A stretch of 40,613 nucleotides of DNA from a virus: positions 1-40,613 of the IMG/VR virus record IMGVR_UViG_3300034095_000282; one strand, given 5' to 3'. This document shows positions 1 to 40,613 of this stretch, piece after piece. How positions within the stretch are numbered: position 1 is the first letter of the stretch; the number at the start of each line of letters is the position of its first letter. The notes under the pieces were generated by a model. That model ran no database searches, was not told where the DNA came from, and saw nothing but the letters and a program-made list of their open reading frames with translations. Position numbers and translations under genes: made by a program.

Positions 1-2
1 CA

Positions 3-1430
3 CTTATAGATTACCTTCCTACTGTAGAGAGTTCTTATGATGGTCAGAAGATGTTTAGATATTTAGCTGATGAGGCTTCTAAATGGGTTCGTGGAGCTAA
101 CTTTGAAAAGCATTGGGGTCAAGTATCTCCTACATTTGATGAGGGTGGTAAGATTGTTGGGAAGGCATTTGTTGGTTCTACAGTAAATGCAATGAGTAAA
201 GGCGGTTCTGAATTTAAGTCTTTATACCTGGCTTCTGATGTAAAGAAAAGAGATAAAACTACAGATAGAACACCAAGTGGATTATATTCGTTCTTTCTTC
301 CAGCTCACAAGAATATGACTGAGTTTACAGATATTTACGGAGTATGTCACGAGGTAGTAGAGAAGGGAGAGTCATTTACAAATGTTAATGGAGTTAGAAA
401 GACAGTTGGATCTATTGCATATTTAGAAGCCAAAAGAAAAGCTAAGAGGAAAGAAAATGACGTTGCCTATAATGAGGAGCTTAGAGCATTTCCAATGACC
501 ACTGACGAAGCATTTAGAGATGAATTACTAAAGGCTTTATTTAATGTTGAGAAAATAAATGAGCAGAAATTATTTAACGATAGTATAAATGTAAATAATG
601 ATATTGTTAGAGGAAGATTTGCTTGGAAAAATGGAATACCAGATACAACTGTAGAATGGCATCCTGATAATAATGGTAGGTTTCTAGTTTCTTGGATACC
701 ACCAGTAGATTTCAGAAATAGATTTGAATCTAAAATAGGATTTGGAGGATATAGTAAGTCTCCATTAAATGATGATATAGGTGCATTTGGATGTGACCCT
801 TATGATATATCTGGAACAGTAGAAGGCGTTTCTGCTTCTGGTCATTATAACGAAGAAACGAGTAGAGCATCTAAAGGAGCTTTACATGGACTAACTGGTT
901 TTACAATGAAAGACGCACCTAGTAATGCGTTCTTTTTAGAGTATGTAGCAAGACCATCTACAGCAGAAATCTTCTTTGAGGATGTGCTTATGGCTTGTGT
1001 ATTCTATGGTATGCCGATATTAGTTGAGAACAATAAGCCTCGTTTACTATACCATTTTAAGAACAGAGGTTATCGTAACTTTGCAATTACTAGATTTGAC
1101 AAAGCAGCCAATAGATTATCTCCTACTGAGAAAGAAATTGGAGGTATGCCTAACTCATCTGAAGACGTAAAACAAATACACGCATCTGCTATTGAAGCGT
1201 ATATTGACAAGTATGTTGGAATGAATCACGAGACTGAAGACTATGGTAATATGCCATTTAATAACACTCTTGATGATTGGATGAAGTTTGATATAAATAA
1301 TAGAACTAAATTTGATGCTGCTATCAGTTCGGGTTTAGCTATAATGGCTGTTAATAGAAAGTTATATTCTAGTCATTCTGAATCGAAACCAATTGTAGTG
1401 AATATTAAAAGATACAACAACAATAGATAA
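3..1430 (+). CDS. terL: Terminase large subunit, C-terminal part (5' truncated)
   Basis: The frame is open from the window edge, so the N-terminal ATPase is off-window; the ATG at 51 is internal. The visible part is the RNase H-like nuclease half of a large terminase, which cuts concatemeric DNA and works on the portal during packaging. The acidic strand motif FGCDPYD, the later VENNKP segment and the KNRGYRN segment fit the order seen in TerL nuclease domains. It lies 8 bases before the portal gene, the usual terL-portal order. The call rests on domain character and position; the Walker motifs cannot be checked here. Confidence 0.85.
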   Translation, partial: LIDYLPTVESSYDGQKMFRYLADEASKWVRGANFEKHWGQVSPTFDEGGKIVGKAFVGSTVNAMSKGGSEFKSLYLASDVKKRDKTTDRTPSGLYSFFLPAHKNMTEFTDIYGVCHEVVEKGESFTNVNGVRKTVGSIAYLEAKRKAKRKENDVAYNEELRAFPMTTDEAFRDELLKALFNVEKINEQKLFNDSINVNNDIVRGRFAWKNGIPDTTVEWHPDNNGRFLVSWIPPVDFRNRFESKIGFGGYSKSPLNDDIGAFGCDPYDISGTVEGVSASGHYNEETSRASKGALHGLTGFTMKDAPSNAFFLEYVARPSTAEIFFEDVLMACVFYGMPILVENNKPRLLYHFKNRGYRNFAITRFDKAANRLSPTEKEIGGMPNSSEDVKQIHASAIEAYIDKYVGMNHETEDYGNMPFNNTLDDWMKFDINNRTKFDAAISSGLAIMAVNRKLYSSHSESKPIVVNIKRYNNNR

Positions 1431-1438
1431 CATAAAAA

Positions 1439-3883
1439 ATGAGTGGAGTAAAAAAACAAAATGGTGTAGCAATTACATTCAAAGGTTTTCCAAGTCAAAA
1501 TCAACCATTTGAAATACAAGAAAGTTCCGATTACGGACTTCAGGTAGGTCAAGCTATTCAATACGAATGGTTTAAAAAACAAGGACAGAGTTGTAAATTT
1601 TTTGATAACAAGACTGAATTTCACAGAAGAAGATTATATGCTAATGGATTGCAAAGCATTTCAAAGTATAAAGACTATATGGCTAATAACGGAGATTTAT
1701 CTTATTTAAATCTTGATTGGAGCATCGTTCCTGTTATACCTAAATTTTGTGATTTGATAGTTAATGGAATGGCTAATAGAGATTACTCTGTTAAGGCATT
1801 TTCTGTTGACCCAGTATCTACTGAAAATAGAATATCGTATCGTCAAAAAGTAAAAGACGAGATGGATGGTCAAGAGTTTATAGAAGCTGTTAAAGGTGGA
1901 TTGGGTATAGATATTTCTACAATACCAAAAGATAAACTTCCACAGTCTGAGCAAGAGTTAGACTTACACATGCAACTAGATTACAAACCATCTATTGAGT
2001 TATCTTCTGAATTAGCTATTCAAGCTGTATTTGAAGAAAATGATTTTAATAATGTAATTAAAAGCAGATACGAGAAAGATATTGTAGAGATTGGTCTTGG
2101 TGCTGTTAAGCATAGATTTACTCACTCAGATGGAGTTAAGATAGAGTATGTAGACCCTGCTAACTTAGTTTGGTCTTATACAGAAGATCCTTATTACAAA
2201 GATTGTTTTTATTTTGGAGAATACAAGAATGTAAATATCTCAGAAGTATATAAAGAGTTTCCAGGACTTTCAAATGATGAGAAAGATAGAATACAAGACG
2301 TAGGTAAATCTTGGAACAACTATTACGAAATTGATGTAAACAATTCAACTGATGATGGAATAGATGGTAAAGTAGGATTACTTTATTTTAATTTCAAAAC
2401 ATCAAGAGAGAAAGTTTGGAAAAAGAAAAAGAATAATCAAGGTGGTCTTAAAGTTATTCCTAAAGGAAATGACTTTGTTTATAAAGGTCAAGGAGATGTT
2501 AGCTTTGAAAAACTTACAAAAGTAGAAGAGGTTTGGTTTGAAGGAGTATTGGTATTAGGAACTAATATCTTATTGCAATGGAGTGTATGTAAGAATATGG
2601 TTAAGGAAAAATCTAATTTGAATAAAGTTCTTCCTAATTATGTTATGTGTGCTCCTAAAAGTTACAAAGGATATATTGATTCATTAGTAGCTAAGATTAT
2701 TCCTTTTGCTGATGATATTCAAATGTCTTGGTTGAAACTACAACAAATCAAACAAAGAGTTGTGCCTGATGGTCAATACTTAGATGTAGATGGTCTTGTT
2801 GATATTTCATTAGGAAACGGAAATGCTTATACAGTAGATGATGCTTTAAATATGTACTTTCAAACTGGTACTGTTATAGGTCGTTCATCTTCAGTTGGTG
2901 GAGAATTTAACAATGCTAAAGTTCCAATTCAAGAGATAAGACATTCATCAGGAAGCGATAAGATACAGTCTTTGTGGGAGTCAATTAGAATCTCTTTAGA
3001 TATGATTGCAACTGTAACTGGTATAAACCAAGCTGTTGATGGAAGTAATCCTGATAAGAACAGTTTAGTTGGTCTTCAGAAAATGGCAGCTTACAGTTCT
3101 AATGTAGCTACAAGACATATCTTAGAAGGAAGTCTTCATGTTATGAGACAATTAGCTAGATGCGTATCTATAAGAATATCTGATGTACTTGAATATGCTG
3201 AATCTAAAAATGATTTAATTAGAAAGATAGGCAGAACAACAGTTACTAATCTTGATGAGATTAAGGACCTTTATTTATATGACTTTGCTATCAACATAGA
3301 TTTATATCCAGATGATGAAGAACGTGCTAAATTAGAACAAGACATTTCATTTGAGATACAAAATGGTAACTTAGGAGTTGAAGATAAATACGCAATTCTA
3401 AATATTAAAAATATAAAATTAGCATCAAACTTTCTTTCTATCAGAAAAAAGAGAAGAATGGAAGAGATGTCAAAAAGAAAGAATGAAGAAATTCAAGCTC
3501 AAACTCAAGGTAATATTCAGTCTGCTCAAGCTGCTTCTGAATCAAAAGCTCAGCTTATACAGATGGAAAGCCAATCTAAAGCTCAGGTTGAAGAAGCTAG
3601 AATAAAAGGAGAGATTGCTAAAATGCAGATGGAAGTTGAACTTAAGAAACAATTAATGGAGATTGAATTTAATTATAACATGCAACTTAGAGGTGCTGAA
3701 GTAGAGAACAAAAAGAGCGTAGAAACATTCAAGGAAGATAGGAAAGACAAGAGAACAAAGCTACAAGCTACGCAACAAAGTAAGATGGTAGAGCAAAGAA
3801 AACAAGCGTCTCCAGCGATAAACTTTGAGTCAGAAGAAGATAGCTTAGATGGTTTTGATTTCTCAGGATTTGAACCTAGATAG
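1439..3883 (+). CDS. Portal protein
   Basis: 814 aa, the size expected of a podovirus/crAss-like portal, and placed directly between terL and a scaffold-like gene. The portal is the dodecameric ring at one capsid vertex through which DNA enters and leaves. The middle of the protein has the portal-like pattern of a VKHRF / YVDPANLVWS segment (about residues 225-245) and a long helical region with GINQAVDGSNPD near 530. The last 150 residues (about 650-790) are a charged coiled coil rich in Gln, Lys and Glu, followed by an acidic tail ending SGFEPR. I recognise it by family resemblance and gene order. A crAss-like relationship is likely but not tested. Confidence 0.85.
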   Translation: MSGVKKQNGVAITFKGFPSQNQPFEIQESSDYGLQVGQAIQYEWFKKQGQSCKFFDNKTEFHRRRLYANGLQSISKYKDYMANNGDLSYLNLDWSIVPVIPKFCDLIVNGMANRDYSVKAFSVDPVSTENRISYRQKVKDEMDGQEFIEAVKGGLGIDISTIPKDKLPQSEQELDLHMQLDYKPSIELSSELAIQAVFEENDFNNVIKSRYEKDIVEIGLGAVKHRFTHSDGVKIEYVDPANLVWSYTEDPYYKDCFYFGEYKNVNISEVYKEFPGLSNDEKDRIQDVGKSWNNYYEIDVNNSTDDGIDGKVGLLYFNFKTSREKVWKKKKNNQGGLKVIPKGNDFVYKGQGDVSFEKLTKVEEVWFEGVLVLGTNILLQWSVCKNMVKEKSNLNKVLPNYVMCAPKSYKGYIDSLVAKIIPFADDIQMSWLKLQQIKQRVVPDGQYLDVDGLVDISLGNGNAYTVDDALNMYFQTGTVIGRSSSVGGEFNNAKVPIQEIRHSSGSDKIQSLWESIRISLDMIATVTGINQAVDGSNPDKNSLVGLQKMAAYSSNVATRHILEGSLHVMRQLARCVSIRISDVLEYAESKNDLIRKIGRTTVTNLDEIKDLYLYDFAINIDLYPDDEERAKLEQDISFEIQNGNLGVEDKYAILNIKNIKLASNFLSIRKKRRMEEMSKRKNEEIQAQTQGNIQSAQAASESKAQLIQMESQSKAQVEEARIKGEIAKMQMEVELKKQLMEIEFNYNMQLRGAEVENKKSVETFKEDRKDKRTKLQATQQSKMVEQRKQASPAINFESEEDSLDGFDFSGFEPR

Positions 3884-3911
3884 TCTATACGAAAAATATA
3901 TTAATTTTTAC

Positions 3912-3919
3912 TAATTTTG
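3912..3919 (+). promoter_or_regulatory. Bacteroidetes-type -7 promoter box (TAATTTTG)
   Basis: Matches TAnnTTTG in the 68-base gap between the portal and scaffold genes, 33 bases before the scaffold start. I see no clear TTG/TTTG -33 box at the normal spacing, so this is a partial match. If active it would start a separate scaffold-capsid transcript. Confidence 0.45.
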
Positions 3920-3951
3920 TAAAATAATTTCAATTTAATTTAAATAAGAAT

Positions 3952-5019
3952 ATGGATTACAAATTCAGACTAGAGGGAAGTGAAGAGTTTTACGACCCAA
4001 ATGCAATTAAGGAAGAAGTAGTAGATACAACGAAAGACAATTTATCCGAAGAAGGAGCATTAGAAAATGTAGCAGATGGCAATAGTGTGATTGAACAAAA
4101 AGAAGAAGTCACACTTCCTGCCTCTGAAGAAGTTCTTAAAAATACTGAAGAATTAAATGAAGAGAAAGTATCTGAGTTTTTGAAAAACAACCCAGACTTA
4201 CTTAACAAATTAAAACCAAGTCAGGAAGTAGAACTTGACGAGGATGTAAAAAAGTTTCTTGAGTTCAAAAAAGAAACTGGAAGAAGTTATTCTGACTTTA
4301 TAGAATACCAAAGAGACCCATCTGATTTTGAAGAAGAAGATCTTGTTCGTAAATTAATTAGAGATAGGAATCCTGATTTAAACGATGAGGAGATTGAAGA
4401 TGAGTTTCTAGATACTTATGGTTATGATGAAGATTTAGATGACGAGAAAGATATTAGAAAGAAACAAAGAGAATACAAAAAAGCAATTGCTGAAGCTACT
4501 GAGCATTTTAATGAACTAAGGGAGAAATACAAAGTACCATTATTGGTTAATAATGAGAATATACCTGAAGATTATAAAGAAGCAAAGACAGCTTTAGAGC
4601 AATTAAAAGCAGAGCAATCTGCACAACAAGAAGGAGTAGAACAACAAACGAAACATTTCTTGGGTAAAACCGAAGAATTTTTCTCTAATGATTTCAAAGG
4701 TTTTGAGTTCAAAGTTGGGGAAGAATCTTTAGTACATAAGCCAGGTAACGTAGAAGATGTTAAGAATACTCAATCCAATATCGTCAATTTTTTTCAAAAG
4801 TTTTTAGACGAGAATGGAACATTAAAAGATATTGAGGGATACCACAAAGCTCTTTATGTGGCAATGAATTATGATAGCATTTTAAAAAATGTGTATGAAA
4901 CTGCAACAGCTAAAGCAATAGAGAGTGAAGTTAAAAATTCTAAGAATATCGACATGGGAATGAGACCATCTCAATCCACATTAAAAACTGGAGGACTAAC
5001 AATGAAAATCGTACAATAA
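3952..5019 (+). CDS. Probable capsid scaffolding protein
   Basis: 355 aa, very acidic and helical (long runs of Glu, Asp and Lys, e.g. DLDDEKDIRKKQREY around residues 161-175), with almost no Cys. It sits between portal and major capsid protein, the usual place of the scaffold, which fills the procapsid and leaves during maturation. The C-terminal 30 residues turn basic and end in a short SQSTLKTGGLTMKIVQ segment, where scaffolds commonly bind coat protein. There is no protease motif. The function is inferred from composition and position, not from a recognised domain. Confidence 0.65.
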   Translation: MDYKFRLEGSEEFYDPNAIKEEVVDTTKDNLSEEGALENVADGNSVIEQKEEVTLPASEEVLKNTEELNEEKVSEFLKNNPDLLNKLKPSQEVELDEDVKKFLEFKKETGRSYSDFIEYQRDPSDFEEEDLVRKLIRDRNPDLNDEEIEDEFLDTYGYDEDLDDEKDIRKKQREYKKAIAEATEHFNELREKYKVPLLVNNENIPEDYKEAKTALEQLKAEQSAQQEGVEQQTKHFLGKTEEFFSNDFKGFEFKVGEESLVHKPGNVEDVKNTQSNIVNFFQKFLDENGTLKDIEGYHKALYVAMNYDSILKNVYETATAKAIESEVKNSKNIDMGMRPSQSTLKTGGLTMKIVQ

Positions 5020-5043
5020 AACAATAAATAAAAACAATAAACA

Positions 5044-6387
5044 ATGGCACTTAATGGAACTCCAGCAGTAAAGCTAACACCTTCTGCTTCAAAAGAAATT
5101 TTAGCATCTAACTATTTAGACGCAACAAACTTTAATTTTACCAACCAATACTTACCTGAATTACACGAGAAAGAATTTGCTCGTTATGGTAACCAATCTT
5201 TGAAAGGTTTCTTAGAGAAAATGTCTCAAGAAATGCCTATTCAATCTGACTTGATTAAATGGAGCGAAGAAGGTCGTTTGAGACCAGTAGGTCAAGCTGT
5301 AACTCGTGTATCTGCTGTATTTACACTTGTAGCACACCCATTCCGTAAAAACGATACTGTAATCATCAATGATGGTGCTGGTGTTGAGAAAAAAGGTTTG
5401 ATTACAGCTGTTACTGCTGATACCTTTACTGTAGCATCTACTTTAGCTGCTGGTTTTGGTACTTTGGCTACTACAGGATTAAGCGTATTTACTTATGCTA
5501 ACGAATACAGAAAAGGAACTAATGGTCGTGAAGAGTCTCTTGAGTCTCAACCAGAAATCTTTTCAAACAAACCAATCATCATCAAAGAGAAAGATTCAGT
5601 TAATGGTTCTGATATGGCTCAAATTGGATGGATTGAAGTACAAGGAGAAGATGGTGCAGGATACCTTTGGTATTTGAAATCAAGAGCTCAAACTCGTCAA
5701 AGATTTGATGACTACTTGGAAATGGCTATGGTTGAAGGTACTGCTTTCGAATCAGGTTCTGCTGCTGCAACTGCTGGTTACACAGGTACAGAAGGTCTTT
5801 TTGAAGCTGCTTCTAAAGGAAATATTTTCAATGGTTTGGTTGACAGTCTTACTGAAGTTGATGAAATCTTAGCTCGTCTTAACAAACAAGGTGCTATCTC
5901 TGAATACTTGATGTTCAACACATTTACTCAAGATAGAGCAATGGACACTATGTTGGCTGCATTGAACTCTTACGGTACAGGTGGTACTTCTTACGGAGCT
6001 TTTGATAACTCTGAAGATATGGCTTTGAACTTAGGATTTAGAGGATTTAAATTGGCAGGTTATGAAATCTACAAAAACCAATGGAGATACTTAGATGATG
6101 CTACTGCTCGTGGTCTTTTCACAGGTACTGCTCAAGTTAACGGTCTTTTAGCTCCATCAGGAACTAAAACAGTTTACGATAACGTATTAGGAGTTAATGC
6201 TACATTACCTTTCTTACACGTTAAATACCGTAAATCTGCTACAGAAGACAGACGTTACAAAGTATGGGCTACTGGTTCAGCTGGTGGTGCTAACAATAGT
6301 GATTTAGATGCTAACGAATTGCACATGCTTTCTGAAAGAGCGTTATGTGTAATGGGTCGTAACAACTTCGTTATGTTAAAAGCATAA
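5044..6387 (+). CDS. Major capsid protein
   Basis: 447 aa, in the right place after the scaffold-like gene, with codon use typical of a highly expressed protein (CGT for Arg, GCT for Ala) compared with the AGA-rich neighbours. The N-terminal segment (YGNQSLKGFLEKMSQEMPIQSDL, given here as two parts: YGNQSLKGFL, about residues 47-56, then EMPIQSDLIKW, about 61-71) recalls HK97-fold capsid proteins of crAss-like phages. A small beta-rich insertion with a GD-type turn lies at about 95-155 (KNDTVIINDG … ITAVTADTFTV). The gene is closed by a strong terminator 22 bases after the stop. I am confident of the role; the family link is by eye. Confidence 0.85.
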   Translation: MALNGTPAVKLTPSASKEILASNYLDATNFNFTNQYLPELHEKEFARYGNQSLKGFLEKMSQEMPIQSDLIKWSEEGRLRPVGQAVTRVSAVFTLVAHPFRKNDTVIINDGAGVEKKGLITAVTADTFTVASTLAAGFGTLATTGLSVFTYANEYRKGTNGREESLESQPEIFSNKPIIIKEKDSVNGSDMAQIGWIEVQGEDGAGYLWYLKSRAQTRQRFDDYLEMAMVEGTAFESGSAAATAGYTGTEGLFEAASKGNIFNGLVDSLTEVDEILARLNKQGAISEYLMFNTFTQDRAMDTMLAALNSYGTGGTSYGAFDNSEDMALNLGFRGFKLAGYEIYKNQWRYLDDATARGLFTGTAQVNGLLAPSGTKTVYDNVLGVNATLPFLHVKYRKSATEDRRYKVWATGSAGGANNSDLDANELHMLSERALCVMGRNNFVMLKA

Positions 6388-6409
6388 CCAAACAATAACC
6401 AATAATTAA

Positions 6410-6436
6410 GGGAGCTGAAATATGCTCCCTTTTTTT
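6410..6436 (+). terminator. Intrinsic terminator after the capsid gene
   Basis: GGGAGC (6410-6415) pairs with GCTCCC (6424-6429) around an 8-base loop and is followed by seven T. It ends or attenuates the capsid transcript immediately before a new promoter box. Confidence 0.85.
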
Positions 6437-6439
6437 ATA

Positions 6440-6447
6440 TAACTTTG
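6440..6447 (+). promoter_or_regulatory. -7 promoter box (TAACTTTG)
   Basis: Perfect TAnnTTTG four bases after the T-run of the capsid terminator and 25 bases before the 248-aa gene. The -33 region overlaps the terminator, so terminator and promoter are fused into one punctuation unit. Confidence 0.55.
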
Positions 6448-6472
6448 CGTAAATATTTAATTTAATCAAACA

Positions 6473-7219
6473 ATGGCAATAAGAAAAAAAATGGTAGAGG
6501 ATTCTATCAAAGACAGAACGTACTTTTTAACATCTGAACAAGTACCATTACAGTTCTTTTTACAGAACAGACATAAACAACATTCATCTCTTCAATACTA
6601 TGATGAAGCAAAGAATAGAAGTAGAGCATTAAGATATACTACAAACAATGCCTCTGTATTCCAAGATGAACAATTTGATGATAGTATCTTAGGGTTTATC
6701 GTATTTAGCAATGGAAAACTAGAAGTTCCTAAAACCAACCCGACATTACAGCAGTTTCTTGAATTACATCCACATAAAGGATTATTGTTTGAAGAACACA
6801 ATCCTGAGAAAGATGCTGAATCTGAATTGAGTAGTTTAGTTGTAGAAGCTGAGGCTATGAAAGTGGCTTTTGATTTAGAAGCTCTAGAACTAGAGAGTAT
6901 TGCACTGGCTTTATTTGGTTCAAGTTCTACTAAGAAGAAAACAAGTGAGATCAAGAGAGATGTATTAATGTACGCTAAACAAGACCCAGTTACATTCTTA
7001 CACTTAGTAGCAGACGACTTAACTAAAATCAAAGCTGTAGCTATTAAAGCTCAAGAATTAGGATTAGTTCAATTGAAAGATTTGGTTTTCTATAATGAGG
7101 AAAATGTATTATGCAGAGTACCTTATGATAGCGAACCTAATGATACTTTAGCAAGATGGTTACATACATCTAAAGAAGGAAAGAATTTTATGAATTTCCT
7201 TGAAGCTAAGCTCGTTTAA
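6473..7219 (+). CDS. Hypothetical virion-module protein, 248 aa
   Basis: I do not recognise a family. The protein starts with a short basic stretch (MAIRKKMVEDS), has a mixed alpha/beta N-terminal half and an acidic, Ala/Leu/Glu-rich helix at about 118-150 (ESELSSLVVEAEAMKVAF, then DLEALELESIAL). It ends in a region with RWLHTSKEG that could be a small folded domain. It is transcribed alone: a terminator and promoter lie on each side, unlike every other gene of the block. Its place right after the capsid gene suits a head decoration, head-completion or accessory virion protein, but nothing in the sequence proves this. Confidence 0.7.
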   Translation: MAIRKKMVEDSIKDRTYFLTSEQVPLQFFLQNRHKQHSSLQYYDEAKNRSRALRYTTNNASVFQDEQFDDSILGFIVFSNGKLEVPKTNPTLQQFLELHPHKGLLFEEHNPEKDAESELSSLVVEAEAMKVAFDLEALELESIALALFGSSSTKKKTSEIKRDVLMYAKQDPVTFLHLVADDLTKIKAVAIKAQELGLVQLKDLVFYNEENVLCRVPYDSEPNDTLARWLHTSKEGKNFMNFLEAKLV

Positions 7220-7241
7220 TATAATAACATAATTGTAAGAA

Positions 7242-7275
7242 AAGCCACCTTGTAAATCTCGGTGGTTTTTTTATT
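7242..7275 (+). terminator. Intrinsic terminator after the 248-aa gene
   Basis: AAGCCACC (7242-7249) pairs with GGTGGTTT (7261-7268), including one G-T pair, around an 11-base loop, and the stem runs into an eight-T tract. It stands before another TAnnTTTG box. Confidence 0.8.
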
Positions 7276-7287
7276 TTATAAATTAAG

Positions 7288-7295
7288 TATCTTTG
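7288..7295 (+). promoter_or_regulatory. -7 promoter box (TATCTTTG)
   Basis: Perfect TAnnTTTG 16 bases before the start at 7312, right after the preceding terminator. It would give a very short leader for the neck-nozzle transcript. Confidence 0.55.
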
Positions 7296-7311
7296 TACAA
7301 AACTAATACAA

Positions 7312-8019
7312 ATGATTAATATAAATAAAGTTAGGAACACAGTATTGTTTGTTCTTAATAAAGAAAATAGAGGATTCATTACGCCTAATGAGTTCAACAG
7401 TTTCTCTGATATGGCTCAAATGGCTATATTTGAAGATGACTTCCACAAGTACGCAAAAGCTATTTTAAAGCAAAACAATAGAATGTATCATTCAGAATAC
7501 TCTGATATTCCAAAGCAACTAAGAGAGAGAATAGATGAGCTTACTGAGGTTGGAGATATGTCTTATGATTTAAATAATATGCTTTCAGTAGACGCTACAG
7601 ATTTATATAGAATGCTAAACATTACTTACAAGAATAAGTACGATGTAGAGGAGGTTTCTAAACTAGAGATAAATAGAGTTGTAAACAATAGTCTTATTGC
7701 TCCATCAGCGGAATATCCTATCTATGTAAACATTGGAGGTAAATACAAAGTATATCCAAGTACATTGTTAGATACTGATTTCTCAGCTACATACATTAGA
7801 GTTCCAAAACAACCTAAGTGGACTTATATAGAGATAGCAGGAAATCCAGTTTACAATGCTTCTGCTGTAGATAGACAAGACTTTGAATTACACCAATCTT
7901 GTGAGGTAGAATTAATCACAAAGATTTTAGGATACTGTGGAATATCAATAAGAGAAGCTGAGGTTACACAAGCTGTAAAAGCAGAAGAGACATACAAGGA
8001 CCAAAGAAACGGATTATAA
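7312..8019 (+). CDS. Neck/ring-type head-tail connector protein
   Basis: 235 aa. The start (MININKVRNTVLFVLNKENR, then GFITPNEFNSFSDMAQ at about 21-36) is a pattern I associate with a neck/ring gene of crAss-like and other Bacteroidetes podoviruses, where it lies before a second adaptor and the nozzle gene, as here. The C-terminal part has short beta strands (YPIYVNIGGKYKVYP) and a terminal helix. The role in joining portal to tail is inferred from this order. It is 11 bases from the next gene, in one transcript with it. Confidence 0.6.
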   Translation: MININKVRNTVLFVLNKENRGFITPNEFNSFSDMAQMAIFEDDFHKYAKAILKQNNRMYHSEYSDIPKQLRERIDELTEVGDMSYDLNNMLSVDATDLYRMLNITYKNKYDVEEVSKLEINRVVNNSLIAPSAEYPIYVNIGGKYKVYPSTLLDTDFSATYIRVPKQPKWTYIEIAGNPVYNASAVDRQDFELHQSCEVELITKILGYCGISIREAEVTQAVKAEETYKDQRNGL

Positions 8020-8030
8020 AAATATAAACT

Positions 8031-8903
8031 ATGAGTCACGATATAACTACTCCTCCTATCAATTATTATGAAGATGAGGCTAAATGGGGAGAATACCAAT
8101 ATGTTACATTGACGGAGTTAGTAAACAACTTCATTACCAATATGGTTGGAGATGATAAACTATTGTCTAATGTGAAGAGATATAATGTCTTATACCACAT
8201 GAAGAGAGGTATATCAGAATTGTCTTATGATGCTTTGAAAGATATTAGAAATGTAGAGCTAGAGATTGGAGATACACTTAGTGTTCCACTTCCTATTGAT
8301 TATATTTCTTATGTTAGAGTATCTGTAGTTGGAGACGATGGAACTCTTCAACCATTAGCAATTAACAATAAAACAACTATTGCTAGATCATACTTACAAG
8401 ACCACCAATACAATATCTTATTTGACCAAGATGGTTATCCATTAGAGGCTACACCTAGTGTTGTTGAGAATAACTTCTCAGGTTCTACATATATAAAAGT
8501 ACCAAGCGATGAAGCCAAAGGTAACTATACAGTATCAGCATCTCCAAACTTTAATTTTGACACATCTCAAAATGGTAATGGAACATTTGTAATAGATAAG
8601 AGAACTGGAAGAATGAATTTCTCTTCAAATATTTTCTCTAAAATAGTTGTTATAGAATACATCTCTGATGGACTAGAGGGAGACCCTGAGTTTATTAGTG
8701 TTCATAAGTTTGCAGAACAAGCTCTTTACGAGTATGTTAAGTATATGATTCTTAATAACAAATATGGTGTTCAAGAATATGTTATCAATAGAGCTAAGAG
8801 AGACTACCATTCAGCACTTCAAAATGCAAAGATTAGATTGTTAGAGTTGAGAAAAGTTAATCTTCATGGCATATTGAATAATAGAAAACAATGGCTAAAA
8901 TAA
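8031..8903 (+). CDS. Second neck/ring or head-tail adaptor protein
   Basis: 290 aa. The N-terminal helical part (about 20-85, YQYVTLTELVNNF … MKRGISELSYDALKD) followed by VPLPIDYISYVRVSV is the pattern of podoviral gp4/adaptor-like proteins, which bind below the portal. The C-terminal third has a beta segment (GTFVIDKRTGRMNFSSN) and a helix ending in basic residues. The gene is 8 bases from the nozzle gene. The assignment is by pattern and position; I cannot tell which ring it forms. Confidence 0.65.
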   Translation: MSHDITTPPINYYEDEAKWGEYQYVTLTELVNNFITNMVGDDKLLSNVKRYNVLYHMKRGISELSYDALKDIRNVELEIGDTLSVPLPIDYISYVRVSVVGDDGTLQPLAINNKTTIARSYLQDHQYNILFDQDGYPLEATPSVVENNFSGSTYIKVPSDEAKGNYTVSASPNFNFDTSQNGNGTFVIDKRTGRMNFSSNIFSKIVVIEYISDGLEGDPEFISVHKFAEQALYEYVKYMILNNKYGVQEYVINRAKRDYHSALQNAKIRLLELRKVNLHGILNNRKQWLK

Positions 8904-8911
8904 ATATATAG

Positions 8912-11900
8912 ATGAAAATACAAAATAATTTTCTTCAAGCTAAAGTAAATAAAGACTTTGACGAAAGGTTAACTCCTAATGGACAGTTAACAGATGCGGA
9001 GAACTTTATGGTTACTTCTGAAGATGGTGGAGCTGCTGGTGTTGGTAAGGTGGTCTTAGGAAACTTTAAGACTACTTCATTAAACATTCCTGGAGCTATG
9101 GTAATTGGATCTATGTCTGATGATGCCAACAATAGATTATTCTACTTTATAAAGGGAACTAATCATGATTATCTTATTGAATATAATGTAGAGACTGAAA
9201 CTACAATTGTGGTTTTAAAAAGTGTAACTGGAGGAGCTTTGAATTTTAATTTAGCATATAGAATAACTCACGCTCACTTTGTAGTTAATTCAGAAAACCA
9301 AGATACACTAATGGCTTGGACAGATGGTTTCAACCCTCCAAGAATTGCCAACATAGATAGATTTAAAGCATTGTTTACAGCAGACCCTGCTTATGTATTC
9401 ACTTCGTTAGAGATAAGCGTTATGAAACCTTCTCCTGAAGAATCTCCTACATTAGAAGGATTAATGGATGTTGATAATTTAGAGTCTAATGAGTTAGAGG
9501 ATAGATTAATATCATTTTGCTATAGATACAAATATTCAGATGGATATTATTCTGCAATATCTCAATGGTCAGAATACTTCTTTACTCCTGGTACTTTCTC
9601 GTTGAACTATGAGACTATGGAGAATATGGCTATGCTTAATGAGTATAATGCTGTTAATGTATCTTTCAACACAGGAAGTAGAGATGTAATAGGAATTGAT
9701 GTTTTGTTTAAAAATAGTGGAGAAAACACTATATATATAGTTGATAAGTTTAAAAAAGATGAAGAGGTTTGGGGTAACAATGAGATTAAAGAAGTGTTTT
9801 TTTCGAACAACAAGGTTTACGGAGTTCTTCCTGAAAGCCAATATTATAGAAGTTTTGATAATGTTCCTTTAACAGCTTTAACGCAGTGTGTTGCTGGAAA
9901 TAGATTAATGTATGGTAATTATGTAGAAGGTAGAAACTTAAAAGATGTATCTGGAAGTGATGTACTTCTTGATTTTTCTGTCGGATATATATCTGAAGAA
10001 TTTCTTACTAAGGATATAATTGGTACTTTTAAAAGTAGTGACTACTCAATAGAACCTGCAACTGTTTCTAAGAACAAAACAATTATTGAATTTACATTTC
10101 CTAGTTATGTTACATTTAAAAAAGGAACTTCTTTTACAATAAGATTCTATGTAAAGTCAACTTTTGTTGGTCATGAAGATAATTTGTTTGTAGAATACTA
10201 TACTTATTTATTTAAAGATGATTTTTTAAGTTTTAGTGATTTCTTTATTAATTCAAGTTTTAAGAATGATATACAATCATTTATTAGTAGTGGTTTTCAA
10301 AGTGAAATGACAGAGTCTCCATCTGGATTTACTTTGGATTTATTTCAAGCATTTCAAGTAACAAGTCCTTCTGATAGAGTAGTTAATATAAAAATACCAG
10401 CTATTAGATATATAAAAGATAATGTAGACCCTACTCCTGATGAATTTCAATACGAGTATTTTGAAACTACAGTTGTAAATATAACTTATAACGAGATAGG
10501 TGTTAATAGTAGCATGAAGTCTAATAGAAGCTATGAGATAGCTATGTATTACGAAGATGCTGAAGGAAGAAAGACTACAGCTCTTACATCATCTAGAAAC
10601 ACTGTTTATATACCAACTTCTTGTTCTGATACAAAAAACACTATAAAAGTAGATATTCCAGGAAGTCAGAAGCCACCTAGTTGGGCTTCTAGATATGGTT
10701 TTGCAGTAAAGCAAAATAGAAGAGATTATGAATCACTATATGCTTCACGATTATTTCAAGAAGACAATTTTTGTTGGATAAAACTAGAGGGTCAATCTAA
10801 AGATAAGATTTCTGTTGGAGATGAATTAATAGTTAAGAGAGATGAAAGAGGAGTTCTTGATGATTTGATAAGAGTTAGAGTTTTAGCTATAGAATCTAAA
10901 TCTATAGACTTCATATTAGGAAACGTAGATGCTGATGGTGTTTTGTTGTCAGAGCCATCTGGTCTTTATGCGAAGATAGATGGATCTAATTTGAGTTCAC
11001 AATACTCTGATAATCAATTTATAATATACACTAAAAAAGATAGTGCTGCTTCTGGTAGACCTAATATAACAATAACAGCGTTTAATGAGGGAACAAATCC
11101 TTTACCAATACCACAAGGTAGTGTAGTAGAGTTTGATTTTACAAATTCATTTAGAGGACAAGCTCCACATATTAAGTTTCAGAAGAAATACGTTATGTCT
11201 ACATCGTATCTAAATTTTACAGATGCGTTTAATGCAGAGATAGCACCGTTTGGTTTCTTATCAACTAGTCATCCTGATAGCGGAAAAGAGTATACTTGTA
11301 CATCATCCCAATCACTAACTGGAGGAACTACTGTATTTATTGTAATAGGAACTGAGAATGGAGTAAACAATCCTTTTTACACTCACAAAGCATATATGAC
11401 TTGTATAGTTAAGATACAGATAGTAAAAGATATATTTATCTTTGAAACACTTCCAAAAGAAGTTGATTCAGATGTTTATTTTGAAACACCAGAAAGTTAT
11501 AAAATTGTTAATGGAGGACATCAACAAACATCTCATTTACTAAGTAGAACATTTAATTGCTTTACATTTGGTAATGGAGCTGAAAGTCATCAGATTAAAG
11601 ATTCATTTAACAAAAGAAAATTATTCATTGACTTCTGTCCTACATCTAATACTTCTGACGAGTACAAACAAGTTAATAGATACGCTGACATTACATATAG
11701 TGATGTTTATCAATCTTCAACTTCTGTAAATAGACTGAATGAATTTAACTTATCAGTAGCTAATTATAAAGATGATATTGATAAGAGATTTGGAGGTATA
11801 ATAAGAATGCATCCTACAGAAACTGATATTCTTGTGATTCAAGAAGATAAGTGGAGTAAGATATTGTATGGTAAAGATTTACTTTACAATTCAGATGCAA

Positions 11901-12931
11901 CCACAAACTTATCTAGAATACAGAATGTTTTGGGTCAGCAAGTGCCTTATGGTGGAGAATATGGAATATCTACTCACGCAGAAAGTTTTGATGAGTATGG
12001 AAGAAATATGTTCTGTACAGATGTTAAGAGAGGAGTAGTATTGAGATTCAATGATTCAAATGGTCTTACTGAAATATCTAACAGCGGAATGAAGGATTAC
12101 TTCAAGAGATTGTTTAGAGATAACAAGATAGATAACATCATAGGTCAATACGATTCATTTTACGATATTTATATCTGTAATATAAAATACACAACTAAGA
12201 CCAACGAAAGTAAATATGTAACTTGGGTTTATTCTACGGATGCTGATGGATTTGCAACTAAGCAAACATTTAATCCTGAAGAAATGTTAAGAGTAAATAA
12301 TCACTTATTGTCATTTAAAAATGGAGAGGTTTATAAACATAACCATAATGCGACAAGTAATTACAATACTTTTTACGGAGTTCAATCTGATAGTACATTT
12401 TCATTTAACTTCTCTCAAGAACCAAGTACAAGAAAGAACTTTAAAACCATAGAAATTGAAGGAACTAATTCTTGGGATATAACTCTTAAAACAGACCTTC
12501 AGAATGGATACTTGAATAAAGGCGATTTAAGCAAGAAAGAAGGAGTTTGGTACGGATATGTTAGAGGAGAGGGAGAAAATGCAGTAGACACAGCCACATT
12601 AAGCGTACAAGGATTAGGAAGTGTCTCTTCAATTGTTGGTAATGTAGTTACTATTAATGGATTCTCTTCTGGATTAGTTAGTGTTGGAGATAGAGTTTTA
12701 GATTCTAACTTGGTTTTCATTGGAAACATAACAAGCATATTAGGGCAAACTATAACTTTAAGTAGTGTTGTTGGAGCTTCAGTTGGAACATTCTTGGTTT
12801 CATCTAAATCACAATCTTCAGAGACCAGTGGTTTACTTGGATACTATATGAAAGTTGATGCTAAATTAAGCAGTAATACATACTCAGAAGTTTACTCAGT
12901 TAATAGTGAGGCTATAAAAAGTTTCTCTTAA
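8912..12931 (+). CDS. Tail nozzle/'muzzle'-like protein, 1339 aa
   Basis: A large beta-rich protein. The start (MKIQNNFLQAKVNKDFDERL, followed by TPNGQLTDAENFMV) is the pattern of nozzle or stabilisation proteins of podoviruses, the 'muzzle' of crAss-like phages, which close the short tail and hold receptor-binding fibres. Repeated blade-like beta segments fill residues 40-1100 (e.g. NNRLFYFIKGTNHDYLIEYN, LYGKDLLYNSD, DSFYDIYICNIKYTTK). Near the C terminus (about 1225-1295) there is a separate small beta domain with SVGDRVL and GQTITLSS, also hinted at in the capsid protein. It is by far the largest tail gene, and there is no tape measure, so a short tail is likely. Confidence 0.75.
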   Translation: MKIQNNFLQAKVNKDFDERLTPNGQLTDAENFMVTSEDGGAAGVGKVVLGNFKTTSLNIPGAMVIGSMSDDANNRLFYFIKGTNHDYLIEYNVETETTIVVLKSVTGGALNFNLAYRITHAHFVVNSENQDTLMAWTDGFNPPRIANIDRFKALFTADPAYVFTSLEISVMKPSPEESPTLEGLMDVDNLESNELEDRLISFCYRYKYSDGYYSAISQWSEYFFTPGTFSLNYETMENMAMLNEYNAVNVSFNTGSRDVIGIDVLFKNSGENTIYIVDKFKKDEEVWGNNEIKEVFFSNNKVYGVLPESQYYRSFDNVPLTALTQCVAGNRLMYGNYVEGRNLKDVSGSDVLLDFSVGYISEEFLTKDIIGTFKSSDYSIEPATVSKNKTIIEFTFPSYVTFKKGTSFTIRFYVKSTFVGHEDNLFVEYYTYLFKDDFLSFSDFFINSSFKNDIQSFISSGFQSEMTESPSGFTLDLFQAFQVTSPSDRVVNIKIPAIRYIKDNVDPTPDEFQYEYFETTVVNITYNEIGVNSSMKSNRSYEIAMYYEDAEGRKTTALTSSRNTVYIPTSCSDTKNTIKVDIPGSQKPPSWASRYGFAVKQNRRDYESLYASRLFQEDNFCWIKLEGQSKDKISVGDELIVKRDERGVLDDLIRVRVLAIESKSIDFILGNVDADGVLLSEPSGLYAKIDGSNLSSQYSDNQFIIYTKKDSAASGRPNITITAFNEGTNPLPIPQGSVVEFDFTNSFRGQAPHIKFQKKYVMSTSYLNFTDAFNAEIAPFGFLSTSHPDSGKEYTCTSSQSLTGGTTVFIVIGTENGVNNPFYTHKAYMTCIVKIQIVKDIFIFETLPKEVDSDVYFETPESYKIVNGGHQQTSHLLSRTFNCFTFGNGAESHQIKDSFNKRKLFIDFCPTSNTSDEYKQVNRYADITYSDVYQSSTSVNRLNEFNLSVANYKDDIDKRFGGIIRMHPTETDILVIQEDKWSKILYGKDLLYNSDATTNLSRIQNVLGQQVPYGGEYGISTHAESFDEYGRNMFCTDVKRGVVLRFNDSNGLTEISNSGMKDYFKRLFRDNKIDNIIGQYDSFYDIYICNIKYTTKTNESKYVTWVYSTDADGFATKQTFNPEEMLRVNNHLLSFKNGEVYKHNHNATSNYNTFYGVQSDSTFSFNFSQEPSTRKNFKTIEIEGTNSWDITLKTDLQNGYLNKGDLSKKEGVWYGYVRGEGENAVDTATLSVQGLGSVSSIVGNVVTINGFSSGLVSVGDRVLDSNLVFIGNITSILGQTITLSSVVGASVGTFLVSSKSQSSETSGLLGYYMKVDAKLSSNTYSEVYSVNSEAIKSFS

Positions 12932-12937
12932 TTTACT

Positions 12938-12945
12938 TACTTTTG
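12938..12945 (+). promoter_or_regulatory. -7 promoter box (TACTTTTG) giving a near-leaderless transcript
   Basis: Perfect TAnnTTTG in the 19-base gap before the acetyltransferase gene, ending only 5 bases before its ATG. Transcription from such a box starts a few bases downstream, so the mRNA would begin at or next to the start codon. The -33 region would lie inside the end of the nozzle gene. Confidence 0.45.
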
Positions 12946-12950
12946 TAATT

Positions 12951-13367
12951 ATGAAAACAGTAAGGTGGTTAAATGATTACGATTATGATACTTTAGTTAA
13001 GTGGTGGAAGTGGTTTAGATTCACTCCACCACCTAAAGTAACATTACCTGAAAATGGTAATTTCGGTATAATGGTGTCTAAAAATGGTGTAGATGTATGT
13101 GCTGGTTTTTTATACCTAACGAACTCAAATATGTGTTGGATGGAATACATAGTATCAAATCCAGATGTAAGAGATAAATACACTAGGGATGAGTGTATAA
13201 AAGAATTAATAGATGGATTATCTTATTTAGCAGAGCAAAATGGATACTCTATAATATACACTTCGGTTAAGAACCAAAATTTAATTAACAAGTATTTAAG
13301 TTGTGGTTTTATTAAAGGGAGTGATAATTGTACTGAAATGATTAAAATAACAAATAAAAATATATAA
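12951..13367 (+). CDS. GNAT-family N-acetyltransferase-like protein
   Basis: 138 aa, the normal length of a single GNAT domain, which transfers an acetyl group from acetyl-CoA to an amine. The order fits: N-terminal segment with YDYDTLVKWWKWF, beta strands GNFGIMVSKNG and VCAGFLYLTNSNMCWMEYIV, a helix with a KYTRDECIKELI segment where the acetyl-CoA loop is expected, and the late motif NQNLINKYLSCGFIKG, which is the typical helix-4/beta-7 end of GNATs. The substrate is unknown. Being inside the virion operon with a possible promoter of its own, it may act on a virion or host protein. Similar genes occur beside tail genes in other podoviruses. Confidence 0.7.
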   Translation: MKTVRWLNDYDYDTLVKWWKWFRFTPPPKVTLPENGNFGIMVSKNGVDVCAGFLYLTNSNMCWMEYIVSNPDVRDKYTRDECIKELIDGLSYLAEQNGYSIIYTSVKNQNLINKYLSCGFIKGSDNCTEMIKITNKNI

Positions 13368-13368
13368 C

Positions 13369-13983
13369 ATGGCAGTAGTAACATCAGTTGCGATAGGAGC
13401 TGTAGGCGTTGGATTAGCTGGATACCAAGCGTATAGTGGCTCTAAACAAGCAGAACAAGCTAGGAAAGATTTAGAAAACCAACCTGTTCAAGAAGTAAGA
13501 AACTCTTATAGAGACTTAAACGTCACTAGATACGGTGCTGATTTAAAACAAACAGCACAACAGAATGTAGCAGCGTCTCAAGTAGAGGCTTTGCAAGGAG
13601 CTGGAGTTAGAGGTGTTATGGGTGGTCTTGGTAGGGTAGAGGCTGGAAATCAAGCAGTAGCTCAAGAAATAGGTGCGGACTTAGACGCTCAAAGAAAAGC
13701 TATTGACCAAGCTATAGCCTCTGGAGACATGACTGTTCAGCAAATGGAAGAACAAAGAAGAAGAGAAAACATAGCTGCATTATCTTCTCAGTTTTCAGCA
13801 GGTCAACAACAACAATGGCAAGGATTGCAGGGTATGGCTCAAAGTGCTTCGGCAGCGGCTAGTGGATATTCTCAGTTAACAGGTCTTAAAACTGCATCTA
13901 ATTATGCTGATAAATTCAAGACGGCAGGTTCAGCATTACCTACTAATTCAGGATTAACAACACCAACACCTAAAATAGGATAA
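13369..13983 (+). CDS. Internal virion (ejection) protein-like, 204 aa
   Basis: The first 20 residues are hydrophobic and small (VAIGAVGVGLAGYQAYSG), like a membrane-inserting segment. The rest is Ala/Gln-rich helix with little charge (e.g. AGQQQQWQGLQGMAQSASAA at about 144-163) and a Thr/Pro tail. This resembles gp14-like ejection proteins of podoviruses, which leave the capsid with the DNA and help form a channel through the host envelope. It starts 1 base after the acetyltransferase stop and is 2 bases before the next gene, so the three cargo-like genes are a tight unit. No enzyme motif is seen. Confidence 0.6.
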   Translation: MAVVTSVAIGAVGVGLAGYQAYSGSKQAEQARKDLENQPVQEVRNSYRDLNVTRYGADLKQTAQQNVAASQVEALQGAGVRGVMGGLGRVEAGNQAVAQEIGADLDAQRKAIDQAIASGDMTVQQMEEQRRRENIAALSSQFSAGQQQQWQGLQGMAQSASAAASGYSQLTGLKTASNYADKFKTAGSALPTNSGLTTPTPKIG

Positions 13984-13985
13984 TA

Positions 13986-15554
13986 ATGGCTATAGGAAAA
14001 GTAAATGCTTATGCTACAGTAGACGCTCCTAAAGCTGATTTTGGAGCAGTAGCACAATTAAATATAGATAATTTAGTAAAGTCAGCTAAGGAAGATGAGC
14101 AATTAAAAGCTGCAAAGGCTGCTGCTGAAGATAAAGCTAAGGCTGAAAGAGCTAAGGAATTTGGAAACTTCGTTACATTTGATTCTTCTGGTGTTAGTTT
14201 ACAAGACCAATATAGCAGTAAGGAGGTTGTAGAGTTACTGCCTAAATTTGCGGAGAATAAAAGATTATACGAAGAAACAAAAGACCCTAAATATCTTCTT
14301 GAAGGACAAAGGATTCTTGGGTATATAAATAGCGTTAATAGCAACACTAAGGTGTTAAAGGAAAATGTAGATAGATTTGTTATAGCAGCAGGAAAAGATG
14401 AAATAGCTTCTAAATGGTCTAAGGCAGGTATTGATAAAATTAAATCTTTAAAGGATGGTAATACTGTATTTGGAAGAGGTGCAGATGGAAATGGAGAAGT
14501 AGCAACTTATGAGACATTACCTGATGGTAGTAAAAAAATAAAAGGAACTGAGAAATATCCTGACTATTTATCTATTATTTCTAATGCTCCTAATGCTGTT
14601 GATTTTACAGATGAACTTCAAAAAGATAAAAACTTATTTGAAAGAAATTTAACAGAAACACAAGTTAATGCACTTAGAAAAGAAGGTACTAAAGCAATAT
14701 CAGGAAATACAGAAATAGCTATAGGTAAACTTGCTAAAAGTAAAATGAATGATGATAAATTTTTAGCTGTATATCTTTCCGAAATTGGAGAGACTACAAA
14801 TGATGACCTTAGAACATCAGGATTTAGTCCTACAGAAAAAGCAAAAGCTATAGAGGCTTATAAAAAACAATTGATTAGTTTATACGGAGTTGACAAATTT
14901 GTTGATGTAAAACAAGCACCAACACCTTCTAAAGGAGATGAAAAAGCAATTAAAGGTCAGGCTAATGTAGATATTAATAGTAAATTTAGACTAATTAAAC
15001 CTGATGAAATTAGAGGATATACTACAGGTGCTAATGATACAAACAAAATGGCTAGTGTTCCTGTTCGTTCATTATCATATCCAATTAACGCTTCAGGAAT
15101 GGATAAACCTGAAATGCTGGATTCTAGCACTGGTGGTAAAACTGGAGCTATAATAACACCAAATTCATTCTATGTTTCACCTGATGGAAACTTATACTTA
15201 ACAGCATCTTCTAAATCATCTGAACAGATAAGAGCTGAAGGTGGAGTTTACTCAGGAGCTGAAAATGTAGAGGGTAATAACTATGTATTTTCTTATAGAA
15301 CAAATGGAACTGAATTTGCTAATGCAGCAAAGGGTATATTAAATAGTCAACCAACTTGGACTTTACCTAATGGAAAAGGAATGAAAATAAGAGAAGTTAA
15401 AGATATATATAATTACTTCGACCAAGTAGAGAAAGCAAGAGGAGGAACAGGATTATCTTTAAAAACTCCAAGTGGCGCTGCAAAAGGAGCTAGTGGTAAC
15501 ACAAAAGGCAATAGTAGTAATACTAATAACAAGAAAGTAATAAAAGGATTTTAA
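13986..15554 (+). CDS. Internal virion/cargo-like protein, 522 aa
   Basis: I recognise no catalytic domain. Residues about 25-58 are a charged Ala/Lys/Glu helix (LVKSAKEDEQLKAAKAAAED), the middle is mostly helical, and the last 35 residues are a low-complexity Gly/Ser/Asn/Lys tail. It lies between two ejection-like proteins with gaps of 2 bases on each side, and cargo proteins of crAss-like phages occupy this place. The role as a second internal virion protein is inferred from that context only; a tail-fibre role is less likely given the lack of beta repeats. Confidence 0.55.
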   Translation: MAIGKVNAYATVDAPKADFGAVAQLNIDNLVKSAKEDEQLKAAKAAAEDKAKAERAKEFGNFVTFDSSGVSLQDQYSSKEVVELLPKFAENKRLYEETKDPKYLLEGQRILGYINSVNSNTKVLKENVDRFVIAAGKDEIASKWSKAGIDKIKSLKDGNTVFGRGADGNGEVATYETLPDGSKKIKGTEKYPDYLSIISNAPNAVDFTDELQKDKNLFERNLTETQVNALRKEGTKAISGNTEIAIGKLAKSKMNDDKFLAVYLSEIGETTNDDLRTSGFSPTEKAKAIEAYKKQLISLYGVDKFVDVKQAPTPSKGDEKAIKGQANVDINSKFRLIKPDEIRGYTTGANDTNKMASVPVRSLSYPINASGMDKPEMLDSSTGGKTGAIITPNSFYVSPDGNLYLTASSKSSEQIRAEGGVYSGAENVEGNNYVFSYRTNGTEFANAAKGILNSQPTWTLPNGKGMKIREVKDIYNYFDQVEKARGGTGLSLKTPSGAAKGASGNTKGNSSNTNNKKVIKGF

Positions 15555-15556
15555 TT

Positions 15557-18500
15557 ATGCTACAACCAACACAAGATAAGATAAAACTATTATATGACGC
15601 TGTGTCTAAGGATTATTCTGTAGGAACTTATGATGAGTTCAAGAATAAACTACAATCTCCAGAAAAAAGAAAATCTTTTTACGAAGGGGTTGGAAAAGAA
15701 TATTCACTGGGTTCTTATGAAGAGTTTGAATCAAAAATATCTCCTCAAAAAAAAAATCAAGTTGGGAGTGTTACTTCAAAAGAAACTCCTTCGGTATCCT
15801 CATCAAAGGTTCAACCAATTACTTCTTTGGCTACAGAAAAAACTCAAGCGGTAAAGGCTTCGGATGGTTCTGTTGGAGGTAAAATAAAAACATTTACTGG
15901 TTTCTCTAAAGAAGAACAGGCTCAGATGCAAAAACCTGAGTCTGTAGTTAAATCAGAACAAAAACAACCATTAAAATTAGTTAATAAAGCTCCTTTGTAT
16001 GCTAAACAATTAAAGCTACAAAGAGAGCTTTCTACTGCTGTAGTAACTCCTGAAAACCAAGATGAGATACAACAAAAGACTGATGAGTTATCTAAGATAA
16101 AATCAGAGGCAACAAAGCAAACTAAAAAAGAACCTGACTTTGTAGACTCATTGGTCTCTAACTTAGACGTTGGTTTATTCTCATTAGCTAAGGCTGCTGT
16201 TAAAGATGCTCCTGAAATGGCTTGGGATTTAACAACTACAATAGGTGCTACTGCTGCTGATATATTAGGAGATGAAACATTAGCTGTAATGACTAAGTAT
16301 AAAGCTGATGATGTAGCTAATATACTTGGTCTTAGAAATATTCCTGCTGAACAACTACAAGCAAATATAAATAGATCAAATTCTATAATACAAGAATACA
16401 ATAACAAGAATGGAGTAGACCCTCTTAATGCTATATCTAATGGTAATTACTTAGGAGCTGCTAAAATGATAACTGGGAGTACAATGCAATCACTTCCATT
16501 AATGGCTGCCGCTATGTTTACTGGAGGAACAAGTGCTGCATTAGGTACTATTTCTGCCGCTTCAGGAGCTATGAAGTATGGAGAGCTTAAAGATGAACAA
16601 CCTGAGATGTCTACAGAAAAGAAATTAGCTAGTGCTATTGCATCAGGTGTTCTAGAAGGATTTGTTGGAAAGTTTTTCTCTGGTGCGTCTGGAGCTGTTG
16701 CTAAGAAAATATTAGCGGATAAAGGAGTTGAAGAAGGTGCTAAAATAATATCTAAAGGATTTAAATCAATGGCTATGAATGCTATTGAGAAAAACCCAGT
16801 GATAGGTTTAGTTGGAGAGGTTACAGAAGAAAGTGGTGTTGAGTTTGGAAACCAAACTATTGAGATAGCTAATGGAACAAGACAATCATACGACTTTAAA
16901 AAGATAGCTAATGCTGGTATTTCAGCAACTGGTATGGGTACTGCGAATACAGTATTTGTATATGGTGCTAAAGGATACATAAAAGCATCTGATTATAAAA
17001 AAGTAAAGACAGCTAATAAAGAAATATCAAGACTAACAAGTGAGTTGTCAAATCCTAATTTAACTGAATCTGACAAAGGATTACTATCTCAAAGAATAGA
17101 TAGATTAATAACCGATAATAAAAAAGTAGTTGAAGATGGTTTAGAGAAAATAAAGGCTTTACCAAATCAAGTTAAAACTGAAGTTTTAGAAATAAACAAT
17201 TCTTTAGATGAATTAAAAAGTAAGGTAATTGATTTAGAGGATAATTTCGTTCTATCAAAGGAGACAAAAGTAGCGATGATAGAAGAGATTAAGTCTGAAG
17301 CTAAAGCTCTTACGGATAGGAAATTAAAGATAATAGAAGGAACATACATATATGATGACTTCAATAAATTATCTGATACAGAAAAAATAGATAGAAAAGA
17401 CAAGGCAGGAATAGAATTATTAAACGAAGCGAAAGCTAAAGGAGAAGAGAAAGCCTCTTTTGACGATGCACAAATAACTAAAAAAGCAGTAGAGAATTAT
17501 GGCAATGAAAGAAAACAACAATCTGATAGGGAAGCAGCCAATCAAGAAAAACCTACAGGAGACCAAACAACAACCGAATCTTCACAGCCTACAGGAGAAG
17601 GAGAGACTGGAGTACGTGGCGTTCAAGAAAAAGTAGACAAAACATACTACTACAATACAGACCCTAAGAGAGGACCTGTAGAGTCAGCTCCTGAAACACT
17701 TCCTGAAGGATATTCAAGTGCAAAGGCTGTTTCTAATAGTGCTGAATTAGATTTTTGGAAGAATCAGAAGTCTGTAGAATCTCTAAGGAAAGATGAGCAA
17801 CAAGAATTACTTGATGCAATACCTAATGCAAGTAATGCTTTAACAGATGGTAAAGTTGATAAAGATAAGTTAACAACTCCTGAAGAAAAAGCTAAGTTTG
17901 AAGAGATATATGATAAGTATGATAAACTTATTACTCCTTTATTAGAAGTAACAAAACCTACTGAAACAAAAGTAACTGCTGCTGAAAAACCAATAGAAAC
18001 AAATGATTTTAATTTAAAATTACCTGATAACAAAGATAATATTGTTGTTGCTGATTCATCTAATGGTTTTATATTAATAGATTCAGACACAAAACAACCT
18101 ATTGAGGTTTTTAATGATAATGCAGGTAATGAAAATGTAGGACTATCTAAACCTTATAATACACAAGAGGAAGCTCAGGCAAGAATAGAAGAATTAAAAA
18201 CTAAACCTACTGAAACAAAAGAAACTACTGATGTGGTATCTGAACCTATTGAGTTAGCAGTTCCTAAATCTGAAGTTAATCCTGAAGAAAAAGCAAGACA
18301 AACTCTAGTTGATAAAACTAAAAATGCAGAGCAAGAATTAAAAGATGCTTGGAAAAACTTAGGCAATTTAGGAGCTGCATACGACCCTAAAGTTCAAGCA
18401 GAGAAACAAGTAGCTATGAACAAGGCTATTATTAAATACGTTGTAAATAAGATAGCTTTGGGAGCTTATGATGTGAATGCCTTTGTAAAGGATATGGCTT

Positions 18501-21500
18501 CAAATGGTATTGAACTAACTAAAGAAGGAGCTGATTTCTTATTTGGAAAGTCTCAAACTGCTTACAAAAGACAGATAGAGCAACTTACTGGTGTATCTAG
18601 AAAGCCTTCTGTAGGACAAGCTAGACAGCAAAAAGTAATAAATAAAGCATATTCAGTTGGTGTTGCTACTCAAAAAGTTGAGACAGAAGCTCAGAAACAA
18701 AAGACTAAAGCTGAGAAAATAAAATTAAGAGAAGAAAAAGCTAAAGCTAAATTAGAAATAGCTGAATTAAAGAAGCAATTCGATGACGTAATGTCTTCTA
18801 TGAAAACTGTAGAAGATGTGATTAAAAAAGAAGAATTAAAAAAACAAGCTGAAGGATTTAAACAAAAAATAGCTGAAGTTAAAGAAAAAGCAAAATTAAA
18901 ATTAGAAGAAGTTAAATCTGAAGTAAAAGAACTTAAAGATAAAGTAAAGGATATATTTAGTGCATCAATAGAAGCTGTAAAACAAGTTAAAAATAGAGCT
19001 GACAAAAACAACAAAGTTAGATTTGAAGTTGGAGGAGCTATTAAGTCTTTAGCAAATAAAGGTAAACTAACTCAAAGACAGGCTTCTGACATAGCTAAAA
19101 AATTATCTGAATTAAATGTTGAGAGTGAACAAGACATCAGAGACTTTATTGACTACGTTGACAATGTATTCTTAAAGTCAGATAAGTATGCTAAAATAGA
19201 TGAGTCAGATAAACTATCTAAGAAATTAAAGGCTTTAACTAAAGACAAATCAAAAGATAATAAAGTTGCAGCTGTAGCTAGAAAATTAGCCGCTATAGAC
19301 CCTTCAAGAGTTAAGGATATAGATAAGCATATCCAAGTATTAAATGATGCTATAAACGGATTAAAAGGAACTACTATAGAAACTAAAGCTGGAGACAAGA
19401 CTATTGTTGGTAGAAAACCAATGAGTATCGAAGAAATATCTAAATACATAGATGAACAAGCGGCTTATGAGTTTGAAGAAGCTAAGAAAGAGTACAAGGA
19501 AGTATTTGGTTTTGAACCTGAAGATTACCTTGATGCTTCTTATGTAAAACAAAAAATAGCTGAGATGCGTTCTGCTAGAAGTATATATAAAAAACTTACT
19601 GGTAAAGACGCAGGTAATATGAGTCTTGAGGAAATATCTGAGAAAATATTTGAAGAATCAGAGAACGAAACTGTAGAAGATAAATTTACTGAAGACTACC
19701 AAAAAGTAGCTGAAATTATGCTAAATGATTCTAAAGCATCTGCTAATGAAGTATTAAGCAGTGGTGTTAATCCTTTAACTGGAGAACCTCTTAGTCAAAG
19801 AGTTATTGATATAGTTAATTCAGTAATTGGTTTTCAAGTAAAAGAGTTGTCTACTAAAGAAATGGTTAACTTAATTAATAGGCTAGATAACTTTTCTAAG
19901 AATGGTGTTGTTGGTGGAATGGGAGATATTGCATCTAAGATTAATGGAAATAAAATGGCTACTAAGTTTAAAGCCACTAATAAAGTAGCTAAAGTATTTA
20001 AAAGATATTTTTCTCCTGCTTTAGGAAATGCAATAGGAAGATACTTAACTAATCCTAGATTTATAATTGATGAGATATTCTTAGGTAGAGAGTCTGGAGA
20101 GAAGTTCTGGAAAGCATCTGGTATTAGAGGATTTCAGAATGGTAAAGCTAAAGCTATTAAAAAAGCAAGTGTAGTTCTTGATGCTTTTGAAAAGTTCAAT
20201 GACAATAAAACTTTCATGGACATTGAGAATGTTTACGAAAGAGCTATGTGGGCTCACATAAGCAGAGAAGTTGGAAACAACATAGTTGAAAAAGAAAACA
20301 ACTTTTCCAAAGTAAAAGATTGGATGAAACAATCTTATGAAAACTTAATGAATAGTAAGGATTCTAAAGACGTTAAAAAAGGTGAGTACTATAAGAAAGT
20401 TTACGACAAAATACTAGATGAATCTAACTCTATAGATGATGTCAGAACAAAAGTAAGTGACGTGAACTTAGAGTCTGTAGATGTTTACAAAAAAGCATTT
20501 AGTGAAGAGTATTCTACTACTAAGTTTACAATGGATGCTTATTTCAATAAAGACTTTAGACAAGATGATGGATACGCTATGCCAGTTAGATTTGGAAATG
20601 TTGATATTACTAAATCTACCGATGTGACAGATACTTATTTTGGAAGTAATAAGAAGGTTACTCTTAGAAAGAAAGCAGGTTCTATGAACGAAGACAAGAG
20701 GTCTAGTGATTTAGGAAAAAAATATATAGACTTAGACTTTGATAGAATTGCACATCAAGAGTTTGAGAAAGTATCTATTGCTAACGAAACTATTCCTTTT
20801 GCTGTTCAGTACCAAGCATTCAAAACCACTAAAGACTTTGGAGATATAATTGAAGATGATGGAACTAGAGACTTAATAAAAACAGCATTAGACAATTATA
20901 TAATAACATCTCAAGGAGTAAATGTTGATAAATTCGAGAGAGAATGGCAAAAACTAAGCAGTTTTCTTGGGAAAGGAAGTAAATTAGCTGTATCTCAATC
21001 GCTTGTTGGTATTAGTCAACTTGCTAAACAGACAGTTCCAATGTTACCAAGTACATTTATAAATTCTGGTAAATTTGATTTTACTCTAATAGGAAATGAA
21101 AATTACGCAAACTTCTTAGCCAATAGCGGAAGAAGTACTGCTATGAGAGGTTTAGGTTCTTTAATATCTTTTGATGCAGCAGCAGAGGCTTTAAAAGCAA
21201 ATAAAAAAGGAGCTATAGATGCGTTCTTTCAAAAGATTTCAAAAGGTAAAGATAAAGCTATAGAATTTACTGTAAAGAAACCAGATGTTTTTATTGCGGA
21301 TATTTCTTGGGGTACTTATTATCAACAAAAAGTTGGTCCTATATCTGATTGGAGCAAACATAAAATAGATGCAGATGCTGCTGATTACGCAGACTCAATG
21401 GTAGATGCAGATCAAGGTGCTTCAGACCCTGATTTAGTTGGTGAAGTATTTAGAAAAAGTGGTGTCTCAGGAGGTTTATTAAAAATGGCTCTTCCATTTG

Positions 21501-22297
21501 CTAGATTTGCTATAAACACAAAAGCTAACTTACATAAGAATTTAGTAATAGCTTTCAGTAGACAGACTAGTAATCAAGAAAGAGTAGAGGCATTTAGAGG
21601 GGTTAGTGCTACTATGGCTCAATTAATTGCATTTAAGGCTTTATCTCAATTTATAGTATTTGGAATAACAGAAGCTGCAAAAGCATCTTTCGGAGAAGAT
21701 GATGAAGATGAGTTAAATGATGGCATTAGTCAAATGATGAAGGATAAAGAGACTTCTCAAATGTATTTAGAGTTAATTGGAAGACCACTTATAGATGCGT
21801 TCTCTCCAGTTCCTGCGACAGATGAGCTTGTTGCTAAGTTAATTAACTATGCTTCTGGATTAATAAATGAAGATGTTCCTGAAGGAATGAGAGCTGAGTT
21901 ATTTGAATCGAAAAACAATACCACATGGGGAAGTAATCTTGGTTTAATATCTATAAGTATTGATAATATACTAAAGGCTCACAAAGCAGCAATGACCGCA
22001 AAAACAGGTGTTATTAAAGGTAAAGGTATTCAGACCGTAACTGCTCAGGATTACGCATCTCCATTGTTAGGAGTGCTTATACTATCTGCATTAACTGGAA
22101 TTGGTCTTACAGAATTTACTTCTTATGCAAGAAAGTCTATAAATATGGAGGCTGGAAGTAAAAGAGAAATTAAGAGAGCTGTTGCTAAAGGAACTAAGTT
22201 TAGAAACTATGTTGAAGAAGAAAAAGCTAAAGCTAAAGAAGAGAAAAAAGAATCAGTTGGAAAAGTAAAAGCATTCTTAAGAAAGTATGGTTTATAA
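15557..22297 (+). CDS. Giant internal virion protein, 2246 aa
   Basis: The largest gene of the window. The N terminus carries two copies of a short unit (DYSVGTYDEFKNKL at about 16-29 and EYSLGSYEEFESKI at about 48-61). After a linker come hydrophobic helices at about 300-400 (e.g. LPLMAAAMFTGGTSAALGTI), then low-complexity acidic linkers with repeated KPTETK, a Lys/Glu coiled coil at about 1035-1150, and a long helical C-terminal half with an FGKF/RYLTNPRFIIDEIF-like region near 1500 and further hydrophobic helices near 2020-2190. No RNA polymerase, lysozyme or protease motif is evident. Such proteins are packed in the head and ejected with the DNA; C-terminal parts also recall large 'polyvalent' phage proteins. 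The specific role is unknown. Confidence 0.7.
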   Translation: MLQPTQDKIKLLYDAVSKDYSVGTYDEFKNKLQSPEKRKSFYEGVGKEYSLGSYEEFESKISPQKKNQVGSVTSKETPSVSSSKVQPITSLATEKTQAVKASDGSVGGKIKTFTGFSKEEQAQMQKPESVVKSEQKQPLKLVNKAPLYAKQLKLQRELSTAVVTPENQDEIQQKTDELSKIKSEATKQTKKEPDFVDSLVSNLDVGLFSLAKAAVKDAPEMAWDLTTTIGATAADILGDETLAVMTKYKADDVANILGLRNIPAEQLQANINRSNSIIQEYNNKNGVDPLNAISNGNYLGAAKMITGSTMQSLPLMAAAMFTGGTSAALGTISAASGAMKYGELKDEQPEMSTEKKLASAIASGVLEGFVGKFFSGASGAVAKKILADKGVEEGAKIISKGFKSMAMNAIEKNPVIGLVGEVTEESGVEFGNQTIEIANGTRQSYDFKKIANAGISATGMGTANTVFVYGAKGYIKASDYKKVKTANKEISRLTSELSNPNLTESDKGLLSQRIDRLITDNKKVVEDGLEKIKALPNQVKTEVLEINNSLDELKSKVIDLEDNFVLSKETKVAMIEEIKSEAKALTDRKLKIIEGTYIYDDFNKLSDTEKIDRKDKAGIELLNEAKAKGEEKASFDDAQITKKAVENYGNERKQQSDREAANQEKPTGDQTTTESSQPTGEGETGVRGVQEKVDKTYYYNTDPKRGPVESAPETLPEGYSSAKAVSNSAELDFWKNQKSVESLRKDEQQELLDAIPNASNALTDGKVDKDKLTTPEEKAKFEEIYDKYDKLITPLLEVTKPTETKVTAAEKPIETNDFNLKLPDNKDNIVVADSSNGFILIDSDTKQPIEVFNDNAGNENVGLSKPYNTQEEAQARIEELKTKPTETKETTDVVSEPIELAVPKSEVNPEEKARQTLVDKTKNAEQELKDAWKNLGNLGAAYDPKVQAEKQVAMNKAIIKYVVNKIALGAYDVNAFVKDMASNGIELTKEGADFLFGKSQTAYKRQIEQLTGVSRKPSVGQARQQKVINKAYSVGVATQKVETEAQKQKTKAEKIKLREEKAKAKLEIAELKKQFDDVMSSMKTVEDVIKKEELKKQAEGFKQKIAEVKEKAKLKLEEVKSEVKELKDKVKDIFSASIEAVKQVKNRADKNNKVRFEVGGAIKSLANKGKLTQRQASDIAKKLSELNVESEQDIRDFIDYVDNVFLKSDKYAKIDESDKLSKKLKALTKDKSKDNKVAAVARKLAAIDPSRVKDIDKHIQVLNDAINGLKGTTIETKAGDKTIVGRKPMSIEEISKYIDEQAAYEFEEAKKEYKEVFGFEPEDYLDASYVKQKIAEMRSARSIYKKLTGKDAGNMSLEEISEKIFEESENETVEDKFTEDYQKVAEIMLNDSKASANEVLSSGVNPLTGEPLSQRVIDIVNSVIGFQVKELSTKEMVNLINRLDNFSKNGVVGGMGDIASKINGNKMATKFKATNKVAKVFKRYFSPALGNAIGRYLTNPRFIIDEIFLGRESGEKFWKASGIRGFQNGKAKAIKKASVVLDAFEKFNDNKTFMDIENVYERAMWAHISREVGNNIVEKENNFSKVKDWMKQSYENLMNSKDSKDVKKGEYYKKVYDKILDESNSIDDVRTKVSDVNLESVDVYKKAFSEEYSTTKFTMDAYFNKDFRQDDGYAMPVRFGNVDITKSTDVTDTYFGSNKKVTLRKKAGSMNEDKRSSDLGKKYIDLDFDRIAHQEFEKVSIANETIPFAVQYQAFKTTKDFGDIIEDDGTRDLIKTALDNYIITSQGVNVDKFEREWQKLSSFLGKGSKLAVSQSLVGISQLAKQTVPMLPSTFINSGKFDFTLIGNENYANFLANSGRSTAMRGLGSLISFDAAAEALKANKKGAIDAFFQKISKGKDKAIEFTVKKPDVFIADISWGTYYQQKVGPISDWSKHKIDADAADYADSMVDADQGASDPDLVGEVFRKSGVSGGLLKMALPFARFAINTKANLHKNLVIAFSRQTSNQERVEAFRGVSATMAQLIAFKALSQFIVFGITEAAKASFGEDDEDELNDGISQMMKDKETSQMYLELIGRPLIDAFSPVPATDELVAKLINYASGLINEDVPEGMRAELFESKNNTTWGSNLGLISISIDNILKAHKAAMTAKTGVIKGKGIQTVTAQDYASPLLGVLILSALTGIGLTEFTSYARKSINMEAGSKREIKRAVAKGTKFRNYVEEEKAKAKEEKKESVGKVKAFLRKYGL

Positions 22298-22305
22298 AAA
22301 AATAG

Positions 22306-22326
22306 AGAGGGGCTAACAACCCCTCT
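22306..22326. terminator. Bidirectional intrinsic terminator between convergent gene blocks
   Basis: AGAGGGG (22306-22312) pairs with CCCCTCT (22320-22326) around a 7-base loop. A T-rich run follows on the plus strand, and an A-run precedes it (22297-22302) that becomes a T-run on the minus strand. It ends both the virion transcript and the early/replication transcript. Confidence 0.85.
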
Positions 22327-22335
22327 TTACTTAAA

Positions 22336-22740
22336 TTAAATCCAAGATTTCTTTTTCTTAGGAAAATCAATAAGGTGGTTGAGACTAACTGGGATAAAAC
22401 CTTTAGGCTTAATCACTTTTCCATTTTTATCCTTAACTACTTTTCCATCTTCTCCAACTTTAGTCATATTATTCTCGTGAACTAATAAGAAAGCCTCTTC
22501 CACTGAGTCTTGAAGACCACATTCATTAACTCCTCCTTTTAGGATATAGTCAATATCTACAAAAGCATCTAATACTTCTACTAGATCATTAGCTTTAAAA
22601 GCATCCTCTAATTCCTTAACCTCTTCTTTAAGAAGTTCAATTCTAAGTTTCATTGCTTCTTTGCTTGGCAGAGTTGGTTTCTCATTTAATTCTTGACCAC
22701 AAGCTGATTGGAATCCTCTTACTAGAGATAGTTTATTCAT
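22336..22740 (-). CDS. MazG-like nucleotide pyrophosphohydrolase
   Basis: 134 aa all-helical protein with the MazG/HisE-type metal-binding pattern: ELLKEEVKELEDAF at about 35-48 and EVLDAFVDIDYIL at about 55-67, giving the two acidic clusters (Glu39/Glu40/Glu43 and Asp58/Asp62) that hold Mg2+ in this superfamily. These enzymes hydrolyse NTPs or dNTPs to monophosphate and pyrophosphate. In phages they may adjust nucleotide pools or alarmones. It is the last gene of the minus-strand block and follows the structured RNA region. The substrate cannot be told from sequence. Confidence 0.75.
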   Translation of the reverse strand: MNKLSLVRGFQSACGQELNEKPTLPSKEAMKLRIELLKEEVKELEDAFKANDLVEVLDAFVDIDYILKGGVNECGLQDSVEEAFLLVHENNMTKVGEDGKVVKDKNGKVIKPKGFIPVSLNHLIDFPKKKKSWI

Positions 22741-22765
22741 TATGTATTTGGTTTTAATTATTAGT

Positions 22766-22905
22766 AATGAAGATGGGATTCGAACCCATACGAACGCAAT
22801 TTTGGATTGACCTGTGCGTTATCTACAAACGAATAACATAGGCTGTGTTCTGCTCATAGCGTCTACCACGTCAGGGAGATACCCCTAACCTTCCGCCACT
22901 TCATT
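22766..22905 (-). tRNA. tRNA-like element with interrupted core (possibly Leu-derived)
   Basis: Read on the minus strand, AATGAAG and CTTCATT form a perfect 7-bp acceptor stem. Just inside the 3' arm is a textbook T arm: ATGGG-TTCGAAT-CCCAT (22773-22789). After the 5' arm come TG, GCGGAA and later GGTAGACGC, the A-box/D-arm signature of bacterial tRNA-Leu. The D loop, however, holds a hairpin (GTTAGGG pairing CCCTGAC, 6-base loop). Between D and T arms there are 69 nt, about twice the Leu length, with hairpins GTTAT/ATAAC and AACGCA/TGCGTT and no clear 7-base anticodon loop. So I cannot give an anticodon. It is either a tRNA with insertions, a decayed tRNA or a tRNA-like RNA of another kind. 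No CCA is encoded. Confidence 0.5.
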
Positions 22906-23052
22906 ATATCCCTCGGTTGAGGGCACTTATCATGGTCCGAGGTAGCGTGTTCAAGTCAAATGACTGAACCTCGTATGTTAAATATTGTTTAGAAACCCCT
23001 CTCTTATAGCTTACCGAGTTATCAGTTACGGAGCTTGTATAAGAGTAGGGTT
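22906..23052 (-). ncRNA. Hairpin array upstream of the tRNA-like element
   Basis: No ORF covers this stretch. It contains three strong inverted repeats: CCCTC/GAGGG with a 4-base loop (22910-22923); CGAGG…CCTCG enclosing GTTCA/TGAAC and GTC/GAC (22938-22973); and a long one, AACCC and CTCTTATA pairing with TATAAGAG and GGGTT across one 2-base mismatch (22994-23052), with inner AGCT/AGCT and CCG/CGG stems. None is followed by a proper T-run on either strand, so they are not ordinary terminators. With the tRNA-like element they span 22766-23052. A structured RNA made from the phoH transcript is the simplest reading; the strand is inferred from the flanking genes. Confidence 0.5.
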
Positions 23053-23136
23053 ACTATTTATACTTATTTTAAAAATGCGTTCTATTGAAATTGGAAGTTA
23101 GTGCGCCTATACCTTATTCATCAAAGATAACAATTA

Positions 23137-23784
23137 TTACTTATATTCAAAATCAAGTATCTTACCTACAATATCAGATCTATGATTGGTTTTTAATTTT
23201 ATCCATTTGATTTCCTCAATCTTCTTAGACAACTCAATCACATAAGATAAACCATTGTATTCATCTCTAATATCCTTCTGTTCGTTATCTCCGTTGATGA
23301 TAATTTTACCAGTCTTACCTAGTCTAGTCAAGATAGCTAACATTTCTGCTTTAGTAAGGTTTTGAGCTTCTTCTACAACAAGAACATCATCAACTGTCTT
23401 ACCTCTAATAAACTGCACTGGAAGTGCTTTTATCTTATCTGTTTTGACTAAGTCTAATATCTTAACCTTATCATAGCACTTAATTAAGTTCTCTTGAAAA
23501 GCCTCTAAATATGGGTCAAACTTATCTTTCATATCTCCTGGAAGAAAACCTAATGAAGCACCAACTTCAACAGCAGCTCTAGTAACTAAAATATGTTCAC
23601 ATTGTTTCTTCATCAAGAAATCCAATGCTGTTTGAGCACATATCAATGACTTTCCGCTTCCTGCTCTACCAGTAACAACAACAATCTGATTATCAATTAT
23701 TAATTGCTTGGCTTCTTTTTGCTCTTCATTTAGTGTAACCTGATATTTAATATCAGACTTCCTAACTCTATTTGGTTCTTTCAT
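23137..23784 (-). CDS. phoH: PhoH-like ATPase
   Basis: 215 aa, the compact phage form of PhoH, an SF1-helicase-like P-loop ATPase. Walker A is GRAGSGKS at 39-46, the Walker B region is VVEEAQNLT (about 136-144) with Glu instead of the usual Asp before EAQN, then INGDNEQKD (sensor-like) and NHRSDIVGKIL near the C terminus. The early VTLNEEQKEAKQ segment is the Q-motif-like entry. PhoH homologues are frequent in phages and may act in RNA or DNA metabolism; the exact role is unsettled. It follows the zinc-ribbon gene with a 17-base overlap and precedes the structured 396-nt gap. Confidence 0.9.
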   Translation of the reverse strand: MKEPNRVRKSDIKYQVTLNEEQKEAKQLIIDNQIVVVTGRAGSGKSLICAQTALDFLMKKQCEHILVTRAAVEVGASLGFLPGDMKDKFDPYLEAFQENLIKCYDKVKILDLVKTDKIKALPVQFIRGKTVDDVLVVEEAQNLTKAEMLAILTRLGKTGKIIINGDNEQKDIRDEYNGLSYVIELSKKIEEIKWIKLKTNHRSDIVGKILDFEYK

Positions 23785-24160
23785 CTTTATTTATTTTACG
23801 ATATTCAATTTCTTTCTTCATTAGATTTATATGCCATTCTGGTCCACCATAATCCAGCACAGCCTCTAACCAATCATCATCCATATCTTTTAGCTTTACC
23901 CAATTTAGTGGTTGGTCTCCATTAAGACCTCTACCACCTCTCTCAGCATATTCTCTAATCATTTCAAATGGGTCATCATCATACACAGCAAATATCTTTA
24001 TTTTGCTCATATCTACAGCTCCGTATCTTAAATAAGCAGTACCTCCATCAACCATAGCTTTGTTAGGACAAGAACAAGTCTTGTAGTCATGTCTATGATG
24101 ACTTACAATTACCTCGTTACATTCCATACAAGTAACCTGATTGTAAACTATTTGTTTCAT
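23768..24160 (-). CDS. Zinc-ribbon-like phage protein, 130 aa
   Basis: The N terminus has CMEC (15-18) and CSC (33-35) with intervening SHHRHD, a likely zinc-binding site; then a segment that would suit a small DNA- or protein-binding fold (GRGLNGDQPLNWVKLKDM) and a charged terminal helix. I recall this as a conserved hypothetical of many phages, without known function. It overlaps the metallophosphoesterase gene by 4 bases upstream and phoH by 17 bases downstream, so the three are translated together. Confidence 0.75.
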   Translation of the reverse strand: MKQIVYNQVTCMECNEVIVSHHRHDYKTCSCPNKAMVDGGTAYLRYGAVDMSKIKIFAVYDDDPFEMIREYAERGGRGLNGDQPLNWVKLKDMDDDWLEAVLDYGGPEWHINLMKKEIEYRKINKDERTK

Positions 24161-25749
24161 AGTGTGGTGTATTTATTATTAATGATATTTATATGTTGGT
24201 ATTTACCATTTGGATAAACAGCTATGTTTGTATTCATCCAACTTGATGCTCCAGAATTATACCCAACTCTTAAGTGAGTTAATGTTCCAACTGATGAATG
24301 ACCATCAACTCTAATTGGAGAGTGGCTATGTCCAGTTATTATTCTTGTGTTTAACTCTTTAAACTGATTAGAACCTCCTCTGCTTCCATTTGCACCAATA
24401 TGACCATGTTGACCACATTCTATACCGCCTACAACATAACTATCGTTTAAACCTAAGCAAAATACGTTTTCAACACCACAAGCCTCTAAGTACAAATCTA
24501 AAACTCCCTTATCATTTTTAGAGTCTGCCAATAGATTAGCTAACTTTAAGTAAGCCATCTTGTTATTTGATTTTCTCCAATCAACATCATTCAACCATCT
24601 ATCTAAGAATACATCGTGATTACTCTTAACTACTGTAAAGTAGTAATCGTGGTATTCATTAAAGAAATCTAATACACTATGAAGTTCTTTAAACAGATCA
24701 TCGCTACCATCTTCCTCTCTCTTCATTAATACGAATGGATTGTTTCTCTCGTGATGTGATATACTATGACCATTAAATACATCGTGAAGTATAATGTCTT
24801 TACAATTCAATTTCTCAGCAAGATTAAATGATGTGGTTAAAACCTCTTCGTTGGTCTCCCCTAAGTGTAAATCTCCGAATACTATGTGATCTGCTCCACT
24901 ATGATAAGACACTCCTTCTTCATCAACAAATAAATCTAAGTCATAAAAACTACCATCATCAGATGCGGTAACTTGTCTAACGTGGAAATCATCTCCATCT
25001 AATTCAACAATAACAAAACCAAGTGAATGATGAAACGCTCCCTTAGCACCAACCTTTGTATCGGTGTAATTCTCTACTGATACAGCACCAGTGGTAAGTA
25101 GTAATTTATGTGGGTAGCCATCTAATATAGGAAGAGACTTCATGTGAACTCTTGGGTGTCCTAATATGCAACTCTCAAGACCAGTTATTCCATTTAATCC
25201 TGATAGAGGTGTTGAAGCAGTAGGCTGTACTTTAATATCTGACAATATGCACAAGTGTTTATGGATGTTGTGTCTATTAGCATCAGCGTATTGTATTACT
25301 CTCTTGTTCCAGAAAGTCTCTATATCTTCCTCTTTCTTTTCTATATTCTTAGATGTTGAGAGTGAATTTGGATTTCTATATCTTCCAAGTATAACGTGAA
25401 TAGAAGCATCTATAGTCTTGGCGTATGACTCTATGTTAGATAAGAATTGTTCGTGTATATCGGTTTCGTTTTGACACCAAGTAATTATAAATCTATTCTT
25501 GGTTTTATCAAACTCTCTCTCTTTTGCTTTCTTGAACTCATCAGAATCCTCTACATTTTGCTCACTGCAATCTGTAATTCCCTTAACCTCAAGTGATTTA
25601 GACGTAACTCTTCTTACTGTGTCATCGTATTCAAAACCAAACTTATCACATGCTGTTTTAGATGCTTGTGTAATATTAGTTCCATTTGATACTAAATCTA
25701 TTACAAAGTCTCTAAATTCCTTTGTGTATTTTCGCTTCTCTTTCTTCAT
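24157..25749 (-). CDS. Metallophosphoesterase, phage T5 A1-like
   Basis: 530 aa. Residues 7-52 look like a helix-turn-helix (YTKEFRDFVIDLVSNGTNIT then QASKTACDKFG). A calcineurin-like metallophosphoesterase domain fills 285-510: FGDLHLGE with the DxH pair (293-295), KSNHD (375-379, the GNHD-type motif), GQHGHIG (446-452) and GHSHSP (473-478, the GHxH-type motif). These residues bind two metal ions in such phosphodiesterases/nucleases. The layout and the GRYRNP segment (122-127) resemble A1 of phage T5, needed for host DNA degradation and second-step DNA transfer; that link is from memory. DNA cleavage is therefore a reasonable guess. Confidence 0.75.
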   Translation of the reverse strand: MKKEKRKYTKEFRDFVIDLVSNGTNITQASKTACDKFGFEYDDTVRRVTSKSLEVKGITDCSEQNVEDSDEFKKAKEREFDKTKNRFIITWCQNETDIHEQFLSNIESYAKTIDASIHVILGRYRNPNSLSTSKNIEKKEEDIETFWNKRVIQYADANRHNIHKHLCILSDIKVQPTASTPLSGLNGITGLESCILGHPRVHMKSLPILDGYPHKLLLTTGAVSVENYTDTKVGAKGAFHHSLGFVIVELDGDDFHVRQVTASDDGSFYDLDLFVDEEGVSYHSGADHIVFGDLHLGETNEEVLTTSFNLAEKLNCKDIILHDVFNGHSISHHERNNPFVLMKREEDGSDDLFKELHSVLDFFNEYHDYYFTVVKSNHDVFLDRWLNDVDWRKSNNKMAYLKLANLLADSKNDKGVLDLYLEACGVENVFCLGLNDSYVVGGIECGQHGHIGANGSRGGSNQFKELNTRIITGHSHSPIRVDGHSSVGTLTHLRVGYNSGASSWMNTNIAVYPNGKYQHINIINNKYTTL

Positions 25750-25960
25750 CAGTTAATTTTAATTGAATTGATTTTGATTTTATTTCCTCTGAAAGCTGTA
25801 TTAATTTGTCGCAGTACAGCTCTATGAATATTGTGGAGTTGCCATCCATCATTGATTCGTATAATGAATCTGATATGTCATTTAGTTTTTTAGTGTAACG
25901 ATACACTTTTTCTGTCCTCTTGTTATTTAAGAGAAAATTATTTACTTGTCTTGGAGTCAT
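25712..25960 (-). CDS. Hypothetical helical protein, 82 aa
   Basis: Unrecognised. Mostly helical, Lys/Glu/Ser-rich, with an N-terminal TPRQVNNFLLNNKR segment that could be a small DNA-binding helix pair. It overlaps the nuclease gene upstream by 23 bases and the metallophosphoesterase gene downstream by 38 bases. Such a size and position would fit a small terminase-subunit or regulator-like protein, but no motif supports either. Confidence 0.6.
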   Translation of the reverse strand: MTPRQVNNFLLNNKRTEKVYRYTKKLNDISDSLYESMMDGNSTIFIELYCDKLIQLSEEIKSKSIQLKLTDEEREAKIHKGI

Positions 25961-26414
25961 TATTGGTTTTATTTAAGATTAGTTGTATTACTTTATCGCA
26001 TTCTAGTTGAGTCTGTGGCATATATAATGAGTGTTTAAAGTTGTTGTCGTTTAGATACTTCTTAAACATTTTAAATCTAAGATTAAATGATTCGGTTCTT
26101 AAACCTTTGGTCTCTATTATGAAACCAGGTCCAATAAAGTCTGGAGTGTATTTTATTTCAAGAACTTTTTTATTGAATCCCCTATCTATTAAATCTCCAG
26201 TACCATTACTCTTTCTTTCAAATGATTCATTTTTAAATACGAAGCTATCTAAAACGACAAAGGATACCTCTTCATAAGAAAATGGTATCCCAGCTTTTTT
26301 TAGTGCAACATACATGTATGCTTCTAATCTACTCTTCAGTTTAATTCCGTCTACAACTTGCTCTTTAGCATTTATTAATTTCTTTCCGCTACCCTTCTTC
26401 CTGTATGCTACCAT
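25938..26414 (-). CDS. PD-(D/E)XK endonuclease, DUF1064/resolvase-like
   Basis: 158 aa. The order of residues is that of small phage PD-(D/E)XK nucleases: KSRLEAYMY (Glu31 in the first helix), KAGIPFSYEE, then YTPDF (Asp92) and IIETKG (Glu101-x-Lys103). Members of this group include T7 endonuclease I-like and DUF1064 proteins, which cleave branched DNA or act in recombination and packaging. The basic N terminus (AYRKKGSGKK) suits nucleic-acid binding. A -7 promoter box lies 22 bases upstream, so it may head the operon that ends with the MazG-like gene. Confidence 0.75.
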   Translation of the reverse strand: MVAYRKKGSGKKLINAKEQVVDGIKLKSRLEAYMYVALKKAGIPFSYEEVSFVVLDSFVFKNESFERKSNGTGDLIDRGFNKKVLEIKYTPDFIGPGFIIETKGLRTESFNLRFKMFKKYLNDNNFKHSLYMPQTQLECDKVIQLILNKTNNDSKTSK

Positions 26415-26435
26415 AATTTTTGTATATTACGGTAT

Positions 26436-26443
26436 CAAATTTA
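26436..26443 (-). promoter_or_regulatory. -7 promoter box (TAAATTTG on the minus strand)
   Basis: Perfect TAnnTTTG, 22 bases before the PD-(D/E)XK nuclease start. It overlaps the last codons of the 34-aa membrane ORF. A TTTTG lies upstream but only 14 bases away, too close for a standard -33 box. Confidence 0.45.
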
Positions 26444-26545
26444 CTTATAAAGAATAACAAAACCTAATATAATTATTAAAATTAACATTCCGATTCCAAC
26501 TTTTTTAGACTGTCTTATTATAAAATCATATTCTTCTTTATCCAT
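26441..26545 (-). CDS. Tiny membrane protein, 34 aa
   Basis: A short ORF with a charged start (MDKEEYDFIIRQSKK) and one hydrophobic helix (VGIGMLILIIILGFVILY) ending in Lys. It overlaps the end of the zinc-ribbon ORF upstream by 8 bases, a coupling pattern common among these genes. Function unknown; a phage membrane accessory or holin-like role cannot be told apart by sequence. Confidence 0.5.
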   Translation of the reverse strand: MDKEEYDFIIRQSKKVGIGMLILIIILGFVILYK

Positions 26546-26687
26546 TTTTATTAGTTTTAGCTTTATGTTTTTCCTCACATTTAGTTGAGCAGTACAGATC
26601 ATCTGTAAAACCAACTGATATTATCTTACTACAGCAGTAGCAAATAGTAGCTCCATTTCCATTGTTAAATTTGTGAATTGGCTTCAT
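26538..26687 (-). CDS. Small zinc-ribbon protein, 49 aa
   Basis: Starts MKPIHKFNNGNGATICYCCS and carries two cysteine clusters (CYCC at 16-19 and CSTKC at 33-37), followed by a basic tail. This is the layout of a single zinc ribbon, and similar tiny proteins are frequent in Bacteroidetes phages as far as I recall. It overlaps the end of the preceding 90-aa gene by 23 bases. Function unknown. Confidence 0.6.
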   Translation of the reverse strand: MKPIHKFNNGNGATICYCCSKIISVGFTDDLYCSTKCEEKHKAKTNKNG

Positions 26688-26937
26688 CTTGTTTTTTCAT
26701 ATATTCTTTAATATCTCCTATTGTATATATACCTTGCTGTGAGTTATCTAAAGCATATACTTTTGCATCATCAATTAAATATGGTCCTACAGCATTTAGC
26801 CAACGACTATTTTTCATAGTTCTAAACCAAATAGGTTCAAAAACATTTTCTGATATATAATCAAGCAATTCTCCTTCATCATCAACAATTTTGTTGTGAT
26901 CTATTCCCTCTCTTAATATTCCAAATGTTGTACTCAT
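26665..26937 (-). CDS. Hypothetical protein, 90 aa
   Basis: Unrecognised. Acidic, with EGELLDYISENVFEPIWFRT at about 21-40, a Trp-containing segment (SRWLNAVGPYLIDDAKVYAL) and a helical end (YTIGDIKEYMKKQDE). It has no membrane segment or metal site. It shares 4 bases with the upstream 67-aa gene and overlaps the zinc-ribbon ORF, so it belongs to the same run of coupled small genes. Confidence 0.65.
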   Translation of the reverse strand: MSTTFGILREGIDHNKIVDDEGELLDYISENVFEPIWFRTMKNSRWLNAVGPYLIDDAKVYALDNSQQGIYTIGDIKEYMKKQDEANSQI

Positions 26938-27137
26938 AATTTTTGTATTTCTTTTTTTACATTCATCCAGTAAGCCATAGTTGAATGGACATCAGTATTA
27001 AATGGATTGCTATGTGGGTTTGATGTTATTATATAATCAACTGCTAATAACGCACATTGTTTAGCATCATAATTACCACCTCCTACAACCATATCCATTT
27101 TGTCAACTAACTCTTTCGCCTTTTCTTTTTCTGTCAT
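26934..27137 (-). CDS. Hypothetical protein, 67 aa
   Basis: Begins MTEKEKAKELVDKMDMVVGG and continues with YDAKQCALLAVDYII, a pattern I have met as a small conserved hypothetical in Bacteroidetes phages: two helices joined by a short loop, then a C-terminal amphipathic helix (YWMNVKKEIQKL). No function is known to me. The start overlaps the tail of the frameshifted ORF just upstream. Confidence 0.65.
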   Translation of the reverse strand: MTEKEKAKELVDKMDMVVGGGNYDAKQCALLAVDYIITSNPHSNPFNTDVHSTMAYWMNVKKEIQKL

Positions 27138-27280
27138 TTTTTATTATTATTATCATTATCATTATTACTATTATCATTCCAAAAAATACACTTTCAATAG
27201 GTAAAGATGGAATACAATCTTTGTGGTTTGGATGCTCTATGCACCAACAATTACTTTTAGGTGGGGCAAGGTGGTTTCAT
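27103..27280 (-). pseudogene. Frameshifted Cys-rich single-span membrane protein
   Basis: From the ATG at 27280 the frame reads MKPPCPT and stops. One base more in the run of four C (27263-27266 on the plus strand, G4) would join it to an open frame reading PPKSNCWCIEHPNHKDC, then IPSLPIESVFFG, a hydrophobic stretch (MIIVIMIMIIII) and a basic tail. The joined product would be a coherent ~58-aa protein: Cys-rich outer part, one membrane helix, positive inner end. Either it is broken, the base count is a sequencing error, or a frameshift is used. No alternative ATG/GTG/TTG start occurs in the second frame upstream of the Cys motif. Confidence 0.45.
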
Positions 27281-27285
27281 ATATT

Positions 27286-28077
27286 TTATTTAATACTAAT
27301 TATTTTTAATTGTTCAATTTTAAAATAAACCCTAGATATATTTCTCCAATCTTTTATATATATTGGTATTAATTTCTTCTTGTTTCTTTCTCCAATTTTA
27401 ATAATATGTTTTACTAAATTATCCGTTGTGAAATCTTCAAGCGTTTCTATTCCATAATACCTACTAACAAAATCAAGTCTTTTGAATCTTTTATGTCCAA
27501 GTTCTCCAAGTGTTATTATCAATCCTTTTTTAGCCATTTTAATTGCCAAATCAAAACAATCATAAGCACTTCCAAAAGGATCTAAATCTATCAAGTCATA
27601 CTTATTATTTTCATAATACAATTTATGTACTAATTTTTCAGCTTTTTCTGAATAATGACTACTTATATTTTTATTTTCATCATTAGTGTAAATATTATCA
27701 ACTTTACCACTGTAAAACGAAGGATGTCCGCTAAATAAATCAAGTACACTTTTAGGTTTTATATATATTAGAAATAATTCATTTGTTCTATATTTATCTT
27801 CTCTATGCTTATCATTATAAGAAACACCATCTTTTTTTCCAAGTCTTTTTATTTTAATTGAAACTTGCGTAACATCTCTGTCGATACATTCTGCAATTTG
27901 CTTAATATTAAATCCTTTTTCTTTTAACATATTTACCCATTCAATTTCTTTTTCAGTCCACTTACGAGGCTGAAATTTAGTAAGTCCTCCATTCTTTGTG
28001 TACTTACCTTTATAATCATTTGGCATCAAGTAAGGATTGATTGACATATTGATTAATTCTTTTTCTTTTAGTGTCAT
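27286..28077 (-). CDS. HTH plus Trm1-like methyltransferase
   Basis: 263 aa with two parts. Residues 36-80 (RKWTEKEIEWVNMLKEKGFN, then IKQIAECIDRDVTQ) look like a Myb/SANT-type or HTH DNA-binding domain. Residues 105-260 are a Rossmann methyltransferase: SAM-binding VLDLFSG (111-117), an acidic residue after the second strand (TNDEN, 131-135) and LIDLDPFGSAYD (162-173). DPFGS is the motif IV of Trm1-type guanine-N2 tRNA methyltransferases, and GLIITLGELGHKR follows where Trm1 has its next strand. The substrate is open: a tRNA methylase rarely has an HTH, so DNA methylation is possible. It overlaps the 114-aa gene by 4 bases. Confidence 0.6.
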   Translation of the reverse strand: MTLKEKELINMSINPYLMPNDYKGKYTKNGGLTKFQPRKWTEKEIEWVNMLKEKGFNIKQIAECIDRDVTQVSIKIKRLGKKDGVSYNDKHREDKYRTNELFLIYIKPKSVLDLFSGHPSFYSGKVDNIYTNDENKNISSHYSEKAEKLVHKLYYENNKYDLIDLDPFGSAYDCFDLAIKMAKKGLIITLGELGHKRFKRLDFVSRYYGIETLEDFTTDNLVKHIIKIGERNKKKLIPIYIKDWRNISRVYFKIEQLKIISIK

Positions 28078-28418
28078 AGTCCTTTTTCTTTTTTATACGT
28101 TTCTAATAGTTCTTTAGTTAGATAAGTTTCATCATATTTACTTTTTGCATGTAACATTTCTCCATTAACATTTCTGTTCTTGTCATGATACTTAGTACAC
28201 CACTCAGCAAATCCAATAGCAAAATCATCTATATCTTCAAATGGATTGTTTAAATACAAAGACTTATACTTATCTCTGCATCCCCACATGCCGTCTGTTG
28301 TGTAAGATGCCCATCCATCTACCATTATCGGGTAGTTTTTTGTATCTGATATACTAGTCACAAGTGCGTAACCTGTCTGCATAGTCCAAACTATATCTCC
28401 TACTTTTAAATGTTCCAT
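28074..28418 (-). CDS. Hypothetical protein, 114 aa
   Basis: Unrecognised. A short beta-rich N-terminal part (LKVGDIVWTMQTGYALVTSI at 4-23) could be an SH3/KOW-like barrel; the middle is aromatic (GMWGCRDKYKSLYL) and the end is a charged helix. It is linked by a 4-base overlap to the methyltransferase gene and lies 5 bases after the oxygenase-like gene. No catalytic pattern is visible. Confidence 0.65.
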   Translation of the reverse strand: MEHLKVGDIVWTMQTGYALVTSISDTKNYPIMVDGWASYTTDGMWGCRDKYKSLYLNNPFEDIDDFAIGFAEWCTKYHDKNRNVNGEMLHAKSKYDETYLTKELLETYKKEKGL

Positions 28419-28423
28419 ACTTA

Positions 28424-28960
28424 TTATTTTAAAAATGCTACTAATACATATCTAACACCACCAGTTATCTTATAAGGATATTTAGAATGAAACATATTGC
28501 AATCATATACAATAGCTCTATTTGGTTTTGAATGTATATAAGAAACTAGATCCCATTTACTCAAATCATTACTATCTTCAAGTAGCAATCTATTGAACTC
28601 AACCTCATCTGAATTAAATACCCAACCATGTTCTTGGTGTCTATAAAAAGCAGTACCATTCTCGTCAACCTCTCCTTCTTCATTAAGATACAATACCATA
28701 GCCTTATGTGGTTTAAGTCCTGCTATGATTCCATCACAATGTATTCTTGGGTCTTCATCGAATCCTTCATAAGCTCTTCTAATGAATGTAAGTATAGGTC
28801 TTCCATGTTCGTTAGATATAAATTCTTTTACATCATCTGGGGTCTCTATATAAGAGAATAGCTTTTCTCCTGAATCAAATTCTTTAAACTCAGAGGTCAA
28901 TACATAATCTCTGAGTTTTAAAAACATTTCTTTTGGTAAATAATCTTCTGTTATATTCAT
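28424..28960 (-). CDS. 2OG-Fe(II) oxygenase-like protein (DUF6445 type)
   Basis: 178 aa. It has the facial triad expected of 2-oxoglutarate/Fe(II) oxygenases: HCD (His74-x-Asp76), a distal His158 in MFHSKYPY, and Arg170 in GGVRYVLVAF to bind 2-oxoglutarate. Between them lies the usual beta-strand pattern MVLYLNEEGEVDENGTAFY. Proteins of this kind hydroxylate peptides, small molecules or nucleic acids; the substrate here is unknown. It overlaps thyX upstream by 4 bases, and the pairing suggests, without proving, work on nucleotides or DNA. Confidence 0.65.
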   Translation of the reverse strand: MNITEDYLPKEMFLKLRDYVLTSEFKEFDSGEKLFSYIETPDDVKEFISNEHGRPILTFIRRAYEGFDEDPRIHCDGIIAGLKPHKAMVLYLNEEGEVDENGTAFYRHQEHGWVFNSDEVEFNRLLLEDSNDLSKWDLVSYIHSKPNRAIVYDCNMFHSKYPYKITGGVRYVLVAFLK

Positions 28961-29604
28961 AACTTAAATGCTTTAATTGTATGTTCAAACGGGTTGCCAT
29001 CAATATCCTTAACAAGTTCTAACATTTCTGTTACTATATCTCTAGTTTCTTTTTGTGTATCTTCTTTTAAACGAAGATTACACATGTGAAAAAATGCTAG
29101 TAAACTACCAGTCCATATAAACTCAGTTTCTAAAGATAAAGGTAATACAGAACGAGCTTGTTCTTTTGATATACCTAAATCAAGCAAGTCTATGTACGCT
29201 TTTTTACACCACTCTATAACTTTAGATTGTATTTGTTTAGCATGTTCATTATCAGCACCGTTTAAATTTTCTCCTGAACCTTGCTTACTACTTTTTGACT
29301 GCAATCTAAATTGTTCAATCTTATAGTAGCTATCTGAGAAATCCACATAACGACCTGATATACTATTTACAGAAATACCTACTTGATGTTTGTGTAATTG
29401 TCTTTCCACATATATAGGGCATTTAATCCTAAATTGTAGTTGAGGATGTCTAAATGGACTTGTGTGTTTGTGATTTACTAAATAGTTAATCAATTTGCTA
29501 TTTTGTTCTTCTGTATAGTTGTTGGATTCTTTTCCGTAGCTAACACGAGCTACATTTGAAACCATTTCATCACTTCCGTAATGTGATAATAATTCAATAC
29601 TCAT
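28957..29604 (-). CDS. thyX: Flavin-dependent thymidylate synthase ThyX
   Basis: 215 aa, the normal ThyX length. ThyX makes dTMP from dUMP with FAD, NADPH and methylene-tetrahydrofolate, supplying the thymine needed by an AT-rich phage. The signature region is at 68-86 (RQLHKHQVGISVNSISGRY); the final SxRY-type part is intact, while the RHR of the classical RHRx7S motif is replaced by a KHQ-type sequence, as I recall from many phage ThyX proteins. HTSPFRHPQLQF at 47-58 is the conserved early substrate/FAD loop. It is translationally coupled to the oxygenase-like gene. Confidence 0.9.
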   Translation of the reverse strand: MSIELLSHYGSDEMVSNVARVSYGKESNNYTEEQNSKLINYLVNHKHTSPFRHPQLQFRIKCPIYVERQLHKHQVGISVNSISGRYVDFSDSYYKIEQFRLQSKSSKQGSGENLNGADNEHAKQIQSKVIEWCKKAYIDLLDLGISKEQARSVLPLSLETEFIWTGSLLAFFHMCNLRLKEDTQKETRDIVTEMLELVKDIDGNPFEHTIKAFKL

Positions 29605-29606
29605 AA

Positions 29607-29702
29607 TTACTTTCTATTTATATTCTCAATTAATACTCCAACATATATCAAGCAAAATGATATTAGTGCTATTGCTAAAATAATCTGTGTGTTACATAAC
29701 AT
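29607..29702 (-). CDS. Tiny membrane protein, 31 aa
   Basis: The ATG overlaps the stop of the 81-aa gene. The product is almost one hydrophobic helix (IILAIALISFCLIYVGVLI) with a short polar start and a basic end (ENINRK). It ends 2 bases before thyX. Function unknown; real coding is suggested by the coupling, but the ORF is short. Confidence 0.45.
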   Translation of the reverse strand: MLCNTQIILAIALISFCLIYVGVLIENINRK

Positions 29703-29937
29703 ATTCATCTATATTTATATTATAATTATTAAGTATCTCAAGTACCTCATCGGCATATCCATCAATACCATCGAACACGTCATTATTGGTGTCGTCTTGG
29801 TTCTCAAACATTCTTTCCATCTTCTTTCTAAGTCGTAGAATGTCATTGATTGCAAATACAAAATCATCTGCTTTCATACATCTTTTAAACAAGATCTGGT
29901 CTTCAATACTTTCATTAAAACTAATCGTGTACTTCAT
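29692..29937 (-). CDS. Hypothetical acidic protein, 81 aa
   Basis: Unrecognised. Starts MKYTISFNESIEDQILFKRC, then a helix with FAINDILRLRKKMERMF (28-44) and an acidic end with DDTNNDVFDGIDGYADEVLE. No membrane segment or metal-binding site. It overlaps the 41-aa ORF upstream and the 31-aa membrane ORF downstream. Confidence 0.6.
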   Translation of the reverse strand: MKYTISFNESIEDQILFKRCMKADDFVFAINDILRLRKKMERMFENQDDTNNDVFDGIDGYADEVLEILNNYNINIDEYVM

Positions 29938-30046
29938 AATTAATTTGTTTTATTATTTTACGATACAATTTATTTATCCTCTCTGAATTATGACCACGTT
30001 TGTAATAGTAATCCAAAACTTTTTGTATTCTATCTATTGGTTTCAT
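29921..30046 (-). CDS. Small basic protein, 41 aa
   Basis: A short ORF reading MKPIDRIQKVLDYYYKRGHN, then SERINKLYRKIIKQIN. It would form two amphipathic helices with a strong positive charge, a shape common in tiny nucleic-acid-binding or regulatory proteins. It overlaps the start of the 81-aa gene by 17 bases and begins 4 bases after the DUF3310 gene ends. Function unknown. Confidence 0.5.
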   Translation of the reverse strand: MKPIDRIQKVLDYYYKRGHNSERINKLYRKIIKQINYEVHD

Positions 30047-30049
30047 TAG

Positions 30050-30400
30050 TTACTTATTTAGCTTTTCATATTCATTTTCAAATCTATGACCCTGCTCTTT
30101 TAAATACAACTCTAAAACCACGATTGACTTTTTAATGTCAGATATAAACTCTCCTTTCTTCTCAGCTCTCTCTAATCTCTTAATGGCATCTGTGATATAA
30201 GGATTCCATCCTCTCTCATTAGCTACTTTGTATAAACTTCCTTTACTATTGTCATAATGAGATGGAGTAACTATTTCTTCAGATGATTCGGCAGCCTCTC
30301 TTCTTTTCATTAATTCATTTATGCTTAATATTTCGTGACTATATCCAGTGTTGTACGTTGTGTTGTACATGTTTTCACTTAGTGTTTTGTTAGCTCCCAT
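30050..30400 (-). CDS. DUF3310-type protein ('nucleotide kinase' family)
   Basis: 116 aa. Residues 45-108 carry the DUF3310 layout: TPSHY early (45-49), then a helix with the ITDAIKRLERAEKKG core (69-83) and DIKKSIVVLELYLKEQ (87-102). In this family the HY pair and the kRl-r--kkg pattern are the hallmarks; members are called nucleotide kinases in phage annotation, though the activity has hardly been shown. The N-terminal 40 residues are polar and probably disordered. It sits with ThyX in the nucleotide-metabolism part of the block. Confidence 0.7.
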   Translation of the reverse strand: MGANKTLSENMYNTTYNTGYSHEILSINELMKRREAAESSEEIVTPSHYDNSKGSLYKVANERGWNPYITDAIKRLERAEKKGEFISDIKKSIVVLELYLKEQGHRFENEYEKLNK

Positions 30401-30548
30401 AATTTACAGTTGTTGATTGTGATACTTTTATCTCGTTAATAATCTCTTGTCTAATAATAGTTAATTCATTAAGCAAATATAGGTTTTCTGCTGCACTTGC
30501 GTAATCAATTAGGGTATTTATTTTGTCTAATACATTTATTTTTTTCAT
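30390..30548 (-). CDS. Hypothetical helical protein, 52 aa
   Basis: Begins MKKINVLDKINTLIDYASAA, with continuing heptad-like Leu/Ile spacing (LYLLNELTIIRQEIINEIKV), so a helical hairpin or coiled coil is likely. It ends inside the first codons of the DUF3310 gene (11-base overlap). Its start follows an A-rich leader. No known function. Confidence 0.5.
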   Translation of the reverse strand: MKKINVLDKINTLIDYASAAENLYLLNELTIIRQEIINEIKVSQSTTVNYGS

Positions 30549-30566
30549 GTCTATTCTTTTAAGTTA

Positions 30567-30977
30567 TTAATATTCTAAGATGCCAGAATCACGAATAAGT
30601 TCATACAATTTTGTTTTCTTTGGCTTTGTTAACGTAGTCTCATCAATGATTTCTTTAAGAGTATCTTTCCTTGCAGAAATATCTAAGACATTAGTTCCTT
30701 GTAAAGAACTCTCTATCCTTGTACACAATTCATTAACAACAGTAGCACCTTTCTTCATGTGCTCCTCTTCGTCTTTATCTTTAGGAGTAATAAGTTTACT
30801 AACATACTCCTCGATGTGAGGTATAACTGTGTTTAAAGACTGCTTTGCTTTCTGAACTAGTAGTCCATTTTTATTCATAATTTCAAATCTCTCTAATAGA
30901 GATACTGATAACGAAAGGCTTTGTATTACAACATCGCTCAATTCTTGAGACGATAGTTTTTCTAATGATGATTCCAT
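30567..30977 (-). CDS. Hypothetical helical protein, 136 aa
   Basis: Unrecognised all-helical protein (LSSQELSDVVIQSLSLSVSL at 8-27; a charged middle with KDKDEEEHMKKGA; end with KPKKTKLYELIRDSGI). There are no metal-binding or catalytic patterns. It lies 5 bases from the 106-aa gene and continues the primase-helicase transcript, so a link to replication is possible. Confidence 0.65.
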   Translation of the reverse strand: MESSLEKLSSQELSDVVIQSLSLSVSLLERFEIMNKNGLLVQKAKQSLNTVIPHIEEYVSKLITPKDKDEEEHMKKGATVVNELCTRIESSLQGTNVLDISARKDTLKEIIDETTLTKPKKTKLYELIRDSGILEY

Positions 30978-30982
30978 AACTT

Positions 30983-31303
30983 TTATTTTTTAAATTGTTT
31001 CCATTGTTCTAAATGCTCATCTAATTTTTCAACTCCATACTCAGTATTCAAAAGTCCATTTCTACACCAGTCTCCAAATGATTTCATATCTTCCTCACTA
31101 TACATTCTTTCAGCTTGGTAATTAGCACCATTAATAAATGCTAATCTTCTTATTAAAGATTCTTCTGCTGTCCATATACCTAAATGATATAACCTTTCAG
31201 CAGCTTCTTCAAGAGTGGTTTCTTGTTTAGGTTCATCATACAATCCCAATTCTTCATCTGATTTCATCATATCAATAAGATGCTGTTTTTGTTTTTCTTT
31301 CAT
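30983..31303 (-). CDS. Hypothetical protein, 106 aa
   Basis: The start is placed at the ATG at 31303 (MKEKQKQHLIDMM), just beyond the end of the primase-helicase gene and after an A/T-rich leader; an in-frame ATG 42 bases further upstream would overlap the primase gene and add an unlikely hydrophobic segment. Acidic, with EEAAERLYHLGIWTAEESLI at about 31-50 and Trp/Cys near the end (DWCRNGLLNTEYGV). The pattern is known to me from conserved Bacteroidetes phage hypotheticals without function. Confidence 0.65.
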   Translation of the reverse strand: MKEKQKQHLIDMMKSDEELGLYDEPKQETTLEEAAERLYHLGIWTAEESLIRRLAFINGANYQAERMYSEEDMKSFGDWCRNGLLNTEYGVEKLDEHLEQWKQFKK

Positions 31304-31313
31304 AGTTTTAATT

Positions 31314-33095
31314 TTAAAATGGAATATCGTTAACATCAAAAGCATCTAATGGACTAATGAATGGTAACTTTGTTTCTGTTATTATTTCTTTTGTTGTTTC
31401 TATATTAGAATAAATAGAATTATTTCCTATGATAAATGGTAATCCAGTTGAATTATCTACATCATATTCAAACTTATCTATTGGGAATCCTCTTGTGTGT
31501 GTAAACGTAGCAGTTACAACTCCATCGTTATTCAACACAGAGCAAACCGTCTCAGCTTTCTTAAGCATAGAAGATCCGATATGACCTACAGCCTTAGATG
31601 TTCCGTAGTTAGAGTGAAGGATTGTAGTCAAGTGAAATTGCTTATCATCTGTCCACTTCATAATCTTCTGAATAGCTTTCTGACTCTCCTTTAAATCATT
31701 AAAGTCATCAACTAAATCCGCAAGACCATCTATACCTACAAGACCAATGTTATCTTTAATATCGCTCTCATAAATCAACCACTCTATAAACTCTAATCTC
31801 TGCTTAGGTTCGTATGGTCTTAGTGCAAATGGTTTATAGTATTCATAGTTATCTTGACCAATCATCCTCATGACTCTTTTAAATACGTTTTGAGCGTGAA
31901 AAGCACTCTGTTCAGTGTCTATGTCCACCACGAAGCAATCTCTGTCTCTATGACTCTTAATTGAAGCTGCATATCTATTTGAATTGCCACCTATGTAAGA
32001 TGCCATTATCATAGACTTTAAGAATGTCTTCTTAGATTTAGATGCACCAACTATGCAAGAGAAGTTTCCGTATGTTCCAAATGGTATAGGGAATACTTTG
32101 TTTCCTAGCGTATGTTCTCCGATACTAATAGCCACTGGAGGATACTCTATCTTCTTCGTTACATCTACAAAAGCACTATCGTAAATGTTATGGAAGTTAA
32201 CCTTTACTTTGGTTTCTACCTCTATTGAAGATGGTTGGTATGCTTCAAACGTAGACTCATCACTAAATGATTTGGTATTGAATAAGTGAGACTTTCTATA
32301 AGCACTCTCTACACAGCTCTTGATTTCTTCTTCATCAAAACCTGCACTGGCGAACTGCATTGTAATTCCTTTAGCCTCCATCTCTGAGATACCAAATTCA
32401 TTAAGAGCCATAGATAATATATAAACATTTCTATTTCTCTCTCCTTCAACCATTCCATATTTATCATCCCACCATTTCAATAATCCCTTAACAACTCTGT
32501 CGTTGTCTTGAACAATTACTGATGATGCACTTACTTTAGATGATAATTCTTTTGGCTTTGCCTTAGTTGAGAACACAAAGCTATCTTTGTTTATGAAGAT
32601 TTCAGAATCAGAACTCATATAGCAGATTCTACTTTCATTAACACAACTCTCATCAAAATAAGGAGAGTTATAGTGTTCTTTAAGACCATTGAAATATGAT
32701 CTGTGATTGTCGTGGTCAGTTGGTATCTTAACAATAACCTTTAGTCCATCTCCACTTGGAGATATAAATACTGAATATGTGTATTTGTCTTTAACTAAAT
32801 AGTTTCTGTAAAATGTTAATGAATCTTCATTCTCAAATCCATCAAAGTCTAAGCATATAAAACCACTATGTTGAACCAGTGCATTATCTGCTCTGCTACT
32901 AAACTCTCCAGAGAATAGAACGCAAGGTAACTTCTTCTTAAGAACATTACGACTGCTTTTATCTCTCTCTTGTCTGATAGAGTAAACTAAATCCTTACAC
33001 GCCTCCTCTTGTATTCTTTGTAGAACGTAATCAACTTCTACATACTTTGGAGAGTTAAGAGAGTATAGATCTCTAAATACTGTTACTTTACTCAT
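31314..33095 (-). CDS. Primase-helicase-like replication protein
   Basis: 593 aa. Residues 1-180 match the BT4734-like/VirE N-terminal primase fold, with the acidic pair in CLDFDG (81-86) and ISPSGDGLKVIV (111-122). A helical linker follows, then a RecA/RepA-like helicase domain: P-loop GASKSKKT (350-357), VDIDTE (390-395) and GLVGIDGLADL (451-461, Walker B), and a later HSNYGTS. The Walker A motif lacks the usual Gly before Lys-Thr, a variant I have seen in Bacteroidetes relatives. The last residues, DVNDIPF, resemble an SSB C-terminal tip. It lies 2 bases after the initiator gene and is probably the replisome's priming and unwinding protein. Confidence 0.75.
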   Translation of the reverse strand: MSKVTVFRDLYSLNSPKYVEVDYVLQRIQEEACKDLVYSIRQERDKSSRNVLKKKLPCVLFSGEFSSRADNALVQHSGFICLDFDGFENEDSLTFYRNYLVKDKYTYSVFISPSGDGLKVIVKIPTDHDNHRSYFNGLKEHYNSPYFDESCVNESRICYMSSDSEIFINKDSFVFSTKAKPKELSSKVSASSVIVQDNDRVVKGLLKWWDDKYGMVEGERNRNVYILSMALNEFGISEMEAKGITMQFASAGFDEEEIKSCVESAYRKSHLFNTKSFSDESTFEAYQPSSIEVETKVKVNFHNIYDSAFVDVTKKIEYPPVAISIGEHTLGNKVFPIPFGTYGNFSCIVGASKSKKTFLKSMIMASYIGGNSNRYAASIKSHRDRDCFVVDIDTEQSAFHAQNVFKRVMRMIGQDNYEYYKPFALRPYEPKQRLEFIEWLIYESDIKDNIGLVGIDGLADLVDDFNDLKESQKAIQKIMKWTDDKQFHLTTILHSNYGTSKAVGHIGSSMLKKAETVCSVLNNDGVVTATFTHTRGFPIDKFEYDVDNSTGLPFIIGNNSIYSNIETTKEIITETKLPFISPLDAFDVNDIPF

Positions 33096-33097
33096 GA

Positions 33098-33898
33098 CTA
33101 TTTGATTATTGGTTTTAAATACCCACCCTCTATTGCTATAACATTCTTGTTATGTTCCCAAGATTTCTTTTGTTTCTCAGTAAGCAATTCTATTTGCTCT
33201 TTAGTTAACTCTCTTGAAAACCAATCAGAAGGAAGAGTACCTTTTTTAAATGTTGCATTAGAAAACTTCTCTATCTTATCAGCTCTTGACACAAACTCTG
33301 GAGTTAGATACTGAGGATTGTTTGTTAGAAATTCATCTTTACTACATGCGACAATGGTCTTTAGTATGTCTTCTTTAGTGTATCCCTCTTTCAATGCATT
33401 TTTAAATTGATTTTTTGTTTTTGAATTTATAACCTTGAAGTTTCTACCTGTGGTTTTATTAAAGAATACCAACAAAGAATCGAAGTCAATCGCATTGGTT
33501 TTATTATTTAAGTCTTTAATTATATTAGTACTTAATTGTGGTTGATTTTCCACGTGTGGGTTATCCACGTTTGGGAAACCTGAATGTGGATGAATCTCTT
33601 TATTTATAGGGGTTTCAAAAAATGTGTATTCAATTCCAGAAATATTTCCTTTATCATCTCTAGATCTAATTTTTGTTAAATAACCATGTTCCTCTAGCTC
33701 GTCTATCGAACTATAAATTGATGTCTTACCCTCTAATAATATTTCTTTAATACCATTAACAGAGAAATCCCATCCTGGAGGAAGGCTCATTATCGTGGCG
33801 AAGAATCCTTTTGACTTGCAACTTATATTCTTGTCTTTGAATATTGTGTTGTTAATTGTAGTGTAGTTGTGGTCTTTAACGACCCTAAATATTTTCAT
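33098..33898 (-). CDS. Replication initiator protein (HTH plus Phg_2220_C)
   Basis: 266 aa from the ATG at 33898; a TTG at 33916 could add 6 residues. The N-terminal 100 residues are a winged-helix domain (KSKGFFATIMSLPPGWDFSV, then YSSIDELEEHGYLTKIRSR) as in phage O-type initiators. The domain at about 140-210 (LLVFFNKTTGRNFKV, then KTKNQFKNALKEGYTKEDIL, then YLTPEFV) is the conserved phage C-terminal domain Phg_2220_C. The linker between them (about 105-130) is encoded by DNA with tandem 15-bp repeats, as in lambda O. It sits 2 bases before the primase-helicase, matching an initiator-helicase loader pair. Confidence 0.75.
   Translation of the reverse strand: MKIFRVVKDHNYTTINNTIFKDKNISCKSKGFFATIMSLPPGWDFSVNGIKEILLEGKTSIYSSIDELEEHGYLTKIRSRDDKGNISGIEYTFFETPINKEIHPHSGFPNVDNPHVENQPQLSTNIIKDLNNKTNAIDFDSLLVFFNKTTGRNFKVINSKTKNQFKNALKEGYTKEDILKTIVACSKDEFLTNNPQYLTPEFVSRADKIEKFSNATFKKGTLPSDWFSRELTKEQIELLTEKQKKSWEHNKNVIAIEGGYLKPIIK
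33500..33593. other. Candidate replication origin inside the initiator gene
   Basis: Two tandem 15-bp repeats, TTTTCCACGTGTGGG (33546-33560) and TTATCCACGTTTGGG (33561-33575), agree at 13 of 15 bases. A third copy in the opposite direction (33579-33593; minus strand TCATCCACATTCAGG) agrees at 11 of 15. Each starts with a DnaA-box-like 9-mer; TTATCCACG and TCATCCACA differ from TTATCCACA by one base. A strongly AT-rich stretch (33500-33538) lies next to them. Iterons plus an AT-rich zone within the initiator gene's linker is the layout of the lambda origin. Confidence 0.5.
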
Positions 33899-33916
33899 AT
33901 CAATTATTTTAAACAA

Positions 33917-34043
33917 AAAATCCCTTAGAAATCAGGCAGTTGTGTGAGAGATGCCTTCAATCCAAGAGATTATTTATTAATTTTCCGATATATAGTTATT
34001 TGTCTCTCACCTCAAATAACATTGCAAATATACAAAAATACTT
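33917..34043 (-). promoter_or_regulatory. Leader of the initiator gene with an 8-bp inverted repeat
   Basis: The non-coding stretch before the initiator carries GTGAGAGA (33944-33951) and its complement TCTCTCAC (34003-34010), 51 bases apart, plus a -7 box at 34025-34032. The repeat could be an operator pair or the base of a large leader hairpin. I see no T-run or riboswitch pattern. Confidence 0.4.
34025..34032 (-). promoter_or_regulatory. -7 promoter box (TATATTTG on the minus strand)
   Basis: Perfect TAnnTTTG in the leader upstream of the initiator gene, giving a leader of about 120 bases. A TTTG further upstream lies about 35 bases away, too far for a -33 box, so the match is partial. 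Confidence 0.4.
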
Positions 34044-34226
34044 TTAAAATAAAAATCTATTTAAACACAAAGCAATAATCAATGCCTTTGCCTGAACACA
34101 TAGTGCAAATAATAACTTATCAAGACTATCTGTTAATGCAATGTTGATTGTGATAAAAAAAGATACTATCAAGAACATAATTGCATATACATAAACAAAG
34201 AATAGTAAGTCTTTAATTAACATCAT
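34044..34226 (-). CDS. Small two-span membrane protein, 60 aa
   Basis: Mostly hydrophobic: FFVYVYAIMFLIVSFFITIN (9-28) and FALCVQAKALIIALCL (about 40-55), with few charges. The second ATG (34223) is an equally good start. It overlaps the DnaA-like gene by 14 bases. Membrane location is clear; the function is not known. Confidence 0.6.
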   Translation of the reverse strand: MMLIKDLLFFVYVYAIMFLIVSFFITINIALTDSLDKLLFALCVQAKALIIALCLNRFLF

Positions 34227-34617
34227 TTGACTGAATGTTTGCGTGGTATTTAGAAAACCAATTGATTAAGTCTGACTCTATGTTCAATATCCCTTTCTTA
34301 GATTTAAGAATAGACCTTAGTTCAACTGTTCTAATTGAGAAGTCATCATCATCAAGTGACTTAACTATCTCTTCGTATTGAGTCCTATATGGCTCATATA
34401 ATTCTATTAGGTTGTTTGTATTGTTTAGTGAGAATAGAACTGTTGTCCTTTCCATTTTAGATAGATCAGATACTTGTTGTTGAGTAAGTCCGCTATCGTA
34501 CATAATCTTATTGAAGAATCCTCTTGCTTCTATAAAGTTTCTCTCTCTTGATTTTGAAAATATATCATCTATTCCAAAATAAGATTCTATTGTTTTCTTC
34601 ACGTGTTTCCAATTCAT
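34213..34617 (-). CDS. DnaA domain IV-like HTH protein
   Basis: 134 aa. Residues 31-66 (ARGFFNKIMYDSGLTQQQVS, then DLSKMERTTVLFSL) follow the pattern of the DnaA DNA-binding domain: a first helix, a helix with S/T-QQQVS where DnaA has the HTH, and RTTVLFSL in place of the RDHSTVIHA signature. No ATPase domain is present, so it would be a stand-alone DnaA-box reader. It lies two genes upstream of the initiator gene that carries DnaA-box-like repeats. The resemblance is by eye and needs a profile comparison; another MerR/sigma-like HTH is the alternative. Confidence 0.5.
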   Translation of the reverse strand: MNWKHVKKTIESYFGIDDIFSKSRERNFIEARGFFNKIMYDSGLTQQQVSDLSKMERTTVLFSLNNTNNLIELYEPYRTQYEEIVKSLDDDDFSIRTVELRSILKSKKGILNIESDLINWFSKYHANIQSNDVN

Positions 34618-34632
34618 TTTTATATAATTAAA

Positions 34633-35463
34633 TTAAACGTATATTAAATTAGTTTTATTTGATCTATTTCCATTAAGGTAATGTCTTAATGTATTTTCAT
34701 TAATTTCAATACTTTTAGATGCTTCGTTACATCCAACGTAAAAAACACCTGTTTGTGTGTTTAGTATTATTCTGCAATTTTTACCTTTTTTAGCTTTACT
34801 TAATTTGTTTTTAGTTTCTTCTGATGTAACTCTTCCCTTTCCAGTTTCGCTAATTTTCTTTTTAGTTTCCTCAGAGTGCTTCATACCTTTTCTAGATTCA
34901 CTCATTTTCTTTTTAGACTCTTCACTAATTTTCTTTCCTTTTTGACGTTCACTAATTTTTAGTATAGTTTCTTCAGAGTGTTTCCTTCCTTTTTGAGATT
35001 GACTCATCTTTTTTTTGGTTTCTTCCGTAGGTTTTCTTCCTAACCTATTGTTCATTTCTTCTTCTGAAATTTTCCTTCCCTTTTTAGTTTCACTTATTTT
35101 CTTTTTAGTTTCTTCAGAATGAATATATCCTTTTTTACCTTTACTGATGTTATTTTTAGTTTCTTCGGAGTATTTTCCACTTCTATCATTTGTGTTTGTT
35201 AGCTTGCAATTTAAACCGTTTTTGTTAATCACGCTAAATGTATCTTGATAGTATCGTTCTTTTTCATTTAGTTCTTCTAAGCTACACTCGCAAAGTATTT
35301 CAAATTTATGTTTATCGACTCCGTACTTTAAAAATGAGTTGTATAATCTGTATTGTTTTTTACAATTCAATAACTTATAAGTGTTAAACCTTTTTTCAAT
35401 GTCAACACTTTGACCTATATAAATCTTTCCAGAAGGACTAGTTATTTTGTATATACCTATCAT
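34633..35463 (-). CDS. GIY-YIG homing endonuclease with NUMOD repeats
   Basis: 276 aa. Residues 1-85 form a GIY-YIG nuclease domain: [17 protein letters not shown] (3-19), the Arg in KRFNTYK (24-30), the basic/aromatic [16 protein letters not shown] segment and Glu68 in LNEKERYYQ. Residues 99-229 are eight NUMOD3-type repeats, and 231-276 resemble a NUMOD1 HTH ([20 protein letters not shown]). Such free-standing enzymes cleave intron- or gene-lacking alleles and spread themselves. No intron surrounds it: it lies between an intact-looking 97-aa gene and the DnaA-like gene. Its target may be a neighbouring replication gene of related phages. Confidence 0.9.
34777..35169 (-). repeat. Tandem NUMOD3 coding repeats
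   Basis: Eight units inside the homing endonuclease gene, seven of 17 residues (51 bases) and one shortened to 13 residues ([13 protein letters not shown]). Each follows the pattern [17 protein letters not shown], so the DNA has a visible 51-base period of A-rich sequence. Confidence 0.8.
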
Positions 35464-35466
35464 AAC

Positions 35467-35760
35467 TTAACTTTTCTTAAATGCTTCTTTAATTAATTTA
35501 TAATTTCTAAGTAATTCCTTCCATACATCTTCTTCGCTGAATACAACTCTATTTCTAGGTGTATCTTTCTTTGTGGTATCTATTCTTGCATAGTTACAAT
35601 CAAAGTTCTTTAAATTTGTTCGTGCTAAATAATAAGCATCTCTATAATTGTCTACTCTCTCTGGAGAAAAACCAACCATTACATTTTCAATTACAAACAT
35701 AATGGTTTCAATATCTTCTTCATTAGGAGAGAATAAGACTTTTGGTTTTCTTTTTGCCAT
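35467..35760 (-). CDS. Hypothetical protein, 97 aa
   Basis: Unrecognised. Basic start (MAKRKPKVLFS), a helical region with NEEDIETIMFVIENV and YRDAYYLARTNLKNF, a basic middle and an amphipathic C-terminal helix (KELLRNYKLIKEAFKKS). It shares one base with the exonuclease gene and lies 3 bases before the homing endonuclease, so it is probably part of the replication operon. It may be a nucleic-acid-binding accessory, from charge alone. Confidence 0.65.
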   Translation of the reverse strand: MAKRKPKVLFSPNEEDIETIMFVIENVMVGFSPERVDNYRDAYYLARTNLKNFDCNYARIDTTKKDTPRNRVVFSEEDVWKELLRNYKLIKEAFKKS

Positions 35761-36470
35761 TACTCAGAGAATATAGCTTCATCAAACTTTCTACATGGCT
35801 TTACACTATCCTTTAATTTTAAGAGCACATAAGCCTTGAAAAACATTTCCCTAGACTTTCTGCCATAATGTATGTAATAGTGTCTGTAAACCGTTTTAAA
35901 TAGGTTCGTAGAGTCATTTAGAATCTTACCTGCTTTAACCTTTCCAATGTTAGGTATAGCCTTGACATTATCTGCTCCATCCCCCATTGCCATCTGAAGC
36001 CAGAAGTTGAAATCAGCTTCCTCTTTAGATATAGTTTTCTTTTCTCCAAATCTATTGTAATATAAATCATAATAAGTTATTGGGAATGTTTGATAATCTT
36101 TGTCGTTTGCAGCTACTATAACTTCAGTTAGTGGGTAGTTTTCATTAAGGTATTTAACTGTGCTTATTATAGTATCATCGGTCTCTACTCCAATGCTTAA
36201 CAGTGGATTGTAAACCTCAATCATATAATCTTTAATCTCTTTAAAGTTGAATGGAAGTTCTTTGTTAACCCTGTTCGCTTTGTAGTCAGTGAACAATGCT
36301 TTTCTAAAAGTATAGTTACCAGGTGTCTCAAGAAAAACTCTGTAGTGAGTAGCTCCAGTCTCGTGTATTATCTGAGACATTATCTCATCAATCCTATCTT
36401 TATATTCGTTAAGGTCTTCTATATTCTTGTAGACCAAACTATCTGCATCTATTAATACAACTCTTTCCAT
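35760..36470 (-). CDS. 5'-3' exonuclease (FEN/T5 D15-like)
   Basis: 236 aa, compact compared with about 290 for T5/T7-type phage enzymes. The acidic residues and order match flap exonucleases: LIDADSL (Asp8, Asp10), YKANR (63-67) of the helical arch, VETDDTI (Asp98/Asp99), AANDKDY (Asp123/Asp125) and the helix-hairpin-helix region GDGADNVKAIPNIGKVKAGK (163-182). Such enzymes remove RNA primers and process flaps or recombination ends. It stands upstream of the homing endonuclease and downstream of the ERF gene, so it belongs to the recombination-replication cluster. Confidence 0.9.
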   Translation of the reverse strand: MERVVLIDADSLVYKNIEDLNEYKDRIDEIMSQIIHETGATHYRVFLETPGNYTFRKALFTDYKANRVNKELPFNFKEIKDYMIEVYNPLLSIGVETDDTIISTVKYLNENYPLTEVIVAANDKDYQTFPITYYDLYYNRFGEKKTISKEEADFNFWLQMAMGDGADNVKAIPNIGKVKAGKILNDSTNLFKTVYRHYYIHYGRKSREMFFKAYVLLKLKDSVKPCRKFDEAIFSE

Positions 36471-36475
36471 AATGA

Positions 36476-36748
36476 TTAAACTATGTTATTCTTAATGTTT
36501 TCAATTTGGTGCTCTATTATCTTATCTAATAGTCTCATACTTATCAAAGCCTTCTTGATTTTTATGTACTGAAATTCATTTTCTAAATCATTACCTTCTC
36601 TTGATGATTTGATCTTGTCTTGTTCTCTCAATTCAAGTTTAGAGATTGTTTGGTAGTTGTTGTATTTATAATCTTTTAATTCTTTCAATGTATTGCAGTT
36701 CTCAATATCTAATGAACTAAATCCGAAGTCTTTGTTATATACTATCAT
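36476..36748 (-). CDS. Hypothetical coiled-coil protein, 90 aa
   Basis: Unrecognised. After a short start (IVYNKDFGFSSLDIENCNTL) the protein is one long charged helix region with Leu/Ile at heptad-like spacing (KLELREQDKIKSSREG; KALISMRLLDKIIEH). It lies 5 bases before the exonuclease gene and after a weak terminator that follows the ERF gene. No function can be given. Confidence 0.6.
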   Translation of the reverse strand: MIVYNKDFGFSSLDIENCNTLKELKDYKYNNYQTISKLELREQDKIKSSREGNDLENEFQYIKIKKALISMRLLDKIIEHQIENIKNNIV

Positions 36749-36760
36749 AAGTTTTAATTT

Positions 36761-36791
36761 TTAAAAGGGTTGATTGTGATAAACCAACCCT
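36761..36791 (-). terminator. Hairpin after the ERF gene (weak terminator)
   Basis: AGGGTTG (36785-36791 read on minus) pairs with CAACCCT (36766-36772) around a 12-base loop, followed on the minus strand by TTTAAAAATT. The T-run is short, so read-through into the 90-aa gene is likely. Confidence 0.5.
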
Positions 36792-36802
36792 ATAATATTT
36801 AA

Positions 36803-37423
36803 TTATTTAATTTCGATTAACGCCATTTCTTCTTGAGTTAATCCTAATTCTTTTGCTTGAGAAGCTGTGATTACATAGCTTGTTTTAAGTTGATTGATTG
36901 TAGCTTCTCTGTTCATCCTTAAAGCTAATGTCACTTTATTTACATCAGAGATTGTAGTCTTAGGTGGCTTTACTACTGGAGCAGATGGTTTCTCTAATTC
37001 TTTACCATGCGTGTTAGTAGCATCAGCGTCTTTAGTATCATCAATTAAGAACATACCATTCAACGCATACTTTCTAGCGTATGATGATGTAGCACCAGTT
37101 AATTGTGCTGAGTCCATTCCTTTCTTATTCTCTTCTTCTCTTGCGAATGCAGTAGTTATCTCCTCGCAAGTGTCATTATAAATTCTAACGGTTGCCTTAA
37201 CATAGATCCTGCCACCTACTTCTACGATGTCATCAGATATAGACATACATAATTTATTTTGATTCAATAAAGGTTTAACAGATTCAAGAATGTCTTCTTG
37301 GTTTCTATACTTATACTTACCGAAAGCATTGTATTGAGACTTAGGAGATTTTAATTCGAATTGAATGTTAGATAGTTTTTCTTGGAATGTTAATTCTTGA
37401 GAAGTTTCTTTTTTAATTGCCAT
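36803..37423 (-). CDS. ERF-family single-strand annealing protein
   Basis: 206 aa, typical for ERF recombinases of P22 type. The first part has the family pattern KLSNIQFELKSPKSQYNAFG, then YKYRNQEDILESVKPLL, and later MSISDDI and the very characteristic QLTGATSSYARKYALNGMF (about 107-125) followed by DDTKDAD. The C-terminal 70 residues are a linker and a short helix domain (VITASQAKELGLTQEE). ERF proteins pair complementary single strands in recombination and genome circularisation. The next genes include a 5'-3' exonuclease, the usual partner for end resection. Confidence 0.9.
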   Translation of the reverse strand: MAIKKETSQELTFQEKLSNIQFELKSPKSQYNAFGKYKYRNQEDILESVKPLLNQNKLCMSISDDIVEVGGRIYVKATVRIYNDTCEEITTAFAREEENKKGMDSAQLTGATSSYARKYALNGMFLIDDTKDADATNTHGKELEKPSAPVVKPPKTTISDVNKVTLALRMNREATINQLKTSYVITASQAKELGLTQEEMALIEIK

Positions 37424-37445
37424 AATATTTAAGTTTTAATTGTTT

Positions 37446-37480
37446 AAAAAAAATACCTCCAACACTATGAAGGAGGTATT
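37446..37480 (-). terminator. Intrinsic terminator between SSB-like and ERF genes
   Basis: AATACCTCC and GGAGGTATT form a perfect 9-bp stem around an 11-base loop; on the minus strand a T-run of eight follows. The SSB-like transcript can thus end before the ERF gene, or be attenuated so that it exceeds the downstream genes in amount. Confidence 0.8.
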
Positions 37481-37518
37481 AAGTCAAATGTTTTTATAAG
37501 TAATTGTAAATCAGAGTA

Positions 37519-37818
37519 TCAGAACGGCAAATCATCATTAGGTGCTGAAGCAGTAGTAAGTGAACCTCTCTTTTCTGCTACTGAGATACCATCTCCTACC
37601 CAAATAACTTTACCGCCACCAATGAATGATTTCTTTTCTTTGTTATCTCTTTGCTCTTTAGTCTGTGACTCTGTTGCTGAGATGTTGTCTCCGTACTCAC
37701 TGGTCTTATCATTGATTGATAATGTGAACTCGTAATACTTTGAACCGTTTTTACCTTCAAAGATCTTAGACTTGTCAATTTTACTCAAGTCGATTTTTAC
37801 TGTTGCAATTGCTGCCAT
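37519..37818 (-). CDS. Single-stranded DNA-binding protein-like
   Basis: 99 aa. The core (ATVKIDLSKIDKSKIFEGKN, then GSKYYEFTLSINDK) looks like strands of a small OB fold, and FIGGGKVIWVGDG could be a later strand. The protein ends ...SAPNDDLPF, which is the acidic SSB C-terminal tip (DDLPF/DDIPF in Bacteroidetes), the docking site for many replication proteins. The gene lies directly upstream of the ERF gene and is followed by a strong terminator, as suits an abundant protein. The OB fold is inferred; the tip is plain to see. Confidence 0.75.
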   Translation of the reverse strand: MAAIATVKIDLSKIDKSKIFEGKNGSKYYEFTLSINDKTSEYGDNISATESQTKEQRDNKEKKSFIGGGKVIWVGDGISVAEKRGSLTTASAPNDDLPF

Positions 37819-37907
37819 AATATATATATTTAAATGCGTACCTTTTTGTAGTCTTGTCCGCTATTGACTGTGTAAATTTAATTAATTATTGTTTAAATAC
37901 CAAGTGT

Positions 37908-38189
37908 TTATAGCAATCTTTTTTCTGCTATTTCGTATTTTACAGGACGTTGAATTATTTTTAGAAGAATAAATAAGTATTCAACTTCACTATAATCAAT
38001 CCTTCCTTTTTCACTGAACTTAGTTAGTACATTTAAACCATTTCCATCATCTTCTAATTGAAATGCAATTGTTCCTTTTGTATGTTCAGTCCAATATTCT
38101 GAATTAGAAAAATATAGCGTATGTTTATTATGATCTACTAATTCGTAGTCAAAATTATATTCATCGTCTATAAAGATTTGGTGTCTCAT
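37908..38189 (-). CDS. Hypothetical protein, 93 aa
   Basis: Unrecognised small protein, beta-rich in the first two thirds (QIFIDDEYNFDYELVDHNKH; TLYFSNSEYW; GTIAFQLEDDGNGLNVLTKF) and helical at the end. It is the last of the run of small unknown genes before the SSB-like gene. The 89 bases between them hold no gene I can see. Confidence 0.6.
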   Translation of the reverse strand: MRHQIFIDDEYNFDYELVDHNKHTLYFSNSEYWTEHTKGTIAFQLEDDGNGLNVLTKFSEKGRIDYSEVEYLFILLKIIQRPVKYEIAEKRLL

Positions 38190-38198
38190 AATTTATAA

Positions 38199-38429
38199 TT
38201 AAAATGTTAATACTACTCTATACTTACATCCTTCAAACTCAAAACGACCTATTAAATTGCTATTGTCGTATTCAAAACTAGTGCAATGTCCATTGAGTTC
38301 ATGTAATGAATCTGATGTTCCTTTTCCTTGTAATGAAGTTTCTGAATTGGTAAAGAAACTTATTGAATAAAATAAGTTAAGGTTTATTTCTTTTGATAAT
38401 TTTTGTAAATTCTCTACTTTGTTTTCCAT
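38199..38429 (-). CDS. Hypothetical protein, 76 aa
   Basis: Unrecognised. An N-terminal helix (ENKVENLQKLSKEINLNLFY) and a beta-rich end (IGRFEFEGCKYRVVLTF) suggest a small alpha/beta fold. Its start follows the leader CTAATCTTTAATTAAA, which is shared with the 116-aa gene upstream. Confidence 0.55.
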   Translation of the reverse strand: MENKVENLQKLSKEINLNLFYSISFFTNSETSLQGKGTSDSLHELNGHCTSFEYDNSNLIGRFEFEGCKYRVVLTF

Positions 38430-38441
38430 TTTAATTAAAGA

Positions 38442-38792
38442 TTAGTTTGTTGTGATTACTTGTTGTTTATATTCCATATTATTCAGTTCGTCTTGGTACT
38501 GTTCAAATAGACTTAAAATTCTTCTCTTTTCAAAATTATCTATTTCTCTATTTCTTTCAGCACCTTTCCAAAAATCATAAGATTCCGAATCTGTATTCTC
38601 ATAAGTAAAGTAAAGTTTTTCTTCATTAATCTCTACAGATAGGTAATAGCTGTACAAACCAAAACCTTTCCACTTCATTCCGAAATCAAATAACCAAACT
38701 TCTGACACATTGTCTGGAAGAAGTTTTCTTAGATTTGTTTTAAAGTTATCTGTTAATTTAAAACCTAGACTAGATATGATATTTGCTTTCAT
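38442..38792 (-). CDS. Hypothetical protein, 116 aa
   Basis: Unrecognised. Alternating helix (TDNFKTNLRKLLPDNV) and aromatic beta strands (EVWLFDFGMKWKGFGLYSYY; KLYFTYENTDSESYDFW), then a charged helix (IDNFEKRRILSLFEQYQDEL). It may be one folded alpha/beta domain. The leader in front of it is a near copy of that of the next gene. Confidence 0.6.
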   Translation of the reverse strand: MKANIISSLGFKLTDNFKTNLRKLLPDNVSEVWLFDFGMKWKGFGLYSYYLSVEINEEKLYFTYENTDSESYDFWKGAERNREIDNFEKRRILSLFEQYQDELNNMEYKQQVITTN

Positions 38793-38797
38793 ATTGT

Positions 38798-39040
38798 TTA
38801 ATTAAAGATTAGTTTCTTAGACAATTGTTTGTTGTTTACTACGAATGATAATGTTTTGTCTGTCTCTTCGTCAGAGTTTAAAACATCCATAAGTACGTCT
38901 ATTTTATCGTGTGATAATTGCTTATCTCCGACAAAGTATCTCACTCTAAGTAGTGATGATTCAAACTCTACTGCTTCTACTGGGTTTAACCTTTCATTGT
39001 TTTGGTTTACCCATCTGCCATTTACGATTTTAAAACTCAT
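38798..39040 (-). CDS. Hypothetical protein, 80 aa
   Basis: Unrecognised. Starts MSFKIVNGRWVNQNNERLNP, then strands (LLRVRYFVGDKQL) and a short helix, ending KKLIFN. It carries the AAGAATTATG-type start leader seen at the two genes upstream. No domain is visible. Confidence 0.55.
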   Translation of the reverse strand: MSFKIVNGRWVNQNNERLNPVEAVEFESSLLRVRYFVGDKQLSHDKIDVLMDVLNSDEETDKTLSFVVNNKQLSKKLIFN

Positions 39041-39045
39041 AATTC

Positions 39046-39432
39046 TTATTTCTGTTTGTTATACCATTTAATAAATTCAACTACTGCTTTATATGTTGCT
39101 TGGATTTTAGTGTTCTTATCAATCTCTACTATTGTATCTGAATTATTATTATCTATAATTTCTACAAAGGTTTGTACCATTTCAAAATTATATTTAGAAC
39201 ATCTATTTTCATCTTCCATATTCTCAATCTTTTCAACAACTACCATTAACCAATTCCAATCAGTATCAAAAAGCATTTCTTGTGGTAAAAAATAGTGTTT
39301 TTCATTCTCTCCATCTTCAATAGTTGGTATTACTCCGTACATATCATATTCCATATCATCTGTATTAACGTATGGTTTATAAGTTTGTACTGCTCCGATA
39401 AAGTCTGCTATTAATTTGTTTTCTATGTCCAT
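39046..39432 (-). CDS. Hypothetical protein, 128 aa
   Basis: I recall related conserved hypotheticals in Bacteroidetes phages. Acidic N-terminal part (AVQTYKPYVNTDDMEYDMYG), a central segment with FDTDWNWLMVVVEKIENMED (about 55-74) and a final TKIQATYKAVVEFIKWYNKQ. The repeated Trp/Val helix pattern suggests a small helical domain. No known role. Confidence 0.65.
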   Translation of the reverse strand: MDIENKLIADFIGAVQTYKPYVNTDDMEYDMYGVIPTIEDGENEKHYFLPQEMLFDTDWNWLMVVVEKIENMEDENRCSKYNFEMVQTFVEIIDNNNSDTIVEIDKNTKIQATYKAVVEFIKWYNKQK

Positions 39433-39442
39433 AATTCTTAAT

Positions 39443-39667
39443 TTATTTTTCTAATTTTTCTGTTAAACCATAATTTTCTGCGTACATATCTATCCAAGAA
39501 AAGATCTCGCTTACTAGGTAATCACTGCTTAATGCCGCATCTAATACAGATTGAGCTTCTTCTGTTGTACAATCATAAGTCTGTAACACATCGTCTACAT
39601 GCCAAATATTGTCAACGCAGTACCCATTATCTCTTAATACTTTTTTTGCTTGTTCTATTGCTGTCAT
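39443..39667 (-). CDS. Hypothetical protein, 74 aa
   Basis: Begins MTAIEQAKKVLRDNGYCVDN, then IWHVDDVLQTYDCTTEEAQS, a pattern that I know from small conserved proteins of Bacteroidetes phages. Two helical units, the second with SEIFSWIDMYAENYG. Function unknown. The leader AAATTAAGAATT precedes the ATG. Confidence 0.65.
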   Translation of the reverse strand: MTAIEQAKKVLRDNGYCVDNIWHVDDVLQTYDCTTEEAQSVLDAALSSDYLVSEIFSWIDMYAENYGLTEKLEK

Positions 39668-39706
39668 AATTCTTAATTTATTATTTAATATTTAATTCTT
39701 ATACTA

Positions 39707-39946
39707 TTAATCAAACTCACTATTCTCGATACAGCCCTCATACCAATAATCTGGACAATCGGATAAGTCCATCCTGCGTTTGCAATTAAAACACAAGGTG
39801 GTGTTATCATCATTGAACATAGGCTTCATCTCGTGTAGCAATATTGTTCCGCAATGTCCACATGTTACCATGTTTATGTTTGCTTTTGCTCTAATGACAT
39901 CCATCAAGTCCAATTGTTCTTGAGCCAATTCTCTTGTTGTTTTCAT
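39707..39946 (-). CDS. Zinc-ribbon protein, 79 aa
   Basis: Two CxxC pairs (CGHC at 30-33 and CFNC at 53-56) form a probable zinc ribbon; after it follow CPDYWYEGC residues. The N-terminal helix (TRELAQEQLDLMDVIRAKAN) could be a small dimerising element. Similar small zinc-ribbon genes are common among phage early genes. Binding partner unknown. Confidence 0.65.
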   Translation of the reverse strand: MKTTRELAQEQLDLMDVIRAKANINMVTCGHCGTILLHEMKPMFNDDNTTLCFNCKRRMDLSDCPDYWYEGCIENSEFD

Positions 39947-39960
39947 AATGTTGATTGTGA

Positions 39961-40113
39961 TTAAATTAAATTTTTATGTTTCATATACATCTCTACTAAT
40001 TGTTCATTAGTTAACTCTAAGTTGTGCCAAGACCAACCATCATTCTCTTGGTATAGTCTAGGCGTTTCGCTTATCCATTGTAAAAACGCTAGTAATTCTT
40101 GTTTGGTTTCCAT
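39961..40113 (-). CDS. Hypothetical protein, 50 aa
   Basis: A short ORF reading METKQELLAFLQWISETPRL, then YQENDGWSWHNLELTNEQLV, and a basic end. Acidic/aromatic with two helices; no homologue comes to mind. It begins 2 bases before the 72-aa gene ends and follows the run's usual spacing, so it is probably real. Confidence 0.55.
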   Translation of the reverse strand: METKQELLAFLQWISETPRLYQENDGWSWHNLELTNEQLVEMYMKHKNLI

Positions 40114-40115
40114 AA

Positions 40116-40334
40116 CTAATAGTCTTTTAATTGTCTAATAACTTCTTCTTCAAACTCATCTCTTTGGCTATCTAAAAGAAAGTCCGCATCAATACCATTT
40201 AATGTTACATCGTATATCTCAAACTCCTCGTATTCTTCGGGGTCTTCCCAAGTAGCTCTCCTGCCTGGGGTATAGTTGTAACAGAAATCGAAATCGAAAT
40301 TCTTGTAGTGTGCAGTGTGTTTAATTGCTTTCAT
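40116..40334 (-). CDS. Hypothetical acidic protein, 72 aa
   Basis: Unrecognised. Aromatic N-terminal beta part (AHYKNFDFDFCYNYTPGRR), acidic centre (EDPEEYEEFEIYDV) and a C-terminal helix. I recall similar small acidic proteins in Bacteroidetes phages. Preceded by an AATATT leader. Confidence 0.6.
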   Translation of the reverse strand: MKAIKHTAHYKNFDFDFCYNYTPGRRATWEDPEEYEEFEIYDVTLNGIDADFLLDSQRDEFEEEVIRQLKDY

Positions 40335-40351
40335 AATATTTAATTGTTTAA

Positions 40352-40462
40352 TTAATCTCTTGGGTAATCATCTATATCTTCAAATTCAGCGTGTTCTTTA
40401 CACTCGCCACAAATACCAGTTCCCTCAATCCATTCGGGAGCTCCACAGCAATCACTTTCCAT
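40352..40462 (-). CDS. Tiny Cys-rich protein, 36 aa
   Basis: MESDCCGAPEWIEGTGICGE followed by CKEHAEFEDIDD. The CC and CGEC clusters would make a minimal zinc knuckle. It starts 6 bases after the partial gene at the right edge ends. Function unknown. Confidence 0.5.
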   Translation of the reverse strand: MESDCCGAPEWIEGTGICGECKEHAEFEDIDDYPRD

Positions 40463-40468
40463 AGTTAT

Positions 40469-40613
40469 TTAGTTTAATGTTTCTAATAAATTTACTCCGT
40501 AAAAATCTTCTGCTTGTCTAATTAATTCTTTTAAGGAGAAAGCAAGGAGAGTAACGAGCTCTCCTTTTATATACAATCTTCCTTCCCATTCTTCGTTGCT
40601 TACTTTGAATATT
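40469..40613 (-). CDS. Hypothetical protein, 3' part only
   Basis: The frame is open to the right edge and has no start within the window. The last 47 or so residues read KVSNEEWEGRLYIKGELVTL, then LAFSLKELIRQAEDF, then YGVNLLETLN. It looks like a real gene C terminus, alpha/beta, with no motif. Confidence 0.5.
   Translation of the reverse strand, partial: IFKVSNEEWEGRLYIKGELVTLLAFSLKELIRQAEDFYGVNLLETLN

What the first reader, a model, noticed from the sequence alone, without database searches (positions are those of the whole stretch)
22766..22905. tRNA-like RNA with a hairpin in the D loop and an oversized core
The acceptor stem (7/7), T arm (5 bp with TTCGAAT loop) and the Leu-type A box are all intact, yet the D loop holds a 7-bp hairpin and the D-to-T interval is 69 nt, with two more hairpins and no clear anticodon arm. 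A decayed tRNA would be expected to lose stems rather than gain paired inserts. It could be a tRNA with unusual insertions that are spliced or tolerated, or a tRNA-like RNA serving another purpose such as recognition by RNase P, a synthetase or a host defence.
Basis: partly seen in the sequence, partly recalled or inferred. Interest (0 to 1): 0.75.

Follow-up and report, generated by a model that had tools for sequence, protein, structure and literature searches.

The report
Anticodon-less leucine-tRNA-like phage RNAs
The window holds one member of a large, apparently undescribed family of phage RNA genes that keep the body of a leucine transfer RNA but have swapped its code-reading arm for highly variable folded RNA, so phages seem to use tRNA bodies for a job other than reading the genetic code.

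Summary
On the minus strand, 22905-22765 has an intact acceptor stem (7/7), T arm and Leu-type D arm, an 8-bp hairpin plugged into the D loop, and 69 nt between D and T arms with no anticodon arm. It is not a decayed tRNA. IMG/VR phage contigs hold over 160 distinct RNAs of this build with about 138 unrelated cores; GTDB genomes gave only three pattern hits, none a clear member. Acceptor stems covary; the D-loop hairpin covaries (97% paired, 17 double-change cells, 0/500 shuffles). In the cores the most stable stem ends exactly 2 nt before the T stem in 30/115 (3.5 expected). Usable anticodon loops are rarer than chance. Positions my search did not fix (G18G19, A20a, U48, A73) are conserved in 79-93%, matching E. 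coli leucine identity, for which the anticodon arm is dispensable. One contig carries 11 matches to the family's 3' end beside ordinary tRNA-Leu(UAG) and (UAA), so decoding is not their job. Close relatives swap the D hairpin or lack the whole gene. Best reading: a leucine-acceptor tRNA body carrying a fast-evolving structured domain. Charging and target are inferred; the function is untested.

The parts
22899..22905 (-). acceptor stem 5' strand AATGAAG
   Evidence: 7/7 pairs with 22766-22772; 70 distinct acceptor stems in the family covary (scanner required at least 6/7), unbiased check
22894..22896 (-). D stem 5' strand GCG, followed by G13 A14 A15
   Evidence: pairs with CGC 22859-22861
22868..22890 (-). 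D-loop insert GGTTAGGGGTATCTCCCTGACGT with hairpin 22889-22882 / 22877-22870
   Evidence: covariation in 15 sequences, 97.1% of cells paired, 5 of 7 pairs with double changes; replaced by an unrelated hairpin in close relative L082
22859..22867 (-). GGTAGACGC: G18 G19, A20a and D stem 3' strand
   Evidence: G18G19 in 95/102 and A20a in 81/102 RNAs found without fixing these bases
22790..22858 (-). hypervariable core (69 nt) in place of anticodon arm and variable arm; base 48 is U (22790)
   Evidence: no canonical anticodon arm; core identical but for one base in L082
22824..22858 (-). possible stem TATGAGC / GTTTGTA (22858-22852 / 22830-22824)
   Evidence: centroid fold; single-sequence prediction only, no covariation available
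22793..22820 (-). possible variable-arm-like stem AACGCA / TGCGTT (22820-22815 / 22798-22793), ends 3 nt before the T stem
   Evidence: sequence; family-wide the most stable stem ends 2 nt before the T stem in 30/115 vs 3.5 expected, offset 3 also enriched in energy
22773..22789 (-). T arm ATGGG TTCGAAT CCCAT
22765..22772 (-). acceptor stem 3' strand CTTCATT and discriminator A73; no CCA encoded (next bases CTA)
   Evidence: CCA follows base 73 in only 7 of 169 family members

Best explanation
This is a functional phage noncoding RNA gene of a large family. SHOWN: the RNA keeps the body of a leucine tRNA (acceptor, T arm, D stem, elbow contacts). The anticodon domain is replaced by a structured, hypervariable core, and the D loop is a socket for interchangeable hairpins. 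It has no decoding loop. INFERRED: it is transcribed with neighbouring genes or tRNAs, cut by RNase P and given CCA like a tRNA, and charged by the host LeuRS, which needs only the conserved positions. It is not used for decoding. Its core (and D hairpin) acts as the working part: a protein-binding or decoy domain in the phage-host conflict, diversified by selection and carried on a stable, processed, leucylated tRNA chassis.
For: Over 160 distinct RNAs, 138 non-redundant cores. Acceptor covariation. D hairpin covariation. Fixed helix position 2 nt before the T stem. Core covariation in the lactobacillus-type clade. Leucine determinants A15-U48, G18G19, A20a, A73 and D/T-loop contacts, with the anticodon arm dispensable (PMC9976931), against conservation at positions my search did not fix: G18G19 95/102, A20a 81/102, U48 95/102, A73 91/102. 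Anticodon loops absent or depleted. Arrays beside ordinary tRNA-Leu(UAG) and (UAA). All 168 member-tRNA pairs within 1 kb lie on the same strand. Modular swapping and clean gain or loss between relatives.
Against: No expression, processing or charging data. Over-long non-Leu frames also exist in phages, some with the same AGTCAGG acceptor, so a Leu body is not obligatory. About 6% to 10% of members have G73, which blocks LeuRS in E. coli. The Firmicutes clade has G55 in the T loop and a 13-bp acceptor-plus-T stack, which may weaken charging or EF-Tu binding. The conflict role rests only on variability, copy number and turnover. No partner protein is shared by the loci.
Confidence: 0.45

Rival explanations
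1. Pure processing chassis: the tRNA body only gives RNase P/CCA maturation and stability, and is never charged; the core is the working RNA.
For: Non-Leu frames with over-long cores exist too, including AGTCAGG acceptors on a generic D arm; G73 in 6-10%; engineered tRNA scaffolds work this way (own knowledge).
Against: The leucine identity positions stay conserved although a chassis would not need A15-U48, A20a or A73. Over-long generic frames partly differ: 27/59 keep an anticodon stem.
Confidence: 0.33
2. Leucine sink or donor: the charged RNA itself is the product, titrating LeuRS/leucine or feeding a tRNA-dependent aminoacyl transferase, and the core only blocks use by the ribosome.
For: Leucine identity set kept, decoding lost; T loop UGCAAAU and a 13-bp stack in the Firmicutes clade would keep EF-Tu away (analogy from own knowledge with tRNA-Sec and non-proteinogenic tRNA-Gly).
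Against: Does not explain structured, covarying, hypervariable cores and interchangeable D hairpins; no transferase gene recurs nearby.
Confidence: 0.1
3. tRNA-Leu gene with introns in the D loop and anticodon region that are removed to give a normal tRNA.
For: The D-loop hairpin is cleanly present or absent in otherwise identical RNAs (L191 vs L109/L118).
Against: No anticodon stem or loop survives in the cores; no Rfam intron match; ordinary tRNA-Leu(UAG) and (UAA) already present in the same array.
Confidence: 0.04
4. Decaying tRNA pseudogene with random insertions.
For: ARAGORN finds no tRNA; Rfam score sits at the cut-off.
Against: Stems covary; the same layout recurs in over 100 contigs; many copies per genome.
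Confidence: 0.02
5. Bacterial Y RNA (YrlA type) working with an Rsr/Ro60 protein.
For: YrlA RNAs have a tRNA-like domain and occur in phages (PMC12282133, PMC7790460); 3 of 25 contigs encode a TROVE protein.
Against: 22 of 25 contigs lack TROVE (fragments allowed), the three with it are among the largest; where one lay near a frame-like match the match was an ordinary tRNA; no Rfam Y RNA hit.
Confidence: 0.04

Closest known systems
tRNA-Leu (type II tRNA)
   Same: Acceptor, T arm, D arm sequence, elbow contacts, A15-U48, A73; helix placed where the variable arm joins
   Different: No anticodon arm or loop; hypervariable core; hairpins in the D loop; mostly 93-180 nt
T4 species 1 RNA (rnaC)
   Same: 139-nt stable RNA in a phage tRNA cluster ending in a GGGTTCGAATCCC T arm; function not given in the record
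   Different: No Leu-type D arm and only a broken acceptor match; no family-wide frame
YrlA bacterial Y RNAs
   Same: Noncoding RNA with a tRNA-like domain, found in phages
   Different: Tied to Rsr/Ro60; here no Rsr in most contigs
tmRNA
   Same: tRNA acceptor/T domain with the anticodon arm replaced by other RNA
   Different: No tag reading frame, about a third of the length, full D stem present; not recognised by ARAGORN or Rfam as tmRNA
Staphylococcal non-proteinogenic tRNA-Gly
   Same: Charged tRNAs kept out of translation; T-loop change resembles the Firmicutes clade (own knowledge)
   Different: They have normal size and an anticodon arm

Membership tests
tRNA (decoding) | acceptor stem and T arm | tested here: met
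   7/7 and 5/5 in window; covariation
tRNA (decoding) | anticodon stem with 7-nt loop and U33 | tested here: not met
   absent in window; depleted in 106 cores, ordinary Leu tRNAs pass the same test
tRNA-Leu identity (E. coli rules) | A73, A15-U48, G18G19, A20a, D/T-loop contacts | tested here: met
   present in window; 79-93% in 102 RNAs at positions not fixed by the search, rules from PMC9976931
tRNA-Leu identity (E. coli rules) | actual charging with leucine | not testable with these tools
   needs acid-gel northern or in vitro assay
Intron-containing tRNA | canonical anticodon arm after removing an insert | tested here: not met
   no Rfam intron hit
YrlA Y RNA | Rsr/Ro60 (TROVE) gene nearby | tested here: not met
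   TROVE in 3/25 contigs; the near case was an ordinary tRNA
tmRNA | tag reading frame and tmRNA fold | tested here: not met
   ARAGORN and Rfam give no tmRNA at the element
T4 species 1 RNA | sequence or D-arm similarity | tested here: not met
   shares only the T arm (by eye)
Any Rfam 15 family | covariance-model match above cut-off | tested here: met
   only RF00005 tRNA, 29.1 vs 29 bits, with D loop and anticodon region skipped

The most novel reading that the evidence does not exclude
A new class of phage effector RNAs: aminoacylated but non-decoding tRNA bodies that display fast-evolving folded domains, kept in arrays of up to about ten per genome, acting against host defence or translation control.
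Probability: 0.35. Interest if true: 0.93.

Novelty: categorically new. Interest (0 to 1): 0.82.

Why it matters
Phage 'tRNAs' are normally read as help for translation. Here many phages, from at least two host groups (Bacteroidota and Firmicutes), carry tRNA bodies that cannot decode, in some cases alongside near-complete ordinary tRNA sets. That gives a direct, testable case for phages using the tRNA maturation and charging machinery to make other RNAs. It also means 'undetermined' or skipped tRNA calls in phage annotation may be hiding a whole RNA class, and some members sit in cultured phages (Flavobacterium phage FL-1, Lactobacillus phage Lenus). Caveat: only open-licence papers were searched, so an existing description elsewhere cannot be excluded.

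Tried and rejected
(1) Leu-only charging as a sharp prediction: I predicted that only anticodon-independent frames would carry replaced cores. The generic-frame scan contradicted the strict form (78 of 120 stretches with good acceptor stems), though many of those keep the anticodon stem, unlike the Leu family. (2) A family-wide pseudoknot (S1 stem with loop pairing to the strand before the T arm): convincing by eye in L232, L140, L191 and in L095/L119/L167, but weak overall (combined p=0.019), so not claimed for all; for the window it conflicts with the AACGCA/TGCGTT stem. (3) Conserved partner protein: none in neighbour clustering. (4) Y RNA: TROVE found in only 3/25 contigs. (5) Antisense to the rest of the window: longest same-strand match 11 nt, no complementary match of 11 nt or more. 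(6) Named phages by long DNA match: none; short frame queries did find isolates. (7) Elemovirus isolates, the nearest named relatives: the elemoA stretch read has no such RNA. (8) Literature: nothing matching in ten searches. (9) L101/L103/L107/L120/L247 match the pattern but look like near-ordinary tRNA-Leu with a palindromic D-loop insert; not counted as support for the anticodon-less class. They do enter the 138 and 115 core counts as a handful of entries.

Full report
What is there. The element lies on the minus strand between phoH (23137-23784) and a mazG-like gene (22336-22740) in a 40.6-kb IMG/VR phage contig. The contig's terminase is 71% identical to Flavobacterium phages of the elemo group; Cellulophaga phages follow. 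The acceptor stem, T arm and Leu-type D arm are intact. The D loop holds an 8-bp hairpin. 69 nt separate the D and T arms. Rfam's tRNA model just reaches its cut-off while skipping the D loop and anticodon region, and ARAGORN reports nothing. The fold energy of the single sequence is unremarkable, so everything rests on comparison.

A family. A pattern for the same layout (TGGCGGAA, 12-42 nt, GGTAGACGC, 35-65 nt, GGTTCGAATCC) matched 49 viral contigs. The acceptor was not in that pattern, yet 24 of 26 distinct stems pair at 6 or 7 of 7 positions. The same kind of scan over 257 billion bases of GTDB genomes gave three hits: two ordinary tRNA-Leu genes and one near-ordinary one. After removing duplicates I hold 169 distinct RNAs of 93 nt or more, with 138 non-redundant cores and 70 distinct acceptor stems covering many pair types (that scanner required 6/7 pairing). 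Typical frame: AGTCAGG-TG-GCGGAA-(TT or insert)-GGTAGACGC-[core]-TACAGGTTCGAATCCTGT-CCTGACT-A. A second clade lives in Firmicutes phages and prophages, with T loop UGCAAAU.

Structure under selection. The D-loop insert of the window type covaries: 97.1% of cells paired, 5 of 7 pairs with changes on both sides, 17 double-change cells, 0 of 500 shuffles as good, slid controls far lower. Of 33 distinct D inserts, 25 fold better than shuffles at p<=0.05. In 115 non-redundant cores the single most stable stem ends exactly two bases before the T stem in 30 cases against 3.5 expected, and the base before the T stem (position 48) is U in 112. That is where the variable arm of a type II tRNA ends. The main Firmicutes core shows covariation in its hairpin. 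Some subfamilies look pseudoknotted, but this is weak across the family.

No decoding. Across 106 cores the 27-31 stem finds a partner only slightly more often than in shuffles (24 vs 17.2). Leu anticodon loops on a 4-bp stem occur 0 times against 2.2 expected, and any U33-type loop on a 3-bp stem 10 times against 18.1; ordinary Leu tRNAs pass the same test. One 62-kb contig has 11 matches to the family's T-arm-plus-acceptor sequence. Seven full frames of 80-169 nt were read in the array, next to ordinary tRNA-Leu(UAG), tRNA-Leu(UAA) and about two dozen other tRNAs.

Modularity and turnover. L082 is a close relative (mazG protein 97% identical). It has the same core with one base changed but an unrelated D-loop hairpin. 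L081 (mazG protein 100%) lacks the whole RNA while its flanks are 92-96% identical. L191 and L109/L118 are identical except for presence of the D hairpin. L122 and L128 share a core but not the D insert; L093 and L113 share the D insert but not the core. Where ordinary tRNAs lie within 1 kb, all 168 pairs are on the same strand.

Mechanism. A review of tRNA identity states that E. coli leucylation needs A73, A15-U48, G18G19, A20a and D/T-loop contacts, and that the anticodon arm and long variable arm are dispensable (PMC9976931). In 102 RNAs found without fixing these bases, G18G19 is kept in 95, A20a in 81, U48 in 95 and A73 in 91. I therefore think LeuRS probably charges them; this is inference. 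Against a strict Leu rule, over-long tRNA frames of other types also exist. About half of the non-redundant ones (27/59) keep an anticodon stem, so that group is at least partly something else. What the core does is unknown. Its variability, copy number and turnover suggest a fast-evolving target, most likely in the host; that step is inferred and untested.

Membership. The RNA fails the defining test of a decoding tRNA (anticodon), is not a tmRNA, has no Rsr partner as a Y RNA would, and matches no Rfam family but tRNA. T4 species 1 RNA is the nearest classical precedent in setting and size and shares only the T arm. Cultured phages with members and no annotation at the site are Flavobacterium phage FL-1, Lactobacillus phage Lenus, Leuconostoc phage phiLM33_01 and Enterococcus phage VEsP-1; the VEsP-1 member was read only in part.

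Noticed in passing
window 22906-23080 (-), immediately 5' of the RNA; also L081, L489-L506: A second structured RNA: long hairpin around AAGCTCCGTAACTGATAACTCGGTAAGCT (fold z=-4.1), no Rfam match. Found in 18 viral contigs with compensating changes in the stem (TTATA/TATAA, TTGTA/TACAA, ATGTA/TACAT). It sits directly upstream of tRNA-like RNAs in the window, L489/L490 and L500/L506.
   Followed up: partly
L082:5255-5730: An HNH/NUMOD4-like endonuclease reading frame is inserted inside that second RNA in the relative L082 (named by eye, not by profile search).
   Followed up: no
L357, L377, L383, L404, L407, L420, L441, L455: Non-Leu phage tRNAs that seem to keep an intact anticodon loop (e.g. 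CTTTTAA) but have a structured insert of about 45 nt with an ACAGCAA-like motif splitting the 5' strand of the anticodon stem; may be an unusual small intron.
   Followed up: partly
L101, L103, L107, L120, L247: Near-ordinary tRNA-Leu with a palindromic 30-35 nt insert in the D loop, one in a Fibrobacter MAG; possibly a palindromic mobile element in a tRNA gene.
   Followed up: no
L044:11425-11520 and L136:2002-2095: AGTCAGG-framed RNA that ARAGORN reads as a tRNA with a four-base anticodon caag.
   Followed up: no
L301-L354 (Firmicutes clade): 13-bp acceptor-plus-T stack and T loop UGCAAAU (G55), features that would be expected to keep a tRNA away from EF-Tu.
   Followed up: partly
window 22300-22335: Hairpin AGAGAGGGG-CTAACAA-CCCCTCTTT between the convergent structural genes and mazG, looks like a two-way terminator (weak sraA hit).
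   Followed up: no

Follow-up and report, generated by a model that had tools for sequence, protein, structure and literature searches.

Gap between the PhoH and MazG-like genes

The locus lies in a virus record of 40,613 bases (IMG/VR record IMGVR_UViG_3300034095_000282), the whole of which is referred to here as the window. On the minus strand, a PhoH gene and a MazG-like/PRA-PH gene flank a gap of 396 nt (22741-23136). The features, from the PhoH side, are as follows.

23137-23784, minus strand: PhoH gene (Pfam PhoH, E 2.5e-51)
23122-23129, minus strand: promoter-like box TATCTTTG, a sequence match to TAnnTTTG
23076-23114, minus strand: module X, the probable 5'-terminal module, with the core GTATAGGCGCACTAACTTCC at 23093-23112
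22990-23056, minus strand: long stem bearing the H hairpin (UAG/CUA, AACCCU/GGGGUU, CUCUUAU/AUAAGAG), in MFE and centroid folds
23001-23045, minus strand: module H hairpin, with a covarying stem, 3-nt 5' bulge, AGCU/AGCU, 2-nt 3' bulge, CCG/CGG, and 12-nt loop
23017-23028, minus strand: the 12-nt H loop UAACUGAUAACU, part of the module H hairpin
22910-22973, minus strand: module Y overall, consisting of a 5' part and a 3' part
22938-22973, minus strand: module Y 5' part, with a CGAGGU/ACCUCG stem, a swappable tip, and the invariant GCUACC (22941-22946)
22949-22969, minus strand: Y tip GUUCAGUCAUUUGACUUGAAC, on the outer stem 22938-22973
22910-22932, minus strand: module Y 3' part, with the invariant UGAYAAGUG (22924-22932) and the hairpin CCCUC-AACC-GAGGG (22910-22923)
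22765-22905, minus strand: tRNA-like element with a 7-bp acceptor, Leu-like D and T arms, and a D-loop hairpin graft at 22870-22889
22336-22740, minus strand: MazG-like/PRA-PH gene (E 1.4e-10)

An earlier note, made from the sequence alone, had singled out this gene-free gap as exceptional. Indeed, when the minus-strand block was roughly tiled with ATG ORFs of 35 aa or more, the gap ranked first in size among 36, the median being 9.5 nt. The ORF list contained no ORF above 41 aa inside the gap, all those present being 41 aa or less, and the encoded small protein that the note had set against a noncoding reading did not appear. The minus strand of the 231 nt at 22906-23136 folded at -53.6 kcal/mol (z -2.90; 1 of 200 shuffles was equally good) and that of the whole gap at -103.5 kcal/mol (z -3.31; 0 of 100), whereas the plus strand of the 231 nt showed a weaker fold significance (z -2.11; 4 of 200). 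The three strong hairpins that the note had described were recovered in the MFE folds of the minus strand, namely H (23001-23045), the Y tip (22949-22969), and a GC-rich hairpin (22910-22923). None of them is followed by a T-run in the window, again as described.

Rfam gave no match in 22906-23136 at gathering or relaxed thresholds (E up to 5 over 22600-23300); over the gap, a single borderline tRNA match was obtained at 22765-22905. A microRNA-type match on the opposite strand of the window was sub-threshold and was taken as chance. No covariance model of a self-cleaving ribozyme or riboswitch in Rfam 15 matched the window. When the gap was compared with GenBank phages by blastn, the sole match was a T-arm-like stretch of crAssphage.

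Two IMG/VR contigs, L081 and L082, were retrieved with the MazG-like protein. In L081 this protein is 100% identical, and the contig, which starts within the region, aligns through X, H, and Y. There, CCUCACACGAGGAUUUUUUU stands between Y and the MazG-like gene, a tRNA-like element being absent, and TTTTTTT (U7) follows the homologue of the third hairpin, which in the window has no T-run. In L082 the MazG-like protein is 97% and PhoH 33% identical; the promoter-like stretch leads into a different 5' domain, H (90% over 100 nt), and the 5' half of Y, after which come a homing endonuclease gene, a further Y whose tip differs, and the tRNA-like element. The endonuclease gene, of NUMOD4/HNH_3 type, is inserted in the Y region of L082 and is not present in the window. 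The tRNA-like homologue in L082 has a differing D-loop hairpin and a nearly identical insert. Judged by these two contigs, the pieces of the locus are lined up one after another and exchanged separately, and the tRNA-like element is no fixed part of it.

Modules X, H, and Y

The promoter-like box matches TAnnTTTG, which we take to be the consensus of the Bacteroidota -7 type promoter. The 17-nt stretch containing it, TAATTGTTATCTTTGAT, is identical at 17 of 17 positions in L082, despite the different 5' module and the PhoH identity of just 33%. The 20-nt core of X was matched exactly in 18 viral contigs. With up to two mismatches, one copy per record was observed in 17 of 44 records and none in the remaining 27, the 17 positive records having all been selected for X or being the window itself. 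A 24-nt stretch of X also matched two Vibrio phages (95.8%, E 0.04). Exact matches to X, and likewise to H, were absent from 84,980 bacterial and archaeal species genomes. Of the 17 distinct X contexts, the window counted, 4 have TAnnTTTG at a distance of 15-17 nt upstream; further contexts include positions immediately after tRNA 3' ends and at the ends of terminator-like hairpins. Such contexts suggest X as the marker of an RNA 5' end.

The 18-mer under the H loop was found exactly in 45 viral contigs, one of them by chance (L109, GC-rich coding-like DNA, rejected as an H locus), leaving H in 44; the loci L103 and L111 lie on the contigs of L081 and L082. The same hairpin was seen at all non-chance loci, although the invariance of its loop is partly built in, since the loci were collected by exact-match search. 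The earlier note had proposed covariation among relatives as the check, and this was observed. In the 14-pair H stem, 94.0% of cells were paired among 24 sequences and 37 cells were altered on both sides. The covariation score was 0.282, compared with 0.132 +/- 0.014 for shuffled alignments (0 of 500 as high) and 0.116 at most for slid controls. Two weaker measures were indistinct from the shuffles: 101 of 500 reached the observed number of pairs changed on both sides, and 223 of 500 that of further pair types.

A covariance model of H (R1), trained on 24 sequences including that of the window, matched the window at 22992-23057 with 84.8 bits and an E of 1.1e-18; both this match and the covarying two-bulge stem place the window hairpin in the H family. 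When 50 whole records were searched with the model, exactly one copy was found in 24, which had been preselected as H carriers, and none in 26, namely 16 PhoH relatives, 7 records having an A element (described below) without H, and 3 named phages. The 16 records were drawn from 80 PhoH relatives, and H was absent from all 16.

At 18 of 37 distinct H loci, the chance match excluded, the strand of H also carries a tRNA-like element no more than 800 nt away; the opposite strand carries one at none of the 37. The longest frames flanking H are on the same and the opposite strand in ratios of 24:6 downstream and 22:0 upstream. An earlier count that included L109 gave a tRNA-like start within 600 nt downstream at 15 of 38 loci, against 68 of 760 positions drawn at random from these loci. 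By the strand test, a nearby tRNA-like element is lacking at roughly half of the H loci (e.g., L084, L100, and L115). This strand bias towards neighbouring tRNA-likes and genes favours an action of H at the RNA level.

Several other observations on H were made. In L147 and L154, a tip J, AAGCAUCGGGGGCUAACCCGAAAUGCU, keeps both H bulges and has a different loop. The H loop CCGUAACUGAUAACUCGG (23017-23028, minus strand) may resemble 23S rRNA helix 71, through either mimicry or chance. Matches of the 45-nt H query by blastn to tail or hypothetical genes of Acinetobacter phages (E 3-9) were taken as chance, and a reading of H as group II domain V was dropped after comparison by eye.

Module Y was searched for with the pattern CUACC..UGAYAAGUG, which gave 15 rows, the window counted. 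Between UUCGA and GCUACC, the tip is one of two kinds of hairpin, that of the window in 4 rows and the other in 11. Compensated changes were observed in the tip stem of relatives (GUUC/GAAC, GCAC/GUGC, and GCUC/GAGC), the basis being three distinct stem sequences plus a further one with a G-U change. The last hairpin of Y had 98.3% of cells paired in an alignment of 12 sequences (A2) and a covariation score of 0.645, compared with 0.185 +/- 0.047 for shuffled alignments (0 of 500) and 0.282 for the best slid control. This hairpin ends 4 nt before the tRNA-like element in the window. As read from the sequences, a tRNA or tRNA-like element apparently begins a few bases 3' of Y in all rows but L081, L147 being the least clear. 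A hammerhead-like reading of Y was dropped, as Rfam gave no match. With covariation in both the H stem and the third hairpin and with Rfam, the family database to be consulted, silent for 22906-23136, the note's description of an unannotated structured noncoding region has held.

The tRNA-like element and other carriers of H

In the tRNA-like element of the window, an insert of about 67 nt stands in place of the anticodon arm and the variable arm. The element scored 29.1 bits against the Rfam tRNA model (threshold 29), with D-arm mismatches and two large insertions. ARAGORN found nothing, and neither program recovered a tRNA cloverleaf with an anticodon arm from the element. With a regular expression describing the acceptor, the T arm, and the Leu-like D arm, 37 rows were obtained; a few are ordinary tRNA-Leu genes, and one (L095, 379 nt) fuses two neighbours. 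In most rows, highly diverse inserts take the place of the anticodon and variable arms, and several may occur per phage (three in L110); the insert of the window was found in one other contig only, that of L082. These elements form a large phage family with constant acceptor, D, and T arms (L086, L089, L095, L098, L106, L108, L110, L117, L142, and L209), and their D loops may bear extra hairpins. The D-loop hairpin of the window, GUUAGGGGUAUCUCCCUGAC (22870-22889, minus strand), resembles free hairpins at L082:3926-3945 and L185:6413-6431 (immuto record). A search for it gave 4 matches in about 3.9 million bases over both strands, the fourth of which, in L070, is likely coding. Real tmRNA genes were also observed in related viral contigs (L004:2601-3023, minus strand; L009:6174-6500; L100, L102, L112, L115, and L122).

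The structures that carry H vary. It was observed on the fourth stem of an RNA that we call the A element, on the last stem of a B domain, on module X (L118), on terminator-like hairpins (L084, L100, and L115), and on the stem found in the window. The A element is 87-161 nt long, with ends of the UACCAAU/AUUGGUA type and an AGGGUUU/AAACCCU pseudoknot recognised by eye. A pattern lying outside H picked out 43 distinct A elements, of which 14 bear H at the tip site, 7 bear some other hairpin there, and 22 bear none; H is an optional tip of the A element, replaceable by other hairpins. By the pattern, 26 of 48 records contain one A element each. A stretch of the A element also matched 12 records of Flavobacterium phage immuto, Vibrio phages, and Bacillus phage Eldridge, and Flavobacterium phage immuto_2-6A carries both an A and a Y element. 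A-element-like RNAs were seen at L217:2990-3110, L220:1990-2110, and L218:3000-3125 (Vibrio phages Va1 and pv27 and Bacillus phage Eldridge). By eye, those of the Vibrio phages and Eldridge seem to be circularly permuted, the 5' strand of the second helix lying downstream.

The B domain of about 350 nt (..CAUAAAGAUA..CCUUGAGAAAGG..AAUGAGYUCUCAGC..GUGACCCU) is common to several phages and was located at L121:420-830, L108:7170-7400, and L082:3926-4190. Rfam gave no match on the 941-nt RNA cluster of L121 that includes it.

Interpretation and comparison with known systems

Taken together, we consider it somewhat probable that the gap holds a minus-strand phage noncoding RNA gene, in which a promoter drives an X-H-Y RNA of exchangeable modules and tRNA processing frees the tRNA-like element. 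From a TAnnTTTG promoter located where phoH ends, a transcript would start at X and pass through the single-copy hairpin H and the tRNA-leader module Y into the tRNA-like element. An RNase P cut at about 22905/22906 would then remove the tRNA-like element and yield an X-H-Y RNA of roughly 210 nt; in L081, X-H-Y would be ended by the terminator instead of processing. However, 13 of the 17 X contexts have no TAnnTTTG box, and no terminator follows Y in the window, where X-H-Y may therefore never exist as a separate RNA. X, H, and Y are independently exchanged RNA modules common to phages, probably those of Bacteroidota, and in the simplest reading a protein or RNA partner would dock at the invariant loop and the bulges of H.

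The earlier note had suggested one phage RNA of about 290 nt. Such a single RNA, of roughly 290-370 nt, in which X-H-Y and the tRNA-like element fold and act jointly like GOLLD or tmRNA, would fit their common strand, the 4 nt from Y to the acceptor stem with no terminator between, and the more significant fold of the whole gap than of the part (z -3.31 vs -2.90). However, X-H-Y in L081 has a terminator and no tRNA-like element, Y stands before ordinary tRNAs, and H and X are found without Y, any one module being able to stand alone. We regard the single RNA as improbable, since the first two of these observations weaken it, and the locus is better read as separable RNA modules strung on a shared transcript; thus, the structured noncoding RNA of the note stands, whereas its union with the tRNA-like element is not supported. 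A role as cis-regulatory leader or attenuator of MazG-like also seems quite improbable. In its favour, the region precedes the MazG-like gene, a terminator-like hairpin stands immediately before this gene in L081, and MazG-like is 97-100% identical in L081 and L082 whereas PhoH has diverged in L082; but H, X, and Y recur ahead of unrelated genes and tRNAs, and in the window the 141-nt tRNA-like element intervenes.

The single copy per genome (H, X, and A), the exchange of modules between carriers, and the homing endonuclease gene in the Y region of L082 could also reflect an element acting as DNA, for instance a site of replication, packaging, or recombination whose palindromic form is fortuitous. 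We hold this to be very unlikely in view of the strong strand bias with tRNA-likes and genes, the bulged stems with some G-U pairs, the promoter-like and terminator-like edges, and the existence of related phages without H. The same endonuclease gene and the unrecognisable anticodon arm of the tRNA-like element would agree with a decayed tRNA island, broken by homing endonucleases and now functionless; the compensatory changes in H and Y, the invariant loops, and the intact acceptor and T arms make such decay extremely unlikely.

Beyond the X-H-Y transcript that we prefer, a broader possibility is put forward tentatively, namely that phages graft single-copy RNA tips (H and others) onto a few stable scaffolds by recombination or homing. 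With the same reserve, the scaffolds might comprise the pseudoknotted A element, the B domain, X, Y, and a tRNA-like chassis with inserts in the D loop and the anticodon arm. If true, the work would be done by the tips, for example as decoys or as docking sites of host factors, while stability and clean ends would come from the scaffolds via tRNA processing; the whole would form a natural scaffold-and-cargo RNA system.

Among known systems, T4 stable RNAs C and D are comparable by description, being small stable RNAs of unknown function inside the phage tRNA cluster. In the tRNA-scaffold RNAs of synthetic biology, an insert is carried in place of the anticodon arm. The tRNA-like element of the window likewise keeps the acceptor, D, and T arms around such an insert; unlike the synthetic scaffolds, it is natural and phage-borne and has added D-loop hairpins. 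It also shares tRNA-like ends with tmRNA (RF00023), but its D arm is Leu-like and no tag frame was identified. Neither RF00023 nor the permuted model matched the window, whereas the same tools detected the tmRNAs of related phages. No group I or group II intron of Rfam was matched in the window or related loci, and an intron reading of the insertions was dropped because the modules lie between genes, the HNH gene being present in L082 and not in the window.

In the open-access, published literature covered, no paper describing these modules was found. The nearest in kind are GOLLD and ROOL, although their Rfam models were absent from cmscan of the window, of 22600-23300 (E up to 5), and of related loci. 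These giant ornate RNAs of phages and prophages are described as phage RNAs of unknown function near tRNA islands (PMC12286853). The RNA of the window is, like them, a structured phage noncoding RNA of the kind often found beside tRNA genes; unlike them, it is far shorter and consists of separable modules with hairpins swapped between carriers. A widespread set of unannotated phage RNAs is added to the short list known from tRNA islands, with the unusual traits of a single copy per genome, optional tips exchanged at one site, and adjacent tRNA-likes having no anticodon arm. The role of phage tRNA-island RNAs thereby becomes testable in isolates such as Flavobacterium phage immuto_2-6A.

Follow-up and report, generated by a model that had tools for sequence, protein, structure and literature searches.

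The DNA analysed here, referred to throughout as the window, is a complete IMG/VR virus record of 40,613 bases. Its nearest named DNA relatives are Flavobacterium phages of the genus Elemovirus, and the host of the virus is probably a Flavobacterium-type bacterium. The minus strand carries a replication initiator gene followed by the gene for a primase-helicase with a BT4734-like N-terminal domain (Table 1). The initiator is composed of an N-terminal HTH_36 winged helix, a disordered linker, a Phg_2220_C domain and a C-terminal tail. Both Pfam matches are just over threshold (25.6 bits against a cut-off of 25 for HTH_36, PF13730, and 28.1 bits against a cut-off of 27 for Phg_2220_C), with HTH_36 also matched by 38 of the 41 aligned relatives, and PHROG 428, 'replication initiation protein', matches with E=3.6e-29. 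In the predicted structure the winged helix is confident, the second domain is helical and residues 101-133 are disordered (pLDDT<50); the DNA coding for these disordered residues is the DNA that holds the repeats. The original prediction, made from the sequence alone, that the repeats reside in the linker-coding part of a winged-helix initiator is borne out by the two domain matches and by the disordered linker of the model. A scan of genome contigs for the initiator found no relative, no clear relative emerged when solved structures were searched by sequence, and Foldseek returned no match at E<0.001.

Table 1. Features of the replication region, in window coordinates
Feature	Position	Strand	Evidence or remark
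Primase-helicase gene (BT4734-like N-terminal domain)	31314..33095	-	Presumed to be loaded at the origin
Replication initiator gene	33098..33898	-	266 codons, ATG at 33898; Pfam, PHROG, structure model
Initiator C-terminal tail, candidate primase-helicase dock	33101..33241	-	Shared tail motif; docking putative
AT-rich stretch around TTAAGTACTAATA	33495..33540	-	Sequence
AT-rich element TTAAGTACTAATA, candidate unwinding site	33523..33535	-	Unique exact match in the window; conserved in relatives
Iteron unit 3, dyad CCACACGTGG	33550..33559	-	Sequence
Iteron unit 2, dyad CCAAACGTGG	33565..33574	-	Sequence
Iteron unit 1, dyad CCACATTCAG (degenerate, with an intact left half-site)	33580..33589	-	Sequence; 15-bp register with units 2 and 3
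Conserved structured RNA leader, replication operon	33914..34020	-	Alignment, covariation
TATATTTG, Bacteroidetes-type -7 promoter element	34025..34032	-	Sequence; TAT(A/C)TTTG conserved in leader alignment

Several Flavobacterium phages (the window, L238, L225, L242, L024 and L243-L245) have the RNA leader, which lies between the promoter of the replication operon and the operon's first gene; the ORF downstream of the leader varies between phages. In its structure, GTTATT and AATAAC form one stem, AATCCTAAC and GTTGGGATT form a second, long stem that runs out into a U-run, and a loop-loop helix joins the two. In the leader alignment 96% of cells are paired and five pairs have changed on both sides, an outcome equalled by none of 500 shuffles. 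An Rfam search with the leader gave no match. A search with the leader pattern returned 22 hits, most of them in large contigs, and the two distinct ones shown were rejected as unrelated sequence. Our guess is that the leader may act in cis, in antitermination or attenuation.

The coding-strand sequence of the linker is CCACATTCAGGTTTC CCAAACGTGGATAAC CCACACGTGGAAAAT CAACCACAATTAAGTACTAATA. Three units lie here in a 15-bp register, each a 10-bp dyad of the form CC-N6-GG followed by a short, mostly A-rich spacer; unit 1 is degenerate, and good dyads are present in only two of the three. The two head-to-tail 15-mers first noticed at this site, CCCAAACGTGGATAA and CCCACACGTGGAAAA, are indeed found in the linker codons of the minus (coding) strand, are identical at 13 of 15 positions, and are the only places in the window where an exact CCAMACGTGG occurs. 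The AT-rich stretch said to lie beside them is adjacent as well, with TTAAGTACTAATA starting 24 nt past the start of the last dyad. The inverted third copy has to be reinterpreted, as it is no independent inverted repeat. Each unit is itself a dyad, and TGTGGATGA (plus strand, 33585-33593) forms the left half-site of unit 1, CCACATTCAG, a further direct copy set exactly 15 bp from unit 2.

Considered in the window alone, and given the peptide, the tandem match does not beat its null, as 8.5% of synonymous resamplings equal it (p=0.085). The case that the repeats exceed chance thus rests on relatives. This figure is what would be expected if the repeats answered a need of the protein, namely a flexible linker made up of pentapeptides of the P-x-V-E-N type, whose by-product would be the DNA repeat; most relatives do have a five-codon period, in keeping with such an explanation.

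The relatives compared were 198 homologous genes in 68 clusters. Since the CCN6GG motif was picked from the compared genes themselves, the neighbouring domains were used as an internal control. Linkers hold 138 copies of the motif in 12.2 kb, whereas the N-domain DNA (19.6 kb) has 21 and the C-terminal DNA (21.0 kb) has 25; the enrichment in linkers is about 10-fold over the 68 clusters, and 71 of the spacings are exactly 15 bp. In-frame units are missing in 22 of the 68 clusters, about a third, many of which carry other arrays. Plasmids fetched after the motif had been chosen carry dyads in three of four cases.

Within the dyad, base 3 falls on the silent third position of a Pro codon and base 8 on the second position of a codon further along. 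By a gene-weighted count the two are complementary in 32.4 of 46 genes, where 15.1 would be expected and 5000 shuffles gave 25.8 at most; the excess at the inner pairs is weaker. The class of half-site switches at least 13 times on the tree of N-domains, and a stricter test on independent pairs goes in the same direction, with too few pairs for significance (six usable for the commonest class). This covariation of a silent wobble base with its dyad partner speaks against a pentapeptide by-product, as do three further observations. In the Leptospira interrogans plasmid pLiSL5 (L249), the dyads are 14 bp apart and fall in three reading frames, and thus cannot be explained by a peptide repeat. 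Several types of initiator encoded beside related primase-helicases have linker repeats of their own, and in some of these the repeat length (11, 22 or 23 bp) is not divisible by three. Finally, the peptide changes freely: between the window and its sister phage L002, amino-acid identity is 78% in the N-domain and 74% in the C-terminal part, versus 25% in the iteron codons. A need of the protein is therefore very unlikely to account for the repeats. The original prediction had held that repeats conserved no further than the protein sequence requires would count against an origin; in the relatives, conservation extends beyond that requirement. These comparisons show that evolution preserves the linker DNA itself, and not only the protein, in some 200 relatives.

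In L002, the nearest relative, units 2 and 3 have gone from CCA..TGG to CCG..CGG, and the DNA of the AT-rich element is 95% identical. Such a switch would fit a binding site that changes together with its reader. In the wing, residue 78 (encoded at about 33665-33667) is R in the window and Q in L002, and over the labelled genes Q tends to accompany the CCG class; this residue is a possible specificity determinant, an association that is statistically insecure because independent pairs are too few.

The AT-rich element is conserved in its own right. At the corresponding position in relatives, AT content reaches 0.74-0.84, and in many families the array is followed by CAATTAA(A/G)TACTAATA or CTACTAA(A/G)TACTAA. 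The core of the element is present in 38 of the 68 clusters and almost never in other parts of these genes. Under a synonymous null, TAAATACT would be expected in 3.0 clusters and TACTAATA in 3.8, whereas each is found in 25. Codon choice follows the same pattern, with threonine in the context of the motif coded by ACT in 92 of 105 instances as opposed to 10 of 28 outside linkers. The register is also fixed: in 19 of 20 genes, the distance from the first base of the last dyad to the first base of the element is 24 nt, or 39 nt if an additional unit deviates from CCN6GG. Plasmid Rep proteins recognise a specific sequence on one strand of an unwinding element of this type (PMC4081077), and by analogy this suggests a similar role for the AT-rich element described here.

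The repeat units had also been described as containing near-perfect DnaA boxes, with the proposal that host or phage DnaA-type proteins may bind them, and by extension open the origin. There are in fact three 8/9 matches to TTWTNCACA clustered within about 50 bp, and across the compared genes box-like sites are roughly twofold denser in linkers (4.5 per kb, versus 1.7-2.3 per kb elsewhere). The excess, however, belongs to genes of the CCA..TGG class, 12 of 14 of which have such sites, and is far smaller in the CCG..CGG class (7 of 21), and box-like sites are, by reading, absent from the linker of the nearest relative. Nor is the window enriched for them, with 100 matches at no more than one mismatch compared to 137 in shuffles. 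The likeness to DnaA boxes arises because a CCA half-site followed by an A-rich spacer produces it. Conserved DnaA boxes were accordingly rejected on the class distribution and the window counts, the proposal of DnaA binding is unsupported, and an origin opened by DnaA through these sites is most improbable.

Placement of repeats and an AT-rich element within an initiator gene has close parallels. The rep gene of Lactococcus phage TP901-1 carries CCAGATGTGG units at 15 bp followed by CTACTAAATACTAATA, in the same register as in the window; it differs in its half-site sequence, in its C-terminal domain and in the phylum of its host. Its product is annotated as an experimentally shown replication protein, and the repeats were reportedly found necessary for replication by Ostergaard and colleagues in 2001. 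For ORF20 of Staphylococcus phage 80alpha, a homologue of SPP1 G38P, tblastn gives E=2e-14 over 75% of the query at about 26% identity, and the winged helix, linker and second domain are homologous to those of the window initiator. The ORF20 linker contains four CC-N6-GG dyads at 15 bp and then CTACTAA/GTACTAA repeats, the same layout as in the window, whereas the partner gene encodes a DnaC-type helicase loader in 80alpha and a primase-helicase in the window phage. ORF20 and ORF21 drive plasmid replication, and deletion of ORF20 was not complemented in trans, which was read by the authors as an origin embedded in the gene (PMC5499656).

In the staphylococcal plasmids pSK41 (RepA_N) and pPR9 (HTH_36 N-domain), the origin likewise lies in the middle of the rep gene, in the linker-coding stretch (PMC5703833). 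The N-domain of pPR9 is of the same Pfam family as that of the window initiator, and it and the origin move as a unit; the pSK41 counterpart is replaced in pPR9 by roughly 500 bp that comprise the HTH_36 N-domain and origin and replicate autonomously (PMC5703833). These replicons differ from the window in being plasmids with another C-terminal domain, and RepA_N itself is a different domain family. RepA_N (PF06970) is absent from the Pfam matches of the window initiator (E 0.001) and of 41 relatives (E 0.01). Structure comparison does place RepA_N proteins among the best matches (4pql, Z 8.5, rmsd 3.8 A over 88 residues; 4pt7, Z 8.3; 5kbj, Z 7.9), a likeness at the level of fold only, with many unrelated winged helices close behind.

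The original prediction had drawn its model from phage lambda, whose gene O contains ori-lambda, a set of dyad-symmetric iterons that are linked by A residues and lie next to a region of high AT content (PMC6022878). Like the window, lambda has dyad iterons inside an initiator gene next to an AT-rich region, but there are four of them, each an 18-bp hyphenated inverted repeat, as opposed to three 15-bp units with 10-bp dyads. The part of the analogy that concerns logic, with initiator-binding iterons in the initiator's own linker beside an AT-rich region, is strongly supported by the comparison and by 80alpha ORF20 (PMC5499656) and pPR9 (PMC5703833). Kinship with lambda O is another matter, as the O-like PHROG matches are weak (phrog_18020, E=2e-5; phrog_345, E=8.7e-4), far below that of phrog_428.

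Taken with the published work on homologues, the layout, its conservation in relatives at the level of DNA and in register, and the joint switching of half-sites between close relatives argue that the linker-coding DNA of the initiator gene is very probably the replication origin of the phage. GC skew gave no origin signal across the window, where skew follows gene direction. Dyad arrays are also typical of operators, and with a promoter and structured leader just upstream, the dyads could be sites through which the initiator or another regulator controls the replication operon, the origin lying elsewhere. However, the sites are some 320 bp inside the gene and away from the promoter, an operator has no need of a conserved AT-rich element at a fixed register, and the 80alpha homologue has its origin in the gene (PMC5499656). 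An exclusively regulatory function is thus given little credence, while it is possible that the dyads serve as origin and operator both.

If the linker-coding DNA is the origin, initiator dimers would bind the three 15-bp dyads through their winged-helix domains, in phase along the DNA, and the bound complex would strain and open the AT-rich TTAAGTACTAATA, one period further on. The C-terminal part of the initiator may then bring to the opened strand the primase-helicase that the phage itself encodes in the next gene downstream. As site and reader are contained within one gene, the N-domain plus origin could move, and change specificity, as one cassette.

Initiators beside related primase-helicases are consistent with such movement, as their N-domains differ among phages and are unrelated. 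Modules thus look to have been swapped at the origin, with the N-domain and origin apparently behaving as an exchangeable cassette. A shared C-terminal tail is seen despite unrelated N-domains and differing linker repeats in the window, L013, L015, L017-L021 and L025. Its motif, REL..Q..LL..W....EGG.L.PI, is present in 10 of 17 helicase-neighbour initiators and in none of 66 other HTH_36 clusters, and a tail seen in helicase-neighbour initiators only may dock the helicase.

An origin within the initiator gene is in itself a known arrangement, given the precedents of TP901-1, 80alpha, pPR9 and lambda. The present comparison adds the rule for the dyads, the fixed register, and the finding that the AT-rich element is conserved at synonymous sites; parts of this may have been described before. 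Tentatively, and with rather less than even confidence, a single replicator rule may hold across phages and plasmids of several bacterial phyla, whereby tandem CC-N6-GG dyads that switch with the protein are combined with a near-invariant, sequence-specific AT element, TTAARTACTAATA, at fixed phase, read in single-stranded form by the initiator or a conserved partner. Under such a rule, the specificity of an origin would evolve within a single gene, through dyads that switch in concert and cassettes that are exchanged. Gene-embedded origins have so far been described singly, and the dyad rule can find them in raw phage and plasmid genomes, with the comparison revealing selection on DNA within coding sequence. 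The window and L002, which have the same gene with switched half-sites, are a natural pair for the study of joint specificity change of initiator and origin, and the conserved AT element makes sequence-specific unwinding directly testable.

HTH_36 genes with dyad arrays are also present on plasmids, for instance in L249 (pLiSL5), L251 (Enterococcus faecium) and L248 (Virgibacillus). Annotated only as hypothetical or helix-turn-helix, these genes are candidate replication initiators. Elsewhere in the window, an Rfam tRNA match at threshold (29.1 bits) is spread over 141 nt (22765-22905, minus strand), with good acceptor and T arms and a large insert; ARAGORN predicts no tRNA there, and the match is possibly an interrupted or relic tRNA. 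Near the replication genes, a GIY-YIG endonuclease with six NUMOD3 motifs (34633-35463, minus strand) is likely a homing endonuclease.
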